Shown one piece after another: positions 1-64,000 of a stretch of DNA of 64,000 bases (positions within the stretch are counted from its first letter, which is position 1; every line of letters starts with the position of its first letter). The notes beneath the pieces were generated by a model, which was not told where the DNA came from, did not search any database, and was given only the letters and a program-made list of their open reading frames with translations. The translations under genes and the position numbers were made by a program. Source of the stretch: Natronobacterium gregoryi SP2 (GTDB lineage: Archaea > Halobacteriota > Halobacteria > Halobacteriales > Natrialbaceae); assembly GCF_000230715.2 (NCBI RefSeq), contig NC_019792.1, forward strand, positions 2,604,001 to 2,668,000. Direction: 5' to 3'.

Positions 1-501
1 GAGGAAATGGAGATGGAACTGCTGTACGACGTGGCCCACAACATCGCAAAGAAGGAAGTTCACGATGTCGACGGGGAGCAGCGGGAACTGTTCGTTCACC
101 GCAAGGGTGCGACGCGAGCCTTCCCCGCCGGCCACCACGAGGTCCCCAAAGCGTACCGCGACGTCGGCCAACCCGTCATCATCCCCGGAAGCATGGGGGC
201 TGGCAACTACGTCCTCCGGGGTGGGGAGAACTCGATGGATCTCACGTTCGGCTCGACGGCCCACGGTGCGGGGCGGCTGATGAGTCGGACCCAGGCGAAA
301 AACGAGTTCTGGGGTGGCGACATCCAGCAGGAACTCGAGGAGCAAGACCAAATCTACGTTAAGGCCCAGTCTGGGGCGACGGTCGCGGAGGAGGCACCGG
401 GCGTCTACAAGGATGTCGACGAGGTCGTGCGCGTCTCGGACGAACTCGGTATCGGCGACAAGGTGGCGCGGACGTTCCCCGTCTGTAACATCAAGGGGTA
501 G
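1..501 (+). CDS. rtcB: RNA-splicing ligase RtcB, C-terminal part (5' end outside window)
   Basis: This is the last third of RtcB, the GTP- and Mn2+-dependent ligase that joins 2',3'-cyclic phosphate (or 3'-phosphate) and 5'-OH RNA ends in tRNA splicing and RNA repair. The frame is open from base 1, so the gene starts upstream. The segment carries the hallmark [11 protein letters not shown] stretch and [10 protein letters not shown], then the STAHGAGR loop whose histidine is the guanylylated residue in characterised RtcB proteins, and ends with the family-typical VCNIKG tail. An rtcA gene lies at 50535, so the window holds both RNA-end repair activities, although far apart. A palindromic element (570-650) follows the stop. 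Confidence 0.95.
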
Positions 502-569
502 TCGTCGGGGTCGTCCCGGGAACTGCAGGCATTCGAGAGAGGTGTCGAGAAGAGCCACGGATCGCTTCA

Positions 570-650
570 GACGGTTTGTTGTTCGTCAGTTCCGGCGCGA
601 CCGCAGGAGCTCGCGGTCGCGCCGGTATATCGGTCCAGCAGTCCGTATCA
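570..650. repeat. Palindromic element R1 (TGATACGG family)
   Basis: Copy 1 of seven in this window. The outer arms are ACGGTTTGTTGT and, at the other end, CAGCAGTCCGTATCA (reverse complement TGATACGGACTGCTG). The inner stem is perfect over 13 bp: CCGGCGCGACCGC against GCGGTCGCGCCGG. It lies between rtcB and the aldehyde dehydrogenase gene. Confidence 0.75.
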
Positions 651-704
651 GTGGGCGACCATGATCGGGGGGGCTTACATGCGTTCGGAGGGTAATTACG
701 AACT

Positions 705-2240
705 ATGTCACAGCAAACCAGGACGCAGACGAACAAGCACTACATCGGCGGCGAGTGGACTGACGGCAGTGGCTCTGAGACGTTCGAAAGTGAAAACCCT
801 GCGACGGGCGAGACACTCGCGGAGTTTCACCGAGGAACAGAGGACGACGTCGACGCCGCACTCGAGGCCGCAGAGGACGCTTTCGAGGAGTGGCGCGAGC
901 TGTCCTACATCGACCGCGCGGAGTACCTCTGGGACATCTACCACGAACTTCGGGAGCGACACGAGGAACTCGGCGAGATCGTCTCCAAAGAGTGTGGCAA
1001 AGAGATTAGTGAAGGAAAAGCCGACGTCACCGAAGCTTGGCACATGGTGGAGTGGGCTGCGGGCAATGCCCGTCATCCCCACGGCGACGTGGTCCCGAGC
1101 GAGGTCGGGAGCAAGGACGCCTACATGCGCCGGAAGCCACGGGGCGTTGTCGGCTGTATCACGCCGTGGAACTTCCCGGTCGCGATCCCGTTCTGGCACA
1201 TGGCCATCGCGCTCGTCGAGGGGAACACGGTCGTCTGGAAGCCCGCCGAACAGACGCCGTGGTGTGGCCAGATCATCGCCGAGATGATGGCGGACGCCGG
1301 CATCCCCGACGGCGTCTTCAACATGGTACAGGGCTTTGGCGACGCCGGTGGCGCGATCAGCGACGACAGTCGCGTCGACACCGTGCTCTTCACCGGCTCC
1401 GCGGAGGTCGGTCAGGAGATCGCCAGCAAGGTCGGCGGCGAACCCGGCAAGCTCGCGGCCTGCGAGATGGGCGGCAAGAACGGCATCGTCATTACTGAGG
1501 AAGCCAACCTCGACATCGCCGTCCACTCCGCCGTGATGTCGAGTTTCAAGACGACCGGGCAACGCTGTGTCTCCTCCGAGCGCCTGATCGTCCACGAGGA
1601 CATCTACGACGAGTTCAAAGAACGGTTCGTCGACATCGCCGAGGACGTCGCCGTCGGCGACCCGCTCGAGGAGGACACGTTCATGGGGCCGGCCATCGAG
1701 GGCGACCACGTCGAGAAGATCCGCAAGCACAACGAACTCGCCCGGAAGGAAGGCGCGAACGTGCTGGTCGACCGGTTCGAACTCGCCGAAGACGAGATTC
1801 CCGACGGCCACGCCGAGGGCCACTGGGTCGGTCCGTTCGTCTACGAGATCGACTACGAAACCGACCTGCGCTGTCTGAAAGAGGAGTGTTTCGGCCCGCA
1901 CGTCGCCTTGCTCGAGTACTCGGGTGACATCGAAGACGCCGTCGAGATCCACAACGACACGCCCTACGGGCTCGCGGGCGCAGTCGTCTCCGAGGACTAC
2001 CGCCAGATTAATTACTTCCGTGACCACGCCGAACTCGGGCTGGCGTACGCGAACCTGCCGTGTATCGGTGCCGAGGTCCAGCTCCCGTTCGGCGGCGTCA
2101 AAAAGTCCGGCAACGGCTACCCGAGCGCCCGCGAAGCGATCGAAGCCGTCACCGAACGCACCGCCTGGACGATAAACAACTCGACGGACATCGAGATGGC
2201 ACAGGGGCTGTCGGCGGACATCGTGACCCGCGACGACTGA
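705..2240 (+). CDS. NAD(P)-dependent aldehyde dehydrogenase
   Basis: A 511-residue member of the aldehyde dehydrogenase superfamily, which oxidises aldehydes to carboxylates with NAD(P)+. It has the family length and order: Rossmann segment with FTGSAEVGQE, general-base glutamate E254 in CEMGGKNG, catalytic cysteine C288 in TGQRCVSSE, and the C-terminal QLPFGGVKKSGNG loop. The ATG at 705 is the first good start and matches the usual ALDH N-terminus (YIGGEW near residue 14). It stands alone between a palindromic element and a convergent nitrilase gene. The substrate cannot be read from the sequence; semialdehydes or 2,5-dioxovalerate are possibilities only. Confidence 0.93.
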   Translation: MSQQTRTQTNKHYIGGEWTDGSGSETFESENPATGETLAEFHRGTEDDVDAALEAAEDAFEEWRELSYIDRAEYLWDIYHELRERHEELGEIVSKECGKEISEGKADVTEAWHMVEWAAGNARHPHGDVVPSEVGSKDAYMRRKPRGVVGCITPWNFPVAIPFWHMAIALVEGNTVVWKPAEQTPWCGQIIAEMMADAGIPDGVFNMVQGFGDAGGAISDDSRVDTVLFTGSAEVGQEIASKVGGEPGKLAACEMGGKNGIVITEEANLDIAVHSAVMSSFKTTGQRCVSSERLIVHEDIYDEFKERFVDIAEDVAVGDPLEEDTFMGPAIEGDHVEKIRKHNELARKEGANVLVDRFELAEDEIPDGHAEGHWVGPFVYEIDYETDLRCLKEECFGPHVALLEYSGDIEDAVEIHNDTPYGLAGAVVSEDYRQINYFRDHAELGLAYANLPCIGAEVQLPFGGVKKSGNGYPSAREAIEAVTERTAWTINNSTDIEMAQGLSADIVTRDD

Positions 2241-2524
2241 TCGGCGTCGCGTCGAGCCGACCGCTTTGCTCGAACAGCGTGTGGACACGTAGCTAATGCT
2301 GTCGCAAGAGCGGCGAAGGGCGAACGGCCGAAAGGAGTGGGCGAAACCGAGGTGAAAGCGGACGGACGTGAGTGCTCGCTCCCGGGAACGAGCGTGCGAC
2401 GGGCCGGAGCGGCGCGTTGCCGGTTACGACGTGAAAAGCGTCTGTGCCGGCAGTTCAACTACAGACACGAGAGGACAAAAAGTCGGTGGTCGGTTCGTGT
2501 CACGTGAGCACGAACGAACGCTTC

Positions 2525-3376
2525 TCAAAACCGCCGATCCCGCAGCGCGGGGAACTCCTCGCGAACAGATGCAACCGTCTCGAGATCGATCCCGGCGGTG
2601 ACCGTCGTCGGCGCGTCGCCGCTCGAGGCGACAGTCACGCCCCACGGATCGTAGACGGACGACCGGCCGAGTAGCGTGACCTCGCCGCCGTCGCCGTTGA
2701 AGGTGCCCGAACCGTTGATCGTCGCGACATAGCACTGATTCTCGATCGCCCGCGCTCGAGCGAGTGTCTCCCAGTGCTCGATCCGAGGATACGGCCACGC
2801 GCTCGGGACGAGCAGGAGTTGCACCCCTGCGTCGACCAGTCGCCGGTAGAGTCCGGGAAACCGGAGGTCGTAACAGGTAGTCACGCCCACGGTGAGGCCG
2901 CCGACCGTCGCAGTCTCGAGTCGGTCTCCAGGGACGAGCAGCTCCGACTCCGCGGACTCGTAGCCAAAGAGGTGGTGTTTCCGGTAGATCAGTTGCAGGT
3001 CGCCCTCGGCATCGAACAGTGCGGCGGTGTTGGCCAGTCCCTCGTCCGCTGGCGTCGGAACGCTCTCGGTCGCCTCGAGGTCCTCGACGATCGTTCCCGC
3101 GAGGACGGCAATCTCGTGGTCGGCTGCAGCCTCGCGCAGTCGGGAAAACGTCTCGCCCTCGACGGGTTCCGCGTGGCGGTCGTAGCGATCGAACGCGAAG
3201 TAGCCGACGGTGAACATCTCCGGCAGGGCAACGAGGTCCGCCCCACGGGCGGCGGCGTCCGACAGCGCCTCGAGTGCACGGTCGACGTTCCGGTCGACTG
3301 CACCCGCTTCGACGTGGATCTGGGCGAGCGCAATCGACAACGGTTCGTCAGAAACTGAAACGTGATCGGAGTGCAT
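2525..3376 (-). CDS. Carbon-nitrogen hydrolase (nitrilase superfamily)
   Basis: A 283-residue nitrilase-superfamily amidohydrolase. The catalytic triad is visible: E53 in LPEMFTVG, K133 in IYRKHHLFG and C168 in VTTCYDLRFPGLYR. The CYDLRFP context is that of omega-amidase/Nit2-like and related soluble amidases, which hydrolyse small omega-amides, but the exact substrate is inferred only. It starts 9 bp after the stop of the SRPBCC gene on the same strand, so the two are probably cotranscribed. Confidence 0.9.
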   Translation of the reverse strand: MHSDHVSVSDEPLSIALAQIHVEAGAVDRNVDRALEALSDAAARGADLVALPEMFTVGYFAFDRYDRHAEPVEGETFSRLREAAADHEIAVLAGTIVEDLEATESVPTPADEGLANTAALFDAEGDLQLIYRKHHLFGYESAESELLVPGDRLETATVGGLTVGVTTCYDLRFPGLYRRLVDAGVQLLLVPSAWPYPRIEHWETLARARAIENQCYVATINGSGTFNGDGGEVTLLGRSSVYDPWGVTVASSGDAPTTVTAGIDLETVASVREEFPALRDRRF

Positions 3377-3385
3377 GGTATCGTA

Positions 3386-3820
3386 TCAGAACTCGCGGGC
3401 GAGCCAGCGCTCGAGTGCACGTCGGAGGTTCTCGAGTTCGTCGTCGAGATTTCGCTCGAAGAACTTCTCGACGCCGGGAAGTTTGCCGTCGACGACGAAC
3501 CGGTTTTCGAGGCGCGTCCCTCCGTTTCGTTCGACGATCTCGTGTTCGCCGGTGACCGTCATCACTTTCGACTTGCCGACGAACTCCACGTATTCGGGCG
3601 GTCGACGGGTGAGGTCTTCGGTCTCGACGGTGACGGTCTGTCCTACGAGTGGGATCGGTAACTCGACGTGCCAGGTGACCTCACGGCCGTCGGGGTCGTC
3701 GGCAGTGTATTCGTGGACGACGCTAATCGCTCGCGCGCGGTTCTCCGGATCGGCGACGAACTCCCAGACCTGTTCGGGTGAAGCCGACGACTCGAACGCC
3801 CGCTCGATCCGTACAGTCAT
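3386..3820 (-). CDS. SRPBCC-family protein (polyketide cyclase/START-like fold)
   Basis: A 144-residue protein. The start was set at the ATG at 3820 (MTVRIERAF) because sequence upstream of it does not resemble the family. SRPBCC proteins form a helix-grip fold with a hydrophobic cavity; here SASPEQVWEFVADPENRA is the typical entry and the C-terminal amphipathic helix (ELENLRRALERWL) closes the cavity. The ligand is unknown. It is the first gene of a two-gene unit with the nitrilase. Confidence 0.82.
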   Translation of the reverse strand: MTVRIERAFESSASPEQVWEFVADPENRARAISVVHEYTADDPDGREVTWHVELPIPLVGQTVTVETEDLTRRPPEYVEFVGKSKVMTVTGEHEIVERNGGTRLENRFVVDGKLPGVEKFFERNLDDELENLRRALERWLAREF

Positions 3821-3882
3821 GCCTCTACGTGGGGGGTTCGTCGGTAAAAAGACAGTGGAGTCGCGTACTCGACGGATCGTGG

Positions 3883-4107
3883 TCAGCTGAGGGTGACTTT
3901 CCACGTCGTCGAGCGAGCACGACCCCACTTCTCGATGTCGACCTCGTCGGACTTCTCGGCAAGGTGGGGGAGTCGTGCGCCCACCTGTTTCGACGAGAGG
4001 CCGATCGCATCCGCGATGTTTTTCGCCCGGAAGTACTGTTCGCCCCGGGTAGCACTCTCGCGGAGATACGAGAGAATCCGCTGCTCTTCGTCGGAGTAGT
4101 CGGTCAT
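3883..4107 (-). CDS. Small conserved haloarchaeal winged-helix-like protein (DUF7123-like)
   Basis: A small protein (74 residues from the ATG at 4107; an alternative ATG at 4122 adds five residues). It starts TDYSDEEQRILSYL, has a middle NIADAIGLSSKQVGARLPHL that looks like a recognition helix, and ends in WGRARSTTWKVTL. I recall this tail from a conserved haloarchaeal family (DUF7123 from memory). The layout suggests a one-domain wHTH DNA-binding protein, but its target is unknown. Confidence 0.75.
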   Translation of the reverse strand: MTDYSDEEQRILSYLRESATRGEQYFRAKNIADAIGLSSKQVGARLPHLAEKSDEVDIEKWGRARSTTWKVTLS

Positions 4108-4219
4108 CGTCCGTACCGGCATTAGACCGCCGTCGGCCTTAACTCTTAGCAGCGACACTGGTGTCAGCGTCCCGCGTGGCTGCCCTGAAAAGAGCAGCCG
4201 ATTCTCTCTTCGTTACTTT

Positions 4220-4405
4220 TCACTCCCAGAGATGAATACCGACGACAGCAAGCGACGCAAAGATGACGGCAGCAGCAAAGCCCCAGGCCGCCTCGATATC
4301 CGGCGCGCCAGTGAACATCACGAGTGCACCGATCGTTGCGAGTGCACCGAGTGCAAGCGCTATTCCGACGCCTTTGTCCGTCGAGGCCTCCGTTTCGGTA
4401 GCCAT
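4220..4405 (-). CDS. Small two-helix membrane protein
   Basis: A 61-residue protein with a short polar head (ATETEASTDKG) and two hydrophobic segments (about residues 11-30 and 37-58) ending at HLWE. The start is the ATG at 4405; a longer reading from 4489 adds an arginine-rich stretch unlike haloarchaeal proteins. It resembles conserved short haloarchaeal membrane proteins (DUF7525-like from memory). Function unknown. Confidence 0.7.
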   Translation of the reverse strand: MATETEASTDKGVGIALALGALATIGALVMFTGAPDIEAAWGFAAAVIFASLAVVGIHLWE

Positions 4406-4567
4406 GCTCGAGGGTTGGGGGTGGGGTATCTTAATTGCACTTGTTTCAGTTCGCGTGCACGAGCGCCTCGACACCGGCCAGGGAGTCATGCGGACCGGCT
4501 ACTCGATCACTGTCGATCGCCAGATATGGGGCCAGCGATCGACGGTAAACAGTTACAGCGATCAATC

Positions 4568-5599
4568 TCAGTTGATCGTCGTATGTTCGGACTCCTCGTT
4601 CAATGCGAGATTCGCAGCAATCTCGGCGTTTCGCATGGCGTACTCGGCGGTCTGCTGGAGGCTGACGAGCACCTCGCGCACCCTGAGCAGTTCCTCGTTC
4701 GACATTTCGGGGAGCCCCTCGAGAATCTCCTCTTCCCGGTCGGCGACCTCCCGAAACAGCGCCCGCACCTCGTTTGACATGTCGTAGTCGCGTTCGACCG
4801 CCGCCTCGACGGCGATCGAGGTGATCTCGTCGACGAGTTCGTTCAGTTCGCGGATGTCCCGCATGACCGAACTGTCGACGTCGAGCGAGTGGCCCTCCGT
4901 CTCCATGACGATGTCGGCGATGTCTTCCGCATTGTCGGCGGTCAGCTCTAAGTTCTTCGCAATCGACCGATAACCGATCAGGGGAAAGCCGCTGTTGAGA
5001 CCGACAGCTCGCGCAAGGTTCGGGTTCTGGTAGGCCGTAAAGATCAGACGCAACAGCAACACGAAGATCTTGTTCGCCTGCCGTTCCCGATTCAACGCTC
5101 GCTGTGCCAGATCGGGGTTGCCGTGAGCAAGCGCTTTAATTGCCTCGCTACGCATCGTCTGGCCAGTTCGTTCCAGCCGCTCGAGTAAGTTGTCGAGTGT
5201 GAAATCCTCGGGATCGACCGAGCAGCGAATCGAAATGCTCTCTGGCGTTTCCTCGATGACGCCCAGCCCCATCAACTGGGTTTCGGCCTGATAGACCGCG
5301 TTGATGTGGTCGGACTCGAGTGCGCCCTCTTCGCGTTCGATGCGAATGACGCGTCGGCCGAGAACGTACTGGGCAACGATCGCGCGCTCGACGGCGTCGG
5401 CGTCGAGACCGTCGGCGTGGATGATCGCCTCCGTCTCCTCGGCACTTGCGGACTCGGACAACACCGTCAACGTGCCTTTGCCACTGGTGCGAAGCGACAC
5501 CTCGTCGCCTTTCTCGACGGCGTGCTCTGACGCCCACTCGGCCGGGAGAGTCATCGCCAGCGTCGACGGACCGAGTCGTTGCACTTTCCGGGTTTCCAT
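4568..5599 (-). CDS. PhoU-domain phosphate-uptake regulator with AbrB/SpoVT-like N-terminus
   Basis: About 343 residues. The first ~45 residues (METRKVQRLGPSTLAMTLPAEW) look like an AbrB/SpoVT-type swapped-hairpin DNA-binding domain; two PhoU-type helical bundles follow (roughly residues 115-220 and 225-325). This architecture is common in haloarchaea and is usually linked to control of Pst phosphate transport, though no transporter lies in this window. ATG at 5599 is preferred; a GTG at 5605 is possible. A TATA-like AGATTAAGG lies about 26 bp upstream, fitting a leaderless transcript. Confidence 0.9.
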   Translation of the reverse strand: METRKVQRLGPSTLAMTLPAEWASEHAVEKGDEVSLRTSGKGTLTVLSESASAEETEAIIHADGLDADAVERAIVAQYVLGRRVIRIEREEGALESDHINAVYQAETQLMGLGVIEETPESISIRCSVDPEDFTLDNLLERLERTGQTMRSEAIKALAHGNPDLAQRALNRERQANKIFVLLLRLIFTAYQNPNLARAVGLNSGFPLIGYRSIAKNLELTADNAEDIADIVMETEGHSLDVDSSVMRDIRELNELVDEITSIAVEAAVERDYDMSNEVRALFREVADREEEILEGLPEMSNEELLRVREVLVSLQQTAEYAMRNAEIAANLALNEESEHTTIN

Positions 5600-5719
5600 A
5601 CGCACTGGTACAACCGGGAACGACCTTAATCTTGACTATACACACCTTATATTCAGCGCCGCAATCATATCGTGTGTTACCTACCAGACGAACTGCCAGG
5701 AATCGCCACAGTAACTGAA

Positions 5720-6883
5720 TCACACGACTTTGACGAGTCGCGTCGTGAACCGCCCCGTACGGACCTTGATCCAGCCCCTGAGATCCTCGTCGACCGCGTC
5801 GTCGTCGGTGTCGACGCGTAGCGAATCGAGTCCGTCGAGTTTCTCCGCGGAAGCGACGACCTCGAGTCCGTCGGCGCGTTCGATGACCGCAGGTGAGATC
5901 TGGTGGTTGCCGCGACCGAACACAAACCCCTGCCCGCCGATCGGCGAGACGACGATCGTCGCCGGCCCGTCGAGTACCTCGAGGAGACGTTCCTCGTCGG
6001 CATCGCGGGCGAGGAAGTCGCCACTCGAGACCGGATCGTCCGGGCTGGGGCCGGCCTGCCAGACATCGACGCCCAGCGGCGAGGGGTCGATTCCAAGTTC
6101 CTCTTCGATCGTTCCGACCGTGCTCCCGGGACCGAAGACGTAGATCCGGTCGGGGTCGACCTCGCGTGCGAATCCAGCGGCAAGCGAGTCGACGCTGCCG
6201 CTGGCGAGTTGCTTGCTCGACTGGAGCGCAGGCGCGACCGGGACTGGAACGATCGCGCGGAGCTCTGCCCGAACCTCGCCGTCTCGGTAGGCTGCCTCGT
6301 CGATGTCGTTTACCTCACGGGATTCGATACGGTCGAACTCGGCGGCGACTCGCCCCGCGTCGGCCGGCGTCACGGCGAACACCGACGAGTAGACCTTGAC
6401 CCCTGCCGGGACGCCGAGCATCGGCGTCGGATCACCATCGTCCGTCGACGATTCGTCTTCGTCCTCGAGCACCTCGGCAACGTCGACGGCCGTCCCGTCA
6501 CCGCCGACGAACAGCACGAGATCGACCTCGTGTTCGAGAAACGCCCGGACGGCTCGTCGCGTATCGTCTGCAGTCGTCTCCGCCTCGGCGGGATCGTCCG
6601 GCCTCGCCGGATCACCGTTCCGGACGGCCGCCGGGTCGGAGACCACGTTCGGCTCGATGCCCACGTCTCGAGCCGCATACTCTCCCAAAACTCCCGTGGC
6701 CGTGTAGACCGTACAGTTCGGTTTCCGCTCGTGAAACGTCCGCAGCGCCTCGCGAGCGCGATCCGGAGCGCGAGAGGTTGCACCTCGTTCGCGCGCCTCC
6801 TCGAGTTTCCCGTCGGTACCTTTCAGGCCGACCCGACCACCCATACCAGCGATCGGATTGACTACGACACCCAGCGTCTCCAT
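5720..6883 (-). CDS. ATP-NAD kinase family protein
   Basis: A 387-residue protein of the NAD kinase/diacylglycerol kinase-like fold. It has the nucleotide motif GGDGT at residues 127-131 and the N-terminal VNPIAGMGG at about 8-16, and is longer than classical NAD kinase (about 270-300). This longer group is the archaeal ATP-NAD kinase/AcoX-like branch. Start at 6883 (METLGVVVNPIAG) because upstream residues are unrelated to the family. It is divergent from the 39-codon gene at 6981, with a shared intergenic promoter region. The substrate (NAD or another polyol) is not decidable here. Confidence 0.85.
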   Translation of the reverse strand: METLGVVVNPIAGMGGRVGLKGTDGKLEEARERGATSRAPDRAREALRTFHERKPNCTVYTATGVLGEYAARDVGIEPNVVSDPAAVRNGDPARPDDPAEAETTADDTRRAVRAFLEHEVDLVLFVGGDGTAVDVAEVLEDEDESSTDDGDPTPMLGVPAGVKVYSSVFAVTPADAGRVAAEFDRIESREVNDIDEAAYRDGEVRAELRAIVPVPVAPALQSSKQLASGSVDSLAAGFAREVDPDRIYVFGPGSTVGTIEEELGIDPSPLGVDVWQAGPSPDDPVSSGDFLARDADEERLLEVLDGPATIVVSPIGGQGFVFGRGNHQISPAVIERADGLEVVASAEKLDGLDSLRVDTDDDAVDEDLRGWIKVRTGRFTTRLVKVV

Positions 6884-6980
6884 ACGTCCCTCTACTCGCT
6901 CCGATCCAAAAGACGTGTGGCGTTCGACCGATCGCCCTTCATTCTGAAAGATTAAGAGGAACCAGTGTGGATCAACGCAC

Positions 6981-7100
6981 ATGAACGAACTCGCGTTCGT
7001 CGTCCTGGAAACGGAACTGCCGATGGGCATCGCTGGCTGGGGAACGCTTGCTCTCGGAGTGCTCGTGACGGCAGTCTGGCTGATTTACCTCTATCGGTAG
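6981..7100 (+). CDS. 39-residue single-pass membrane microprotein
   Basis: A very short gene reading MNELAFVVLETELPMGIAG and then one hydrophobic helix (WGTLALGVLVTAVWLIYLY) before an arginine and stop. An AT-rich box (GATTAAGAG) lies about 27 bp upstream. It is divergent from the ATP-NAD kinase gene. Base composition and codon third positions look coding. Function unknown; a small membrane subunit or leaderless microprotein is the best description. Confidence 0.6.
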   Translation: MNELAFVVLETELPMGIAGWGTLALGVLVTAVWLIYLYR

Positions 7101-7223
7101 TACCGTGCCGACCGTCGACCGATAGCCGAACCAGACGACAGGTATCGTCGCCGCTGTAAGTTCCTGCACGACTGTTCGTACGACGGCGTCGTGACTGGTG
7201 TACCGCTTTGGCGTCAGGGCACC

Positions 7224-7307
7224 TCATACGGTTTACTGTACGTCGTTTTCGGTGCAGCCGCTTCGGGTCGTGGTCGCACCGGTACATCGGTACAGCAATC
7301 CGTTTCA
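7224..7307. repeat. Palindromic element R2 (TGATACGG family)
   Basis: Copy 2. One end is TCATACGGTTTACTGTA and the other TACAGCAATCCGTTTCA. The inner arms GGTGCAGCCGC and GTGGTCGCACC pair imperfectly. The last three bases of the element (TCA, 7305-7307) are the stop codon TGA of the epimerase gene on the minus strand. Confidence 0.75.
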
Positions 7308-8204
7308 CTCGAGTTCGGTCGCGTCCGTTTCGAGATACGCCCGTAGCGTCGTCAACCCGTCGACATCACGACCGAACGCGGTCACATCGTTGTCGGTAAT
7401 CGTGTTGTCGAACTCGAGCGACCGGGCCTGGTCCGATCCGAATGGGACGAACGGAAGCGGTTCGGCCACGGCGAGACCGAGTTTCGCCAGCAGCATAGGG
7501 ATAGGAAGCACCGTTACCGACTTCCCGTCGGCTTCGTAGACCAGTTCCGTCACGTCCGCGAGCGTCACGACCTGCGGGCCGCCGACCTCGTAGGTCCCGC
7601 CGACGTGGTCGTCGTCCTCGAAAACGTCTGCGAGCATGGGAACCAGGTCGCCGACCCAGATGGGCTGGAACCGCGTCTCGCCACCGCCCGGCAGCCCCGT
7701 GACGTACGGCGTCGTCAGCGTCTTCGTAAACGCCACGAACTCACCGCCATCACCGAACACGACCGACGGGCGAAAGATCGTCCACTCGAGACTCGAGTCG
7801 CGGACGACCTCTTCGGCGCGGCCCTTGGCACGAATGTAGGCGGTGTCGCCGTCGGGGTTGGCACCGAGTGCGCTCATCTGGAGGAACCGTTCGACATCGT
7901 GGGTTTCGGCCGCCCGAACGAGGTTCTCCGTTCCGCCGACGTGGACGGTCTCGTGGTCGCGGTCGCCTTTCGGCTCCCACAGCGGCGCGAGCGACACGAG
8001 GTTGACGACGGCGTCGTGTCCCGCGACTGCGTCCTCGATCGAGTCGTACGCGGAGACGTCTCCCACTGCAAGGTCGACTTCCTCGGGAATCGAGCCACGG
8101 CCAGGAGTCCGGGAGAGCGCCGTCACGTCGTGGCCCCGTTCGACGAGTTCGGTACAGAGATTCGTTCCGATGAAACCCGCGCCACCAGCGACGAAAACGT
8201 TCAT
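7305..8204 (-). CDS. NAD(P)-binding epimerase / NDUFA9-like atypical SDR
   Basis: A 299-residue extended/atypical short-chain dehydrogenase with the N-terminal nucleotide motif GGAGFIG (about residues 7-13). It lacks an obvious YxxxK at the usual place, as in NDUFA9-like proteins, which tend to be structural or regulatory. Start at the ATG 8204 (MNVFVAGGAGFIG). Its last codon and stop run into palindromic element R2. It is divergent from tmk; the AT-rich 8205-8300 interval holds both promoters. Confidence 0.87.
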   Translation of the reverse strand: MNVFVAGGAGFIGTNLCTELVERGHDVTALSRTPGRGSIPEEVDLAVGDVSAYDSIEDAVAGHDAVVNLVSLAPLWEPKGDRDHETVHVGGTENLVRAAETHDVERFLQMSALGANPDGDTAYIRAKGRAEEVVRDSSLEWTIFRPSVVFGDGGEFVAFTKTLTTPYVTGLPGGGETRFQPIWVGDLVPMLADVFEDDDHVGGTYEVGGPQVVTLADVTELVYEADGKSVTVLPIPMLLAKLGLAVAEPLPFVPFGSDQARSLEFDNTITDNDVTAFGRDVDGLTTLRAYLETDATELE

Positions 8205-8268
8205 GGGTAGAATATACACGCGAAACGATAAATAGCTAGTCGGCTACGCTAGTAGGGTAAAACGAATA

Positions 8269-8282
8269 GACCCTTATATTCC
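8269..8282 (+). promoter_or_regulatory. TATA-like box for tmk
   Basis: CCCTTATATT centred about 26 bp before the tmk ATG at 8301 is a good archaeal TATA element and implies a leaderless mRNA. Confidence 0.6.
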
Positions 8283-8300
8283 TCCCTCCCACGTGCGAAC

Positions 8301-8903
8301 ATGCTCGTCACGCTCGAGGGACTGGACGGCAGCGGTAAGACGACGGTCTGGGGGGCGCTCCAGGATCGCTACCCTGGCGCGGTCTTTACGCGCGAACCGA
8401 CCAGCGACTCCTGGTACGGCGACGCCGTCTACCGCTCGATCGAGGACGACGACGCCGACTCGCTTGCCGAACTCTTCCTGTACACCGCCGATCACGCCGA
8501 CCACCTCACCCGAACAGTCGAACCTGCCCTCGAACGCGGCGACCTCGTGATCTCCGATCGCTACGCAGACTCCCGGTTTGCCTACCAGGGCGCTACCCTC
8601 GCAGCGTACGACCGACTCGAGGTCCCCGATCCCCTCGAGTACGTCGTCGCCGTCCACGAACCGTTCACGATCGAACCCGACCTGACGATCTATCTCGATG
8701 TCGATCCCGAGACTGCCGCCGACCGCGCGGGCACGACGAACAAGTTCGAACGAAGAGCGTACCTCGAGCGCGTCCACGAGAACTACGAACGACTCCTCGA
8801 GCGCCATCCGGATCGGTTCGTTCGTATCGACGCGAGCCAGGAACCAGAGGACGTGCTCGAGGAAGTCGGGGAAGTACTGTCCGAGGCGATCGGTAGCGAA
8901 TAG
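8301..8903 (+). CDS. tmk: Thymidylate kinase
   Basis: dTMP kinase converts dTMP to dTDP with ATP in DNA precursor synthesis. The 200-residue protein has the P-loop GLDGSGKT (residues 7-14), the DRY-type motif [13 protein letters not shown] near residue 92, and a lid region followed by the C-terminal [18 protein letters not shown] stretch. Family length is normal. The C-terminal 44 codons have a decayed second copy at 9744-9875, about 840 bp downstream. Confidence 0.95.
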
Positions 8904-8975
8904 CGGCGTCGTGACGGATCGACCGCAAGACTGTTATCCAGAAACTCGACACAGCGAACCCCAACGAGTTGTTTC

Positions 8976-9659
8976 TCAACCAGAATCGTAACGATCCGTT
9001 ATCTCTCGGAGTCGCCAGCCGGAGTACGCGACGAGTCCACTTCCGAGGAGGGTGAGAACTACCCTGACGGTAACCAGGGAAGGATCGGCCGTCCAGTGAC
9101 CGCCGCTCCACTCGAGTCCGTGTCGGTAGTAATAATCCCCGTCGTGCTCGAGAATTTCGTTGCGCTCGAAACTGCCGATTTGCTCGCCGTAAACGGTGAT
9201 CGAGCCAGTTTCGACGGTCTCACGGACCAGTTCGGAACGCTGTTCGGTGGAAACGGCAGCGCGTTCGACCGCCTCCAACGGAGTTACGTTCTCGAGTGTG
9301 AGAACAGTCCCGTTCTCTTCGAGGTGTGATTCGGGGACGTAGGTCTCGCCCTCGATTCTTACCACGGAGTACGACGCCTCGTTCGATTCGTAGACGAAAG
9401 CGTCGGTCTCGACCGAACCGTTCTCGAGAACGTCTCGTTCCAGGGCGCACGAACGCCCACCTGGGCAGTCCAAAACGTCTTCTGAGAGCCCCAGGGCCTG
9501 CTGGGCCATCGTTTCGTTCTCGACCTGCGTTACGTGATAGGTTCGCTCTGGAGCACCGCCGCCATCGGGATACAGGTAAAGCGGATTCAGCAAGAGGCCG
9601 ACACCGAGGAGAGCTACTCCACAGAGAACGAGAGCACGTACCCCTCGTGACTGTTTCAT
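8976..9659 (-). CDS. Membrane-anchored protein of unknown function
   Basis: 227 residues from the ATG at 9659 (MKQSRGVRAL). A hydrophobic helix at about residues 8-26, an extracytoplasmic acidic domain with a close cysteine pair (CPGGRSC), and a second hydrophobic helix near the C-terminus (VRVVLTLLGSGLVAYSGW) give an N-in/C-in topology. No family was recognised with confidence. It sits between the intact tmk and the tmk fragment, and could have arrived together with the rearrangement that left that fragment. Confidence 0.75.
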   Translation of the reverse strand: MKQSRGVRALVLCGVALLGVGLLLNPLYLYPDGGGAPERTYHVTQVENETMAQQALGLSEDVLDCPGGRSCALERDVLENGSVETDAFVYESNEASYSVVRIEGETYVPESHLEENGTVLTLENVTPLEAVERAAVSTEQRSELVRETVETGSITVYGEQIGSFERNEILEHDGDYYYRHGLEWSGGHWTADPSLVTVRVVLTLLGSGLVAYSGWRLREITDRYDSG

Positions 9660-9743
9660 AGCTCCAGTCACCGATGGAAAACAGATGTGTTTTTCGTCTT
9701 ACTATTTTGTTTCGAAACGGCTGGAGGCACGCGCCTCTAGCAG

Positions 9744-9875
9744 GTCTACGAGAACTACGAGCGACTCCTCGAGCGCGACCCCGATCGGTTCGTTCGGATC
9801 GACGCGACGCAGGAACCGGAAGCGGTGCTCGAGGAGGTCGAAGACGTGCTGGCCGGTGTCGTCAGGGAGGAATAA
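9744..9875 (+). pseudogene. Decayed C-terminal tail of a second thymidylate kinase gene
   Basis: These 44 codons (ending TAA) read [20 protein letters not shown] and on to VREE. This matches the last 43 residues of the intact Tmk at 8301 at about 31 positions. A TAG lies three codons before the match, there is no start, and nothing upstream resembles the rest of tmk. It is therefore a remnant of a divergent second copy, not a recent duplication. Confidence 0.8.
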
Positions 9876-9930
9876 CTATCGAACGGCTCGGAATCAGGTT
9901 TCGAGTCGAGAACTGATTTCACGGCCGGGA

Positions 9931-9959
9931 GTGCGACTCGAGCGTTGCGAGAGTCGCAC
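9931..9959. terminator. Hairpin in the tmk-remnant/Lrp gap
   Basis: GTGCGACTC and GAGTCGCAC form a 9-bp stem with an 11-nt loop. It lies in a 293-bp gene-free stretch (9876-10168) that also holds the long hairpin at 10088. Its role is unknown. Confidence 0.4.
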
Positions 9960-10087
9960 GACCCGGGGGAGGGCAGGCTCTCACCAGTCACTCGCCGCGA
10001 GCGCTGCGTCGCAGCGCGAGCGGGCCGACGACTGATGTGAGGGAGCGATGACAGGAGCGACCGAACGGAAGGAGGAGTGCTTTTTAT

Positions 10088-10165
10088 CGAAATTTTACCG
10101 AGCGTCGGCGAGGTGTGCGCCAGCAACGCTGGCGCCAGCTCGCCAGAGCGCAGCGTAAAATTTCG
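10088..10165. repeat. Long imperfect hairpin immediately downstream of the Lrp-like gene
   Basis: CGAAATTTTAC (10088-10098) pairs perfectly with GTAAAATTTCG (10155-10165). Inside, GGCGAGG pairs with CTCGCC, and TGCGCCAGC with GCTGGCGCCA around a short loop. The structure ends 3 bp after the stop of the gene at 10169. It could be a transcript-end hairpin or a small palindromic element. Confidence 0.6.
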
Positions 10166-10168
10166 TCT

Positions 10169-10399
10169 TTAGTCCATCGCGATATACGTCTGGGTCCCTT
10201 CGACGCCGTCGATCCCCTGAATTCTGGTTGCAGCGGTCTCTTTTACCGCTGCGGGCGTCTCGACGCCTACTTTCGCGATGATGTCGACGTCGCCCGCGAC
10301 GATGTGGGCCGATTCGACGCCCTCGAGCGCCGTGATCTCGCTTCGAAGCCGATCCGCTTCGCCCGTGTTCGCTTTGACCATGACGAATGCTGTGACCAT
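10169..10399 (-). CDS. Stand-alone RAM-domain (Lrp/AsnC ligand-binding) protein
   Basis: A 76-residue protein consisting only of the Lrp/AsnC C-terminal ligand-binding (RAM) fold: beta-strand MVTAFVMVKANTG, helix, SAHIVAGDVDIIAKV, and the final GTQTYIAMD strand. The DNA-binding helix-turn-helix is absent, so it probably senses a small ligand or modulates a partner. Its ATG overlaps the stop of the TrkA-like gene (ATGA), implying translational coupling to that potassium regulator. A paralogue lies at 11212 on the other strand. Confidence 0.9.
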   Translation of the reverse strand: MVTAFVMVKANTGEADRLRSEITALEGVESAHIVAGDVDIIAKVGVETPAAVKETAATRIQGIDGVEGTQTYIAMD

Positions 10400-11109
10400 C
10401 AGTTGACACCTCCAGTACTCCCCGAGCCGGCGTTGGCGATCGCGCGCGTTTCGGACTCGCCGACGAGGAGCTGACGAACGTCGCTCAACACCTCGAAATC
10501 AGCCAGAACGACCAGCCGATCGCCGACCTCGAGCGACTCGTCCCCGCCGGGCAACTCGAGTTCGCTATCGCGTTTGCCAAACGCGAGGACGGTCGAGTTG
10601 GCGGGTAGTTCGAGTTCGGGGATCGTGTAGCCGTTGACGGGTGCGTCGCCGGTGATCGTCAGTTCGACCACTTGCAGGTGCTGTTCGACGTCCGCAATAG
10701 CCCGAATCGTCCCGCCGAGGAGGGCGTTTTTCGCGCCGATCGCGCCGAGCCGTTCGGGATAGATCAACTCGTCGACATCGTCGGCGTACTTCCGATAGAT
10801 CTCCTCGCGGTAGGCTTCGTCGATCCGTAGCACCGTCCGGCAGCCGTAGTGTTTTGCGACCATGCAGACCGTGAAGTTGACGTTCAGGTCGGCCGTCAAC
10901 GCACCGACGGCGTCGGCGCTCTCGACGGCGGCCTCCTCGAGGGTTCGCTCCCGGGAGCCGTCGCCCTCGACGACGGTGAATCCCTCGTTTCGGGCACGTC
11001 TGACCCGCGATTCGTCGCGTTCGATGAGCGTCACCTCGTGGCCTTCCTCGCGCAGGACGCGTGCCGTCCGCAGTCCGACCCGGCCAGCGCCGATAATCAC
11101 GAACCGCAT
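10399..11109 (-). CDS. TrkA/KTN-type potassium-uptake regulatory protein
   Basis: 236 residues: an RCK_N Rossmann domain starting MRFVIIGAGRVGLRTARVL (NAD-binding GxGxxG) and an RCK_C domain at about residues 140-220. Such proteins gate TrkH/KtrB potassium channels in response to nucleotides. No channel gene is in the window. Start at ATG 11109; upstream in-frame sequence runs through the promoter. An ACTTATTG TATA-like box on this strand (11132-11140 region) lies about 25 bp before the start. Confidence 0.9.
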   Translation of the reverse strand: MRFVIIGAGRVGLRTARVLREEGHEVTLIERDESRVRRARNEGFTVVEGDGSRERTLEEAAVESADAVGALTADLNVNFTVCMVAKHYGCRTVLRIDEAYREEIYRKYADDVDELIYPERLGAIGAKNALLGGTIRAIADVEQHLQVVELTITGDAPVNGYTIPELELPANSTVLAFGKRDSELELPGGDESLEVGDRLVVLADFEVLSDVRQLLVGESETRAIANAGSGSTGGVN

Positions 11110-11148
11110 AGCCAGGGGTACGCTCGCCCCGACAATAAGTTTGCCCCA

Positions 11149-11206
11149 GTGTACCACACCTCACGTCGGCGGGCAAAAGCTTTAGTCGTGTGACAGTGTA
11201 TCACAC
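11149..11206. promoter_or_regulatory. Two GTGTAYCACAC operator-like sites in a divergent promoter
   Basis: GTGTACCACAC (11149-11159) and GTGTATCACAC (11196-11206) are near-palindromic 11-mers spaced 47 bp centre to centre between the divergent trkA-like and Lrp-like genes. The first lies just upstream of the trkA-side TATA box, and the second lies between the TTTAG-like box (about 11180-11185) and the ATG at 11212. Their symmetry suggests a dimeric regulator. Confidence 0.5.
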
Positions 11207-11211
11207 CGTCG

Positions 11212-11442
11212 ATGGTCCACGCGTTCATCATGGTGAAGACGGCCGCCGGGAAGTCGGAGGGACTCCTCGCCAATATCAGGGACCTCGAGGACATCTACGA
11301 GGCCCACATCGTCGCGGGCAACTACGACATCATCGCGGAGATAGAGGCCGAAGAAATCTACGACGTCCTGGAAGTCGTCTCGACGAATCTGCAGGGACTC
11401 GAGGGTGTGACCGACACGAAGACGTACATCGCAATGGATTGA
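11212..11442 (+). CDS. Stand-alone RAM-domain (Lrp/AsnC ligand-binding) protein, paralogue
   Basis: 76 residues (MVHAFIMVKTAAGKSEGL to KTYIAMD), the same length and fold as the protein at 10169, with the same N-terminal strand and the same last five residues. It lacks a DNA-binding domain. It is divergent from the trkA-like gene across an intergenic region with two matching 11-bp sites. The pair of RAM proteins flanking one RCK protein suggests a ligand-responsive potassium-control module, which is inference. Confidence 0.9.
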   Translation: MVHAFIMVKTAAGKSEGLLANIRDLEDIYEAHIVAGNYDIIAEIEAEEIYDVLEVVSTNLQGLEGVTDTKTYIAMD

Positions 11443-11627
11443 AGCGATCGGCTCCGTCGAAATCAAACTGGTCAGTGTGACCTCTCGAAGGCAGGAATTC
11501 TCTCGAAGACCGGTCTACGTCCTGAACCCATCGATCGAACCACGAAACGGAGGTTACGGGGAGACAGCGGAATCCCGAACCAAAAGACGAGCGGAATAAT
11601 TATAAAATTCTAATATTTCTATGGAGT

Positions 11628-12152
11628 ATGAAACGGCGAGCCCTCCTTGCAGCGATGAGCGCAAGCACACTCCACATAGCGGGGTGTCTCGACAGGGTAT
11701 CCCTCGGCCCGCCCGAACTGGCGCTCGGGCGAATACGAGTCAAAAATTTTAGCACACAGGACGTAGAGATCGATCTTTCCGTCGAAAAGGCGGGCAAAGA
11801 GGTGTATCAGGAAGAGCACTCGCTCGAAGGATGGGATGCGTCCGATGAACGCCCAACTATCGGGACAGCCCATATCGTCGAGGACTGGATGGCTGAAACG
11901 GCCGAGTACGAGATACACGTCGACGTACTCGATACCGAGTTCGAGTCCACCCGAACGACGGAATCGGTAAGGGAGAACGTCGAAGAATTCGGACCTGACA
12001 ACGTCCCTGACGGAACGTGCTACGAGTACAACGTCCGAATGAACAGTACGAACTGGGGCGAAGAACTCGACGGCGTGAATATCTTGCATGACGTCCTCGA
12101 GTCGGAAGATCCGCTGTCGATCGCCCCCTCGTGTGAGATTCCAGGGGAGTAA
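11628..12152 (+). CDS. Lipoprotein of unknown function
   Basis: 174 residues beginning MKRRALLAAMSASTLHIAGC: a twin-arginine-like start, a short hydrophobic stretch and a lipobox ending at C20, so probably Tat-exported and lipid-anchored. The mature part is acidic and beta-rich, with a late Cys pair. AT-rich sequence (ATAATTATAAAATTC) lies 20-35 bp upstream. No family recognised. Confidence 0.75.
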   Translation: MKRRALLAAMSASTLHIAGCLDRVSLGPPELALGRIRVKNFSTQDVEIDLSVEKAGKEVYQEEHSLEGWDASDERPTIGTAHIVEDWMAETAEYEIHVDVLDTEFESTRTTESVRENVEEFGPDNVPDGTCYEYNVRMNSTNWGEELDGVNILHDVLESEDPLSIAPSCEIPGE

Positions 12153-12194
12153 CCCGGTCGGGTCAGTATCGAACGAAGTCCTACAACGAAGCGC

Positions 12195-12722
12195 CTACAT
12201 CGGCATCCCGCCGCTTTCCTCCGTCGCGTCCTGTGCGTTCTGCTGGGCGTTCTCGAGCAGCGTCGCCGCCGGACCGCGATAATCGTAGCCGGGGATGATC
12301 CCCTGAGCGTAGGTTCCCTCGACGTATTCGAGGAGTGCCTTTGCGTCCTCGACCCCTTCGGCGGCGTCCCAGGCAACGTACTCGAGTCGGACGAGTACCT
12401 CGCTCGCGTCGCGTTCGGCAACTGGCTCGTCGTGCGTGCTCGTGTGTGCGACGGAAAAGACGTCTCCGAGTCGGCGCCCGAGGGTCTCGAACCAGCCGTC
12501 TTCGACGACAGGTGCGACGGTTTCGCCCTCGACGGCGGCGTCGAGCGTCGGGAGGGAGACGGTGACAGTGAACTCTCCGTCCCGTTTCCCCTCGGCTTCC
12601 GCGGCGGTGACGGTCGCGTCGAAGACCGTCGTCTCGAGTGCGTACTCGTCACTGTCGTCGGTCGGTACGAAGGCGTCGTGGGTCTCGAGTTCGCGTTCGA
12701 CGGCGTTCGGAAGATCGGTCAT
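12195..12722 (-). CDS. Conserved haloarchaeal protein (DUF5813-like)
   Basis: 175 residues, acidic and soluble, starting MTDLPNAVERELETHDAFVP. The pattern FTVTVSLPTLDAAVEGE, then a central WFETLGRRLGD and a C-terminal YVEGTYAQGIIPGYDYRGP, is one I recall from a haloarchaea-restricted family (DUF5813 from memory). Function unknown. Confidence 0.8.
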   Translation of the reverse strand: MTDLPNAVERELETHDAFVPTDDSDEYALETTVFDATVTAAEAEGKRDGEFTVTVSLPTLDAAVEGETVAPVVEDGWFETLGRRLGDVFSVAHTSTHDEPVAERDASEVLVRLEYVAWDAAEGVEDAKALLEYVEGTYAQGIIPGYDYRGPAATLLENAQQNAQDATEESGGMPM

Positions 12723-12896
12723 CGGTGTAGTCGACGGGCGTGATCGAAAAGGGTGTTGCGTTGTCTTCTTTCGACGATCGAACCGTTACGGGGCGAAATC
12801 GGGGGAATGCGGTGGGATCGTTTCACGATCGAAGCCAGTCGTTTCCGGTGCAAACGCCCCGCATAACTACAATCGGTATCGACGTTTCTCGTCGGC

Positions 12897-13070
12897 ATGA
12901 CACTCGACAGAGACGCCGCCGAACGTCGCCGCTTCGCCCGCCTCCTCGGAACCGACGAGCGCGTCGGCTCCGGCCTCCCGATCGGACGTGCCTCGAGTAA
13001 ACAATCGGTAACGGACCACACGGACGAGAGAGACGAAAGTCGAACGGACGACACCGAGACGGGCCAGTGA
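12897..13070 (+). CDS. Small charged protein (57 residues)
   Basis: MTLDRDAAERRRFARLLGTD followed by a short GSGLPIGRASS segment and a very acidic tail. The gap between the two flanking genes is otherwise empty, and the codon use looks haloarchaeal. Immediately after, a 35-codon frame starting at GTG 13067 (VTIETRLDRQ to LRLRRH, ending 13174) overlaps its stop as GTGA; that second frame is much less certain. Function unknown. Confidence 0.5.
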   Translation: MTLDRDAAERRRFARLLGTDERVGSGLPIGRASSKQSVTDHTDERDESRTDDTETGQ

Positions 13071-13189
13071 CGATCGAGACGCGATTGGACCGGCAGGTGT
13101 CGTCCCCGGTCACACGGGTCGCCGAAGTCGTCCGCAGCGGGGCCCGAACCCGTCTCCGGTTGCGCCGTCACTGACGACGGCAGCCCGTG

Positions 13190-14476
13190 TCAGGCGTGCT
13201 CGATCGCCCGGTCGAGGTCGGCGACCACGTCGTCGACGTCCTCGATCCCGACCGAGATCCGGACGAGGTCGTCGGTGACGCCACTGGCCAGTTTCTCCTC
13301 CTCGGTGAGTTGCTGGTGGGTCGTGCTCGCGGGATGGATGATCAGCGTCTTCGCGTCGCCGACGTTTGCCAGCAGACTCGTGAGTTCGACTTCGTTACAG
13401 ATAGTCTCGGCCGCGTCGTACCCTCCCTCGAGTCCGAAGGTGATCATCCCACCGTAGCCACCCTCGAGGTAGTCCGTCGCGTTCTCGTGGGTTTCGTGAC
13501 TCTCGAGGCCGGGATAATTGACCCAGGAGACCTCGGGGTGGTCCTCGAGGAACTCGGCGACGGCCATCGCGTTCTCGCAGTGCTTTTCCATGCGCAGGGG
13601 GAGCGACTCGAGTTTCTGCAAGGTGACCCAGGCGTCGAACGGCGCTTGCTGGTTGCCCAGGTCGCGCAGGCCACGGGTTCGTGCAGCGATGGCGAACGCC
13701 TGTTTGCCGAAGGTCTCAGAGAAGTTGATCCCGTGGTACGCTGGGTTGGGTTCGGTGAGTTCGGGGTAGTCGCCTTCCTCCCAGGGGAACGAGCCGCCGT
13801 CGACGAGGACACCGCCGACGGTCGATCCCGCGCCGTGAATCCACTTGGTCGTGGAGTTCCAGACCAGATCTGCCCCGTGTTCGAGCGGCCGGCAGAGATA
13901 CGGCGTCGCGAAGGTGTTGTCGACGAACAGCGGCACGTCGTGGTCGTGTGCGATGTCGGCGATACGCTCGATATCGGGGGTCACGAGGGCCGGGTTGCCG
14001 ATCGTCTCTAAGTGGACGAAGGCCGTGTCGTCGTCGATCGCCTCCGCGTAGGCCTCGTAATCGAGCGTGTCGACGAACGTCGTCTCGATCCCTCGCTTCT
14101 CGACGGTGTGGGTGAGGTAGGTGTAGGTCCCGCCGTACAGCGACGACGAGGAGACGATGTTGTCGCCGACCTCGGCGAGAATGAACGTCGCCAGGTCGAA
14201 TGCAGCCATTCCCGACGACGTGGCGAGCGCGCCGACGCCGCCCTCGAGCGTCGCGATGCGTTCTTCTAACATCGCGTTCGTCGGGTTCATGATCCGCGAG
14301 TAGATGTTGCCGAACTCCTCTAAGCCGAACAGCGAAGCGGCGTGTTCGGTATCGGCGAACTCGTAGGAGGTCGTCTGGTACAGCGGCGGTGCTCGTGCGC
14401 CCGTCGTCGGATCGGGTTCCTGGCCGGCGTGGACGCTGTCGGTGGCGAATCGGTAGTCGTCGGAGTCGTCGGTCAT
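13190..14476 (-). CDS. O-acetylhomoserine sulfhydrylase-type PLP enzyme
   Basis: 428 residues of the Cys/Met metabolism PLP family. It begins with the diagnostic FATDSVHAGQEPDPTTGARA, has the PLP-binding lysine K211 in WNSTTKWIHGAG and the aspartate DNTFATPYLCRP. The roughly 430-residue length and the HGAG/GGVLVDGG context favour O-acetylhomoserine aminocarboxypropyltransferase (homocysteine from O-acetylhomoserine and sulfide) over the shorter cystathionine gamma-synthase/lyase. No homoserine O-acetyltransferase gene is adjacent here. Palindromic element R3 lies in its upstream region. Confidence 0.9.
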   Translation of the reverse strand: MTDDSDDYRFATDSVHAGQEPDPTTGARAPPLYQTTSYEFADTEHAASLFGLEEFGNIYSRIMNPTNAMLEERIATLEGGVGALATSSGMAAFDLATFILAEVGDNIVSSSSLYGGTYTYLTHTVEKRGIETTFVDTLDYEAYAEAIDDDTAFVHLETIGNPALVTPDIERIADIAHDHDVPLFVDNTFATPYLCRPLEHGADLVWNSTTKWIHGAGSTVGGVLVDGGSFPWEEGDYPELTEPNPAYHGINFSETFGKQAFAIAARTRGLRDLGNQQAPFDAWVTLQKLESLPLRMEKHCENAMAVAEFLEDHPEVSWVNYPGLESHETHENATDYLEGGYGGMITFGLEGGYDAAETICNEVELTSLLANVGDAKTLIIHPASTTHQQLTEEEKLASGVTDDLVRISVGIEDVDDVVADLDRAIEHA

Positions 14477-14545
14477 ACGTATCGACTCACGTCCACCGAA
14501 CCTAAAACCGTGAGTTGTCGCAAAAGACGCCGATGTCGACGACGC

Positions 14546-14631
14546 TGATACGGATTGCTGTACCGATTTACCGGCGCAACCGCCGCCCGGGTCGCGGTTG
14601 TGCCGGAAATGACCTACAGTAAACCGTATGA
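14546..14631. repeat. Palindromic element R3 (TGATACGG family)
   Basis: Copy 3: ends TGATACGGATTGCTGTA and TACAGTAAACCGTATGA; inner stem CCGGCGCAACCGC against GCGGTTGTGCCGG (12 of 13 matched, the exception a G-T pair). It lies between the divergent-side start of the sulfhydrylase gene and the small membrane gene at 14674. Confidence 0.8.
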
Positions 14632-14673
14632 CACGGCGACACTCGACGAGTGGCGAGCGAGCGTCGGTGGCGG

Positions 14674-14823
14674 TTAGACGAAAAGCGACGCGAACACGTC
14701 ACTGAGCAGGACGAGCAAGATTCCTGCGAGGATGACACCTGTTGTCCACACGATCAGGATGTACAGTGCCCGTTTGATTTCTTCTTTTCGCTCACCGGCC
14801 TGAACGGCGTTTTCAGTACTCAT
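14674..14823 (-). CDS. 49-residue single-pass membrane protein
   Basis: MSTENAVQAGERKEEIKRAL is a charged cytoplasmic head, followed by one hydrophobic helix (YILIVWTTGVILAGILLVLL) and a short tail. Fully haloarchaeal codon use and a clean ATG. It lies between the phosphoglycerate mutase and sulfhydrylase genes, with its own spacing on both sides. Function unknown. Confidence 0.65.
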   Translation of the reverse strand: MSTENAVQAGERKEEIKRALYILIVWTTGVILAGILLVLLSDVFASLFV

Positions 14824-14897
14824 TGTCGGGGGTTCCAGCGCGATAGACATAACTCTACTCCCTCGAGACAGTCATTTACGACCGCTTTAATCGAGCG

Positions 14898-16463
14898 TTA
14901 CTCGAGCAGCGATTCGCCGGTCATCTCGGGTGGTTGTTCGATCCCGATCACCTCGAGCATCGTCGGCGCGATGTCGGCGAGTGTGCCACCGTCGCGGACC
15001 GCCTGTCCGCTGTCGGAGTCGAACGCCGACGGGGATCGCAAACCGTTACTGCCTCGGTCGCCGTCACTGGGCGTCAGAGACACGAACGGCACGTCGTTGT
15101 ACGTGTGTGCGGTGTGTGGGTCGGCTTCCGTCCCCATGTTGTCGGCGTTACCGTGATCCGCGGTGACGAAGACGTGTGCGCCGCTCGTCTCCAGCGTCGC
15201 CACGAGCCGTCCGAGCTGTTCGTCGACGGCCTCGACGGCTTCGATGGCGGCCTCGTAGTCGCCAGTGTGGCCGACCATGTCGGGGTTGGCGTAGTTGAGT
15301 ACGAGCACGTCGGGGTCGTCGCGCTCGATGTGGTCGATCGCCGCGTCGGTCACGTCCGGCGCGCTCATCTCGGGCTGGCGGTCGTAGGTCGGCACGTCGG
15401 GACTCTCGACGATCGTCCGACTCTCGCCGTCGAACTCGACCTCGCGACCGCCGTTCAGGAAGTAGGTGACGTGGGCGTACTTTTCAGATTCGGCGATCCG
15501 CAGTTGCGTCTTGCCGTGGTCCGCGAGTACCTCGCCCAGCACGTTCTCCGGCTGTGTGGGCGGGTACGCGACCGGCAGATCGAACGTCGTGTCGTACTGG
15601 GTCATCATCACGACCGCCGCGTCCGGCGGCTCGGTCTCGACATCGTCGTGCCAGTCTCCCGGGCGGATGTCCGCGAGCATCCGGGTGAGCTGTCGGGCGC
15701 GATCCGAGCGGAAGTTGAACCAGACGACCGAGTCGCCGTCCTCGAGGGCGGGTTCGCCCGAGACGAGTGTCGGCTCGACGAACTCGTCGGTCACGTCCTG
15801 GTCGTAGGACTCCTCGACGGCCTCGAGTGCCGACGCTGCCTCGAGCTCCGCCTCGCGGTTCACGATAGCGTCGTAGGCTCGTTTCGTTCGCTCCCAATTC
15901 TGGTCGCGGTCCATCGCGTAGTACCGGCCGGCGACGGTCGCGACGTGGCCCGTGCCGTGGTTGGCGATCACGTCCTCGAGTTCGGCCAGGTACTCGCGGC
16001 CGCCGGTCGGCGAGGTGTCGCGGCCGTCGGTGATCGCGTGGGTGACCGCTTCGACGTCGCGGTCGGCGGCCAGTTCGATCAGCGCGTGGAGGTGTTCTTG
16101 ATCGGAGTGGACGCCACCGTCGCTGACGAGGCCGACGAAGTGGACCGTGCCGTCCGTCTCGCGGGCGTTGTCGAACGCCGCGTTGATCGCATCGTTCTCG
16201 CGGAAGGAGCCGTCCGCGATCGAGTCCGAGATGCGAGTGTACTCCTGGTAGACGACCCGTCCGGCTCCGATGTTGAGGTGGCCGACTTCGCTGTTTCCCA
16301 TCTGTCCGTCGGGAAGCCCGACGCGCCGGCCCGAGACCTCGAGCGTGCCGTACGCGCCGGTGCCGGCGAGTCGATCGAAGTTCGGCGTTTCGGCTGCCGA
16401 AACGGCGTCTCGACCGCCGTTACCGAGCCCCCAGCCGTCGAGGACGATCAACGCAGCGTTCAT
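14898..16463 (-). CDS. gpmI: 2,3-bisphosphoglycerate-independent phosphoglycerate mutase
   Basis: 521 residues, the alkaline-phosphatase-superfamily enzyme interconverting 3- and 2-phosphoglycerate in glycolysis/gluconeogenesis. Metal-binding D9 is in LIVLDGWGLG, the phosphoserine nucleophile S58 in GQMGNSEVGH, and the C-terminal metal cluster residues in NPDMVGHTGD and VTADHGNAD. Length and order match the bacterial-type GpmI, not the shorter archaeal ApgM. Start ATG at 16463. Confidence 0.95.
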   Translation of the reverse strand: MNAALIVLDGWGLGNGGRDAVSAAETPNFDRLAGTGAYGTLEVSGRRVGLPDGQMGNSEVGHLNIGAGRVVYQEYTRISDSIADGSFRENDAINAAFDNARETDGTVHFVGLVSDGGVHSDQEHLHALIELAADRDVEAVTHAITDGRDTSPTGGREYLAELEDVIANHGTGHVATVAGRYYAMDRDQNWERTKRAYDAIVNREAELEAASALEAVEESYDQDVTDEFVEPTLVSGEPALEDGDSVVWFNFRSDRARQLTRMLADIRPGDWHDDVETEPPDAAVVMMTQYDTTFDLPVAYPPTQPENVLGEVLADHGKTQLRIAESEKYAHVTYFLNGGREVEFDGESRTIVESPDVPTYDRQPEMSAPDVTDAAIDHIERDDPDVLVLNYANPDMVGHTGDYEAAIEAVEAVDEQLGRLVATLETSGAHVFVTADHGNADNMGTEADPHTAHTYNDVPFVSLTPSDGDRGSNGLRSPSAFDSDSGQAVRDGGTLADIAPTMLEVIGIEQPPEMTGESLLE

Positions 16464-16578
16464 ATGCGACGGATACCGACCCGAGCGTAACTAGCTGTCG
16501 TTGCCGGCGACGCTTCGCTCCGGTGACAGCACCGAAGCGAACGCAACTCTGAACATTGCTGGGATCGAATCGAGAGTG

Positions 16579-17001
16579 ATGAGCGACTCCGATCTCGAGG
16601 TCCCCGACGAACCGATCGTCCTCTTCGACGGTGTCTGTAACCTCTGTAGTGGCTTCGTGCAGTTCGTCGTTCCGCGAGATCCAGAGGGGCGCATTCACTT
16701 TGCCTCCATCCAGTCGGCGGTCGCAGAGGAGTTGCTGGCCGAACACGAACCGCCGGTCGACGACCTCGAGTCGATCGTCCTGATCGACGGCGACGACTGT
16801 TACGTAAAGTCCGGCGCTGTCATCCGAATCGGGGAGTATCTGGGCGGCATCTACGGGCTCGCGACGGTCGGTCGAATCGTGCCACGACGGCTTCGCGACT
16901 GGGCCTACGAGTTCGTCGCTGCGCGCCGGTACGACTGGTTCGGCAAGAAAGACCAGTGCATGATGCCGACTGGCGACGTTCAGGAGCGGTTCCTCGAGTG
17001 A
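16579..17001 (+). CDS. DCC-family thiol-disulfide oxidoreductase
   Basis: 140 residues from the ATG at 16579; upstream in-frame residues are not family-like. The motif DGVCNLC (D17, C20, C23) defines the DCC (DxxCxxC) family, a thioredoxin-like group named YuxK in bacteria. The conserved VRFVQ-like segment and C-terminal RRYDWFGKKDQCMMP are also present. Biochemical role poorly known. Divergent from gpmI. Confidence 0.88.
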   Translation: MSDSDLEVPDEPIVLFDGVCNLCSGFVQFVVPRDPEGRIHFASIQSAVAEELLAEHEPPVDDLESIVLIDGDDCYVKSGAVIRIGEYLGGIYGLATVGRIVPRRLRDWAYEFVAARRYDWFGKKDQCMMPTGDVQERFLE

Positions 17002-17187
17002 CGAGCACACTGGAGACGGAATTGGCCACGCGGACGCGTTGTGCTACGTGTCGCTTTGTGGCACAGTCGCGGGAGACGGTACGGTTTCCCGAACAGCCTC
17101 GAGCTACTCCTGGTCTGGTTACCGGTCGGGGCGATGTTCTGCCAAGGTGTTGGAATGAACGGCAAGACAGAACGTCGGCGATTGGGA

Positions 17188-17463
17188 TCAGGCCGACACC
17201 GGCGAAAAGAGCACTGTCCAGGCAGAGAAGAGGACGGCCGCGACGACGATCGCCCAGACCCAGCCGTCGGTCGGCACGTGTCGAGCCGGGTCGTCGGCGG
17301 TGGCCAGCCGGTAGCCCGCAAACGCGATCAGTCCGATCCCGCCGAGGACCATCATGACCGAGCCGGGATCGACGACTCGTGCGTTGAGATTGGCAATCCC
17401 CAGGACGGCAAAGAGGCCACCGGCGACGACGATCGACGCGTAGTAGAGGACCACTTTGAACAT
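17188..17463 (-). CDS. Three-helix membrane protein
   Basis: 91 residues with three hydrophobic stretches (about residues 5-25, 35-52 and 66-86) and a short polar loop (ATADDPARHVPTDG). Start ATG 17463. Element R4 begins 46 bp upstream. Function unknown; not recognised as a named family. Confidence 0.7.
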   Translation of the reverse strand: MFKVVLYYASIVVAGGLFAVLGIANLNARVVDPGSVMMVLGGIGLIAFAGYRLATADDPARHVPTDGWVWAIVVAAVLFSAWTVLFSPVSA

Positions 17464-17509
17464 GCTCGAGAATAGTCAATACGGGGACTAAAGCCTTCCT
17501 AGTAGTGTT

Positions 17510-17594
17510 TCATACGGATTGCTGTAACTATTTCCCGCCGATCGCCGACCCCGTTCTGGCGATCGGCGGTAATTGAATACAGCAAACCGTATCA
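17510..17594. repeat. Palindromic element R4 (TGATACGG family, GATCG-type core)
   Basis: Copy 4: ends TCATACGGATTGCTGTAA and TACAGCAAACCGTATCA. The inner stem is different in sequence from R1-R3 but perfect: CCGCCGATCGCC against GGCGATCGGCGG (12 bp). It lies between the three-helix membrane gene and nurA. Confidence 0.8.
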
Positions 17595-17810
17595 GTTCCG
17601 TCCTATGGGCCAAATCCAGTCGTGTGTGGTCGGGTCGACTGACCTGTCGCTGCTTGGCGGTTCTGGCTACCGACGGGGGTTGCGACAGCCGATCGCAACG
17701 GAAAACAGGAGTTTCGGCCGTCGGAACCGAACGAGAGCCGCGGTGTGAGGGGCCACCGGCAGACGCTGCCGATCACTGGATTTTTGCTGGTGGGCTGGGT
17801 GCCACCTGTC

Positions 17811-19088
17811 ATGACGCTCGATCCGGTCCACTTCGAAGGGATCGCACGACTCGCGAGACGGATCGACCACGGGGCCGACGAGCGCGATCGGCGTGCGTTC
17901 GCCGAGACCGTCTGGGCGGAGTTTCTCGACCCACTTCGTGACGACGAGGGGCGTACGGTTCTCGAACCGGTCGGCGAACAGAGGCGTCGATTCGTGGACT
18001 GTGAGGACGTGGCGCTCCGAGAGCAGGCGTTTCCGACCGAGCACGGACTCGACGCCGGCACGATCAACCCGACGACGTTCAAGAACGGACTCGTCGTCGA
18101 TGTTGCACAGGCAGCGATGAGTGCGACGCCGAGCGACCTCGATCTGCACCGTTCCCGGACCGTCGTCGCGACGGTTCACTCGAACGACGAGACGATGACA
18201 GTCGACGAAGCGTGGCACAAGTTCGACGACGGCTACAGCCGCAGCCAGGCCGTGAAGGTACCACCCCTGCCCCGGTTCGCCGAGGGCGTCGTCCACGCGC
18301 TCGCGCTCTACCTCGCCGAGAGCGAACACGCCCTCGAGCACGCCACGAACGTCGAGGACCTGCTCGTGCTCGACGGACCGATCTACCCCCGTGGCCTGCT
18401 CCGGTGGGCCGACCGCCATCCCGATCTCGAGGACTTCCTGCTCGAGGACCCGCGCCCGACGACCGTCCTCGAGAATTACGTTCGGCTGGTCGAGGCGTTC
18501 GTCGACCAGGACCGGCCGCTCGTGGGGTTCGTCAAGAATCCGTCGACTCGCGTAATTACGCGGACGCTAAAGCGCAACCGGCGTGTCGACGTTAGTACGC
18601 CGTGGAGCGACGATGCAGCACTCTTTACGCGACTGCTCGAGCGCGGTGAGTACGTCGACGACGTCGAAGGTGACCGCTGGGAACGGGAGACGTCGGCGCT
18701 GACTTACACGAACTGGTTTCGGTCTCGTGGCGGGGTCGACCGACCGCTGTCGACCGACGGAAACGCCCTGGGCGTCAAGCAGAACTTGTCGACCGAGAAC
18801 TACGAGGTCACGTTCTTCGTGGTCTACGATCCGCGGGACGATCTCGTCTATCGGGTCGAGGCACCGTACGCCTTCACTCGCGATCCCGATCGCAGAGAAC
18901 GGCTGACGATGCAGCTCCTGCAGGATGTCGCCGTTGCTCACGGTCCACCGACGGTCGTCGAGAAGGCCGACGAACTGGCCCGGATCGACCGTTCGGAGAA
19001 GCAATCGCTCCGGGAGTCTTTCGAGGCGGAGTTCGAGACGAGCCAGGACCGGACCTACGACGACCACAGGTGGGAGGGGTCGTACTGA
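17811..19088 (+). CDS. nurA: DNA double-strand break repair nuclease NurA
   Basis: 425 residues from the ATG at 17811 (MTLDPVHFEGIARLARRI). NurA is the 5'-3' exo/endonuclease that works with the HerA translocase and Mre11-Rad50 in archaeal end resection. The NurA-domain signature LLVLDGPIYPRGLL (catalytic-aspartate motif) is near residue 185, and a C-terminal AVAHGPPTVVEKADELARI matches the family end. The herA gene is at 20524 on the same strand, with two genes between. A TTTTT-rich promoter-like box lies about 28 bp upstream. Confidence 0.88.
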   Translation: MTLDPVHFEGIARLARRIDHGADERDRRAFAETVWAEFLDPLRDDEGRTVLEPVGEQRRRFVDCEDVALREQAFPTEHGLDAGTINPTTFKNGLVVDVAQAAMSATPSDLDLHRSRTVVATVHSNDETMTVDEAWHKFDDGYSRSQAVKVPPLPRFAEGVVHALALYLAESEHALEHATNVEDLLVLDGPIYPRGLLRWADRHPDLEDFLLEDPRPTTVLENYVRLVEAFVDQDRPLVGFVKNPSTRVITRTLKRNRRVDVSTPWSDDAALFTRLLERGEYVDDVEGDRWERETSALTYTNWFRSRGGVDRPLSTDGNALGVKQNLSTENYEVTFFVVYDPRDDLVYRVEAPYAFTRDPDRRERLTMQLLQDVAVAHGPPTVVEKADELARIDRSEKQSLRESFEAEFETSQDRTYDDHRWEGSY

Positions 19089-19113
19089 TGCGGTCTGTTG
19101 GGATCGCGCACAG

Positions 19114-19455
19114 CTACTCGACGCGTGGTTCTACTTTCTCGACCTCGAGTTCGACGGTGTTCGGGTCGACGCCGATGCGAGCGAACTGTGTGGTGACGTG
19201 TTCTCTGGCCCGCTCGAGCGCCTGTCGTTTGGTGTCGAATCCTCGGGGCATCGGTGACTCGAACGCGACGTGGATCTCTCGGTCGCCGATTCGCTGAACC
19301 GTCCCGCCGCTGTCGACCTCGTAGAACTCGTCGCAGACCCAGACGTACGCAGCGTCGCCGTCGGGTGCACCGCTAAAGGAGGGCGGGCATTCACCGCGTT
19401 CGTACAGGGTGCCAGTGAGCTCGGTCCCGCCGGCACGACCGCGCACCATGAACAT
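19114..19455 (-). CDS. Conserved haloarchaeal protein (DUF7113-like)
   Basis: 113-114 residues; start at ATG 19455 or 19449. It contains VRGRAGGTELTGTLYERGE, VWVCDEFYEVDSGGTV and a C-terminal AREHVTTQFARIGVDP. I recall this pattern from a small haloarchaeal family (DUF7113 from memory). It is antisense to and between nurA and the wHTH gene. Function unknown. Confidence 0.75.
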   Translation of the reverse strand: MFMVRGRAGGTELTGTLYERGECPPSFSGAPDGDAAYVWVCDEFYEVDSGGTVQRIGDREIHVAFESPMPRGFDTKRQALERAREHVTTQFARIGVDPNTVELEVEKVEPRVE

Positions 19456-19740
19456 AGCAGTGAGTACGGTCTCCGGCAGCAAAAAGGGCGCGGAAGCGAG
19501 AGTAACACGGTGCTAGAACCGGGTGTGCCGGCGTCGACCGGTTCGTTTCCGGACGACTATCGGTCCGATAGTAGAGACGATCGCGTCTGAGAGACAGTCA
19601 ACCGCTCGTTATTACGCGCTGTTCGCTCTCTACTGTGGCTCATACTGAGTTATTGGACGATTACGAAAGTAATAGACACGTTCTTGATCCAAATCGTTTT
19701 GGAAACGGGCTTATGCCCCTTGGAGGAGTGAACGGTAATA

Positions 19741-20364
19741 ATGAGTTCGGACGCTCACCTCGGCGGTACGACCGATCGGCACCTGCTGGACGACGTCCCG
19801 GCGGAACAATACGGGGTCTTTCAACACCCCAGACGGGTTCGTCTGCTCGCCGCGCTCGAAGACCTGTCTGCGCCGTCACTATCGGAGCTGACGGCCGCAG
19901 TCCTCGAGCGAGAAGCCGGCGAGGGCGACGTTCCGGCGACGCGCCGGCGCGAGGTACGGACGGCGCTCGTCCACAACCACGTCCCACGGCTCGACGACCA
20001 TGGTATCGTCGAGTGGGACCGAGACCGAGACGTCGTCGAACTCCGCGAACGAGCGTTGCTCCAGTCGGCCGCGCTCGCTGATTTGCTCGAGGGAGTCGAC
20101 GACGAGCGAGCGGTCCTCGACCGAGTTCTCGATCCGCTCCGGCTTCGACTGATCGACGAACTCGCCGAGAGCAGCCGGCCGCTCTCGCTCGAGCAACTCG
20201 CGTCGAAACTCGCCGCGTACGATGGCGTCCCCGAGGCCGATCGGGCGAAAGTCGGTCTCCATCACTCCCATCTCCCAACGCTCGAAGACGCCGGCGTCCT
20301 CGACTACGATCGTCGTGCCGGGCTGGCTTCGCTCACCGAGGACGTTCCCGAGATCGTCCGGTAA
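19741..20364 (+). CDS. Tandem winged-helix protein (DUF7344-type)
   Basis: 207 residues with two similar wHTH units: QHPRRVRLLAALEDL to PRLDDHGIVEWDRDRDVVEL and LDPLRLRLIDELAE to PTLEDAGVLDYDRRAGLASL. This duplicated arrangement is the haloarchaeal DUF7344 layout. A GGAGG sequence 13 bp before ATG 19741 and a TTATG box upstream suggest an unusual leadered transcript. It lies between nurA and herA and may regulate this neighbourhood (inference). Confidence 0.8.
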   Translation: MSSDAHLGGTTDRHLLDDVPAEQYGVFQHPRRVRLLAALEDLSAPSLSELTAAVLEREAGEGDVPATRRREVRTALVHNHVPRLDDHGIVEWDRDRDVVELRERALLQSAALADLLEGVDDERAVLDRVLDPLRLRLIDELAESSRPLSLEQLASKLAAYDGVPEADRAKVGLHHSHLPTLEDAGVLDYDRRAGLASLTEDVPEIVR

Positions 20365-20523
20365 GTCGTTGTCACAGCCGAGGTTTCTCATGACCCCAGC
20401 AGGTGGGTCTCTTTCTGTCGCCAGCGAATGCCCGCTCCAACCGCCGACACAGTCACCTGTCGGTCCGGTTGACTGGCCGATCGGAGGGAAACGCGTTTTA
20501 GTAATCGGTCGGATATACTGATT

Positions 20524-22386
20524 ATGAGTGAGCTGGGAGACTTCGGCGAGTTTACGTCCGACGAGAGCGACGACGCCGCAAGCGCAGGCGCGACGGGTGA
20601 GGACGGCAGTCCCTCCGGGGCAGATACCGACGATGACTTCGAGCCGACGAACGTCGACCCCCACGGCGAAGACGTCGGTATCGGTGCGATCTGTGTCTCC
20701 CAGGGGCTTCGCATCGCCGAAGACGAAGACGACACGACGCTGCGAGCGTACGTCACCCGCGGCAACCGGTCGTCGGTCCGGATCGGGAGCTATCTCGTCG
20801 CACCCTACCCCGACGGTGAGACGCTGTTCTGTCGAATCACCGGTCTCGAGTACGCCCAGCAGTACCACGCCGACGACGCGACGGAGATCCACGCCAGGCG
20901 TGCGATGCGGACCGACGACGTCGAGGAGGCCGATTACAAGTTCGTTGCGGGGCTCGAGCCCGTGGCCGTCCTCTACGACGACAGCGCGGAGCAAAGCTCC
21001 GCGAGCAGCCGGACGAAGTCCGGCGACGATGTGGATCTTAAACGGCGGATGACCGACCGCGTGCCGAAACCCCAGACCGTCGTCCGGCAGGCGACCGACA
21101 CCGAGACGATCAAGACTGGGCTGAAGATTCCCGACGACGGCGTCTTCCTCGGCCACCTCTCGGTCGGCGGCGAGAAGGTACAGACCGCGGCTTCGCCGCC
21201 GACGATCGACTACCGTTTGAAAGACGACTACGAGGCCGGCGATCCGTTGGTCTTTCGTCACAGCCTGATCGCCGGCGGGACGGGGTCGGGGAAGACCCAC
21301 GGCGCAAAGAACATCTTGCGCCAGTACCTCGCCGAGGAGCGAACGTATCCGATGGAGGACGGTCGATCCGTCCAGGCGGCCGTCGTCCAGTTCGACCCGC
21401 AAGACGAGTACGCTCAGATGCACGACGACAATCCCGACCTGGACGGCGAGTATGCCCGTCGCCTCGAGCGGGAGGGAGTCGCCTACGGCGGCGTCGACGA
21501 GACGACGGCCTTCGTGCCAAAAGTCGGCTCCTCGTCGTACTCGGCGGGCCACCACCGCGCCGAGCAGGTCGAGTTCACGATTCCGTTCTCGATGGTCCAC
21601 GAGAACCCGTGGCTGGTCGCGGGGAGTGGACTGAACGACAATCAGTACGGCGCGTTGACGAGCGTGCTCCTGAAGCGGTTCCGGAATGAGTACGGGTGGG
21701 AGGCGACCTACGAGGAGTTCACCACGTTCCTCGACGACCCCGCGCTCCGGGAGGAACTCGACGAGTCCGGTCGCGTTCACGAGGCCACCTTCGACGCCGT
21801 CCGCCGGCGCGTGCTCGGCTTCGACCACGTCTTCGACCAGGACGCGCGACCGATCACCGACATGATCGGCGACTTCGTCCGCCCCGGCGGCCTCTCGGTC
21901 GTCCCGACCTACCACGTCAGCGATACGCGGGCGGCCGAGACCGTCGTCCTCGCGCTCTCGTCGCTGTTGATCGACGAGAAACTCTCGAACGACCCGACCT
22001 ACGACCGGATCAAGGAGACGCCGCTGGTACTGGGGATGGACGAGGCCCACAACTTCCTGACCGACGCGGACTCGGTGCAGGCGGGCAAGGTCATCACGAA
22101 GTTCACCGAGGCAGCGAAGCAGGGCCGCAAGGAGCGACTCGGCCTCTTCCTGATCACCCAGGACCCACAGGACATCGACGACGCCGTCTTCAAGCAGATC
22201 AACACCACCATCGTCCTCAACCTCGGCGACGAGGACGCCATCAAGAGCGTCAACATTCCGAGCAACCTCGAGTCGAAAGTACCCTACATGGAGAAAGGAC
22301 AGATGGTCGTCTACTCGCCGGACAACTCCGAACCCGTCGAGTTGATCGGCCTGCCGAAGTGTCTGACTCGGCACGGACGCGACTGA
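20524..22386 (+). CDS. herA: HerA-type DNA-translocating ATPase
   Basis: 620 residues. The HAS-barrel-like N-terminal part precedes a FtsK/HerA ATPase core with Walker A GGTGSGKTHG (residues 251-260) and Walker B LVLGMDEAHNF near residue 505; the NIPSNLESKVPYMEKGQM C-terminal region is typical. HerA hexamers drive NurA in end resection. Residues 155-168 (SAEQSSASSRTKSGD) form a low-complexity linker encoded by two adjacent small palindromes, probably a lineage-specific insertion. AT-rich CGTTTTAGTA lies 25-30 bp before the ATG. Confidence 0.9.
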   Translation: MSELGDFGEFTSDESDDAASAGATGEDGSPSGADTDDDFEPTNVDPHGEDVGIGAICVSQGLRIAEDEDDTTLRAYVTRGNRSSVRIGSYLVAPYPDGETLFCRITGLEYAQQYHADDATEIHARRAMRTDDVEEADYKFVAGLEPVAVLYDDSAEQSSASSRTKSGDDVDLKRRMTDRVPKPQTVVRQATDTETIKTGLKIPDDGVFLGHLSVGGEKVQTAASPPTIDYRLKDDYEAGDPLVFRHSLIAGGTGSGKTHGAKNILRQYLAEERTYPMEDGRSVQAAVVQFDPQDEYAQMHDDNPDLDGEYARRLEREGVAYGGVDETTAFVPKVGSSSYSAGHHRAEQVEFTIPFSMVHENPWLVAGSGLNDNQYGALTSVLLKRFRNEYGWEATYEEFTTFLDDPALREELDESGRVHEATFDAVRRRVLGFDHVFDQDARPITDMIGDFVRPGGLSVVPTYHVSDTRAAETVVLALSSLLIDEKLSNDPTYDRIKETPLVLGMDEAHNFLTDADSVQAGKVITKFTEAAKQGRKERLGLFLITQDPQDIDDAVFKQINTTIVLNLGDEDAIKSVNIPSNLESKVPYMEKGQMVVYSPDNSEPVELIGLPKCLTRHGRD

Positions 22387-22389
22387 CGG

Positions 22390-23145
22390 TTACTGCGCGA
22401 GGTAGCCGCCCTCGACGGGCAGGGTCACGCCGGTCACGCGAGAGGAGAGGTCGGAGCCGAGAAAGAGTACGGCGGTTGCGATCTCTTCGGGGTCGGCGAG
22501 GCCGGGCATCGGTTCGGTCTCGCGGAACTGCGTTTCCATTGCTGGGTTTTCCGCCATCACGCGCTCGATCATCTCTGTGTGGACGATTCCGGGCGCAACG
22601 GCGTTGGCACGAATTCCCTCGTCGGCGTACTCGATGGCTGCGTGCTTGGTGAGGTTGCTCACGGCCGCCTTCGCCGCCCCGTAGCCGCTGTACTGTGGAA
22701 CCGCGACCTCGCCACCAATCGAGCACGCGCTGACGATCCGCCCGCCCCCGTCGGCGCGCATCGCCTCGATGCCGTATTTTATCCCGTACCAGACGCCTTT
22801 GAGGTTCACGTCGATCACCTGCTCGAACGCCTCGTCGTCGTACTCGTGCAGTCGGGACACCGGTCCTTCGATGGCCGCGTTGTTGTAGAGAACGTCGATA
22901 CCGCCATACTCCTCGAGGGCGGTTTCGATCATCGCCTGAACGTCTTCCGGGTCGGAGACGTCCGTCTGCACGAACGTTGCTTCACCGCCGTTTTTCTCGA
23001 TGCGTTCGACGGTGTCAGTTCCGCCGTCGTCTACGTCGGCGACGACGACCGATGCGCCGTGACTGGCAAACGTCTCAGCCGTCGTCCGGCCGATTCCCGA
23101 TGCCGCTCCCGTAATAACCGCAACCTCGTCTTCGAGCAGTTGCAT
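22390..23145 (-). CDS. Short-chain dehydrogenase/reductase
   Basis: 251 residues of classical SDR type: NAD(P) motif TGAASGIG (12-19), NNAAIEG, and the catalytic S142, Y155 and K159 in the YSGYGAAKA context. D37 after the second strand (VVVADVDD) favours NAD(H) over NADP(H). Start at ATG 23145 (MQLLEDEVAVITGA). It converges with herA, the stop codons being 3 bp apart. The substrate is unknown; glucose 1-dehydrogenase-like or 3-oxoacyl reductase roles are possible. Confidence 0.9.
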   Translation of the reverse strand: MQLLEDEVAVITGAASGIGRTTAETFASHGASVVVADVDDGGTDTVERIEKNGGEATFVQTDVSDPEDVQAMIETALEEYGGIDVLYNNAAIEGPVSRLHEYDDEAFEQVIDVNLKGVWYGIKYGIEAMRADGGGRIVSACSIGGEVAVPQYSGYGAAKAAVSNLTKHAAIEYADEGIRANAVAPGIVHTEMIERVMAENPAMETQFRETEPMPGLADPEEIATAVLFLGSDLSSRVTGVTLPVEGGYLAQ

Positions 23146-23278
23146 GACCAGTGTTTTCGATACGCGTGGGAAGAATTGCTGCGATCGTTCATCCGTTTCC
23201 CGGGCGGGGACTCGCCGACTCGACTGGCAGATCAGATCGAGAACTCCCGACGCGGCGAAGGCGGAGACGACGAGAACG

Positions 23279-23890
23279 TTACTCCCGGCCGGATTCGAAC
23301 AGCCGCGACGCGGCGAAGGCGGAGACGTGCTCGGCGATCGTCTCGTTTTGTCCGACGAAAAAGTGGTCGCCCGGGATCGAAACGACCTCGTCGTCGCGGT
23401 CAGTCGCCAGGTCGACGACCGGTTCCCAGTCGACGGTCCCGTCCCGTTCCCCGTACAGGACCTGAATCGGAACGGACAGCGACTCGAGGGCCTCGAGCGC
23501 GTCGAGATCCGCTCCGAGATGCGCGGTCGGTGCCAGCGCGGAGACGGCATCGACTGTCTCGAGGTCGTCCGTGGCGATCAACGCAAGCGTCGCGCCGAAA
23601 CTGTACCCGAAGAGACCGACGCGATCGTAGCGCCCGTCGGCCCAGCAGACGGCGTTGCGGACGTCCGCCAGTTCGCCGTAGCCGTCGTCCCACTGGCCGT
23701 AGTCGAACCGGAGGCAGGCGATCGAGCGGTCGGTCAGCGCCTCGCTCATCGCGACGAGTCGGCCGTCTGTGCGCGAACCGCCGTGCTGTGGGTGGGGTGG
23801 GCAGGCGACGACGATCGCGTCCGTCTCCTCGTCGGGTTCCTCGAGCGTGGCTCGGACATCGCGGCCGCCAGGTACCAAGACGTCGCTCAT
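23279..23890 (-). CDS. Alpha/beta hydrolase (dienelactone hydrolase/KANL3-like)
   Basis: 203 residues from ATG 23890 (MSDVLVPGGRDV). Nucleophile serine is in FGYSFGA (S98), the likely acid in LYGERDGTVDW and histidine in IPGDHFFVGQ. The PPHPQHGGSR oxyanion-side motif is that of small haloarchaeal hydrolases of this group. Same strand as the SDR gene, 133 bp upstream of it, possibly cotranscribed. Substrate unknown. Confidence 0.85.
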   Translation of the reverse strand: MSDVLVPGGRDVRATLEEPDEETDAIVVACPPHPQHGGSRTDGRLVAMSEALTDRSIACLRFDYGQWDDGYGELADVRNAVCWADGRYDRVGLFGYSFGATLALIATDDLETVDAVSALAPTAHLGADLDALEALESLSVPIQVLYGERDGTVDWEPVVDLATDRDDEVVSIPGDHFFVGQNETIAEHVSAFAASRLFESGRE

Positions 23891-24056
23891 GGCGAGTCGT
23901 TGTGACGGGACGGTAATCAACGCCCGCCCTCGATCGACGATCGGCGTCCGGTTCGAGGGAACCGGTCGCGTGACCGCTCTGGACGCCGTCGAGCACGATC
24001 GGTCGGGACTGTCGTCGAAGTGATGTTTTTAAGGTAGAGGAACGATACGTACGAGT

Positions 24057-24914
24057 ATGGGCATCCTCTCTCGGACCTCCTACGTCATCCGGTCGAAAAT
24101 TAACTCGCTGCTCAATCGAGCCGAGGACCCGACGGAGACGCTCGATTACTCCTACGAGCAGATGCGCGACCAGCTTCAGGAAGTCAAACGTGGTATCGCC
24201 GACCTGACGACACAGAAAAAACGCCTCGAAATGCAGAAACGCCGCCTCGAGGACAACGTCGAGAAACACAACGAGCAGGCCCGAACGGCGGTCCAGCAGG
24301 ATCGCGAGGATCTGGCCCGGCGTGCACTCGAGAAGAAGAAAACGAAGATGAACCAGATCGAGGATCTGGAACGACAGATAGCGGACTTGCAGAACCAGCA
24401 GGACCAACTCATCGAGCAGAAAAACGAACTCCAGACTCGTATCGAGGAGTTCCGCACCAAAAAAGAGACGATGAAAGCCCGTTACGAGGCCGCCGAGGCC
24501 AGTTCCACGGTGTCGGAAGCGATGACGGCAACGGGCGAGGAGTTCGAGGATGTCGGCCGCGCGATCGAACGCGCCGAAGAGAAAACCGAAGATATGGAGG
24601 CACGAGCCGCCGCGCTGGACGAACTTCACGAGAGTGGAGCCTTCGACGACGTCATCTCGGATAAAGACCGAATCGACCGCGAACTCGAGGAACTATCGGC
24701 TGGCAGTGGCGTCGAAGCCGAACTCGAGACGCTAAAGTCCGACGTTGGCGAGGACGAACCAGAGCCAGAGCCAGAGCCAGAGCCAGAACCGGAACCCGAA
24801 CCCCAGAAGGCGGCCGACGTGGACGAACCCGCACTCGAGGACCTCGAGGAGGACATCCCCGACGAGGAGATCGAGGCCGAACTCGCGGAGTTACAGGACG
24901 AAGAGCGCGACTGA
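24057..24914 (+). CDS. PspA/IM30 (Vipp1/ESCRT-III-like) membrane-stress protein
   Basis: 285 residues, mostly a long charged coiled coil (about 25-220) beginning MGILSRTSYVIRSKINSLLN, the amphipathic membrane-binding helix of PspA/Vipp1 proteins. These polymerise on stressed membranes. The tail has an EP dipeptide run (about residues 234-249) encoded by a GAGCCA microsatellite (near 24767-24790) and ends acidic. A GTTTTTAAGG box lies 25-30 bp before the ATG, indicating a leaderless transcript. Confidence 0.9.
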   Translation: MGILSRTSYVIRSKINSLLNRAEDPTETLDYSYEQMRDQLQEVKRGIADLTTQKKRLEMQKRRLEDNVEKHNEQARTAVQQDREDLARRALEKKKTKMNQIEDLERQIADLQNQQDQLIEQKNELQTRIEEFRTKKETMKARYEAAEASSTVSEAMTATGEEFEDVGRAIERAEEKTEDMEARAAALDELHESGAFDDVISDKDRIDRELEELSAGSGVEAELETLKSDVGEDEPEPEPEPEPEPEPEPQKAADVDEPALEDLEEDIPDEEIEAELAELQDEERD

Positions 24915-25012
24915 TTCGGCGAGTTCTCGAGAGAGTATCGATCGGTGAGGGTAGTTTTTGACTTGGGTCGGGACAGGGCAACGATTACCACGGACGATGT
25001 GGAACGACGTGT

Positions 25013-25357
25013 ATGGCCACCGAATCAACGCCCGAGATCGACTCGATCCCACCCCTCGAGCAGGTCGTATTGCTCGGTATCGCAACGCTGGACCGCGAGG
25101 ACGAGACACCGGTTCGAACGCCGACGGTCCGTCGCGTCTGCCGGAATCGGATCACGGGCGACGAGACGAGAGTCGTCGGTTCGATCAGTGAGGCCGACGT
25201 GATCCGGGCACTGTACCGGCTCGAGGACGACGGCCTCGTCGACGAAACGGAGCCCGACCAGACGTCGCCGACCGGAAAGGGACGACCGGCCTACGAACTC
25301 GCTGTCGATCCAACGACGGTGTTCGGGGGTGTCGACGACGAACTGACCGGGGAGTGA
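25013..25357 (+). CDS. Winged-helix domain protein
   Basis: 114 residues. A single wHTH: LEQVVLLGIATLD, SEADVIRALYRLEDDGLVDE (recognition-helix region) and wing KGRPAYELAVD. It resembles the conserved haloarchaeal wHTH proteins related to the Orc1/Cdc6 winged-helix domain, but it has no ATPase. Targets unknown. Confidence 0.75.
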   Translation: MATESTPEIDSIPPLEQVVLLGIATLDREDETPVRTPTVRRVCRNRITGDETRVVGSISEADVIRALYRLEDDGLVDETEPDQTSPTGKGRPAYELAVDPTTVFGGVDDELTGE

Positions 25358-25612
25358 CGAGAGTGCGGTCGGAATCGCCGTCGGCTGTCTGGAACCGGAC
25401 GAAATCCGGACTGTCACGCCGTTGGGCGACCATCCCGACGCACTCGAGAACCGCGAGCAACGCGGCGACCGGGTTCAGGGTTTCTGGCGGCGGCCCGTGA
25501 TAGCCGCCTGCTCTACATCCGACAGCACTTTTTCCGTTAAAACAACTGTGTTCGGCGCTGTATCGATACATCTGCCATAGCTTTCATCTATCGGGTCGTC
25601 CTCGTTTCGACA

Positions 25613-25972
25613 ATGAGCCGATCGAGGAAGACGCGAGTCGCTGCTGACGACTGGGGGCTCTCGCTGCCGTCGACTCGTTGCTCGATGTGGCTACTCGCCG
25701 TCGCGACGTACGGTATTGGCGACCTCTCGAGTACGCTCTATTTCGTCTCGACGACGCCTGTCGTCGAAGTTCACCCGATCGCCGCCTCTGTGACGGACGC
25801 CGTCGGTCACTGGATTCTCGTTCCCTGGAAGCTTGCAGCGTTGCTCCTGTTCTACGGACTGTACCGGGTGACGCCGTCCGACTATCGGATCGGCGTCCCG
25901 ATCGGACTCTTTCTACTCGGGAGTGTCGTGACGATCTGGAACGTCTCTCTGTCCGTACGCGTCGCCGCCTAG
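25613..25972 (+). CDS. Membrane protein of unknown function
   Basis: 119 residues with a basic head (MSRSRKTRVAADDWG) and three to four hydrophobic stretches (WLLAVATYGIGDLSSTLYF, GHWILVPWKLAALLLFYGLY, IGVPIGLFLLGSVVTIWNV). No family recognised. Gap 25358-25612 before it holds nothing I can name. Confidence 0.7.
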   Translation: MSRSRKTRVAADDWGLSLPSTRCSMWLLAVATYGIGDLSSTLYFVSTTPVVEVHPIAASVTDAVGHWILVPWKLAALLLFYGLYRVTPSDYRIGVPIGLFLLGSVVTIWNVSLSVRVAA

Positions 25973-26069
25973 ACAGTCGATGCCTCTCTTCCAGTTCTCG
26001 CTGCGGTCGGCCCGAAAGCGACTGCCGAGTACCACGGACTGGCGTCGAGAACGGGTACCGTCGCGCTCT

Positions 26070-26153
26070 CGGACGGATTGCTGTAACTAGTTCCCGGCGA
26101 TCGCCGACCCTGTTCTGACAATCGGCGGTAATTAACTGCAGTAAACCGTATCA
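26070..26153. repeat. Palindromic element R5 (TGATACGG family, GATCG-type core)
   Basis: Copy 5: ends GGACGGATTGCTGTAA and GCAGTAAACCGTATCA; core CCGGCGATCGCC and GACAATCGGCGG, related to R4 but partly decayed. The terminal TCA (26151-26153) is the stop codon TGA of the lipoprotein pseudogene on the minus strand. Confidence 0.75.
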
Positions 26154-26647
26154 CGTCGGCGTCCCGAGCACTGCCGCCTCGTAGTCGACCACGTCGCCGG
26201 GCGACTCGAGGACCACGGTCTCGAACGCCCACGTTCCGCCGCCGTCGAGGTCGCCAGTCGTCGCGAGATAGTGACCGAGTTGGTGTCCTCGTCGTCGTAG
26301 ACGCGGACGCGAACCTCGACGGTCTGAATTCGGTCTTCGCCAGTGTTCTCGAGGCGTCCCTGGACGGTCGACCGCCTGAAGTCGTCTTCGACGACGAACT
26401 CGTGATCGAGAAGTGAGAGCTCGGCAAGCGGCGTGACGGTCTCGGTAATCTCGGTTTCGGCGACCGCTGCAGCGGCTGCCATCTCCGCTGCCGTGCGTTC
26501 GTCGCCGTCGGCGTCGGCCACCGTCCCTGCCTCGTAGGTCGGTCCGTCGCCGCCGACGCTTCCGTCGCCGAGACAGCCGCCGAGCGCGACGGCTCCACCC
26601 GCATAGAGCAAGAGACGCCGTCGACTGCTCGAACAGTGGCGAGTCAT
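26151..26647 (-). pseudogene. FxLYD-like lipoprotein with a one-base frameshift
   Basis: Starting at ATG 26647, the first frame reads MTRHCSSSRRRLLLYAGGAV, then a lipobox ending LGGC, a linker and VQGRLENTGEDRIQTVEVRV (FxLYD-type beta-sandwich), then goes out of frame after YDDEDTN. The expected continuation (GHYLATTGDLDGGGTWAFE, then ESPGDVVDYEAAVLGTPT and stop) is intact in the next frame. Inserting one base near 26280 restores a full protein. It is either a recent mutation or a sequencing error. Confidence 0.8.
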
Positions 26648-26859
26648 CGTCGCGGTTGGCGACGAACTCGTTCGGAGACGATCGGTCGTGTCGCCGAGAG
26701 CGAGGGCACAATCGTGGACACGAACGTTCGGACGGCACGAACCCATTTCAGTGTCGGCCCTGCAGTCTGTGGGGAGAGCGCGAACGTCCGTTCCAGTCGG
26801 CTTTCGACCGTGGTGTGCAACGCGGGGCCTTATTGTCGACAGCGGTGAACGCGACAGCT

Positions 26860-27930
26860 ATGGAGTCGTCCGACACTGGCGAGACGCTCGAGTCCTACGG
26901 GAGCGACATCGGAAAGCGGACGAACTCCTGGACTCGGTTCCGGGAGTGGGTGTTGGTCGAGGCCGACCGGCTGTTCATTACGGCGATCATCACTGTCGGG
27001 GTCTTCGTCGGGTTTCTCGTCTTGAACGACGTCGGCGTCGTCTCCTTCGTCAACGACGACTCGATCACCCGGCTCGCAGGCGGGATGATCGCCGGCACGT
27101 TCTCGCTTGTCACACTCGTCGTCTCGATCAACCAGCTCATCCTCTCCCGGGAGTTTGCCGCAGCCGGCGAGTCCGAAAAGCAACTCCAGGGCGTTCTGGA
27201 GTTTCGTGAGGAGACCGCAGACGCAACAGGGGTGTCGGCGACCCCCGCCTCGCCGACCCGCTTGCTCGAGTTGCTCACCGAGGCAATCGACGACCACGCG
27301 ACGACGTTCGAGAACGAGGTGGCGACTCACCCTGACGACGACCTCCGAACGCAGGTCGACCGGTACGTCGCCGCCGTCCAGGAGAGTTCGGATCGGCTCG
27401 ACGACACCCTTGAGCACACGAAGTTCGGGACGTTTCGTGCCGTCTCGGCCGCGATCGGCTACGACGACGCTTGGCAGTTATACGGTGCCAGACACCTCCG
27501 CGGAGCGTACGGGGACGACCTCTCCGAGGATGCCCGCGACTCACTCGAGGCGTTGATCGACGTTCTGGAACTGTTCGGCGTCGCTCGCGAACACTTCAAG
27601 ACGACGTATCTCCAGCGAGAGCTCACTCGTTTCTCGCAGTTGACGCTGTACTGTGGCGTTCCGGCAATCCTCTCGGCGATGCTCATCGGCTTCCTGTACG
27701 CTGACCTCGGCGGGGCGAGTGTCAGCATCGCCTACCTGCCGTACGTCGTCAGCGCGCTCATCGCGGTCGTCGTCTCCCCGCTGGCGCTGCTGACCGCGTA
27801 CATCCTCCGGACCGCGAGCGTCACTCGCCGAACCGCCTCCGTCGGGCCGATGCTTCCCCAGAAAGATCCCGGCGAGGGACCGTTCGACGTCTCTTACGGA
27901 GCCGAGCCGAGAAGCGAACCCGCAAACTGA
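26860..27930 (+). CDS. Four-helix membrane protein, paralogue A
   Basis: 356 residues from ATG 26860 (a GTG at 26845 would add five). Two N-terminal hydrophobic helices (LFITAIITVGVFVGFLVLN and an AGGMIAGTFSLVTLVVSIN segment), a cytoplasmic helical domain of about 170 residues, then two C-terminal helices. It shares the framework LVVSINQLILSREFAA, HTKFGTF and AREHFKTTYLQRELTRFSQ with the protein at 28679. A TTATTG box lies about 28 bp upstream. Function unknown. Confidence 0.8.
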   Translation: MESSDTGETLESYGSDIGKRTNSWTRFREWVLVEADRLFITAIITVGVFVGFLVLNDVGVVSFVNDDSITRLAGGMIAGTFSLVTLVVSINQLILSREFAAAGESEKQLQGVLEFREETADATGVSATPASPTRLLELLTEAIDDHATTFENEVATHPDDDLRTQVDRYVAAVQESSDRLDDTLEHTKFGTFRAVSAAIGYDDAWQLYGARHLRGAYGDDLSEDARDSLEALIDVLELFGVAREHFKTTYLQRELTRFSQLTLYCGVPAILSAMLIGFLYADLGGASVSIAYLPYVVSALIAVVVSPLALLTAYILRTASVTRRTASVGPMLPQKDPGEGPFDVSYGAEPRSEPAN

Positions 27931-28500
27931 CTACTCTCGCGTGGAGTCTGTCGCCTCCTCGAACGGCGCGTCGGCCGCTTTGGCTTCCTGGGATATCTCC
28001 ACGACGACCGAGAATAGCGCACCGAGCAACAGGCCATAAAGGAGATGACCGACGAGGCTCTCGAAAGCGAGCATCGGAAAGCCTGGGTCGTCGATGCCGC
28101 CGATCGCCACCCAGGTCGGCAATACGAGCAACGGGAGGATCGCCCACACGGCTAACCCGTAGACGACTCCGGCGAGGGTGAATCGGAGCCCGGGCCCCAT
28201 CGAAGCGATGAAGCCGGTTTCGACGTCAGCCATCACCGTTCCGAGGATCGGATCGCGGCTGAGGAGCACGCCGAAAACGAGACCGAGGACGAGTCCGTGA
28301 ACGAGGTGGAAGACCCAGCCTGCCGTGCCGATCGGGTCGATACCGTATAGCGCGGGAATTACCTCGGTGATGATCGTCGGGTCGACGAGCCAGAGGACGC
28401 CGCCGAACAGCAACGAACCGACGACGCCGCCGACCGCGCCGCCGAACAACCAGTTCCCGGTGCCGTCGAACCCGTACTCGATCGGACGCTCAATGCTCAT
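27931..28500 (-). CDS. Membrane protein of unknown function between two paralogues
   Basis: 189 residues from ATG 28500 (MSIERPIEYGFDGTGNWLF). Four or five hydrophobic glycine-rich helices, including HLVHGLVLGLVFGVLLSR and SLVGHLLYGLLLGALFSVV. Its stop abuts that of the upstream paralogue gene on the other strand (27930/27931). It resembles haloarchaeal proteins often annotated loosely as histidine kinases without kinase motifs; none are visible here. Confidence 0.75.
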   Translation of the reverse strand: MSIERPIEYGFDGTGNWLFGGAVGGVVGSLLFGGVLWLVDPTIITEVIPALYGIDPIGTAGWVFHLVHGLVLGLVFGVLLSRDPILGTVMADVETGFIASMGPGLRFTLAGVVYGLAVWAILPLLVLPTWVAIGGIDDPGFPMLAFESLVGHLLYGLLLGALFSVVVEISQEAKAADAPFEEATDSTRE

Positions 28501-28678
28501 ACCGGAACGACGTACGACGAGGACGGAAAAAAGGCTGCGTGGACAGTTACTGTGCCGAGAACGTCGCTCGATAGCACTCCGATCGGCGGATCGAACTACT
28601 CCGGTCCGAACCCGCTCCCGTCCCGTCGCCTCCCGGGCCGGGTATTTTACCCACCGCTGTCGTCGATTCGGACAGTCG

Positions 28679-29701
28679 ATGAGCGACTCGGACTCGAGCG
28701 AAAGCAACGAGAACGAACGCCTCGGTGGACTGCGGCTCTGGGTGTTGCTCCGGGTAGATCGCTGGGTGCTCACTGGCATTATCCTGGCAGTCGTGTTCGC
28801 GATCCTCGTCACCACCAGCCGGATCGGCCTGACGCCGCTGCGGCTCATCGTCGAGAACCAGGACGGCCTCGAGTTCTTCTTCTCGGCGTTTATCGGCGCG
28901 ATCATCACCGGTACCTCGATCGTCGTCACGATCAACCAGCTCGTACTCTCCCAGGAGCTCGGCGCGGTCGGTCAGCAACGTGATCGGATGCAGGCAGCGA
29001 TGGACTTCCGCCAGACCGTCGAAGCCACGATCGACGCGGACGCGAGTCCGCCCGAGCCAGCGGCCTTCCTGTATGAACTCGTCGAGGGAATCCAGAAGCG
29101 TGCAACCGAACTCGAAGCGGAGATGGAAGACGAACGCGACGAGAAACTCAAAGGAAAAATCGGCGCCTACGTCGAGGACACGACGGACAACGCAGAGAGT
29201 GTCAAGGCAAACCTCGAGAACGCCCAGTTCGGTACGTTCGAGGTGATCTGGAACGCGTTGCAGTTCAACTATTCGCGAAAGATTTACGACGCGCGCAAGA
29301 TACGGGCAGATCACACGGAGTCGCTCTCTGAAGAAGCAAACGAGAAGATCGACCACGTGATCGAGACGCTGCGACTGTTTGGCCCGGCACGCGAGCACTT
29401 CAAGACGCTGTACTTCCAGTGGGAATTGATCAACCTCTCGCGGGCGTTGCTGTACATCTCGGTGCCCGCGTTGACCGCGATGGCCGTCCTGATCATGTAC
29501 GTCGACGGCAACGCCTTGCCGGGGACGACGCTGGGCATCGACAACCTGGTCTGGCTCGCGAGCCTGGGGTTCGTGATCGGTATCTCGCCGTTCGTCGTCT
29601 TCATCGTCTACATCCTCCGAATTGCGACGATCGCGAAGCGAACACTCGCAATGGGGCCGTTCATCCTGCGGGAGTCCGAACGCGACGAAGATCTGGGGTG
29701 A
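28679..29701 (+). CDS. Four-helix membrane protein, paralogue B
   Basis: 340 residues from ATG 28679 (MSDSDSSESNENERLGGL). Same architecture as the protein at 26860: two N-terminal helices with TGTSIVVTINQLVLSQELGA, a charged helical middle domain, AREHFKTLYFQWELINLS, and two C-terminal helices ending VYILRIATIAKRTLAMGP. The two genes flank the 27931-28500 membrane gene, so the three may form a functional cluster. Function unknown. Confidence 0.8.
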   Translation: MSDSDSSESNENERLGGLRLWVLLRVDRWVLTGIILAVVFAILVTTSRIGLTPLRLIVENQDGLEFFFSAFIGAIITGTSIVVTINQLVLSQELGAVGQQRDRMQAAMDFRQTVEATIDADASPPEPAAFLYELVEGIQKRATELEAEMEDERDEKLKGKIGAYVEDTTDNAESVKANLENAQFGTFEVIWNALQFNYSRKIYDARKIRADHTESLSEEANEKIDHVIETLRLFGPAREHFKTLYFQWELINLSRALLYISVPALTAMAVLIMYVDGNALPGTTLGIDNLVWLASLGFVIGISPFVVFIVYILRIATIAKRTLAMGPFILRESERDEDLG

Positions 29702-30305
29702 GCAGCAGAGAGCGGCGTTTCTCACCCGTCGCGTTCGCTGAGCGCAACGGATGGCAAAGCGAACGCTCGCAGTCGGCCACCACCTGGAAACAATCGAACC
29801 GTAGCGAGAACGGCAAGCAGGTGACCAATCCTCGACCCCCCGTCTGGGTTATGTCGGCCAGTTCCGGCGCACCCGCGTCCCAAGCGATTGCGTCGGGACA
29901 GCAGTACCACACTCCTGCCCACGCCGACCGTAACGACTCGACGCCGTCTCGGTCCTCGAGTGCCCCGAAAGGTGCTCGAGTCGGCCGTCGCTCGTCTAGT
30001 ACCGTCCCAACCGTCGACTGACGGGTCGAATCGAGCCACACCGCCAGATTCGACCCATCAGTTCAGGCTTGGCCCGCCACTAGTTCGAGGTTGTGGTCGG
30101 CAGGGTTCGGCAGTGTCCGATCGCCGCCACAACAGTGGCCGATACCGATCGATTCGCCGGCCCAGCGAAATCCGGGGTCGGTTCGACGACGTCGCCGACG
30201 TCGCGGCTGGGTCGATAGCGACGACGCCCCGTCAGACAAGTCGTGGGCGAGCGTTGCACACTACGGCGCGGAACTTACTTGAGAGTGAGAGTCTATACGC
30301 CAGGT
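29702..30305. other. Gene-free stretch with repeats and hairpins
   Basis: No convincing gene. It contains a repeat-like segment at 29857-29915 also seen near 33497, the first copy of a 30-bp exact repeat (29994-30023), and a 16-bp hairpin (ACTGACGGGTCGAATC at 30017-30032 with GATTCGACCCATCAGT at 30050-30065, one mismatch). Confidence 0.6.
29994..30023 (+). repeat. 30-bp exact repeat, copy 1
   Basis: Identical over 30 bp to 32842-32871; begins GTCTAGTACCGTCCCAACCG. Here it is followed by a 16-bp-stem hairpin. Confidence 0.85.
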
Positions 30306-31472
30306 ATGTCCAACGATGCACACGACGATGGAGCGTTCGACGAATACGGGGGTCGGCACGTTCCGGAACCGCTCGAGGGACCACTCGAGCAACTCGCTGG
30401 TGCCTACGACGACGTCGCGACGACCGAAGCGTTCCAGGCTGCCCTCCGAGGCCATCTCGAGTCGTTCGCCGGACGGCCGACGCCGCTTTACTACGCCGAA
30501 AACCTAAGCGAGCGTTACGGCGCGGAGATATACCTCAAACGCGAGGATCTGCTTCACGGCGGTGCCCACAAGATCAATAACGTGCTCGGACAGGCGTTGC
30601 TTGCCGAACGCACCGGCCGCGAGCGACTCATCGCGGAGACTGGGGCCGGCCAGCACGGCGTCGCGACCGCGATGGCCGGCGCGCTGTTCGACCTCGAAAC
30701 GGAGATCTACATGGGCAAAAAAGACGTCGAGCGCCAGGAGATGAACGTCTTCCGGATGCGCCTGCTGGGCGCGGATGTCACCGAAGTCACCCGCGGTGAC
30801 GCGGGACTCGCGGATGCCGTCGACGTCGCCCTCGAGGACTTCGCCGCGAACGTCGACGACACCCACTACCTCGTCGGCAGCGTCGTCGGTCCCGATCCCT
30901 TCCCGCGGATGGTCCGTGACTTCCAGTCGGTCATCGGCGACGAGGCCCGCGACCAGTTTCTCGAGCAAACGGGCGAGTTGCCCGACGCAGCGGTCGCCTG
31001 CGTCGGCGGCGGCTCGAACGCAATCGGGCTGTTCCACGCCTTCCGCGATGACGACCTCGAGTTCTACGGCGCTGAAGGTGGCGGGAAAGGCCCTGACTCG
31101 AGCAAACACGCCGCACCGCTCGCAAGCGGCACCGACGATGTCATCCACGGCATGAAGACGCGCGTGCTCGAGGACGACGTCGACGTCCACTCCGTCTCCG
31201 CCGGACTAGACTACCCCGGCGTCGGCCCCGAACACGCCATGTTCCGTGCAGTCGGCCGTTGTGAGTACACGGGCATCACCGACGAGGAAGCGCTTGCTGC
31301 GTTCCGGGAACTGAGCGAGACGGAAGGAATTATCCCAGCACTCGAGTCGAGTCACGGCGTCGCGCGGGCGATCCAACTCGCAGAGGCAGGCGACCACGAG
31401 ACGATTCTCGTCAACCTCTCGGGCCGGGGCGACAAGGACATGAAGACTGCAGCCTCGAAGTTCGACCTGTAG
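30306..31472 (+). CDS. trpB: Tryptophan synthase beta chain
   Basis: 388 residues. TrpB condenses indole with serine using PLP. The PLP lysine K89 is in GGAHKINN, catalytic E111 in [11 protein letters not shown], the phosphate-binding [10 protein letters not shown] near 235, and the C-terminal LSGRGDKDM serine-rich end is present. Sequence type is the TrpB1 (alpha-subunit-partnered) form, yet no trpA or trpC is adjacent. Start at ATG 30306 (MSNDAHDDG), about 25 bp after AT-rich sequence. Confidence 0.95.
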
Positions 31473-31496
31473 AGCGATCGACTACCCACCTCCGGG

Positions 31497-31712
31497 CTAC
31501 TGCAGCCGGTAGGGACTGTCGTCTTCATCGCCACTGTCTCCATTCTCGCTCTCGTAGGGTTTTCGAGCGGTGATCGTTACCGTCGCTTCCGGTTCGTCTT
31601 CGTCGGCCCACGGGCTGTCGTAGGCCGACATCTCGAGATCGGTTACGTCCCAGCCTTCCGCCTCGATGAGTTCGACGAGTCGCCGCTGGTCGTCGAGCAT
31701 CTCGTCGTCCAT
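31497..31712 (-). CDS. Small conserved acidic protein
   Basis: 71 residues from ATG 31712 (MDDEMLDDQRRLVELIEAEG). It has WDVTDLEMSAYDSPWADEDEP and a beta segment ATVTITARKPYESE. It looks like a haloarchaeal conserved hypothetical protein; no function. It converges with trpB. Confidence 0.7.
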   Translation of the reverse strand: MDDEMLDDQRRLVELIEAEGWDVTDLEMSAYDSPWADEDEPEATVTITARKPYESENGDSGDEDDSPYRLQ

Positions 31713-31842
31713 ACACCCTGTTCGGGACGGGAAAGAGTAGTTGTTACGCACTCGTTTCAGCCCACAAAACGAAACCCAAAATGGTTACTAGTGCCGGGAA
31801 ATACCCGGCGAGTTTAAGCGGATCCATCTGCAAGGCCGTAGT

Positions 31843-32847
31843 ATGCTCACCGACGAGTTCGGGCGCGAGGTGACGGGGGTACGCATCTCGCTGACGGATC
31901 GGTGCAACTTCGATTGTATCTACTGTCACAACGAGGGGCTCGGTGATACCCGCGGCCCGATGGACCCACAGGACGCCGAGATGAGTACGGACGATGTCGT
32001 ACGATTTCTCGAGGTCGTTACCGAGTTCGACGTCGATGCGGTCAAGTTCACTGGTGGCGAGCCGATGCTCCGACAGGATTTAGCGGAGATCATCGCGCGC
32101 ACGCCGGACGAACTGGAAGTGTCGCTGACGACTAACGGTACCTTCCTCCCCGGCCGTGCCGAAGACCTCGTCGACGCTGGCCTCGAGCGGGTCAACGTCT
32201 CCCAGGACGCGCTCGATGCCGAGGACTTTGCGGCAGTCACCCAGAGTGGCGCGTACGAACGGGTTCTAGAGGGCGTCGATGCCGCTCTCGACGCCGGCCT
32301 AGACCCCATCAAGCTCAACATGGTCGTCTTCGAGCACACTGCGGGTTATATCCCCGAGATGGTCGACCACGTCGCGGAAAACGACGGCCTGCAACTACAA
32401 CTCATCGAGTATATGCCCGAACTCACCGGCAGGCCCGAGTGGAACATCGACATCGAGCGCGTTCACGACTGGCTGGCAGAGCAAGCAGACGAGATCGAAC
32501 ACCGAGAGATGCACAATCGCCGGCGCTACTGGATTGGCGAAAGCGACTCGAGTGACGATCCAAACGCCGGCCGTGGGATGGTCGAAATCGTCGATCCCGT
32601 CGAGAACGCGACGTTCTGCCAGAACTGTCACCGCGTTCGAGTGACCCACGAAGGCTACCTGAAAGGCTGTCTCAACCGGAACGACGACCTCCGGACGATG
32701 GGGGAAATGACCAAACCCGAGATTCGTGAGACGTTCCGAGAGACCGTCGAGAACCGCGTCCCCTACTACGGCGAGTACATGATCGAGAACGGCGACGGCG
32801 AGTGGGAGATCGACGAAAAGTACATCGAGAAATCGGTGCAGGTCTAG
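31843..32847 (+). CDS. moaA: GTP 3',8-cyclase MoaA
   Basis: 334-residue radical SAM enzyme catalysing the first step of molybdopterin synthesis. The N-terminal cluster cysteines are C21, C25 and C28 (CNFDCIYC); the C-terminal second cluster uses C259, C262 and C276 (CQNCHRVRV to KGCL). GGEP (71-74) binds SAM. The C-terminal GG pair of bacterial MoaA is absent; the protein ends SVQV. The stop codon lies inside a 30-bp repeat shared with 29994. A GAGTTTAAG box lies about 27 bp upstream. Confidence 0.93.
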
Positions 32848-32871
32848 TACCGTCCCAACCGTCGACTGACG
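32842..32871 (+). repeat. 30-bp exact repeat, copy 2, containing the moaA stop
   Basis: Identical to 29994-30023. The TAG at 32845-32847 is the moaA stop. Together with AGTCGACGGTCGGCCGGTAC (about 32890-32909) it makes an imperfect hairpin with a stem of about 20 bp, a possible transcript-end structure. Confidence 0.8.
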
Positions 32872-33109
32872 TCCAGTGGCTCCGACACTAGTCGACGGTC
32901 GGCCGGTACAGCCCGCTGCACCGGCCACGCGGCCCTTTCGTCTTCTTTACAGGCTATCGAGGCGACTGCTCCGGGGCTTGATCCCGAGGGGGCTCACCAA
33001 CAGGTGGACTACAGCCGTATTAGCGGTACCTGACTGTGTGGTTCGCCTCGACTCCTACCGACTGGGAACAGGGCTTGTTGATAAATCGACGCCCACTCTA
33101 CGTTCGTCT

Positions 33110-33481
33110 ATGAGCCGAGCCTCGCAGAGAACGCGCCGCTGTGCCGGCGCTGAACAGCCGTCGAAGCACGACTGTACGCCCGCCCTGATCGTCGACACAC
33201 TAGCCGATCGCACCGCCAGACGCATCTACCAGCACGTGACGCTTCCAATCACAGCCGGAGAACTATCTACTACCCTCGACATTCCGGGGTCGACGACCTA
33301 TCGGAAGCTCACCGAACTCGAGGAAGCCGGGTTGATCCGCGAACTCGAGCAGGGGCCACACGTCGACGGGCCAGCTAAATACGTCAGACGGATCGATCGC
33401 GTTTCAGTGACGAGTGACGACGAGTTGCGGATCGACTGCCGGAAGAACGGCCGAGACGTCTTCTGTAAACCGGATCTCTGA
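33110..33481 (+). CDS. ArsR/HTH_20-like transcriptional regulator
   Basis: 123 residues from ATG 33110. After a polar head, DTLADRTARRIYQHVTLPIT and ELSTTLDIPGSTTYRKLTEL form a winged helix, with wing residues LIRELEQGPHVDGPAKYVRR. This is the haloarchaeal ArsR-like regulator type. A TTGATAAATCG box lies about 27 bp upstream. Target unknown. Confidence 0.82.
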   Translation: MSRASQRTRRCAGAEQPSKHDCTPALIVDTLADRTARRIYQHVTLPITAGELSTTLDIPGSTTYRKLTELEEAGLIRELEQGPHVDGPAKYVRRIDRVSVTSDDELRIDCRKNGRDVFCKPDL

Positions 33482-33933
33482 TGCGAGTACTGTCGTCATT
33501 GCCAGCGTACCCGCGACCCAAAGCGATTGCAGGGGACGACGGTACAGCACCCCGTGGATCGGGGATCACACCGCCCCGAAATCAGGTGTCAACCCGTCTA
33601 AAGTGATGGACTCGCCACATTACACAGCTGGTCGACTGCCGGGTGAGCACTCCGGTGAGCCCATAGAAAACGGCTGTGGTGAGTGCAGGCAGGGTGATGG
33701 AACGGTCCGATGAGTGAGTGATCGCGAGACATGGCAGATAGTGTTTCCCGCGATGGACGGGTTCCAATCGAGTCCCCCCGTTCCCCTGCCGAGTAAGGAG
33801 TGAACTGGTCAGAGTGTAAACGTACTGGTTGAATATACAGTCCGCGGCCCAGACACCGTTTGTAGCCGACCGCACGACGCTCGATACCGACCGTAGGCAA
33901 ATACTGTAACTATGTTATAGTTTTCCTCGAGTG
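33482..33933. other. Gene-free stretch with a hairpin related to 29857
   Basis: No supported gene. GTACTGTCGTC and GACGACGGTAC (about 33489-33546) form an 11-bp stem enclosing GCGTACCCGCG and AAGCGATTGC, which also occur in similar order near 29867-29890. The last ~30 bp is AT-rich. Confidence 0.55.
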
Positions 33934-34965
33934 CTATCGGAGATCGACGTACTGCTCGAGAGACAGCGGTCTGAATCGAGGGGCAGGCAACTGGTCGACC
34001 GTGACGTATCCCGGTTCGCTCTCCAGCAGATCAGGGACCCGGTTGACGATCTGTGTGCTCGTCCCGACCATCGTCGGGACGTCGTCGTTTCGGAGGTGTA
34101 TCTCCGGTGTCCCGTCGATCGTCCACTCGTTGACGTCGACCTCGTCCGGCCCGTACACTTTAGCGACTTCGGTACCCACGAAGTCGATACCCGCGTCGGT
34201 CGCCACGTCGACGACGTAGCGCAACCCGAGGACATCCCCCTCTGAAATCGTCTCGTCGAGCGCCTCACACTCGGTTTCCTCCTCCGCGATCACCGGGTCC
34301 GTCTCCTGATCGACGCTCTCGAGTGCGAGTCCCAGTCTCGAGATTTGGGCCTCGAGGTTCATCCGGAAGAAACTCGGTGGAACGTCGCCCTCCTCGATCG
34401 CCTCTCGAACCGCCGACTCGGACGAGTCGACGAAATAGTGCTCTGCGAGAACCGGCCCGTAGTCGTCGATGTCGAACCGCCCCATCCCGCGAATCGTGTC
34501 GATTTCGAGAGCCGCACCGGTCAACATCGTCACCAGGTTCACCCAGAAGATGTCCTGGTAGCCTCCTCCAGTGATGGTCACACCGTTCTCGCGGGCTTTC
34601 CTGTCGAGTCTCGTAGTCAGTTCCGGGGCTGTCGTCCAGGGATACAGCGCTTCTTCCGAGGTGGTGATCGCGTTCACGCCGTTCTCGAGACAGCGGGCGA
34701 GATGGGGGTACATCTCCTCCATCGGCGTCACGACAGCGACGGCGGCGACGTCGGCATTCGTCTCGGAGAGGACGGCGTCGGCGTCGTCAGAGACCTCGAC
34801 GTGTAGCTTCCGATCCACCCCGATAACGTCTCCGAGGTCCGAGCCGACTTTCTCCGGGTCGGCGTCGATCGCGCCAACGATCTCGATCCCGGACCGAAGC
34901 ATATACTCCGCGATGTCTTGTCCCGTCGATCCGACTCCGTAGACGATTGCTCTGATCTTGCGCAT
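33934..34965 (-). CDS. 2,4-diaminopentanoate dehydrogenase-like oxidoreductase
   Basis: 343 residues. N-terminal dihydrodipicolinate-reductase-type Rossmann domain (MRKIRAIVYGVGSTGQDIAE, GxGxxG at about 10-15) and a C-terminal domain of the DAP dehydrogenase type (GGGYQDIFWVNL, FRMNLEAQ). The named family acts in ornithine degradation with NAD(P); here the substrate is inferred from similarity only, because no other orn-degradation genes are visible. Start ATG 34965. Confidence 0.8.
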   Translation of the reverse strand: MRKIRAIVYGVGSTGQDIAEYMLRSGIEIVGAIDADPEKVGSDLGDVIGVDRKLHVEVSDDADAVLSETNADVAAVAVVTPMEEMYPHLARCLENGVNAITTSEEALYPWTTAPELTTRLDRKARENGVTITGGGYQDIFWVNLVTMLTGAALEIDTIRGMGRFDIDDYGPVLAEHYFVDSSESAVREAIEEGDVPPSFFRMNLEAQISRLGLALESVDQETDPVIAEEETECEALDETISEGDVLGLRYVVDVATDAGIDFVGTEVAKVYGPDEVDVNEWTIDGTPEIHLRNDDVPTMVGTSTQIVNRVPDLLESEPGYVTVDQLPAPRFRPLSLEQYVDLR

Positions 34966-35300
34966 CGCTTCTCACCTCGAGTTCGAACAGCGCCCGCTGG
35001 CGGCCGAGTTATCGGTACGTCCGTTCTGTGAGTCGCTTCCGCACCGTCCGTTCCAGGCTGTGTGATACGGTCGTCGCATCGTCGCTCCCAACGACGAAGG
35101 GTGAAAAATACCTTTGCCCGACGCGCGAAGGGGTCCGTAATGGGCTTCCATCTCGGCCGACGCCCGGAGCCGTGTGCGAACGCTCGTAAGTCGTGTCGGG
35201 GCGCTCGATGATATGTGATGAGAACCTGCAGCGGTGACCGATCCAGATCCGGCTCTGTGATACCACAGGTGCTTACTCGGTCCCGTCGATAGTGCCGAGT
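34966..35300. other. Gene-free stretch
   Basis: 335 bp without a supported gene. A GTGAAAAATACCTTTG box near 35102 looks promoter-like, but nothing convincing follows it within leaderless distance. Confidence 0.4.
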
Positions 35301-35513
35301 ATGCAGTTCGAGACGAACTCCTGGATCGTGATCGAGGCGGCGATATCTTCGTGGCCGTTCGGGAGTTCCAGATGGCTCGAACGACACGTCCAGAACAGGT
35401 TCGCCGGCACGAACCCGACCGACACGGTAGCGGTAGCCAGCGATGTCTCCACGTGGACGGACGCGGCCGACCGAGGCGAACTGGCCGGACGGGCGAACGG
35501 TGGTCGTTCGTGA
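35301..35513 (+). CDS. Possible short gene coupled to the methyltransferase
   Basis: A 70-codon frame (MQFETNSWIVIEAAISSWPF onward) whose TGA stop overlaps the GTG start of the methyltransferase (GTGA at 35510-35513), the usual sign of coupling. Composition is only weakly acidic, and I recognise no family. It may be the remnant of a longer gene. Confidence 0.3.
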   Translation: MQFETNSWIVIEAAISSWPFGSSRWLERHVQNRFAGTNPTDTVAVASDVSTWTDAADRGELAGRANGGRS

Positions 35514-36190
35514 CACGACCACAGCACTCCGACGGCATCGTAAAAGACGCCGTCCGGAAGTACTGGAACGGGCGTGCCGACGAGTACGACGACGACGGCA
35601 TCTCCGGTGTCCACACGGACACACAGCGTGAAGCGTGGCTGTCGCTGCTCCGAGAACTGACGACCGACGGTACACGCCGCGTGCTCGACCTCGGCTGTGG
35701 GACTGGAACCGTCTCACTGCTGTTGGCCGAACTGGGTTACGACGTGACGGGTCTCGACATCTCGTCTGGGATGCTCGAGCGCGCCCGATCGAAGGCACGT
35801 AAAGCGGACTGCACGATCGAGTACCACACTGGGGACGCCGAGACGCTCCCGTTCGCCGAAAACGCCTTCGATGTCGTGACAGCCCGCCATCTCATCTGGA
35901 CGCTGCCACACCCCGAAACGGCGATCGACGAGTGGCGTCGCGTCGTCCAACCTGGCGGACGGCTTGTCCTCGTCGAAGGCTACTGGGACTTCGACGAACC
36001 GTGGGAGGGGTATCGCGAGATCCACGATGCCCTGCCCCTGTACGACGGCCGGCCACCGACCGAACTGGTCGCCTTCCTTGCAGACCACGGACTCGAGGAC
36101 GTCGACTGCGAGCCGCTGATGGACCCGGTTTTCTGGGGGCAACGACCAGACCAGGAGTTGTACGTCGTGACTATCGACGTGCCGACCTAA
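35510..36190 (+). CDS. Class I SAM-dependent methyltransferase
   Basis: 226 residues from GTG 35510 (MTRPQHSDGIVKDAVRKYWN). SAM motif I VLDLGCGTGTVSLLLAELGY, motif II GDAETLPFAENAFDVVTARH and motif III VVQPGGRLVLVEGYW are complete: UbiE/Methyltransf_11 type. The W-x-R-A-x-E-Y-D entry is that of small-molecule methyltransferases, but the acceptor is unknown. Start chosen by overlap with the upstream frame and by family length; longer in-frame sequence upstream is arginine-rich. Confidence 0.85.
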   Translation: MTRPQHSDGIVKDAVRKYWNGRADEYDDDGISGVHTDTQREAWLSLLRELTTDGTRRVLDLGCGTGTVSLLLAELGYDVTGLDISSGMLERARSKARKADCTIEYHTGDAETLPFAENAFDVVTARHLIWTLPHPETAIDEWRRVVQPGGRLVLVEGYWDFDEPWEGYREIHDALPLYDGRPPTELVAFLADHGLEDVDCEPLMDPVFWGQRPDQELYVVTIDVPT

Positions 36191-36304
36191 ATCGGTCTCT
36201 CACACCGTCCACAGCGGTCGGCCAGATACGATCTGTGGGTGTTCGTACCGATCGCTCCCCCGCAGTCTCCCTCGGATCGTCGTTCGAAAGCGGCATCGAG
36301 CATT

Positions 36305-36336
36305 GACTCCCTCCCGCGCCTGAAGACGCGGGAATC
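36305..36336. mobile_element. IS605/IS1341-like terminal hairpin remnant
   Basis: CTCCCGCGCCTGAAGACGCG followed by GGAATC forms a short hairpin (CCCGCG/CGCGGG) of the type that ends haloarchaeal IS200/IS605-IS1341 elements; no tnpA or tnpB is nearby. The assignment to that family is from memory of the hairpin style. Confidence 0.4.
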
Positions 36337-36350
36337 AGCATCTATGTGGG

Positions 36351-36466
36351 GTCGCTCTTGTGAAGTAGATTGTTGATACCGAGAGCTGTAGCTGAAGATC
36401 AAAGAGGACAAAGGCACCGCGACAGCGGTGCCCGATATGTTCCCAATGCACCGCTTTGTGTCCGAG
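36351..36466 (+). mobile_element. IS1595 left-end fossil with transposase start
   Basis: GCTCTTGTGAAGTAGATTGT matches the terminal inverted repeat of the IS1595 elements at 40550 and 56751. It is followed by the same layout: GTAGCTGAAG, a hairpin GGCACCGC-GACA-GCGGTGCC (36413-36432), then ATG (36437) reading MFPMHRFVSE, similar to MFPVEVFRSE of the intact copy. The sequence then runs into an ISH8-type fragment. Confidence 0.65.
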
Positions 36467-36985
36467 TGGCATTGTGGAGCAGGTGGAGCTTCGCTCCAGC
36501 CTGCTTCTCTTTCCGGGCTTCGTATTCACCGGCGAGGAACTCGTGTAACCGCAATACCGTTCCATCGGCGATCATCACGTCCCTGAACCGGTCGATATCG
36601 GCGTCAACAGTGTCAGGGACAGCGACCTCGTCGAGCACGGTCTCGACGAGGTCGCGGAAGTACTCTGCAAAAGACGGCGTCAACCGGTGATAGAAGCCGC
36701 CAGGAGAGATCGTCTCGTCGGCAGTGGAGTTGTAGCTGCGTCTGAAGCCAGCGAGTGTGTGGCTTTCGCCGCGGCGAAGCGGAACACGAATGCCCAGACG
36801 GAGGCGGGAATCTGGAGCTTGCGATCGCGTTCGACCACGCCGAGTTCTCGGCGTGCTCTTCGGGGAACTCGGAGGGAAACAATTAGTGAGCCGACGCATA
36901 ATCCGAGAGGAGGAGGCTTCGTGTTGCACACTCGTCGCCTCCTCGTTCCTCTCGAAAAGATGCCTCGATAAGCCGTCGCTGTCAC
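36467..36985 (-). pseudogene. ISH8-type (IS4 family) transposase fragment
   Basis: The N-terminal third of an ISH8-like transposase. ELGVVERDRKLQIPASVWAF (one frame) continues in the next frame as SHTLAGFRRSYNSTADETIS and then FRDVMIADGTVLRLHEFL, which contains the first DDE aspartate. There is a frameshift near 36775, and everything after HLLHNATRTQ is missing, where it abuts the IS1595 fossil. Confidence 0.85.
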
Positions 36986-37391
36986 GTGGTTTTTCGCTTA
37001 GCTAAAGACGAATATTCCGACACCATTGTACGTTTGCCTATCAGCTAAACGTCACTGTGGGAAACTCGAGGTAGCCAGTTGAATAGTGGTCTGTTTCCCT
37101 AAGTGACGGCGCGTCTCCACGGCCTTCGTCGTGGTATTGCGCCTGTGCAGCGTATAATTGCCCCAACCAGATGCGGTGGTGCCGTGGGTCCCCTCGCTGC
37201 CGTCGAGTTATTGCTCACGGGGGACCTTCGAGTTTACTCTGTTCGCGGCACAGAGGGGGGGGGGTGTCGCGGTGATCGCCGCTCTCGGCTTCCGGACCAG
37301 TGACGTGTGTCGCCAGGAGACTGTCACAGGTCGACTCGTGCTGGATGGCCGAACGAAAAATGAGTGATGCGTTTCTATAGTTGAGTAGCGA
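36986..37391. other. Gene-free region with a 10-G tract
   Basis: About 400 bp with no supported gene, including ten consecutive G at 37255-37264, about 128 bp before the transducer ATG. The right end holds the transducer promoter region (TTTCTATAG about 22 bp before the ATG). Confidence 0.5.
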
Positions 37392-38699
37392 ATGTCCCAA
37401 CCCGACCGGATATCGAAACACGTCGATCTCGAGGACGAATTTAGGCAATTGAACGAGCGGGAAGCTAAGGTACTGCTCCAGAAGCGGACTAACGAATTAA
37501 CTGCGGTCAAACGTGCGAACGAACTGTTCGACGAGGTCGATCGACCGATGACGGACCTCGTCGACACGTACGCACGTGAGTTGCCACAGTGGTTCCAGTA
37601 TCCGTCCGTGGCCGAGGCCCGGATCGAGGTCGGTGATCACGTCGCCGATTCAGGGGGGTTCAAGCGGACATCGCACGCACTGACGGCTGGAGCGAGGACC
37701 GACAACGGGACGGCGGTCTCGATGACGGTCGCCTACACGGAGGAGCGTCCCGACGAAGACGATGGCCCGTGGCTCACCGAGGAACAGGAACTGCTCGACG
37801 TGCTCGTCACCGATGTCACGAACTACGTCGACCGACTCGAGCGCCAGCAGGCTATCGAGGAAGACGTCCAGGCCGCAGTCCAGGAAGTCAGTGCGACATC
37901 CGACGAGATTGCCACGAGCACCGGACAGATAACCGATCTCGTGACCGAGCAGGTCGCGTCGATGGACGAAGTTGCAAGCGAGGTAGCGGGCATGTCGGCG
38001 TCCGTCGAAGAGATCGCTTCGACTGCAGAAGAGGTCGCAGCGACCAGCGAACGGGCTGAATCGCTCTCGGAAGAGGGCCAAGAGGCCGCGACCGAAGCGA
38101 TCGATGTCATCGAGCAGGTCGACGACTCCGCACAGGGTGTCGTCAGCGATGTCGAACAACTCGAGAACCGGATCGACGAGATCGACGAGATTGTCGAGGT
38201 GATAAACGACATCGCAGATCAGACGAACCTGCTCGCGCTCAACGCCTCGATAGAGGCCGCACACGCCGGCAGCGAGGGCGATGGGTTTGCCGTCGTCGCC
38301 GACGAGGTCAAGTCGCTGGCCGAGGAGTCACAGTCTCACGCCGGCGAGATTGAGCGGATGGTCGAGGACATTAAAGAAGACACTGCAGACACCGTCGAGA
38401 GTCTGGAGGAGACGACCGAACAGGTCGATCGCGGGATCGAACAGGTGACTGACGCGATGGAACGGCTCCAGGATATCACGGATGCAGTTCAGGAGGCTAC
38501 CGAAGGGGTCAGAGACGTCTCGAACGCGACCGACGACCAGGCCGCGAGTACCGAGGAGGTCGCGAGCATGATCGACGAACTCGTCGAGGAATCGGAGACG
38601 ATCGCCGACGAGATCGAATCGGTTGCGGACGCGAACGAGAAACAGGTCTCGCGTGTCCACGAGATCGAGGAGCGCATCCACAACTTGACGAGCAGGTAA
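37392..38699 (+). CDS. Soluble methyl-accepting chemotaxis transducer
   Basis: 435 residues with no transmembrane helix. Residues about 45-150 form a GAF-like sensor (ARIEVGDHVADSGGF, TVAYTEERPDEDDGPWLTEE), the same arrangement seen in some sensor kinases. The rest is a long coiled coil with the conserved signalling hairpin LLALNASIEAAHAG and FAVVADEVKSLAEES around 278-312, which binds CheA/CheW. Candidate methylation glutamates (EE/QE pairs) flank it. It resembles cytoplasmic haloarchaeal Htr proteins; the ligand is unknown and no che genes are nearby. Confidence 0.92.
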   Translation: MSQPDRISKHVDLEDEFRQLNEREAKVLLQKRTNELTAVKRANELFDEVDRPMTDLVDTYARELPQWFQYPSVAEARIEVGDHVADSGGFKRTSHALTAGARTDNGTAVSMTVAYTEERPDEDDGPWLTEEQELLDVLVTDVTNYVDRLERQQAIEEDVQAAVQEVSATSDEIATSTGQITDLVTEQVASMDEVASEVAGMSASVEEIASTAEEVAATSERAESLSEEGQEAATEAIDVIEQVDDSAQGVVSDVEQLENRIDEIDEIVEVINDIADQTNLLALNASIEAAHAGSEGDGFAVVADEVKSLAEESQSHAGEIERMVEDIKEDTADTVESLEETTEQVDRGIEQVTDAMERLQDITDAVQEATEGVRDVSNATDDQAASTEEVASMIDELVEESETIADEIESVADANEKQVSRVHEIEERIHNLTSR

Positions 38700-38762
38700 C
38701 GAACGCGAACAGAGCCGACGAGTCCGACACGCTTATTCGCGCCGCGCCATCAAATCCGTGTA

Positions 38763-40481
38763 GTGAGTACCGAGACGCCCGATTCCGATCCGACGGAAAC
38801 CGAAGCGTTCCAGCAGGTCTGTGAGACGCTCGTCGAACGGATCCTCGCGGGCGAGATCGAACGCGACGAGGTCGAGACGGCCAAACTCGAGGCCTGTTCG
38901 GAACATTCGGCCCCCAAGGTGCCGAAAAACTCCGAACTGCTGGATTACGCGCCCAAAGAGCACCGCGAGGACTTAGAGTCGGTGCTCCAGCGCAAACCGG
39001 TCCGCACCGCGTCGGGAGTCTCGCCGGTCGCGATTATGACTTCACCCGAGCGGTGTCCACACGGGAAGTGTCTCTACTGTCCTGGTGGCCCGGACTCTGA
39101 GTTTTCCTCCTCGCAGAGCTACACTGGCGAGGAACCCGCAGCGGCCCGTGGCGTCCAGAACGACTACGACCCCTACGGGCAGGTTCGGTTGCGACTCGAG
39201 CAACTCCGAGAGATCGGGCACCCCGTGGACAAGGTCGAGCTCATCCTGATGGGTGGGACGATGACTGCCCGCTCTCACGACTACCAGGAGTGGTTCGTCA
39301 AGCGCGCCCTCGAGGCGATGAACGACTTCGATGTCGACAAGGAGCCGGAACCAGCCGAGGGCGTCAGCTTCGCCCAGGACCCCGAGGAGTACGAGTGGAC
39401 GTACCTAGAGGACGTCATCGCGGAGAACGAACGCGGCGACATTCGAAATATCGGGACGACGTTCGAGACCAAGCCCGACTGGTGCGATCCGGAGCAGGTC
39501 GACCGGATGCTTGACCTGGGCGGGACGAAAGTTGAGGTCGGTGTCCAGACGACCTACGAGCGGATCAACCGCGAGATGCATCGGGGTCACGGCGTCGCAG
39601 AATCGATCGACGCCAACCAGCGACTGCGAGACGCGGCGTTCAAGGTCGGCTTCCACATGATGCCCGGCCAGCCGGGAATGAGCAAGGAAATGTGTCTCGA
39701 GGACTTCCGCCGACTGTTCGAGCAAGAGCAGTGGAAACCCGACTACCTGAAGATCTATCCGACGCTGATCGTCCGTGGCACTGCGACCTACGACTGGTGG
39801 CACAAAGGCGAGTTCGAACCGCTGGGCAACGAGGAGGCCGCCGAACTGATCGCCGAGATCAAGGAGATGATTCCTCGCTACACGCGACTTCAGCGCGTTC
39901 AGCGGGACATTCCCGCGGACTTTATCGATGCCGGCGTCTGGAAGTCGAACCTCCGACAACTCGCCCGAAAGCGGATGGACGAACACGGCTGGTCGTGTGA
40001 CTGCATCCGCTGTCGTGAGGTCGGCATGAACGACGAGGAGCCCGAGAATATCGAACTCGACGTCATGGAGTACGAGGCCTGTGGCGGGACGGAACACTTC
40101 ATCTCGTTCGAGGACTTCGAGAAGGACCTCCTGGTCGGGTTCTGTCGGCTGCGGTTCCCGAGTGGTGAGGCGAGCAAAGCGAGGCGATCCTCGTCGGACG
40201 AGTCCGACGCAGACCCGGTCCGGCCGGAACTCGAGAACGCCGCACTCGTCCGGGAACTGCACGTCTACGGCTCGGAGGTCGCGATGGGCGACGAGGGTGA
40301 CGGCGACCAGCACCAGCACCAGGGCTATGGCCGTCGCCTGATGAACCAAGCCGAGGAACTCGCCGCCGACGCCGGCTACGACAAGGTGAGCGTGATTTCG
40401 GGCATCGGCGCTCGAGAGTACTACCGCGAGAAGTTGGGGTACTACCAGGATGGGCCGTACGTGAGCAAACGGCTCCGGTGA
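38763..40481 (+). CDS. elp3: tRNA wobble-uridine carboxymethyl-synthesis enzyme Elp3
   Basis: 572 residues (GTG start at 38763). Elp3 is the radical SAM plus acetyltransferase enzyme making cm5U34 in tRNA from acetyl-CoA. The radical SAM cluster is C98-x4-C103-x2-C106 (CPHGKCLYCPGG); the GNAT domain occupies about 430-572, ending GIGAREYYREKLGYYQDGPY. A lineage-specific linker (about residues 468-484, SGEASKARRSSSDESD) is encoded by palindromic DNA. The TGA stop is immediately followed by an IS605-like end (CCTCCTCCTC). Confidence 0.95.
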   Translation: MSTETPDSDPTETEAFQQVCETLVERILAGEIERDEVETAKLEACSEHSAPKVPKNSELLDYAPKEHREDLESVLQRKPVRTASGVSPVAIMTSPERCPHGKCLYCPGGPDSEFSSSQSYTGEEPAAARGVQNDYDPYGQVRLRLEQLREIGHPVDKVELILMGGTMTARSHDYQEWFVKRALEAMNDFDVDKEPEPAEGVSFAQDPEEYEWTYLEDVIAENERGDIRNIGTTFETKPDWCDPEQVDRMLDLGGTKVEVGVQTTYERINREMHRGHGVAESIDANQRLRDAAFKVGFHMMPGQPGMSKEMCLEDFRRLFEQEQWKPDYLKIYPTLIVRGTATYDWWHKGEFEPLGNEEAAELIAEIKEMIPRYTRLQRVQRDIPADFIDAGVWKSNLRQLARKRMDEHGWSCDCIRCREVGMNDEEPENIELDVMEYEACGGTEHFISFEDFEKDLLVGFCRLRFPSGEASKARRSSSDESDADPVRPELENAALVRELHVYGSEVAMGDEGDGDQHQHQGYGRRLMNQAEELAADAGYDKVSVISGIGAREYYREKLGYYQDGPYVSKRLR

Positions 40482-40549
40482 CCTCCTCCTCGCCGTGAGC
40501 GGCGAGGCTTCCCACGGCACCGTACCGCTGGGTTGGGATATTTGCTGGT
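40482..40549. mobile_element. IS605/IS1341-like end remnant, split by IS1595
   Basis: ACCTCCTCCTCGCCGTGAGC with hairpin CTCGCCG-TGAG-CGGCGAG, then a GGGATATTTGCTGGT tail. Closely related sequence occurs at 58400-58470 and, in part, at 60641-60663. The IS1595 element at 40550 inserted into it and duplicated TTGCTGGT. Confidence 0.55.
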
Positions 40550-40610
40550 CGCTCATGGGTAGAGGATTGTTGGTCAGCCCGCAGCAGTAGCTGAAAGTCG
40601 TGGCGGGCAA

Positions 40611-40632
40611 GGGTGGCGCGTTCGCGCCACCC
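40611..40632 (+). promoter_or_regulatory. Hairpin upstream of IS1595 transposase start
   Basis: GGGTGGCGCG and CGCGCCACCC fold into a perfect stem ending 9 nt before the transposase ATG at 40642. The counterparts at 57668 and 36413 have different stem sequence but the same structure and place. Confidence 0.6.
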
Positions 40633-40641
40633 GACGAAAGC

Positions 40642-41526
40642 ATGATTCCACTCAAGACGTTCGTCTCGGAGCGTCGCGCCGCGAACCTGCTCCGACAGGT
40701 TCGCTGGCGTGACGGCGTCTATTGCCCACGCTGCCGTGCCGAATCCGCGATTCGGTACGGCAGCTATCGGGTGTTTCAGCGATATCGCTGTAAGAATTGC
40801 GACCGCACGTTCACCGATCAGACCGGCACCGTCTTTGAACACTCAGCGGTCGAACTCAGGAAGTGGTTTCTCGCCGTCTACACCTACATCCGCTTCAACA
40901 CCAGTCTTCGGCAGTTAGACGTAGAGATTGATGTCTCCTACAAAACAGTGTACCGGCGCGTCCAGCGCTTCCTGCGAGCGCTGGACGCGCCTCAGCCACA
41001 ACTCGAAGGACCAGTCGAGATTGACGAACTGTACGTGAAAGCCGGACTCAAAGGCCGCGAGCGCGACCGTCCGTCGCGCTCGCGTGGCCTATCCACGCGC
41101 GGAAGAGGATCGTACGAACAGGACAAGCTACCCGTGTTCATTCTGGCTGATCGCGGCACTGGCGACCGCTACGTGATCCCAGCGAAAGCCGCTGATGAAT
41201 CGACGATTCGACTCCTCCTTGCTGACCGTAAAGAGGAGTGGCTCACGGTCTATACCGACGGCTTTCGAGCGTACGAACCGCTTGATGAGGACGACGCATT
41301 CGACCGCGAATACGTCGTCCACGGCGACGGCGAATACGCCGATGGAGACGTTCACGTCAATACCTGCGAGAGCCACGGATCGCTGGCGCGATCCTGGCTC
41401 TCGCCCCATCGAGGCGTCTCCAAGGACAAGCTCACGCCGTATCTCCGAGCCTTCCAGCTCCGTCGCCGCGTGTATCGAAAACCGGGAAAAGAAGCGCTGA
41501 AAACCATCCTCAAAACTGCGCTATGA
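40642..41526 (+). CDS. IS1595-family transposase
   Basis: 294 residues from ATG 40642 (MIPLKTFVSERRAANLLRQV). Zinc ribbon YCPRCRAES to YRCKNCDRTF (four Cys), then the ISXO2-like DDE core with VEIDELYVKAG, VYTDGFRAY and HVNTCESHGSLARSWL. The start was chosen because the second IS1595 copy gives exactly the same length from its equivalent ATG, and because upstream in-frame sequence is a hairpin. Intact, probably active or recently active. Confidence 0.93.
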   Translation: MIPLKTFVSERRAANLLRQVRWRDGVYCPRCRAESAIRYGSYRVFQRYRCKNCDRTFTDQTGTVFEHSAVELRKWFLAVYTYIRFNTSLRQLDVEIDVSYKTVYRRVQRFLRALDAPQPQLEGPVEIDELYVKAGLKGRERDRPSRSRGLSTRGRGSYEQDKLPVFILADRGTGDRYVIPAKAADESTIRLLLADRKEEWLTVYTDGFRAYEPLDEDDAFDREYVVHGDGEYADGDVHVNTCESHGSLARSWLSPHRGVSKDKLTPYLRAFQLRRRVYRKPGKEALKTILKTAL

Positions 41527-41620
41527 GTCACCAACAATCTCCGCCACAAGAGCGTTGCTGGTTTACGACTCGTCGGTATGACGGGCCGATGGCGTTCACG
41601 AGAACGGCGTTCTCGTGCAG

Positions 41621-42810
41621 TCCATCAGAAATCATAATGATCAAGATAACTTTTGCAAATATGGACTGAGGAACTGGTCGATCCAAGACTTGGCGAATCC
41701 AAGTCGATCGGTGAGGGTGTTGAAGAGGCGGCGAGCGAGAGTGCGGAACGCGCTCTCGCTCGCCACGACGATTGGTGAAGCATTCCGTTTGAGCACTTTC
41801 CAGACCTGCTCGATTGGATTGAGATGCGGTGAACCGACCGGAAGAAAGACGAGATCGATACCGAGTTGATGTGCGCGCTTGCGCGTGTGCTCACAGATGT
41901 GAGACGAGAAGTTGTCCAAGACGAGCAGAATCCGCGTTCCCGGATTCTGCTCGCGGACCTCCTCCAATGGGGCACAGATGTTCTCTTTCGATTGATCTTC
42001 AGGAAAGGTCAGGACACTTTCGCCGTTGAGCGTATAGCACCCGACCGCTGGTTCGTCAAGCTTCACCAGCGGTCGTTCGAGTGTCGGATCATCGACGTAC
42101 CACAGTCGATGCGAATTGTCGTATGGTTGCGGATGAGAAGCGTCACAAAAACCGACGACAGTTCCTCCATCTGTACAGATATCGTCGTCGAGAACCCAGC
42201 CTTCGTCCTCATCCTCGGGACGCTTGTTATGTGCTGTCTCTGTTTCCTCGTCGAACGCGTCTGCGACGCGTTCTTCGAGGATTTCATCTGCATTTTCTGG
42301 CCGTGAGGGACGTTTTGGACGTGGTTTAGCGTAAGACAGTCCGAGATTCCGGAGGAATCGACCGAGATAATCCGGATGGTACTCAACATCGAACTCTTCG
42401 TCCAAGAGCTGGTGAACTTCCTGTGCTTTCCAGGGCTGTCCCTCCCGGAGAAGTTCTAGAAGACACTCTTGTTCCTCGTCACCGAGCTTCGGGGGCCTTC
42501 CGCCCCCGAAGTTCGGTGTCAACTGACCCAGCCCGCCATCGTTCCATCGACGTGCCCAGCGACTTCCAGTCGACGCAGATTTCCCAACGTCGTCGGCTGC
42601 TTCTTCGTACGTTGCACCCTTGTAGAGACGTTTGACAAAGGTGAGCCGCTTGACGACCTTTGGATCGTCTGCTTCGTCCAGCAGACGATCCAACTCCTCC
42701 TCGCTCAGATGACGAACGAGCTCGCCCCGCCGGTCTCCTCCCATTACCCCGTTCGTCTTAGCCCACGCCCAAAACTTCTGTCACTCATTACGATTTCTGA
42801 TACTGATGGA
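41621..42810 (-). mobile_element. IS630-family insertion sequence A
   Basis: About 1.19 kb. The ends share TCCATCAG followed (after a 6-bp TATCAG spacer on one side) by CAGAAATCRTAATGA in inverted orientation at 41621-41640 and 42785-42810. Exact TA target duplication could not be fixed by eye. Confidence 0.75.
41641..42744 (-). CDS. IS630-family transposase A
   Basis: 367 residues. An N-terminal HTH (YEEAADDVGKSASTGSRWAR), winged-helix-like linker GGRPPKLGDEEQ, and a DDE core: VVGFCDASHPQ, ILLVLDNFSSH and PVGSPHLNPIEQVWK. Complete from ATG 42744 to TAA, consistent with a functional Tc1/mariner-like transposase. Confidence 0.9.
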   Translation of the reverse strand: MGGDRRGELVRHLSEEELDRLLDEADDPKVVKRLTFVKRLYKGATYEEAADDVGKSASTGSRWARRWNDGGLGQLTPNFGGGRPPKLGDEEQECLLELLREGQPWKAQEVHQLLDEEFDVEYHPDYLGRFLRNLGLSYAKPRPKRPSRPENADEILEERVADAFDEETETAHNKRPEDEDEGWVLDDDICTDGGTVVGFCDASHPQPYDNSHRLWYVDDPTLERPLVKLDEPAVGCYTLNGESVLTFPEDQSKENICAPLEEVREQNPGTRILLVLDNFSSHICEHTRKRAHQLGIDLVFLPVGSPHLNPIEQVWKVLKRNASPIVVASESAFRTLARRLFNTLTDRLGFAKSWIDQFLSPYLQKLS

Positions 42811-42846
42811 TAAAACTTCATGTATCTCTAGATGCGGGGGAATAGT

Positions 42847-43868
42847 ATGGCGACGTTGGAGAACGTCTCTGTCGAAGACCTCCGCCAGATCTTGGCGGAG
42901 GTCGATGATGCCGATGCAACAAAGCGGCTCATGGCCGCGATCACCTACAAAGAGATAGAAGATCTAACGCAAGCAGAAGCCGCCGCACTCTATGGATTTT
43001 CCAGCAGTTGGGCCTCGAAATGGTTCAATCGACTCGAACGGCTCGCCGACGAGCCGTTCGAGGAGGTCGTCTACGACAAACCACGAGAGGGCAGACCATC
43101 CGAACTCTCTGACGACGAGCACGAGCAGTTTGTTGAGGTACTTCACGAGTCTCCCGAAGACGTTGGATACGACGCGCCCGCGTGGTCTGTTTCACTAGCG
43201 CGTCACTATCTCTCCGAAGAATTCGGTGTTGAGTACTGCGAACGTCACGTCCGACGACTGATGTCCGAGGCCGGGCTGTCCTGGAAGACAGCCCGGCCGG
43301 AGTTCCACAAGTCCGACGAACGAGCCCAAGAGGCCTGGAAAGAAGGGTTCAAAAAAAGCGCGACAACTTGGACGATGAATACACGATCCTGACCATCGAT
43401 CAGACGCGACAGGTTCTCTCGACGCTGATCTACGCGTGGTTTCCAGAAGGGGAGCGCCCGTCACTCCCGGTGACGGGCGCGTGGGACAGCATCAAACTCC
43501 TCGGGGCAGTCAGCAATAGCGGCGAGACGTTCTTTCTCCTGTGTGAGGAGAATTTCAACAGCGACACCACAATCCGGTTGCTCGACGCTCTCCAAACCGA
43601 GTTCGGCGAGAAAATCTGCGTTGTCTTAGATAATGCCTCCTATTTTACGGCGAACAAGGTGCAGGCATTCGCCGAAGGAACTCCGATCGAACTGTGTTAC
43701 CTTCCACGGGGTTCACCAGAGCTGAACCCCGTGGAAGAGTGCTGGCGACGACTCAATCAAGCACTCGGCAACCGCTTGTTCAACACACTGGATGAACTTC
43801 AAGAGGCTGCACTGACCGCGCTTGACGACATCGAACCGCCGAATGTCTTTACGTACTTATGTCCTTGA
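42847..43868 (+). CDS. IS630-family transposase B, two frames joined at an A7 tract
   Basis: Frame 1 (ATG 42847 to TGA 43392) carries the HTH part: ITYKEIEDLTQAEAAALYGF, then YCERHVRRLMSEAGLSWKTA. Frame 2 (reading in from the A7 run at 43351-43357 to 43868) carries the DDE core: TILTIDQTRQ, CVVLDNASYF and PRGSPELNPVEECWR. A -1 shift in GGG-TTC-AAA-AAA-AGC gives FKKKRDNLDDEYTILTIDQT, the expected IS630 join, and a full-length protein of about 340 residues. Both halves are otherwise intact, so programmed frameshifting or slippage on A7 is plausible; a simple indel mutation is the alternative. Confidence 0.8.
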
Positions 43869-44259
43869 GTATGAGGACGGGGCCACACCGCCGTTACTCC
43901 TATCCCGGCAGGGGACTCGGAGTTATCTTGACCGAGACACCACAGCGGTTCGAGAGTGTGTTTCGAACGTTCTGGGCCTCGGAGTCCCGATATTGTCCGA
44001 TTAGGTGGGCGGTCATGCCGCCTCGGTGTACGTCATACTACGAGACGATTCGACTTAAATATCCGTATAGCTGCTGAACGTGGTCTGTGTCGGCGGTGTC
44101 GGATTCACGCCCGTCGTAAACGGCGGGATTCTCTCCTTGGAAGAAGATAGCCCTCACTGGCCGTTCGCCTTTCTTCGGGTTTCCGCGGGATTCGAGACGA
44201 CCGGCGGCGATTCACCTACTCCGGACAACGAATTTATACGTCGGAAGAGAAGCACGTCC
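43869..44259. other. Gene-free region with IS ends and a promoter
   Basis: No gene. It holds an IS605-like end (44095-44152) and, at 44233-44238, a TTTATA box serving the decayed lipoprotein gene. The right end of IS630 B must lie near its start but could not be placed. Confidence 0.5.
44095..44152. mobile_element. IS605/IS1341-like end remnant
   Basis: CGCCCGTCGTAAACGGCGGG hairpin followed by ATTCTCTCCTTGGAAGAAGA and TAGCC. Almost the same 37-bp tail occurs at 62013-62049, pointing to a shared mobile element. Confidence 0.5.
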
Positions 44260-44660
44260 ATAAAGCGTCGGTCCCTCCTCGGACTGGCTATCGGTACTGT
44301 GGCGCCCCTACCGCGTTGTCTCGGACGGGTTCGTCCTCGGAAGTGACCAGCGACGAACCGACGCTCTCGCCGGGCGAAGAAGCGACGCTCTCTATCGAGG
44401 CACGATCGGTTCGAGGACTCGGGGGTCGAGGAGTTACCGGACGAAGCACACGCAGTTCTCGAGGTAGGCGACGCCGGGGTCGACCCCAGTCCGTCGTCAC
44501 CTGCCGAGTCGTCTCTACCGATCTGGTACTGGCGGTTCGCGCGCTGGAGCGCCGAGGTCCGCGTCCCGATCCGGATTCCTCCTGATTCGCCGCTGGGCAA
44601 GTACCAGTACCCGATCACCGTAAATACGAAGTCGGCCGCGGGTTCGCAGCCGTCCCCACC
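44260..44660 (+). pseudogene. Decayed Tat/lipobox lipoprotein gene
   Basis: The expected start codon is ATA (44260) rather than ATG: -KRRSLLGLAIGTVAPLP-RC (lipobox with R in place of G). A frameshift follows near 44316 to SSEVTSDEPTLSPGEEATLS, and a second near 44418 to VEELPDEAHAVLEVGDAG and on to RVPIRIPPDSPLGKYQYPIT. Its TATA box is still 25 bp upstream. It is not related to the other lipoproteins in this window. Confidence 0.7.
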
Positions 44661-44850
44661 GGTGCGGCCCCAGCAGAGCGACCGATCGTCACGTCGTTCT
44701 GTCCGGCAGAATACGGACCTCCGCTTCTCTCGAATGGGTATCGAGCTATCCACAGCTAAAGCCGCGGGTTTTCGTCTCGCACTCCCTATCATGAATACTC
44801 GTAGCTTCCACTCCCTCCATCCGGCCACGGTGGCCAAAAGCGTCCACGTC

Positions 44851-45150
44851 TCAGACCGCGAGCACCGTATCCACGACCAGCATCAGCGCGAAACCAGCGA
44901 CGAACGTCACCGTCGCCGTGTCTCGAGGGGTTAGCTCTCGGCAGACGTCGATCGTCGCATCGGCCGTGAAGACGGCGAAGCCAATCACGCCGTCGTAGAC
45001 GCGATGGCTTACAGCGGTCGTGACAACTGTCGGCAAGGCATCGATCCCGGTGGCACAGCCGGCGATCACGAGGACGTGATCGGGAGTCACACTGCGAATA
45101 CGCGTTCTGTAGGCAAACTCGAGCGCTCTCAACGAAGTGTACTCGAGCAC
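44851..45150 (-). CDS. Small hydrophobic protein or fragment
   Basis: 99 codons with three hydrophobic stretches, ending TATVTFVAGFALMLVVDTVL AV. The last helix resembles the C-terminal helix of ZIP-type metal transporters, so this may be a remnant of a larger permease. Start and identity are uncertain. Confidence 0.35.
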   Translation of the reverse strand: MLEYTSLRALEFAYRTRIRSVTPDHVLVIAGCATGIDALPTVVTTAVSHRVYDGVIGFAVFTADATIDVCRELTPRDTATVTFVAGFALMLVVDTVLAV

Positions 45151-45178
45151 GCTTCAGCAGCGACGTTCCGGGAGTTAG

Positions 45179-46048
45179 TCACTCGCTTTTGGTGAACGTC
45201 GTTTGCAATCGCTGGATTCGCTTGTGAGTCGGTGGATGTGTTGTGAACGGCAGCATCGACGATGTCGGGACGATACAGAACGCGTTGAAGCCGGCGACCG
45301 ATCGGAGGTCGTCGTCCGGCGGCGTCGATTCGCCGTGGATGGTCGCGAGCGCGCTGGCGAGGGCGAAGGGCTTGCCCGTGATCGCGACGGCACCACGGTC
45401 GGCGGCGTACTCGCGGTACCGCGAGAGCACGAGCGTTCCGGGGAGGCTGGCGACGTAGACAGGGAGGCCGACGAACAGCAGGTACGTGGCGATCCAGAAC
45501 GGGAACCCCAGGAGGAACGACACAGGAGTAATCGCTCGGCTGGCAGCCGAAAGGGTGACTACGGAGACGACCGTCGGGAACGCGGCGACGGTCATCACGC
45601 TCGAGTCGCTGTTCTTGAGGTGGGCGAGTTCGTGAGCGAGGACTGCCTCGAGTTCGTCTTCCTCGAGCGTTTGCAGGAGGCCGGTGGTCACGCAGATCAC
45701 GGTTCGGTTGCCCGTGCCCGCGGAGAGCGCGTTCGGTTCGTCGGCGGGGATCACGGCAACCGGCGGTCGTGGGACGTCGGCCTGCTGTGCGAGGCGGTCG
45801 GTGAGATCGTAGACGAGCGGGTACTGCTCGCGGTCGATGGCGACCGCGCCCGTCGCCCAGTAGGCGACGTAGTCGGCCCAGTAGACGCTGCCGATCATGA
45901 CGGCAGCGAGGGCGACGCAGGTAAACAGCGCGAGTGCCGTTGGAAGCAGCGAGAACAGCAACGAGAGGAGGACGCCGTAACCGACGACGGTGAGCGTAAG
46001 CGCCAGGAACATCCGGCCTTGGAGACGGCGATCGGGAGACCAGTCCAT
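45179..46048 (-). CDS. M48-family (HtpX-like) membrane zinc metalloprotease
   Basis: 289 residues from ATG 46048 (MDWSPDRRLQGRMFLAL). Two N-terminal transmembrane helices, zinc motif HELAH (139-143) with the third ligand in REYAADRGAV, and a further hydrophobic pair between them. HtpX-type proteases degrade misfolded membrane proteins. A CCTATTTGAC box (minus strand, about 46069-46078) lies ~25 bp upstream. Divergent from the DapA-family gene. Confidence 0.92.
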   Translation of the reverse strand: MDWSPDRRLQGRMFLALTLTVVGYGVLLSLLFSLLPTALALFTCVALAAVMIGSVYWADYVAYWATGAVAIDREQYPLVYDLTDRLAQQADVPRPPVAVIPADEPNALSAGTGNRTVICVTTGLLQTLEEDELEAVLAHELAHLKNSDSSVMTVAAFPTVVSVVTLSAASRAITPVSFLLGFPFWIATYLLFVGLPVYVASLPGTLVLSRYREYAADRGAVAITGKPFALASALATIHGESTPPDDDLRSVAGFNAFCIVPTSSMLPFTTHPPTHKRIQRLQTTFTKSE

Positions 46049-46153
46049 ACGCGACCTTGTGCGAGTACGGTCAAATAGGTAACTGGTCGTTTTCGATACG
46101 TTCTCGAGTCCCTCGAGCGAAGACGGTTCCTTCCGAGGGAGAGACATCGACCC

Positions 46154-47044
46154 ATGACACTCGAGCACGACCTGCAAGGAATCACAACGCCCCTCGTCAC
46201 CCCGTTCGATTCCGACGGCGGCGAAATCGACGAATCGGCACTCGAGGACCTCGTCGATCACCTCCTCGAGAACGGCATCGACGGCCTCTTTCCCTGCGGG
46301 ACGACCGGCGAGTTCGCCAGCCTGACGCCCGAGGAGCGCCGGCGCGTCCACGAGGTCGTCGTCGACCGTGCGGAGGGCGAGGTGGCCGTACTCGCTGGCG
46401 CGGCCGCGACGACCGTCGAGGAGGCGGTCGACTACGCCGAACACGCCGCCGAAATCGGTGCCGACGTCGCGGTCGTCACGGAGCCGTACTTCCACGGCCC
46501 CAACGCACCCGACGGGAACCGACGGTTCTTCGAGCGGGTGGCCGACCGGTCGCCGCTGCCCGTCCTGCTGTACAACATCCCGCCGTGTACCGGCGGCTCG
46601 ATCGCTCTCGAAGCGCTCGAGGCCGTCGCCGATCACGAAAACGTGATCGGGATCAAGGACTCGAGCGGCGACCTCGGGTACACGCTGTCGGTGATCCGCC
46701 GGATGCCCAAGGAGTTCGTCGTCCTCCAGGGGTACGACGCACTGCTCACCCCCGCGCTCCGGATGGGTGCCGACGGCGGACTAAACGCGGGATCGAACGT
46801 CGCGCCCGCAGCATATACCGAGTTGTACGAGTCCTTCGAGGGCGAGCGCGGGATCGAACTGCAGGACGCCATCGAGCCATTGTTTGGTGCCTGTGCGGAG
46901 CACGGGTTCGCACCGGCGACGAAGACCGCGCTCGAGTATCGTGGCATCGTTCCGAGCGATGCCGTTCGGCCGCCGCTCGTTCCGGTGCCGGAGGACGGGC
47001 AGGCAGGTGTGGCAGAAGGCGTCGACGCGTTGCTCGAGAGTTAG
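46154..47044 (+). CDS. Dihydrodipicolinate synthase/N-acetylneuraminate lyase family aldolase
   Basis: 296 residues, a TIM barrel of the DapA family. Schiff-base lysine K168 in IGIKDSSGD, catalytic tyrosine Y140 in LLYNIPPCTGG, and GTTGEF at 49-54. DapA proper makes 4-hydroxy-tetrahydrodipicolinate from pyruvate and aspartate semialdehyde, but no dapB is adjacent; a 2-keto-3-deoxygluconate aldolase role would pair with the KdgK-like kinase at 52236. I cannot choose between them from sequence alone. Confidence 0.88.
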   Translation: MTLEHDLQGITTPLVTPFDSDGGEIDESALEDLVDHLLENGIDGLFPCGTTGEFASLTPEERRRVHEVVVDRAEGEVAVLAGAAATTVEEAVDYAEHAAEIGADVAVVTEPYFHGPNAPDGNRRFFERVADRSPLPVLLYNIPPCTGGSIALEALEAVADHENVIGIKDSSGDLGYTLSVIRRMPKEFVVLQGYDALLTPALRMGADGGLNAGSNVAPAAYTELYESFEGERGIELQDAIEPLFGACAEHGFAPATKTALEYRGIVPSDAVRPPLVPVPEDGQAGVAEGVDALLES

Positions 47045-47478
47045 GTAGTCAGTTCTCGGGAACAAACTGGAACTCGAGTCCGGAAAGGACGTTCGGAGCA
47101 AACGTCCCGACCATCTCGAAAGTCTCTGGATCGCTCGAGTCTGTCGTTCGGAGTTCTGTGAAAACGACTCCAGCGAATAGATTTTCCTCTACCTCGAAAG
47201 CCCCCGGACCGCTCGAGTCGGCTGGCGGCGTGCGCTCCTCGGCTCGCGTCGCTCGCCTGCGGTGCTACCGGCCACCAGCCTCCCCGACCGGCCCGGCCCC
47301 TTTCAGTCCCGCCCGTCCAGCACCTCGAGCCCCCCATCCGACTCGTTCGTCGCTTCGCTTCCTCACTCGCCCTCGCGCAGAATCGAGACGCGGTTCACTC
47401 GTCGTTCACCGCGCCTCCGCGCGCGCCAAAACGCTGTCCGTGGTCATCCACTACACACGCATCATTTACCAAATCTAC
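47045..47478. other. Gene-free region with one arm of the 32-bp inverted repeat
   Basis: No gene recognised. Contains 47338-47369, the left arm of the 32-bp perfect inverted repeat; the stretch just before it is exceptionally GC-rich, and GC falls sharply after about 47450. Confidence 0.5.
47338..47369. repeat. Left arm of a 32-bp perfect inverted repeat
   Basis: Reverse complement of 47992-48023 over all 32 bp; reads CCGACTCGTTCGTCGCTTCG and on. The two arms enclose about 620 bp of low-GC DNA with one small membrane gene. Confidence 0.85.
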
Positions 47479-47721
47479 CTAAGAATACTCTAAAATCACA
47501 ATAGCTGATGCGAGTGCGAGAATTGAAATTACGATTAGAATGTTCTCACTCACCTCGTTCAGCCACTCATCTACTGATTTTGAAACCAGTTGTAGGGCGG
47601 TAAACACGGCTAATACCATACAAAAGCCTGCTGCGATTAGATTCTGCTGGAGATACATCGCAATCCCGACCAATAGAAGGCCAATTCCTCCGAGCGCGAT
47701 ACTTAGCCTGGAATTATTCAT
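47479..47721 (-). CDS. 80-residue three-helix membrane protein in low-GC islet
   Basis: MNNSRLSIALGGIGLLLVGI, a second helix (NLIAAGFCMVLAVFTALQLV), an amphipathic loop with SKSVDEWLNEVSENI and a third helix (LIVISILALASAIVILEY). Codon use is much less GC-biased than its neighbours, suggesting transfer. Start ATG 47721. Function unknown. Confidence 0.65.
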   Translation of the reverse strand: MNNSRLSIALGGIGLLLVGIAMYLQQNLIAAGFCMVLAVFTALQLVSKSVDEWLNEVSENILIVISILALASAIVILEYS

Positions 47722-47991
47722 TGGAATGTTAAGAGGATCTATGCTATTAATTCTTCTTCGGCGGGGTCCCAGGATAGCCTCCAGCATACGGACCTGTCGT
47801 ACTAAACATCCTCTGAATTCAGCGGGCAATTCTTGTTAGCTGCAGAGGATTTCAGCAGAGCCATTGACAGGACGGGCTCACTGGCGCACAGGTGAGGTGT
47901 CCGAGTAATCACGGGGACGCCTCGCTAATCTGCGTGGTCTTCGTGAGTGGAACGAGCGAAGGCTCGGGAGACGCTTGCGTCTCCCGGTGGA

Positions 47992-48023
47992 CGAGTGAGG
48001 AAGCGAAGCGACGAACGAGTCGG
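47992..48023. repeat. Right arm of the 32-bp perfect inverted repeat
   Basis: CGAGTGAGGAAGCGAAGCGA and on; exact reverse complement of 47338-47369. Confidence 0.85.
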
Positions 48024-48051
48024 CTGGGGAGGGCGTAGCAACTCATCGTTG

Positions 48052-48118
48052 CCACGATAGCAGGACACGAGCGAGGCGTACAGGAAACGGACGACCACGA
48101 TAGCAGGACACGAGCGAG
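48052..48118. repeat. 24-bp direct repeat pair
   Basis: CCACGATAGCAGGACACGAG plus CGAG occurs at 48052-48075 and again at 48095-48118, a 43-bp period. Confidence 0.8.
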
Positions 48119-48311
48119 TGTTCTCGAGCAGACACGAAGCCTGTCGGAAGCCCGCTGGACCACCAGAGTCGTGATTTCACTCCAGACGAGACGCGGACAC
48201 GCAAGGACTTTGCCGATCCGCCCGTCCTAGGCGAACAGTGAACGCGACTCGAGTCGCGTCGACCGGGTTCGGGGGAGTCGACGCGCACCTGCGGAGCAAA
48301 TTCAGCCAACG

Positions 48312-50471
48312 ATGACCGACACAGACATCCACGAGCTAGACGAGGACACCGTCGCCCGCATCGCCGCCGGCGAGGTCGTCGAGCGGCCCGCGAGTGCGGT
48401 GAAGGAACTCGTCGAGAACAGCCTGGACGCGGACGCCTCACGGCTCGAGGTCGCCGTCGAAGAGGGCGGCACCGAGTCGATCCGCGTGGCAGATGACGGC
48501 CACGGGATGACCGAGAGCGACCTGCGTGTTGCGGTGCGCCAGCACACGACGAGCAAGATCGAGGGCCTCGAGGATCTCGAGGCAGGAGTTAGAACTCTCG
48601 GCTTCAGGGGTGAAGCCTTGCATACCATCGGCTCCGTCTCGCGGCTGACGATCCGGTCGCGGCCTCGAGACGGGAGCGAGGCGGGGACGGAACTCGTCTA
48701 CGAGGGCGGCGACGCCGTCTCGGTCGAGCCTGCGGGCTGTCCCGAGGGGACCGTCGTCGAGGTCGAGGATCTGTTCTACAATACGCCCGCCCGCCAGAAG
48801 TTCCTGAAGACGACGGCGACGGAGTTCGCTCACGTCAACCGCGTCGTCACCCGCTACGCACTCGCGAATCCGGACGTGGCGGTCTCGCTGGTCCACGACG
48901 GCCGCGAAGTCTTTTCCACGACGGGCCAGGGAGACCTCCAGGCCGCCGTCCTCTCGGTCTACGGTCGCGAGGTCGCCGCCGCGATGATCCCCGTCGAGGT
49001 GGACGAGGAGGACCTCCCGCCGGGACCGGTCGACTCCATCTCGGGGCTGGTCTCGCACCCCGAGACGAACCGCTCGAGTCGCGAGTACCTCGCGACGTAC
49101 GTCAACGACCGCGCCGTGACCTCGGACGCGATCCGCGAGGGGATCATGGGGGCCTACGGCACGCAGCTGGGCAGCGACCGCTACCCGTTCGCCACCCTCT
49201 TCCTCGAGGTGCCGGGCGAGGCCGTCGACGTCAACGTCCACCCGCGCAAGCGAGAGGTACGGTTCGACGACGACGATGCAGTCCGCCGGCAGGTCGACTC
49301 GGCCGTCGAGTCGGCACTGCTCGAGCACGGGCTGTTGCGGTCTCGAGCGCCCCGCGGCCGATCGGCCCCGGGCGACGCGCGAGTCGCTCCCGACCGCGGG
49401 CCGTCGCAGTCCGAGATCGGGGGCTCGAGTGGGGACGGCTCGAGCGGAGACGACTCGGCGACGGCATCTCCAGCGCGCGACGAGACGGTCGAGCGATCTC
49501 CTGCCAGCGACGAACCGCCGGCAGACGGATCGACGTCTTCCAGCGTCGACTCGAGCCCGCCCTCGAGTCCCCCACAGCCTTCGGACCGCTCCGAACGATC
49601 CGCATCGGCCGAGAGCGAACCTCTCGAGTCCACCCCAGCGTCCTCCATCGACGCGAGCGAAGCCGACAGTGCCCCGGCGAAACCGGAGCCGCCGACCGAG
49701 CCGGCCGACGCGGATGCCCCACGAACCGACTCGAGTCCCCACGCCGACGAACAGCCGACAGAACCCAGCCAGCCCGAACGCGATCCGGAACGCAAGTTCG
49801 ACGGTCCCACCGAACAGCGCACGCTCGAGGGCGACCGCGCGACGGGCGAGGAGACCGACTTCGACTCGCTCCCACCACTGCGCGTGCTCGGACAGTTCGG
49901 GGACACGTACATCGTCTGCGAGACGCCCGACGGCCTCGCGCTTATCGACCAGCACGCTGCCGACGAGCGGGTCAACTACGAGCGCCTGCAGGAGGCGTTC
50001 GCCAGCGATCCGCCGGCGCAGGCGCTGGCCGAACCCGTCGAACTCGAGCTCACCGCCGCCGAGGCCGAGGCATTCGCGGGGTACAGCGAGGCCCTCGAGC
50101 GGCTGGGCTTCTACGCGAACCGCGTCGACGACCGAACGGTCGCGGTGACGACCGTTCCCGCAGTCTTGGAAGAGACGCTCGAGCCCGAACACCTGCGGGA
50201 CGTCCTCACGTCGTTCGTCGAGGGCGACCGCGAGGCGGGCGCGGAGACGGTCGACGCGCTGGCCGACGAGTTCCTCGGCGACCTGGCCTGCTACCCCTCC
50301 GTCACGGGCAACACCTCGCTGACGGAGGGGTCGGTCGTCGACCTGCTCGCGGCGCTGGACGACTGCGAGAACCCCTACGCCTGTCCGCACGGCAGGCCCG
50401 TGATCGTCCAGTTCGACGAACGGGAGATCGAGGAACGGTTCGAGCGGGATTATCCGGGCCACGGCGACTGA
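48312..50471 (+). CDS. mutL: DNA mismatch repair protein MutL
   Basis: 719 residues. GHKL ATPase N-terminus (DTVARIAAGEVVERPASAVK, ENSLDADA, ADDGHGM, GFRGEAL), a low-complexity Ser/Pro/acidic linker at about 350-515, and a C-terminal dimerisation domain. The endonuclease metal motif DQHA-x2-E-x4-E is present at 546-557 (DQHAADERVNYE), so this is a nicking-type MutL. No mutS is adjacent, unlike many haloarchaeal loci. Start ATG 48312. Confidence 0.95.
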   Translation: MTDTDIHELDEDTVARIAAGEVVERPASAVKELVENSLDADASRLEVAVEEGGTESIRVADDGHGMTESDLRVAVRQHTTSKIEGLEDLEAGVRTLGFRGEALHTIGSVSRLTIRSRPRDGSEAGTELVYEGGDAVSVEPAGCPEGTVVEVEDLFYNTPARQKFLKTTATEFAHVNRVVTRYALANPDVAVSLVHDGREVFSTTGQGDLQAAVLSVYGREVAAAMIPVEVDEEDLPPGPVDSISGLVSHPETNRSSREYLATYVNDRAVTSDAIREGIMGAYGTQLGSDRYPFATLFLEVPGEAVDVNVHPRKREVRFDDDDAVRRQVDSAVESALLEHGLLRSRAPRGRSAPGDARVAPDRGPSQSEIGGSSGDGSSGDDSATASPARDETVERSPASDEPPADGSTSSSVDSSPPSSPPQPSDRSERSASAESEPLESTPASSIDASEADSAPAKPEPPTEPADADAPRTDSSPHADEQPTEPSQPERDPERKFDGPTEQRTLEGDRATGEETDFDSLPPLRVLGQFGDTYIVCETPDGLALIDQHAADERVNYERLQEAFASDPPAQALAEPVELELTAAEAEAFAGYSEALERLGFYANRVDDRTVAVTTVPAVLEETLEPEHLRDVLTSFVEGDREAGAETVDALADEFLGDLACYPSVTGNTSLTEGSVVDLLAALDDCENPYACPHGRPVIVQFDEREIEERFERDYPGHGD

Positions 50472-50534
50472 CACCCGTCGCAAACTCGCTTTTCGAGCGG
50501 TACCGATACGGCACTCGAGTCCCTACCACCAGCC

Positions 50535-51602
50535 GTGACGCCGACGTACGAACTCGACGGGAGCGAGGCCGGCGGGCAGTTCGTCCGGACCGCACTCGCG
50601 CTGTCGGTCCTCGAGAACGAGCCGATCCGTATCGAGAACGTCCGCGGCGACCGGCCCGATCCCGGTCTCGCCCACCAGCACCTCGCGGTCCTCGAGACGA
50701 TGGTCGAACTCTGTGATGCCGACGCGACGGGCGTCGAACTCGGCGCGGAGACGATCGAGTTCGATCCGGGACTAGATAACGGACTCGAGGGCGGCCAGTA
50801 CGCCGTCGACATCGGCACTGCGGGCAGCGTGACGCTGCTTTTCGACGCCGTACTGCCGCTCGCGACCGTCCTCGAGTCGCCGCTCGAACTCACCGTCACC
50901 GGTGGGACGGACGTGAAGTGGTCGCCGCCGCTGGATTACTTCCGGCACGTGAAACTCCCGCTGCTCCGGGGGTTCGGGCTCGACGCTACCTGCGAACCCG
51001 AACGTCGCGGGTTCTACCCCGACGGCGGCGGCGAGGTGACGCTCCATCTCGAGCCCTCGGCGATCGACCCGATCGAACTCGAAGCACGCGGCGACCTCGA
51101 GACGGTGCGACTCTACTCGACGGAATCCGAGTCGCTGGCCGACCGGGACGTCGCCCACCGACAGGCCGAGGGGGGCGTCGAGCGCCTCGAGTGGGACGGC
51201 GACCTCGAGCGCCGGGAGACGACGGCGGACAGTCCGTCGTCGGGATCGGTGCTCGTGATCCGCGTCGAGCACGCACTCGAGGGTTCGAAACGGACGGGAA
51301 TCGCAGGCTTCAGTTCCCTCGGCGAACGGGGGAAGCCAGCCGAGCGCGTCGGCGAGGATGCCGCCGACGCCGCGAACCGGTTCCGCGAGGGAACGGCACC
51401 CGTCGACCGGCACATGGCCGACCAGTTGCTCGTCTACCTTGCGATTGCCGGCGGACGGGTCCGGATTCCGGCCGTGACCGACCACGTCGAGAGCAGTCTC
51501 GAGTTGCTCGGGGAGATGGGTGTGGAAGCGACGCTCGAGCGCGACGTCAGCAACGCGGAAACCGCAGTCGTGGCGGTCGAACTCGAGTCGACGATTCGAT
51601 AG
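50535..51602 (+). CDS. rtcA: RNA 3'-terminal phosphate cyclase
   Basis: 355 residues from GTG 50535. RtcA converts 3'-phosphate RNA ends to 2',3'-cyclic phosphate with ATP, producing substrates for RtcB (partial gene at position 1). Conserved GSEAGGQFVRTALALSVL start, GTAGSVTLLFDAVLP, and the C-terminal histidine in VDRHMADQLLVYLAI, equivalent to the adenylylated His of RtcA. Lies 63 bp after mutL, same strand. Confidence 0.93.
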   Translation: MTPTYELDGSEAGGQFVRTALALSVLENEPIRIENVRGDRPDPGLAHQHLAVLETMVELCDADATGVELGAETIEFDPGLDNGLEGGQYAVDIGTAGSVTLLFDAVLPLATVLESPLELTVTGGTDVKWSPPLDYFRHVKLPLLRGFGLDATCEPERRGFYPDGGGEVTLHLEPSAIDPIELEARGDLETVRLYSTESESLADRDVAHRQAEGGVERLEWDGDLERRETTADSPSSGSVLVIRVEHALEGSKRTGIAGFSSLGERGKPAERVGEDAADAANRFREGTAPVDRHMADQLLVYLAIAGGRVRIPAVTDHVESSLELLGEMGVEATLERDVSNAETAVVAVELESTIR

Positions 51603-51658
51603 TTACATCCGGCCGATGAACTGTCCGCCTTGACACCGCCGTCGTTCGTCCGGTTGAC

Positions 51659-52063
51659 TCAACAATCCGGCTGGTCTTCGGGAGTGAGAACGTCTATCTC
51701 CGAGTCGGTGTAGCGGACGATCATTTTGGCACAGTAGTCTCTCTCGACGTCGGTTCGTTCCATGCGGAACACCCCCACTCCGACCTCGTCGTTCACGACC
51801 GCGTGTATCCGTTCTTCTGTCCCATCTCCAGGCAGAGACAGAGAAACTGTTTCGCGGTCGTTCGGTTCCACGTCTCGCTGGTTCCACTCGCTCAACCCGT
51901 CGGCCGTCTCTATGGCAAACGAGAAGATGTGTGCGGTATCGGCACGGTTCTGGAGTTCCAACTCGAGTTCTACTAGCTCTCCGTCAGTAACGAGGTCTGG
52001 ACACCCAGCGAGCAAAAGGGACGAGGAACCAACAGCTAAGACACGTCGCCGAGATACTTTCAT
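51659..52063 (-). CDS. Tat-type lipoprotein of unknown function
   Basis: 134 residues from ATG 52063 (MKVSRRRVLAVGSSSLLLAG, lipobox cysteine C21). The mature part, with LQNRADTAHIFSFAIETADG, has the look of a small beta-sandwich; two Cys are near the C-terminus. Converges with rtcA. No family assigned. Confidence 0.75.
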   Translation of the reverse strand: MKVSRRRVLAVGSSSLLLAGCPDLVTDGELVELELELQNRADTAHIFSFAIETADGLSEWNQRDVEPNDRETVSLSLPGDGTEERIHAVVNDEVGVGVFRMERTDVERDYCAKMIVRYTDSEIDVLTPEDQPDC

Positions 52064-52235
52064 ATATCCAACTATTCTGTGATGGTAGTTTAGTATTTCT
52101 ACCTCGGGGAATTCGAGTTGGGGAAAGGTAGACACACTTTCGACGACACCTCAGACTCAGCAACGGTCTTATACTACGCCCGGGTGTGTACCGACATATG
52201 ACAGCGACGCGTGCCAAACGGGAGGGTATCGGACC

Positions 52236-53195
52236 GTGAGTGAGGACGACCTCGTCGCCTTCGGCGAGACGATGCTTCGCCTCTCCCCACCGGGGAACGA
52301 ACGGATCGAATCGGCCGACGAGTTCGAGGTGCGTGCCGGCGGCGCGGAGAGCAACGTCGCGATCGCCGCCCAGCGGCTGGGACTGTCCGCGACCTGGCTG
52401 TCGAAAGTGCCGGAGACGCCGCTCGGCCGGCGGGCGGTCGGCGAACTCCGCAAGGCTGGAATCGAGACCGACGTGGTCTGGAGCCACCGCGGCCGCCAGG
52501 GAACGTACTACCTCGAGCGGGCCGGCGAACCCCGCGGTGCGAACGTCATCTACGACCGGGAAAACACCGCTGTTTCGACGGCCAAAGCCCGCGAACTCGA
52601 CCTCGAGCGGATCAAGTCGGCGTCGGTCTTTTTCACGACGGGGATTACGCCCGCGCTCTCGTCGACGCTGCGGGATACGACCGCGAGCCTGATCAAGGCG
52701 GCCCAGACCGGCGGGACGACGACCGCCGTCGACTTCAACTACCGGCGCAAGCTCTGGTCGCCCGAGGAGGCCAAGGAGACGATGACCCACCTGTTCCCGG
52801 GAATCGACCTGCTCGTGATCGCCGCCCGCGACGCCCGGACCGTCCTCGGCATCGAGGGTGACCCGCGACAGCTCGCCCACCGGCTCGGCTCCGAGTACGA
52901 CCTCGACACCGTCGTCGTCACCCGCGGCGCAGAGGGTGCGGTCGGCTGGCACGACGGCGTCGTCCACGAACAGCCCGCCTACGAGACCGACACCGTCTCG
53001 AAGGTCGGCACCGGCGACGCCTTCACTGGCGCGTTCATCGCTCGTCGACTCGACGGCGACGACGTCTCGACCGCGCTCGAGTACGCCGCAGCTACGGCGG
53101 CCCTGAAGCGGACGATTCCGGGCGATATCGCGCTCGTTACGGAAGACGAAATCGAGGCCGTCGTCCGCGAAGGCGGCGAGACACTGTCCCGATAG
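52236..53195 (+). CDS. PfkB-family sugar kinase (KdgK-like)
   Basis: 319 residues from GTG 52236. PfkB signatures: RAGGAESNVAIAAQRLG near 33 and the C-terminal DTVSKVGTGDAFTGAF with the catalytic aspartate. The closest style is 2-keto-3-deoxygluconate kinase (ETMLRLSPP entry, VDFNYRRKLW), which phosphorylates KDG in the semi-phosphorylative Entner-Doudoroff pathway. An aldolase of suitable family lies at 46154, but they are not cotranscribed. Substrate is inferred. Confidence 0.87.
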   Translation: MSEDDLVAFGETMLRLSPPGNERIESADEFEVRAGGAESNVAIAAQRLGLSATWLSKVPETPLGRRAVGELRKAGIETDVVWSHRGRQGTYYLERAGEPRGANVIYDRENTAVSTAKARELDLERIKSASVFFTTGITPALSSTLRDTTASLIKAAQTGGTTTAVDFNYRRKLWSPEEAKETMTHLFPGIDLLVIAARDARTVLGIEGDPRQLAHRLGSEYDLDTVVVTRGAEGAVGWHDGVVHEQPAYETDTVSKVGTGDAFTGAFIARRLDGDDVSTALEYAAATAALKRTIPGDIALVTEDEIEAVVREGGETLSR

Positions 53196-53275
53196 GGCGA
53201 CCCGCTCGAGAAAAACACACGAACCCGGCGACTGCGTCCAGCCGCTTTTTGCCGCTCGCTCGCTTACGATCGTTC

Positions 53276-53833
53276 GTGACGCGAGACGTCCGGCAGGCGA
53301 CGACCGACGACGTCTGGGCGATCCACGAGACGGCACGCGAGAGCTGGCACGCCGCCTACGACGACTTGCTCGGCCCGGGTCGCGTCGACGGGATCGTCGA
53401 CGACTGGTACGCACTCGGCGATCTCGAGTCGGCGATCGCAGACGCCAGCGGCCGTGACGACGCGCTCTTCCTCGTCGTGACGGCTGTCGAACGACGAGCG
53501 GACGGACCCGAGGAGACGAAGGCAACGGGGGTCGACGACGCGGACGACTGTCTCGGCTTCGCTCACCTCGTCCCGTGGCCCGAGGACCGGACGGTCGGCT
53601 ACCTCGCGCGGATCTACGTTACTCCCGACCACTGGGGGGAAGGGATCGGGACGACTCTCCTCGAGCACCTCGAGGACGAGATCGACGCCTTCGAGCGCTT
53701 TCGACTCGCCGTGCTCGCCGGCAACGACGTCGGCGTCTCGTTCTACGAATCGGCGGGCTTCCAGCGTGTCACGACGCGGGAGACTGACTTGGGCGACGGA
53801 CTCGAGGAGTACGTGTACGAGAAACGACTGTAA
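53276..53833 (+). CDS. GNAT-family N-acetyltransferase
   Basis: 185 residues from GTG 53276 (MTRDVRQATTDDVWAIHETA). The acetyl-CoA pyrophosphate-binding motif is seen as ARIYVTPDHWGEGIGTTLLE, followed by GNDVGVSFYESAGFQRV. Same strand as the sugar kinase, 80 bp downstream. Acceptor unknown. Confidence 0.87.
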   Translation: MTRDVRQATTDDVWAIHETARESWHAAYDDLLGPGRVDGIVDDWYALGDLESAIADASGRDDALFLVVTAVERRADGPEETKATGVDDADDCLGFAHLVPWPEDRTVGYLARIYVTPDHWGEGIGTTLLEHLEDEIDAFERFRLAVLAGNDVGVSFYESAGFQRVTTRETDLGDGLEEYVYEKRL

Positions 53834-53882
53834 GAGAGAAATATGGAAGAGAGTTAACATTTCTCGAGAATAAGTAGTGAAT

Positions 53883-54386
53883 ATGAATCGGCGCAGAACG
53901 TTGATCGGTATTGGAGTTGCGTTCGTAGCTACGATAGCAGGTTGTCTCCAAGCAAGTGAAGGGAGTAACAAGGAATCGACCTCCGCCACTGGCGCAGTTG
54001 AACAGTATTTCCTAGCGCTGCAAGAGAACGATCGGGAGCGGGCGAACAAGCACGCACACCCAGACGGCGAGTACTACCTCGACGATGAGAGCGATCCCGT
54101 TCTGAGTGCGGAGGGGCTCACAATTGACGAAACGGAAGTCGTTGATGTCGAAACGGGCGTCCGACACATGCACGAAGACGCCGACGAGGTCTCCGTCGAC
54201 GAACACGTCGAAGAAGAGAGAACTGTACTCGAAGCAGTTCAGGACGAGTACGGGTTCGACGACTACGCCTACGTACGTCACGACGCCGAAGCCGAGGGGC
54301 TCACGTTTAATTCGATCTCCGTCTGCTTCGAGAGCGACAGCGCGTGGGCTATCTGGTCGGTCCCAACCGTTCTCCGCGAACACTGA
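53883..54386 (+). CDS. Lipoprotein of unknown function
   Basis: 167 residues from ATG 53883 (MNRRRTLIGIGVAFVATIAG, then C21). A twin-arginine-type signal and lipobox; the mature part has EQYFLALQENDRERANKHAH and looks like an NTF2-like small domain. The stop TGA (54384-54386) is also the first three bases of palindromic element R6. AT-rich leader upstream. Confidence 0.75.
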   Translation: MNRRRTLIGIGVAFVATIAGCLQASEGSNKESTSATGAVEQYFLALQENDRERANKHAHPDGEYYLDDESDPVLSAEGLTIDETEVVDVETGVRHMHEDADEVSVDEHVEEERTVLEAVQDEYGFDDYAYVRHDAEAEGLTFNSISVCFESDSAWAIWSVPTVLREH

Positions 54387-54469
54387 TACGGAATGCTGTC
54401 CCGATGTACCGACGCGACCGCAGGATGGCTCGCGGTCGCACCGGAACTGACTGACAACAGACCGTCTGA
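54384..54469. repeat. Palindromic element R6 (TGATACGG family)
   Basis: Copy 6: ends TGATACGGAATGCTGTC and GACAACAGACCGTCTGA; inner stem CGCGACCGC against GCGGTCGCA. The first TGA is the stop codon of the lipoprotein gene. Confidence 0.75.
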
Positions 54470-54565
54470 GTGATCTACTGGTTGTGCTGTAGATAACAAG
54501 CCAGCAGTTGTACGTACAAGGGCTGGTATACTCTGGTTCGAAAAACCAAACCTGTCTTTCAAGTG

Positions 54566-55876
54566 CTATAGCGTCTTCTCGGCCTCGTCGTCGTCCACGA
54601 CTTCGATGCCGCGGTTGTTGACCGCCATCGGATCGAGCCCGACTTCCTCGAGGAACCCTTTGTACTCGCGTTCGCACTGCTCGGCGTCTTTCTGCTTGTC
54701 GCTCGCGCGGTCACACAGTTCCACGAGGTTCTCGGGGACGTCGTTCTGGTAGACGATCCAGTGGTTGATCAGGTCCGAGAGGCGGCGAATGGGGCTGGTG
54801 AAGTGGCCGTAGATTTCGAAGTTCAGCGCGTGGTGGCCGCCGAACGGATCGTTCATATACTTCGCACGGGGCATCACCTTCATGACGGCCCACTGGATCT
54901 TGTCGAGTTGGCGGCCAGGGGCCTCCTCGAGGGTCGCGTTGACTGCCTTCCGGGGATCGTCCCAGGTGCTGCCGGGGATGGAGACGCCGTCTAAGTCCTG
55001 AATCTCCTGGAGGGCTTCGGACCACTCGTCCGGACTCGGCTGTGGGTGGACGCGGTACATCGCCTCGACGCCGCGGTCCCACATCAGCGTGTGCGTGACG
55101 GCTTTGTTCGCCTTCAGCATGCACTCCTCGATGATGGTGTGGGCACGGTCGCGGGCGGGGTTGAGCACGAGCGAGCCGTCCTCCTTTCGCTGTTCGTGCA
55201 TCCGGTCGGCGAGTTTGTGGACGAGTTTGTTCTCCTCGTGGAGGGGCGCGTCGGGGTCGTCCAGTCGGTTCTCGGCCTGCGAGTAGGTGAGTCGCTCGTC
55301 GGAGCGGATAACCGACTTGTAGATGTCGATGCTCTCGTAGCCCAGGTTCTCCTTGTCGAGGTGCATCTCGACGGTGTGGGCCAGGCGGTCCTCGTTGGGG
55401 ACCAGCGAACAGACCGTCTCGGCGAGCACCGGCGGCAGCATGTGGATCGTGTACCCCGGCAGGTAGACGGTATTACTGCGCTCGACGGCCGACCGCCACA
55501 TCGCGGTGTCGGGATTGACGTAGTGAGTCACGTCGGCGATGTGGACCCAGAGCACGTACTCGTCGTCGCGTTCTTCGATCGAGAGCGCGTCGTCGAAGTC
55601 CTGAGCGTCGATCGGGTCCGTCGTCCACGTCGTCAGATCGCGGAGGTCCTCACGCTCGTCGACCTCCTCCCGAATCTCGGCTTGGACGCCTTCGGTTCGT
55701 TCTTCGGCCTCCTCGAGTACCTCCGGCGGGAAGCCGTCAGGAATCTCGAACTTCTCGAACAGTTCCTCGCGTTTGTTCTCGAGGTGACGCGCGAGGTCCT
55801 CGGAGATCTCGACGGAGCCCTGGCCTTCCGCCGTGCCGGCTTCGGCCTGGGCGTCTGTATCTGTGTCGTCGCTCAT
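54566..55876 (-). CDS. RNB-domain exoribonuclease (RNase R/II-like)
   Basis: 436 residues from ATG 55876 (MSDDTDTDAQAEAG). RNB catalytic region TTDPIDAQDFDDALSIE (D87, D93, D95, D96 cluster), VHIADVTHYVNP, and GHFTSPIRRLSDLINHWIVY. RNB enzymes degrade RNA 3' to 5'. Cold-shock and S1 RNA-binding domains of bacterial RNase R are absent, as in many archaeal homologues, so the protein is a minimal RNB enzyme. Confidence 0.92.
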   Translation of the reverse strand: MSDDTDTDAQAEAGTAEGQGSVEISEDLARHLENKREELFEKFEIPDGFPPEVLEEAEERTEGVQAEIREEVDEREDLRDLTTWTTDPIDAQDFDDALSIEERDDEYVLWVHIADVTHYVNPDTAMWRSAVERSNTVYLPGYTIHMLPPVLAETVCSLVPNEDRLAHTVEMHLDKENLGYESIDIYKSVIRSDERLTYSQAENRLDDPDAPLHEENKLVHKLADRMHEQRKEDGSLVLNPARDRAHTIIEECMLKANKAVTHTLMWDRGVEAMYRVHPQPSPDEWSEALQEIQDLDGVSIPGSTWDDPRKAVNATLEEAPGRQLDKIQWAVMKVMPRAKYMNDPFGGHHALNFEIYGHFTSPIRRLSDLINHWIVYQNDVPENLVELCDRASDKQKDAEQCEREYKGFLEEVGLDPMAVNNRGIEVVDDDEAEKTL

Positions 55877-56179
55877 GCTTGAGATACAACAGGGCACACA
55901 GTTAGCGTTTGCTACAGAGATGCTTCGACCCGACAACTAACAGTTGAAACTTGAGTCGGAAAATATTACACCTTTGTAAAATACTATCAGGGCTGCCCAT
56001 GTCAATGAAATTGGCACTGTCTAGTTTCGCACCTCCCCGGCTGGCGTTCGGCCATCGAGCGCTTGATTCGGTCGCTCATAGTTGTCGTGGTGTCTGAAGC
56101 GTCGGCTGCGTTGAATCGCTAGATTGCGTCGAGGAAGCTCAGTAAATCAAAGGAGTTGAAACTGGAGACTTCGGTTGCC
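55877..56179. other. Gene-free region at the edge of the IS graveyard
   Basis: Holds the promoter region of the RNB gene (AT-rich at about 55960-55985) and, at 56021-56105, a short integrase tail. Nothing else recognised. Confidence 0.5.
56021..56105 (-). pseudogene. Integrase-core (IS3/IS481-type) transposase tail
   Basis: Reads RFRHHDNYERPNQALDGRTP and AGEVRN, then TAG. The NYERPNQALDGRTPAE pattern is the C-terminal signature of rve-type transposases. Only about 27 codons remain. Confidence 0.65.
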
Positions 56180-56778
56180 TATGACTCAAATCTCCCGCTT
56201 CACCGAACGATGTGTTTCGATTGCTCAAACAATTACGAGTAAACGAGACAGACCCGCCACCCCGAAGGGTGACGGCGGATTCGCCGCTTATGCCCTCGTT
56301 TCGCTGCATGTCTCCGGATTTACCTCGATACGTCCTCTCGGGTGGCCGATCTCTCTGCACCCTCCACGCTGTGTAAGGCGTTTGACCGGATCGAGATGAG
56401 CGTCTGCCGAGTGCTGCTGTGCCAGTCGGCGCAGTTCGGCTCCTCTGAACACGCTGCAATCGACCCAGCGTTCTCTGAACGAGAGCGTGCCAGCCGCCAC
56501 TACTGCCACCGAACAAGTTATTGTGGTCAGACGCTCAAAGTCACAAAACTCGTCGAGACAGCAACGCGAGCTGTCCTCGGCCTTCACTGCTCCACAACGT
56601 TAGAAGGCAATGACACAGATCGCTGTGAGCAGATAGTCCGCCGGAACGCGGGCGATCTGCAGTCTTTGGCCGCTGATAAGGACTATGACAAGTAACAACT
56701 CCGCGAACGACTCCGTGAACTTGGCATTCGCCCGTTGGTCAAACACCGAACGCTCTTGTGAAGGACATTGTTGGTGAG

Positions 56779-57663
56779 TCAGAGAACAGTTCGAACGATG
56801 TCTTTCAGGGCTTTTCGACCGGGTTTGCGTAGGATTTTCCGACGAAATTCGAAGAGTCTGAGATACGTGGTGAGTTTGTCCTTCGAGATACCTCGATGCG
56901 GCGAGAGCCACCGTCGCGCCAGCGACGCGTGGCTCTCGCACGTATTCACGTGTACATCTCCATCAACGTACTCTCCCTCGCCGTGAATAACCGCTTCTCG
57001 CTGGTACGTTTCGTCCGTCTCTAACGGGTCGTAGGCACGAAAGCCGTCGGTATAGACTGTCAGCGACTCCTCCTCGTGGGAATCGAGGAGGAGTCGCACA
57101 GCCGATTCGTCGGCGGATTTCGACGGGATGACGTATCGCTGATCGCTACCGCGATCAACGAGGACAAACACAGGTGGCTTGTCTTCGTCGTAGTTTCCTC
57201 TGCCACGTTTCGAGAGACCACGCGAGCGCGACTCCTGGTCGCGCTCGCGGCCTTTCTTTCCGGCAGAAACGTAGAACTCATCGATCTCGACGGGGCCAAC
57301 GAGATCGAGCTGAGGCGCGTCGAGCGTTCTGGCGAAACGCTCGACGCGCCGGTGAAGCGATCGGTAGGAGACGTCAATTTCAGCGTCTAACTGGCGGATA
57401 CTCGTGTTGAATCGGAGCAACGAGTAGAACGCGAACAACAGCTTGTCAAGGCCGATCTTCGCGTGCGCGAAGATCGTGCCGGTCTTGTCGTTGAACGTGC
57501 GTCCACAATTTTTACAGCGATACCGCTGATACTCTCGATAGCTGCCGTACTTGATCACCGATTCAGACTGGCAGCGCGGGCACTGGAGGCCCTCGCGCCA
57601 GCGAACCTGCTCCAGCAGGTTCGCGGCGCTCGCCTCTGAGCGAAACACTTCAACTGGGAACAT
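56779..57663 (-). CDS. IS1595-family transposase, second copy
   Basis: 294 residues from ATG 57663 (MFPVEVFRSEASAANLLEQV). Zinc ribbon CPRCQSES to YRCKNCGRTF, and a DDE core with VEIDEFYVSAG, VYTDGFRAYD and HVNTCESHASLARRWL. A longer in-frame reading from 57687 would translate the hairpin and is rejected. Same length as the transposase at 40642 although the sequences differ throughout. Confidence 0.93.
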   Translation of the reverse strand: MFPVEVFRSEASAANLLEQVRWREGLQCPRCQSESVIKYGSYREYQRYRCKNCGRTFNDKTGTIFAHAKIGLDKLLFAFYSLLRFNTSIRQLDAEIDVSYRSLHRRVERFARTLDAPQLDLVGPVEIDEFYVSAGKKGRERDQESRSRGLSKRGRGNYDEDKPPVFVLVDRGSDQRYVIPSKSADESAVRLLLDSHEEESLTVYTDGFRAYDPLETDETYQREAVIHGEGEYVDGDVHVNTCESHASLARRWLSPHRGISKDKLTTYLRLFEFRRKILRKPGRKALKDIVRTVL

Positions 57664-57667
57664 AGTC

Positions 57668-57689
57668 GGGTGATGCTGACGCATCACCC
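57668..57689 (-). promoter_or_regulatory. Hairpin upstream of the second IS1595 transposase
   Basis: GGGTGATGC and GCATCACCC form a perfect 9-bp stem with a 4-nt loop, ending 4 nt before the ATG. Preceded by GCGGGCAA, as in the first copy. Confidence 0.6.
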
Positions 57690-58088
57690 TTGCCCGCTAC
57701 GCTTTCACAGCGCCAGCTCTGTTCGACCAACAATCTGCTTCCGAAGAGCGAACACCGAATCTTCGTTCCGTAGGATCACGCGCACAACGCCCGAATTGAC
57801 GAAGATCGATACGCTCAGGACTCAATGAACGAAACCGTCAACTCCGCAGTCAAGTGCTCGTTCGACTACGCCGTGCGGGCGCGTAGCTGGTATCAAGAGT
57901 GACATAAAATCGCGCTGATGTGTATCGTCTCCAACATCAAACGTGCAGTCAAACAGTGAAATCCACCGCCTTACAGCGATTCAACAGGACCACCCCTACG
58001 GTTATTCTGCTTCATTTCCCTGCTCTTCACAGAGTAATCGGAGCGGATGCCACGGGGCTCGACCCCGAAGTTGTTGACATTAGTCGTG

Positions 58089-58319
58089 TTAGTTGGTTTC
58101 TGTGTATCTGCCAGCGATAAATCCAAATATGAGTGTCAGGAACTCCGTCAGTGGAGAAGTGAGTTCTGTTATTCCGACGGCAACAAGAAACAATATCGCC
58201 AAAAATCCTATCGTGAAAAGGAGGGCAATTATTCCACCCCAATCGGCTTCCCCAGTGCCTAATAGTGATTTGAACCCTACCGCTTCGGACGTTCGCTTCT
58301 GAATTGGTTCCACGCCCAT
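58089..58319 (-). CDS. 76-residue membrane protein in low-GC DNA
   Basis: From ATG 58319: MGVEPIQKRTSEAVGFKSLL, then two hydrophobic helices (WGGIIALLFTIGFLAILFLV and ELTSPLTEFLTLIFGFIAG), and ends RYTETN. AT-rich codon use, like the islet gene at 47479. Function unknown; likely an accessory-region small membrane protein. Confidence 0.6.
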   Translation of the reverse strand: MGVEPIQKRTSEAVGFKSLLGTGEADWGGIIALLFTIGFLAILFLVAVGITELTSPLTEFLTLIFGFIAGRYTETN

Positions 58320-58399
58320 ACAATGAGCGACGCCAAACATCTACTTAAATCGTATTGGTGGTGTAACATATTTTGTAGACCGGTGAACATTCAAGCATG

Positions 58400-58470
58400 T
58401 GACATCCTCCGCACCCTGAAGGGCGCGGCTTCCCGTACGGCAGGGTGGGATATTTGCCGGTCGACGATAC
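58400..58470. mobile_element. IS605/IS1341-like end remnant
   Basis: TGACATCCTCCGCACCCTGA then AGGGCGCGGCTTCCCG hairpin and a GGTGGGATATTTGCCGGTCG tail. Homologous to 40482-40549. No tnpB adjacent. Confidence 0.55.
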
Positions 58471-58527
58471 GACCTGTTCTCTCGTGGGAAACACTCGCTC
58501 TCGCGGCCGAACAGGTATAATAATTAC

Positions 58528-58611
58528 TGATACGGATTGCTGTAAGACATTGGCGATGCAACCACGCCCCGCCTTGCGGTTGCACCGGTAAATCAGTACA
58601 GAAACCGTAGA
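58528..58611. repeat. Palindromic element R7 (TGATACGG family)
   Basis: Copy 7: ends TGATACGGATTGCTGTAA and AGTACAGAAACCGTAGA; inner arms GATGCAACCAC and GCGGTTGCACC. Lies inside the IS-rich region. Confidence 0.75.
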
Positions 58612-58803
58612 ATCCCCATGGAGCAGTAGCACGTACGAGTCCGGAAACACACTCTACGTGCTGGTGCAAACGGTACCGACCCATATTCCCCATCTCCAGA
58701 ACCGTCAGTTAAATGCGTTGTCGAGTCTCATACCCGGGAAGAAGTGCGCGCCCGTGAGTCAGACAGTGACTTCGAGTTCTGCACCGGTTGGGGGAGAGTC
58801 GTG

Positions 58804-60432
58804 CATCCGTTCTAGTTTAGCAGATCGGGGTATCCAGAAACGCCAAGCTAGAATTGTCAGTAACTAGGAATGTGAGAATCCGGTGGGAAGTGTGTACAAA
58901 CCACCGGATTCAGTAGTTGTGAATCGAATTCAAAGAGCGTTTCCATCTGATGAGTTGCGCGAGCGTGCTCGCGCAACGAATCTCATCCAGCGAGAGCGGA
59001 AACTCGACGTCGTCGGCCTGTTTTACACGCTTTCACTCGGCTTCGCTGCCGGATCTGATCGATCCATTCAGGCGTTTCTCGAACGCTACGTCGAGATGGC
59101 TGACTGTGACGAACTCTCGTATGCAACGTTTCACGGCTGGTTCAAACCGGGATTCGTTGCACTCCTTCGAGAGATTCTCGATGACGCCATCGAGAATCTC
59201 GATACGGGCCAAACCGAGCTTACCGGACGTCTCAAACGATTTCGAGACGTCCTCATCGTCGATGCTACGGTCATCTCGCTCTACCAAGACGCCAGAGACG
59301 TCTATGCACTCGATGACGACCGAGCCGGGGCGAAACTTCACCTCACCGAATCGCTCTCGACGGGGCTTCCGACACGATTCCAGACAACCGACGCAACCAC
59401 CCACGAACGGAGCCAGCTACCCACCGGTGAGTGGGTAGCTGGCGCCCTCATCCTGTTCGATCTCGGCTACTACGATTTCTGGCTGTTCGACCGCATTGAC
59501 GCCAATGGCGGCTGGTTCGTCTCTCGCGTCAAGGAAAATGCAGACTTCGAGATTGTCGAGGAACTCCGTACGTGGCGCGGCAACAGCATTCCGCTAGAAG
59601 GCCAGTCGCTGCAGGCCGTCCTCGACGACCTGCAGCGACAGGAAATCGACGTACAGATCACGCTCTCGTTCGACCGCAAACGAGGGTCGGGCGCCAGCGC
59701 GACCCGAACCTTCCGATTAGTCGGCGTTCGCAACGACGACAGCAGCGAGTATCATCTGTACCTGACGAATCTGGACAGAGACGACTACCGCGCGCCCGAT
59801 ATCGCACAGCTCTATCGGGCGCGCTGGGAGATCGAACTGCTGTTCAAAGAACTTAAATCACGGTTCGATTTGGACGAGATCAACACGACCGACGCTTACA
59901 TCATCGAGGCGCTGATCATCATGGCAGCACTCTCGCTGTTGATGAGCCGGGTTATCGTCGACGAACTCCAGAAACTGGACGCAACCCAGCGAGACCGCGC
60001 CGACGACGCCGCGGCGTCGTCGACGCGGCTCCCTCGACGACGCTGTTCACACGCCGTCGAACGGCACGCGCACCTGATCCAGTTGTACCTGATGCTTGAT
60101 CTGGGGTACGAACTACCGGATCTTGATTCGTTGTTGCTGTGGTCGTCACGAGATCCAAATCCACATCGTCCGAGGTTACGTGAACAGGTAGAGTCAGGCG
60201 AGTTCTGGTAGAAAACTCGCCTGACGAGACGGTCTGGATCGCCCGGCCTGATCAGCGACGGCTTTGGAACGGCGGCGCACTCACGACCGCGAGTGCGCCG
60301 CCTTCGACGGGAGAGATGGTCGAACAGTAGCTGGTCTGCCGGAACAGCAGTGATCTCGGTGTGATTGTGGTCAGACTCGACGTAATTTCGGCGTGATCTT
60401 CGTCTCAGTCGGTCACTAAGCTAGAACGGATG
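58804..60432 (+). mobile_element. Intact IS4-family (ISH8-group) insertion sequence
   Basis: 1629 bp, bounded by inverted repeats CATCCGTTCTAGTTTAG (left) and complement CATCCGTTCTAGCTTAG (right). It is flanked by a perfect 10-bp target duplication GAGAGTCGTG (58794-58803 and 60433-60442). Recent insertion. Confidence 0.93.
58883..60211 (+). CDS. IS4-family (ISH8-group) transposase
   Basis: 442 residues (GTG start at 58883). DDE residues in VLIVDATVISLYQ, ALILFDLGYYDFWLFD and YRARWEIELLFKELKS (the YREK-like signature). N-terminal helical region includes RERKLDVVGLFYTLSLGFAA. The gene is full length and matches an intact element with clean ends and target duplication, so it is probably functional. 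Confidence 0.92.
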   Translation: MGSVYKPPDSVVVNRIQRAFPSDELRERARATNLIQRERKLDVVGLFYTLSLGFAAGSDRSIQAFLERYVEMADCDELSYATFHGWFKPGFVALLREILDDAIENLDTGQTELTGRLKRFRDVLIVDATVISLYQDARDVYALDDDRAGAKLHLTESLSTGLPTRFQTTDATTHERSQLPTGEWVAGALILFDLGYYDFWLFDRIDANGGWFVSRVKENADFEIVEELRTWRGNSIPLEGQSLQAVLDDLQRQEIDVQITLSFDRKRGSGASATRTFRLVGVRNDDSSEYHLYLTNLDRDDYRAPDIAQLYRARWEIELLFKELKSRFDLDEINTTDAYIIEALIIMAALSLLMSRVIVDELQKLDATQRDRADDAAASSTRLPRRRCSHAVERHAHLIQLYLMLDLGYELPDLDSLLLWSSRDPNPHRPRLREQVESGEFW

Positions 60433-60854
60433 GAGAGTCGTGGTGAATCAGACGTGTGGACCGTTCGATAACACACTACGCCCGTGAAGCGGTGGGCGAG
60501 CCAGGCTGACGAGTCGGATACCGTCTTCGAGCGGTCACCCTGAGTCGGATCGGTGGGGGAGCACCTGGCCCCAGACGTGTTTTTCGAGGAGCCTGACGGT
60601 CATCGGTCGGTCCACCTCGAGACAGCAGGACAGTCGCGGGTGACCTCCTCCTCACCGTAAACAGTAGTTGCCGAAACAACGGACCAAAATCCCTGAAACT
60701 CTTTGATTCGTTAGGGTAGTTGGTGGCACTAGCGTACGATAGCTGAAGCGGCACGATCAAGGAAGCGAAGGAGCGCCGTACAGCGGCGCTCCGAAGCGTT
60801 GTCACTCACTTTGCTTCTTCTTGACCGATCTTCTCGGTCGGTGCAGAGAGCGGT
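60433..60854. other. IS-fossil region without a gene
   Basis: Contains an IS605-like end (60641-60663, TGACCTCCTCCTCACCGTAA) and a hairpin GGAGCGCCG-TACAG-CGGCGCTCC (60770-60792) preceded by TAGCTGAAG, the layout found before IS1595 transposases but with no transposase start following. Confidence 0.5.
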
Positions 60855-61967
60855 CTATCCGTAGTCAGCCAAGAGCACGAATTCACGGAATATCTTCGTC
60901 GAGATCGGTGGTTTTCCAGGAATCGTTCCCTCTGTGACGAGAACGTTCGCCAGAACCCAGAGATTGTACAGCGCAACTGCGAACAGAAAGTAGAACAGTC
61001 GCACCGAGAACGTCGGCGACGGCGTTCTCGGAAGAAAGTCTCCGATTTGGCGATAGGAGGGTTCAATTCCCCAGCGGCGGCGGAACACCGCCGCGTACGC
61101 TCGGGCGGACCCAGGTGTAAGCTCGAGGTTTGTAACGAACCACACGGAATCGCCCTCTTTTGAGCGACGAGGGACTGCAAAGACCGTTACGGGAACCGAT
61201 GCGGTCGGTTCCCGCTTGCGCTGCATGAGATAGTCGTCGACGACCGTCTCAGCGTCGGCGCTGAGACGGCCTTTCATCCCTTTACTCGGACGTGCACGGA
61301 CGATATAGTCGACGTCGTGTTGCTCGAGTTCCGCAACGACGTGAACCTGGTAGAACCCTCTATCGAGGTAGACGTGTCTGATTGCGACGTACTCTTGTGC
61401 GGTTTCGAGAAGCGAGCGAACGGTTTCGCGCTTTTCGCGAAAGCCGTTCGCTTCCAGTGCCAGGACATCGAGTGTAAACCGCGTTCCTGGTGCAACGATA
61501 CAGATCGTCGCAAAACAGTACGTTCGATTGGTTCCCTAATCGGGATAGGTAATCAGGACGTGGTCAGTGTCTGCATTGCCGTAAAACCGCCACTGGTGGA
61601 GGTCGATCGCAACATCGACACACTCGGGTAAGAGCCGTCGTTTCCGGAGGATCTCGAAGAGGTCGTCGCTGACGCCATCGAACTGGCCGTCGATGGCGTC
61701 CGCCTCCATGTTCCGAAGGTGGGAGAGAAGCGACTTTGCGAGTCCGTTGCGAGCCGTCGACGTCACGTCGACGGGCTCGCCGTCATCGAGTTGACACGTT
61801 TTCTCAGCTGTGTTGGCAAACTCCTGTTCGAAGGCGACACGAGAGAGGAACTTCTCGAAGTCTTCTCTCGTATAGCTCCCACCGGATTTGATGCCAAAGT
61901 CGAGCGCTGGATACACGATGGTGGATGCGGCGCGACAGACCTGTTTTGCTTCGGTCGTTTCGACCAT
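60855..61967 (-). pseudogene. DDE (IS4/ISH3-like) transposase with an in-frame amber codon
   Basis: A single frame runs from ATG 61967 to 60855 (about 370 codons) with one TAG at 61536-61538 between YPD and GTNRTYCFATICIVAPGTRF. The parts read DVAIDLHQWRFYGNADTDHV (first acidic motif region), IRHVYLDRGFYQVHVVAELE (second) and RRRWGIEPSYRQIGDFLPRT (third). No frameshift is needed; only the stop interrupts it. Confidence 0.8.
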
Positions 61968-62012
61968 AGCAGCCCTACCAGCAACGGCACAAATTAGGTT
62001 CGGCGTCTACTG

Positions 62013-62049
62013 TGAACGGCGGGATTCTCTCCTTGAAGAAAGATAGCCG
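62013..62049. mobile_element. IS605/IS1341-like end remnant abutting the broken ferredoxin
   Basis: GTGAACGGCGGGATTCTCTC and CTTGAAGAAAGATAGCC, nearly the same as 44113-44152. It follows directly on the last ferredoxin-like codons, so an element seems to have truncated that gene. Confidence 0.5.
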
Positions 62050-62285
62050 AACCGGACGGCGGCAGCGTCGTGCCAGTGGGCTGGGTCGGGTGCCGGGTCG
62101 ACCGCGACGGTACAGGTGGCACACAGGCCCTAGCCACCGCAATTGAGTTGCGACGAGACGGTTCCGTAGGTCGAAAACCCTCGGTTGCGGAGGGCGTCCC
62201 GAAGTATCGTTCCGCGTTCGACTGTGATCGTCGATCGGTCGTCGCCGTCGATCACGGTGAGTTCGACCGGTTCGCTTACGGTCAC
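62050..62285 (-). pseudogene. Second 2Fe-2S ferredoxin gene, broken by TAG and truncated
   Basis: GTG start at 62285 overlaps the stop of the upstream ferredoxin (GTGA). It reads VTVSEPVELTVIDGDDRSTI, then GFSTYGTVSSQLNCGG, TAG (62130-62132), GLCATCTVAVDPAPDPAHWH. The cluster cysteines (C49, C55, C58 by codon number) keep the C-x5-C-x2-C spacing of the intact neighbour, with the stop at codon 52 between them. The C-terminal half, with the fourth cysteine, is replaced by an IS-like end. Confidence 0.75.
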
Positions 62286-62632
62286 GGTTCCTCCGGATCG
62301 GCTTTCTCCTCCGTTCGGTCAGTGTGTTGCCCCCAGTATCCGGGGTACTTCTCGACGACGAGGTCGTCTTCGACGCGGAGCTGACAGGCAAGTCGGAGCC
62401 CGGATGCCGTATCGTGTGGCGGAATCGACAGGCGAAGGCGTTCCCGGGAACCGGGCGCTCCCACCTCGCCGGACACTGCAACGGCGCAGGTACCACACGA
62501 TCCCAGCCCACGACAATTGAGGGTGTCGGCACGGCCGTTGTGCGGTGACTCGTCCGCACGGAGAAGGACGTTCCGAAGCACTGCGTCCGTTTCGCACTCG
62601 AGTTCCCGATCGTGAATGGTAACAGTAGGCAC
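62282..62632 (-). CDS. Plant-type 2Fe-2S ferredoxin
   Basis: 116 residues from GTG 62632 (VPTVTIHDRELECETDAVLR). Cluster ligands C40, C46, C49 (NCRGLGSCGTCAV) and C83 (RLACQL), a beta-grasp ferredoxin. The C-terminal tail (VEKYPGYWGQHTDRTEEKAD) is typical of the chloroplast-like haloarchaeal branch with low-potential electron transfer. Divergent from the saccharopine-dehydrogenase-like gene, 134 bp apart. Confidence 0.87.
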   Translation of the reverse strand: MPTVTIHDRELECETDAVLRNVLLRADESPHNGRADTLNCRGLGSCGTCAVAVSGEVGAPGSRERLRLSIPPHDTASGLRLACQLRVEDDLVVEKYPGYWGQHTDRTEEKADPEEP

Positions 62633-62766
62633 GATCGGTTTCCGGGCGCGAGAGACAAAACCGCACTGCCATACCAAGTGATGGGGACGCTCTGTGGGAG
62701 AGCGTCGGGCGAGTAGGGAGACCACCGAACAGTTGAGGATGGTGGGACACGAATGCTCTGGTACTC

Positions 62767-64000
62767 GTGTCGAACACCGACCGGACACACGACCTCGTTC
62801 TCTGGGGCGCAACCGGCGTCGCCGGCCGTCTCGTCGCCGAACACCTCACCGAACAGTACACGCCGGACGAGCTCTCGCTCGCGCTCGGCGGCCGTGACGA
62901 GACGCGGCTTTGCGAACTGGAAGCCACACTCGTAGAGCAGTGTTCCGACTGGCAGGAGCTTCCGATCGTCGTCGGCGACGCGACGGATCGGGAGAGCCTG
63001 GACGCCATCGCCGAAAAGACCCGTGTCGTCTGTACGACCGTCGGCCCGTACACGAAGTATGGCACGCCGCTCGTCGAAGCGTGTATTTCGGCAGGAACCG
63101 ACTACTGCGACCTCACCGGCGAAGTAAACTGGGTCCGGGAGATGATCGACCGGTACCACGAGGACGCGGTCGATGCGGGCTCACGCATCGTCCACAGTTG
63201 CGGCTTCGACTCGATCCCCGCCGATCTCGGTACGAAGCTCGTACAGTCGTTCGCCATTGACGAGTTCGAGACGCCCTGTGATCTGGTTCGGATCTACCTC
63301 GAGGACGGTCGCGGCGGGGTAAGCGGCGGAACGGCCTCGAGCGTCGTCGAACTGTTCCGGGCTGCGTCCACCGATCCGGTCGCCCGGCAGACGCTTCGGA
63401 ACCCGTATTCGCTGGCACCGCCGGGCGAGCGCGACGGCGTCGATCCCGGCGCGCAGTCGTTCCCGAGAAAAGACCCGCTTCGAGGCGAGTGGACGGCTCC
63501 GTCGCCGATGGCGGTCATGAACGAGCGAGTGATTCGACGGAGCAACGCCTTGCTCGAGTACCCGTGGGGTCGTGAGTTCGAGTGTACGGAGGTCGTTCCT
63601 GTCGGCTCGGGTCCCGTCGGTCTGGTGGGGGCAAGCGCCGTCACGGCCGGCCTCGGGGCAGCGACTGCAGCACTGGCGTTTGGCCCGACACGGGAAGCCC
63701 TCCGGCGCTTCGCGTTCCCCGATCCGGGCGAGGGACCGACGAGAGAGGAGATCGAGAGCGGATACTTTACGCTTCGCGTGCTCGGTCGCGGAACCGCAAC
63801 CGACGGCCCGTTCGTCGTCGAGAGTCGAGTCAGCGCTGATCGTGATCCTGGATACGGCGCGACCGCGAAGATGCTCGGTGAGGCCGCGATGTGTCTCGTC
63901 CGCGAGGAGGTCGACTCGCCGCTCGAGGGCGGCATCCTCACTCCGGCGGCAGCTATCGGCGATCCGCTTGCTGACGGGCTTCGTCGGGCGGGACTGGCCG
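62767..64000 (+). CDS. Saccharopine dehydrogenase-like (trans-acting enoyl reductase type) NAD(P)-binding protein, 3' end outside window
   Basis: 411 codons are visible from GTG 62767 (VSNTDRTHDLVLWGATGVAG). The Rossmann motif GATGVAGRLVAEHL opens the protein; VVCTTVGPYTKYGTPLVEAC and YCDLTGEVNWVREMIDRYHE follow, then SCGFDSIPADLGTKLV. This is the Sacchrp_dh_NADP group related to mycobacterial trans-acting enoyl reductases and archaeal homologues; the substrate in haloarchaea is unknown. The reading remains open to base 64000. Confidence 0.87.
   Translation, partial: MSNTDRTHDLVLWGATGVAGRLVAEHLTEQYTPDELSLALGGRDETRLCELEATLVEQCSDWQELPIVVGDATDRESLDAIAEKTRVVCTTVGPYTKYGTPLVEACISAGTDYCDLTGEVNWVREMIDRYHEDAVDAGSRIVHSCGFDSIPADLGTKLVQSFAIDEFETPCDLVRIYLEDGRGGVSGGTASSVVELFRAASTDPVARQTLRNPYSLAPPGERDGVDPGAQSFPRKDPLRGEWTAPSPMAVMNERVIRRSNALLEYPWGREFECTEVVPVGSGPVGLVGASAVTAGLGAATAALAFGPTREALRRFAFPDPGEGPTREEIESGYFTLRVLGRGTATDGPFVVESRVSADRDPGYGATAKMLGEAAMCLVREEVDSPLEGGILTPAAAIGDPLADGLRRAGLA

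Follow-up and report, generated by a model that had tools for sequence, protein, structure and literature searches.

How does the stop codon of a protein-coding gene come to lie within a repeat, and did the repeat put it there? The window that we analysed is a stretch of 64,000 nucleotides from Natronobacterium gregoryi SP2 (NC_019792.1, positions 2,604,001 to 2,668,000). A sequence-only reading of it had reported a 30-bp exact repeat, one copy of which covers the stop codon of moaA, and had proposed that a mobile or recombinogenic element supplied that stop. By sequence match, GTCTAGTACCGTCCCAACCGTCGACTGACG does occur exactly at 29994-30023 and at 32842-32871. The second copy spans the final GTC codon and the TAG stop (32845-32847, forward strand) of a frame at 31843-32847 on the forward strand, which has 334 codons plus the stop. 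Its name, moaA-like, comes from the earlier reading, and we take its CxxxCxxC to be a radical-SAM motif. The first copy lies in a gene-free stretch, as had been described: our own gene finder places it between a frame that ends at 29701 and one that starts at 30306. The latter (30306-31472, forward strand) is presumably trpB-like, as named in the earlier reading.

RNA folding agrees that the two copies form the left arms of two different hairpins (-41.2 kcal/mol and z -7.8 for the first, -31.8 kcal/mol and z -3.6 for the one at moaA). Rfam gave 0 matches in the window at its gathering cut-off. The moaA hairpin had a mir-250 match of 29.7 bits, below the cut-off of 58 bits; we consider this match an artefact of hairpin shape. 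Within the window, these two copies of the 30-mer are the only exact ones.

A genome-wide family of palindromic repeats

The 30-mer is the left end of a family of palindromic repeats that is found throughout the genome. The genome search that had been suggested as a check gave 101 places with up to 3 mismatches (49 on the forward strand and 52 on the reverse strand, 3 of the 101 being exact) in the 3,788,356 bp of the single host contig, while the same pattern read backwards, our control, gave 0 at that threshold. Because the first two bases (GT) vary among the listed copies, they are flanking sequence that agrees by chance in the window, and the repeat proper begins at CTAG, at 29996 and 32844. 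The first copy belongs to a complete unit (29996-30083, forward strand) of 88 bp, including the CTAG at each border (29996-29999 and 30080-30083). It is identical to the genome consensus and folds, with some mismatches, into a long hairpin that is centred between its bases 44 and 45. The unit at moaA (32844-32911, forward strand) is only 68 bp long and is shortened, decayed, or mosaic: it has an exact left end of 28 bp of the same type, but its right border reads CAG instead of CTAG, and its right half had no other match in the host search. The TAG of moaA lies inside the CTAG of its left border.

There are three types of unit, all bounded by CTAG, with periods of 84 bp (A and B) or 106 bp (C); counting both CTAGs, the reference units are 88 bp (A and B) and 110 bp (C). 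The unit at 29996 is an A. Genome-wide, the end of B was found at 72 places and the core of C at 63 places (0 for both reversed controls), and the family has more than 200 copies in this host. For a closer look at arrays we used 108 blocks (447,706 bp), which were obtained by merging the stretches around matches, the loci, and the window. The blocks were chosen around A-type ends and IS630 matches, plus the window. Arrays with only B or only C are under-sampled in the resulting 234 units (by best match, 132 A, 55 B, and 47 C). These units form 121 arrays, of which 48 consist of one unit, 41 of two, 25 of three, 6 of four, and 1 of five. Where units are chained, 103 of 113 junctions share exactly one CTAG. 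CTAG stands exactly at both borders of 74 of the 121 arrays; in the other 47, including the unit at moaA, the CTAG is not intact at one border or at either. For full-length copies of the most common length with more than 85% identity, pairs differ on average by 5.0% in A (91 copies), 4.9% in B (47 copies), and 8.5% in C (36 copies), and 13 copies of A equal the consensus.

The units are too short to carry a transposase gene, as the consensuses have room for only about 29-36 codons in any frame. If the consensuses of A, B, and C are read in three frames on both strands, 17 of the 18 readings meet a stop codon in the unit or its borders. The only reading without a stop is unit A, forward, in the frame CTA, which gives 28 codons.

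IS630-type ends, insertion, and empty sites

The ends of the units are shared with insertion sequences of related haloarchaea. A 25-base end was found, with up to 3 mismatches, in 19 of 80 genomes (host included), all of them among the 49 genomes from the host's family; none of the 31 genomes from other families has it. In three genomes (G020, G044, and G043; loci L217, L218, and L219, respectively), this end belongs to an insertion sequence with transposase frames. These elements begin with CTAGTACCGTCCCAA(C/T)CGTGGACAG, also written CTAGTACCGTCCCAA(C/T)CGTGGACAGCTAG, and end with ..CTTGGGAAG(C/G)TACTAG, also written ..GACGCTTGGGAAG(C/G)TACTAG. L217 and L218 each have two frames that overlap around an A7 run, and the copy at L219 is broken further. 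The first frame of L217 has helix-turn-helix domains, and the second scores 96.5 bits with DDE_3 (cut-off 28.6) and 150 bits with NF033545, the NCBIfam model for IS630 transposases (cut-off 100).

We checked the left ends of 19 loci with transposase matches. A CTAGT start at the expected distance was seen in copies of the L217 type and in five more distant copies, which are 61-72% identical (L240, L241, L244, L245, and L250). None was seen for L238, L239, L242, L243, L246, L247, L251, and L253, a set that includes truncated matches. Also, at L219, L249, and L246, a unit with the 84-bp period comes directly after the insertion sequence and has a CTAG in common with it. We detected the transposase in 13 of the 80 genomes, and only 6 of the 19 genomes with the end are among them.

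In the host, a protein search for the transposase of the G020/G044 type gave 0 matches at E ≤ 1e-20, and the best hit within the host stretches that we fetched had E of 0.9, while the positive control was matched. The host does have 19 matches to DDE_3 (PF13358). We read the ends of eight of these IS630-type copies (L061-L064 and L066-L069), and because their ends are unrelated, i.e., (T)GATACT.., CATACT.., or TAATGA.., these eight are not the partner of our units. Given that the units share their ends with elements that encode an IS630 transposase, we are confident that they are MITEs of the IS630 type that sit at CTAG targets. These searches of the host did not detect that transposase, and the partner seems to have been lost from it.

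We propose the following explanation, which as a whole has a very high probability in our judgement. The units would be short, non-autonomous MITEs that belong to the IS630 (Tc1/mariner-like) family, with the repeat as their left terminal inverted repeat, and a transposase of an IS630 group, which related haloarchaea still have, would recognise the ends CTAGTACCGTCCCAA..CGTCGACTG. A unit would enter at the TA of a CTAG and the TA would be duplicated, which would leave a CTAG on either side. Although CTAG is rare, it arises naturally at gene ends of the form NNC TAG, so many insertions would fall on an existing TAG stop, with the protein unchanged: an insertion that leaves CTAG at both borders also leaves the stop in place. 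Where two convergent genes have one CTAG in common, both stops would survive the insertion, and there are two such pairs of predicted genes, at genome positions 1092042 and 1663295, with both stops kept. Finally, the regenerated CTAG would be a fresh target, and this would lead to the chains of units that have one CTAG in common. The copies with their borders and chains, the empty sites, the ends in common with IS630 elements of relatives, and the constant stop position at the compared sites are observations; which transposase moved the units, that TA rather than CTAG was duplicated, and that purging caused the distribution are inferred. Counting against the explanation are the negative searches for the transposase in the host and its detection in only 6 of the 19 end-positive genomes, the unrelated ends of the eight IS630-type copies, the 47 arrays without clean borders, the unmatched right half of the unit at moaA, and a congener sequence without CTAG at one of the empty sites.

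Empty sites bear on the insertion step. The cleanest one is inside a gene for a DUF7260 protein, where the congener G004 has GAAGACAAACTAGCCGCG and the host has GAAGACAAA, then CTAG and 84 bp, and then CCGCG. The host protein is longer by 28 residues, and the orthologue from G004 (91% identical over residues 73-305) lacks exactly those. Similarly, the host has 28 additional residues in a frame at 2165115 (no match to Pfam), and these are missing from the congener G003 (68% identical over residues 1-111), whose empty site reads CTGATC (CTGA-TC) rather than CTAG. CTAG on both sides of 74 of the 121 arrays and the empty site with CTAG fit a duplication of TA, but a four-base duplication would look identical. 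The DUF7260 gene and the frame at 2165115 contain the only two arrays inside genes among the 74 with clean borders. Each of these arrays is a unit A read in the one frame that has no stop, and adds 28 codons. This suggests, weakly with just two cases, that other insertions into genes were purged.

Occupied CTAGs, hairpins, and the stop codon of moaA

Where do the arrays sit? Of the 74 clean arrays, 22 are on a predicted stop codon, 50 are between genes, and 2 are inside genes. In the same blocks, 13 unoccupied CTAGs are at stops, 105 are intergenic, and 105 are inside genes, and the density of unoccupied CTAGs is 0.50 per kb, as compared to 3.5 expected from base composition. These counts depend on a home-made gene finder that uses codon usage and was trained on 36 ORFs from the window; a script removed the units before the sites were classed, and the 47 of 121 arrays without clean borders were left out. 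The filled fraction is 22/35 at stops, 11/23 between convergent genes, 31/77 between tandem genes, 7/44 between divergent genes, 1/11 at block edges, and 2/107 inside genes, and because the blocks were chosen around A-type ends and IS630 matches, these occupancies are inflated and only their ratios are meaningful.

CTAGs at stops are more often filled than other intergenic CTAGs (22/35 versus 50/155, odds ratio 3.55, P 0.001). However, the difference between stops and convergent intergenic sites is not significant at three of four settings for calling genes (P 0.29, 0.12, and 0.30, and 0.01 at the strictest setting). The difference between convergent and divergent sites has P 0.008, 0.06, 0.008, and 0.20 at the same settings. 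We therefore do not invoke the targeting of stop codons as a separate mechanism. Purging from genes and promoters would be enough, and the distribution fits insertion into CTAG followed by such loss.

Alternatively, the hairpins might be kept as 3'-end elements that act in termination, mRNA processing, or stability, with selection accounting for their position at stop codons. We consider this improbable, although it does have some evidence in its favour. The RNA hairpins are stable, occupancy declines from stop to convergent to tandem to divergent sites, and the inner stem covaries. We aligned 17 units, namely A, B, and 15 of 16 distinct units from relatives (the unit of L223 was left out as nearly the same as that of L222). 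The 13 pairs of the inner stem (columns 25-37 with 52-64) are paired in 90% of cells. Both sides have changed in 31 of 221 cells, versus 12.2 in shuffles (reached by 0 of 500), and the covariation score of 0.357 exceeds both that of the shuffles (0.149) and that of the slid stem (0.133 at most). Two other measures are unremarkable: 7 pairs have changed on both sides, which 39 of 500 shuffles reach, and there are 11 further pair types, which 424 of 500 reach. The shuffles ignore relatedness. The covariation could come from related sequences, from hairpin-templated repair, or from the spread of separate master copies. Also, congeners lack the element at the same sites, and as explained above, simple purging is enough for the occupancies.

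An IS630 transposase is not known to need an inner hairpin to be kept, so the inner hairpin may have a use of its own. In the outer arms, certain mismatches recur in different genera, such as a G facing a G at positions 18/71 in 17 of 18 units. A variant of this idea is that the units are domesticated 3'-end hairpins, over two hundred of them and many located after stop codons, that were seeded by the lost IS630 transposase, with unit A serving as an in-frame peptide insert as well. If so, then good transcript-enders would have been kept, and this would be the reason that the inner stem covaries across genera and that occupancy peaks at TAG stops. We rate this variant as unlikely too.

REP and BIME arrays in enterobacteria contain many palindromic units, are mosaic, lie near the 3' ends of genes, and are moved by a Y1 transposase (RAYT). 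The units here might likewise be REP/BIME- or IS200/IS605-like and be moved as single strands by a Y1 enzyme (RAYT or TnpA), with CTAG as the cleavage tetranucleotide. The palindromes with their conserved mismatches, the tetranucleotide at the foot, and the mosaic arrays with units in two orientations are reminiscent of BIMEs (see PMC2817692, in excerpt). Nevertheless, the insertion sequences in relatives that have the same two ends encode an IS630 transposase of the DDE type, which also sets the family apart from REP and BIME, and CTAG is at both borders, as insertion by IS630 predicts. A Y1 origin thus seems to us very unlikely.

Slightly less likely still is the idea that we began with, that the element brings its own stop and so shortens genes such as moaA or gives them a new end. 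The 22 clean arrays that abut a TAG stop, the fuller occupancy of these CTAGs, and the 17 of 18 readings into the consensus units that meet a stop are what one would expect if this were so. But an insertion that preserves CTAG requires that the TAG was already there, and in four congeners that lack the repeat, moaA ends at the very same codon, in three cases with TAG: the ends are GCC TAG (G001 and G002), GTT TAG (G003), and GCG TGA (G004). Neither end of the element was found in these four moaA loci with up to 5 substitutions, and the left end was not found in 80 named moaA loci at the same threshold. (The tails of moaA in G002 and G004 match, over the shared stretch, those of Halobiforma haloterrestris, L081, and Halobiforma nitratireducens, L099.) As for the C-terminus of MoaA, which had been raised as a question, the C-terminal peptides of the congeners (EKYLEESVRA, EKYLEESVRV, and EKYIEDSIRA) match the host's.

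Other sites tell the same story. We searched a joined query of the first five of 12 sites (1,621 nt). At 988929, the congeners have no element and read GGG TAG (G001 and G002), GGC TAA (G003), or GGT TGA (G004). At 1663295, there is no element in G001 (CTC TAA) or G002 (CTG TAA), and the same CTAG is occupied by a different unit in G003. At 3244686, where the gene is on the minus strand, G004 has TTA (TAA) and G001 and G002 have TCA (TGA), again with no element. At 1092042, G003 also has a unit at the same CTAG, and the insertion may be common to the host and G003. Since congeners without the element stop at the same codon, the stop predates the element or is independent of it at the four comparable sites (moaA, 988929, 1663295, and 3244686). 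So the proposal of a mobile element that supplies a stop was half right: empty sites, CTAG borders, and the IS630-type ends in relatives argue that the element is mobile, but it did not supply the stop of moaA. As for chance or a duplication that made two copies, with no element behind them, the window with its two exact copies might suggest it, but the genome search (101 places versus 0 for the reversed control) has already refuted it.

Known systems and significance

Among the matches listed in our search of the open literature, we found no published account of this CTAG-bounded family. We view it as a new representative beside the known IS630-type MITEs such as RUP of pneumococcus, which appears to be the nearest described parallel. 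RUP, which is associated with IS630-Spn1, is also a short MITE (107 bp, 108 copies) with IS630-like ends, a TA target, and intergenic locations (PMC2229807, in excerpt). To compare the two by description, RUP belongs to a different domain of hosts, and the family here has CTAG as its target, chains that share a CTAG, and several types of unit. Furthermore, our searches of the host detected no partner transposase, and one of the unit types has a stop-free reading, whereas RUP has stops in all six frames according to the same excerpt.

IS630 of Shigella and ISY100 belong to the same IS630/Tc1/mariner group and insert at TA, which they duplicate (PMC2170065, in excerpt), but they are autonomous, while the units in our host have no transposase. 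An IS630-associated composite transposon prefers the TA within 5'-CTAG-3', according to the title of Tenzen and Ohtsubo 1991, as cited in the excerpt of PMC2170065. MITEPsy1 of Pseudomonas syringae is a 100-nt MITE that duplicates a CTAG or YTAA target, but it is proposed to derive from ISPsy2, of the IS5 family (PMC3189936, in excerpt).

Two families from another haloarchaeon, SMR-A and SMR-B of Haloquadratum walsbyi, are similar in size (about 80-110 bp), have inverted terminal repeats, and reach up to 54 copies (PMC3119063, in excerpt). As described in that excerpt, their ends are unrelated to those of any transposon, there is no target duplication, and SMR-A targets elements of the IS605 type. 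Our units have ends in common with IS630 elements and CTAG on both sides, and we do not count them as SMRs. The excerpt also describes some MITEs of H. walsbyi that have no working partner. Rickettsia palindromic elements are short palindromes too and are found in frame in protein-coding genes (PMC10969869 and PMC2229807, in excerpt), but in-frame insertion is rare in our host (2 of 74 clean arrays).

If the IS630 explanation is correct, then a class of unexplained repeats in haloarchaea would be accounted for as IS630-type MITEs, and it would be apparent how an element that targets CTAG can accumulate at stop codons while leaving proteins unchanged. The family also provides filled and empty sites that occur naturally, among them convergent pairs on one CTAG and two in-frame insertions, with which the effects of 3' hairpins and of 28-residue inserts could be tested. 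For annotation, a word of caution is that a repeat that contains a stop codon need not have created it.

A parallel had also been drawn between the 30-mer and the TGATACGG family. Both are short palindromic repeats, but their sequences differ and the likeness ends there. We did observe that CTAG arrays are sometimes nested within the TGATACGG family.

Two species, one stop codon

One orthologous gene carries different palindromic units on the same stop-codon CTAG in two species (genome position 1663295 in N. gregoryi vs C3:72697 in its congener G003). This suggests that the site was either hit independently in each species or that one unit has replaced another.

IS630-type transposases in relatives and in the host

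At L217 and L218, which are loci in two relatives that hold insertion sequences with the same ends as our units, the IS630 transposase is divided between two overlapping frames at CTAAAAAAACGACC, with an A7 run between the frames. This split suggests programmed frameshifting in an archaeal insertion sequence. The host itself has matches to IS630-type transposases of two different kinds, near each other in the window (41776-42150 and 43419-43802), and the same two kinds adjoin each other again near genome position 1774287-1775977. Where we read the ends of the window's two matches, they differ from those of the repeat family.

Other repeats

The TGATACGG palindromic family consists of elements of about 84-86 nt whose ends read TGATACGG(T/A)TT.CTGTA. 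Allowing 3 substitutions when calling ends, we found elements at window 7224-7307, 14546-14631, 17510-17594, and 26069-26153, along with single ends at 650, 54384, and 58528. In at least four sampled places (genome positions 189409, 954134, 2706812, and 3162534; our reading of the flanks), a CTAG array, that is, one unit or several chained units, is nested within a TGATACGG-family element at a AACTAGTT-like spot.

Window 7095-7124 is 73% identical to the 30-mer and forms a poor hairpin (z -0.8); it is either a decayed copy or a chance match. The window also contains an 824-nt inverted repeat that is 73% complementary (40642-41465 and 56840-57663).
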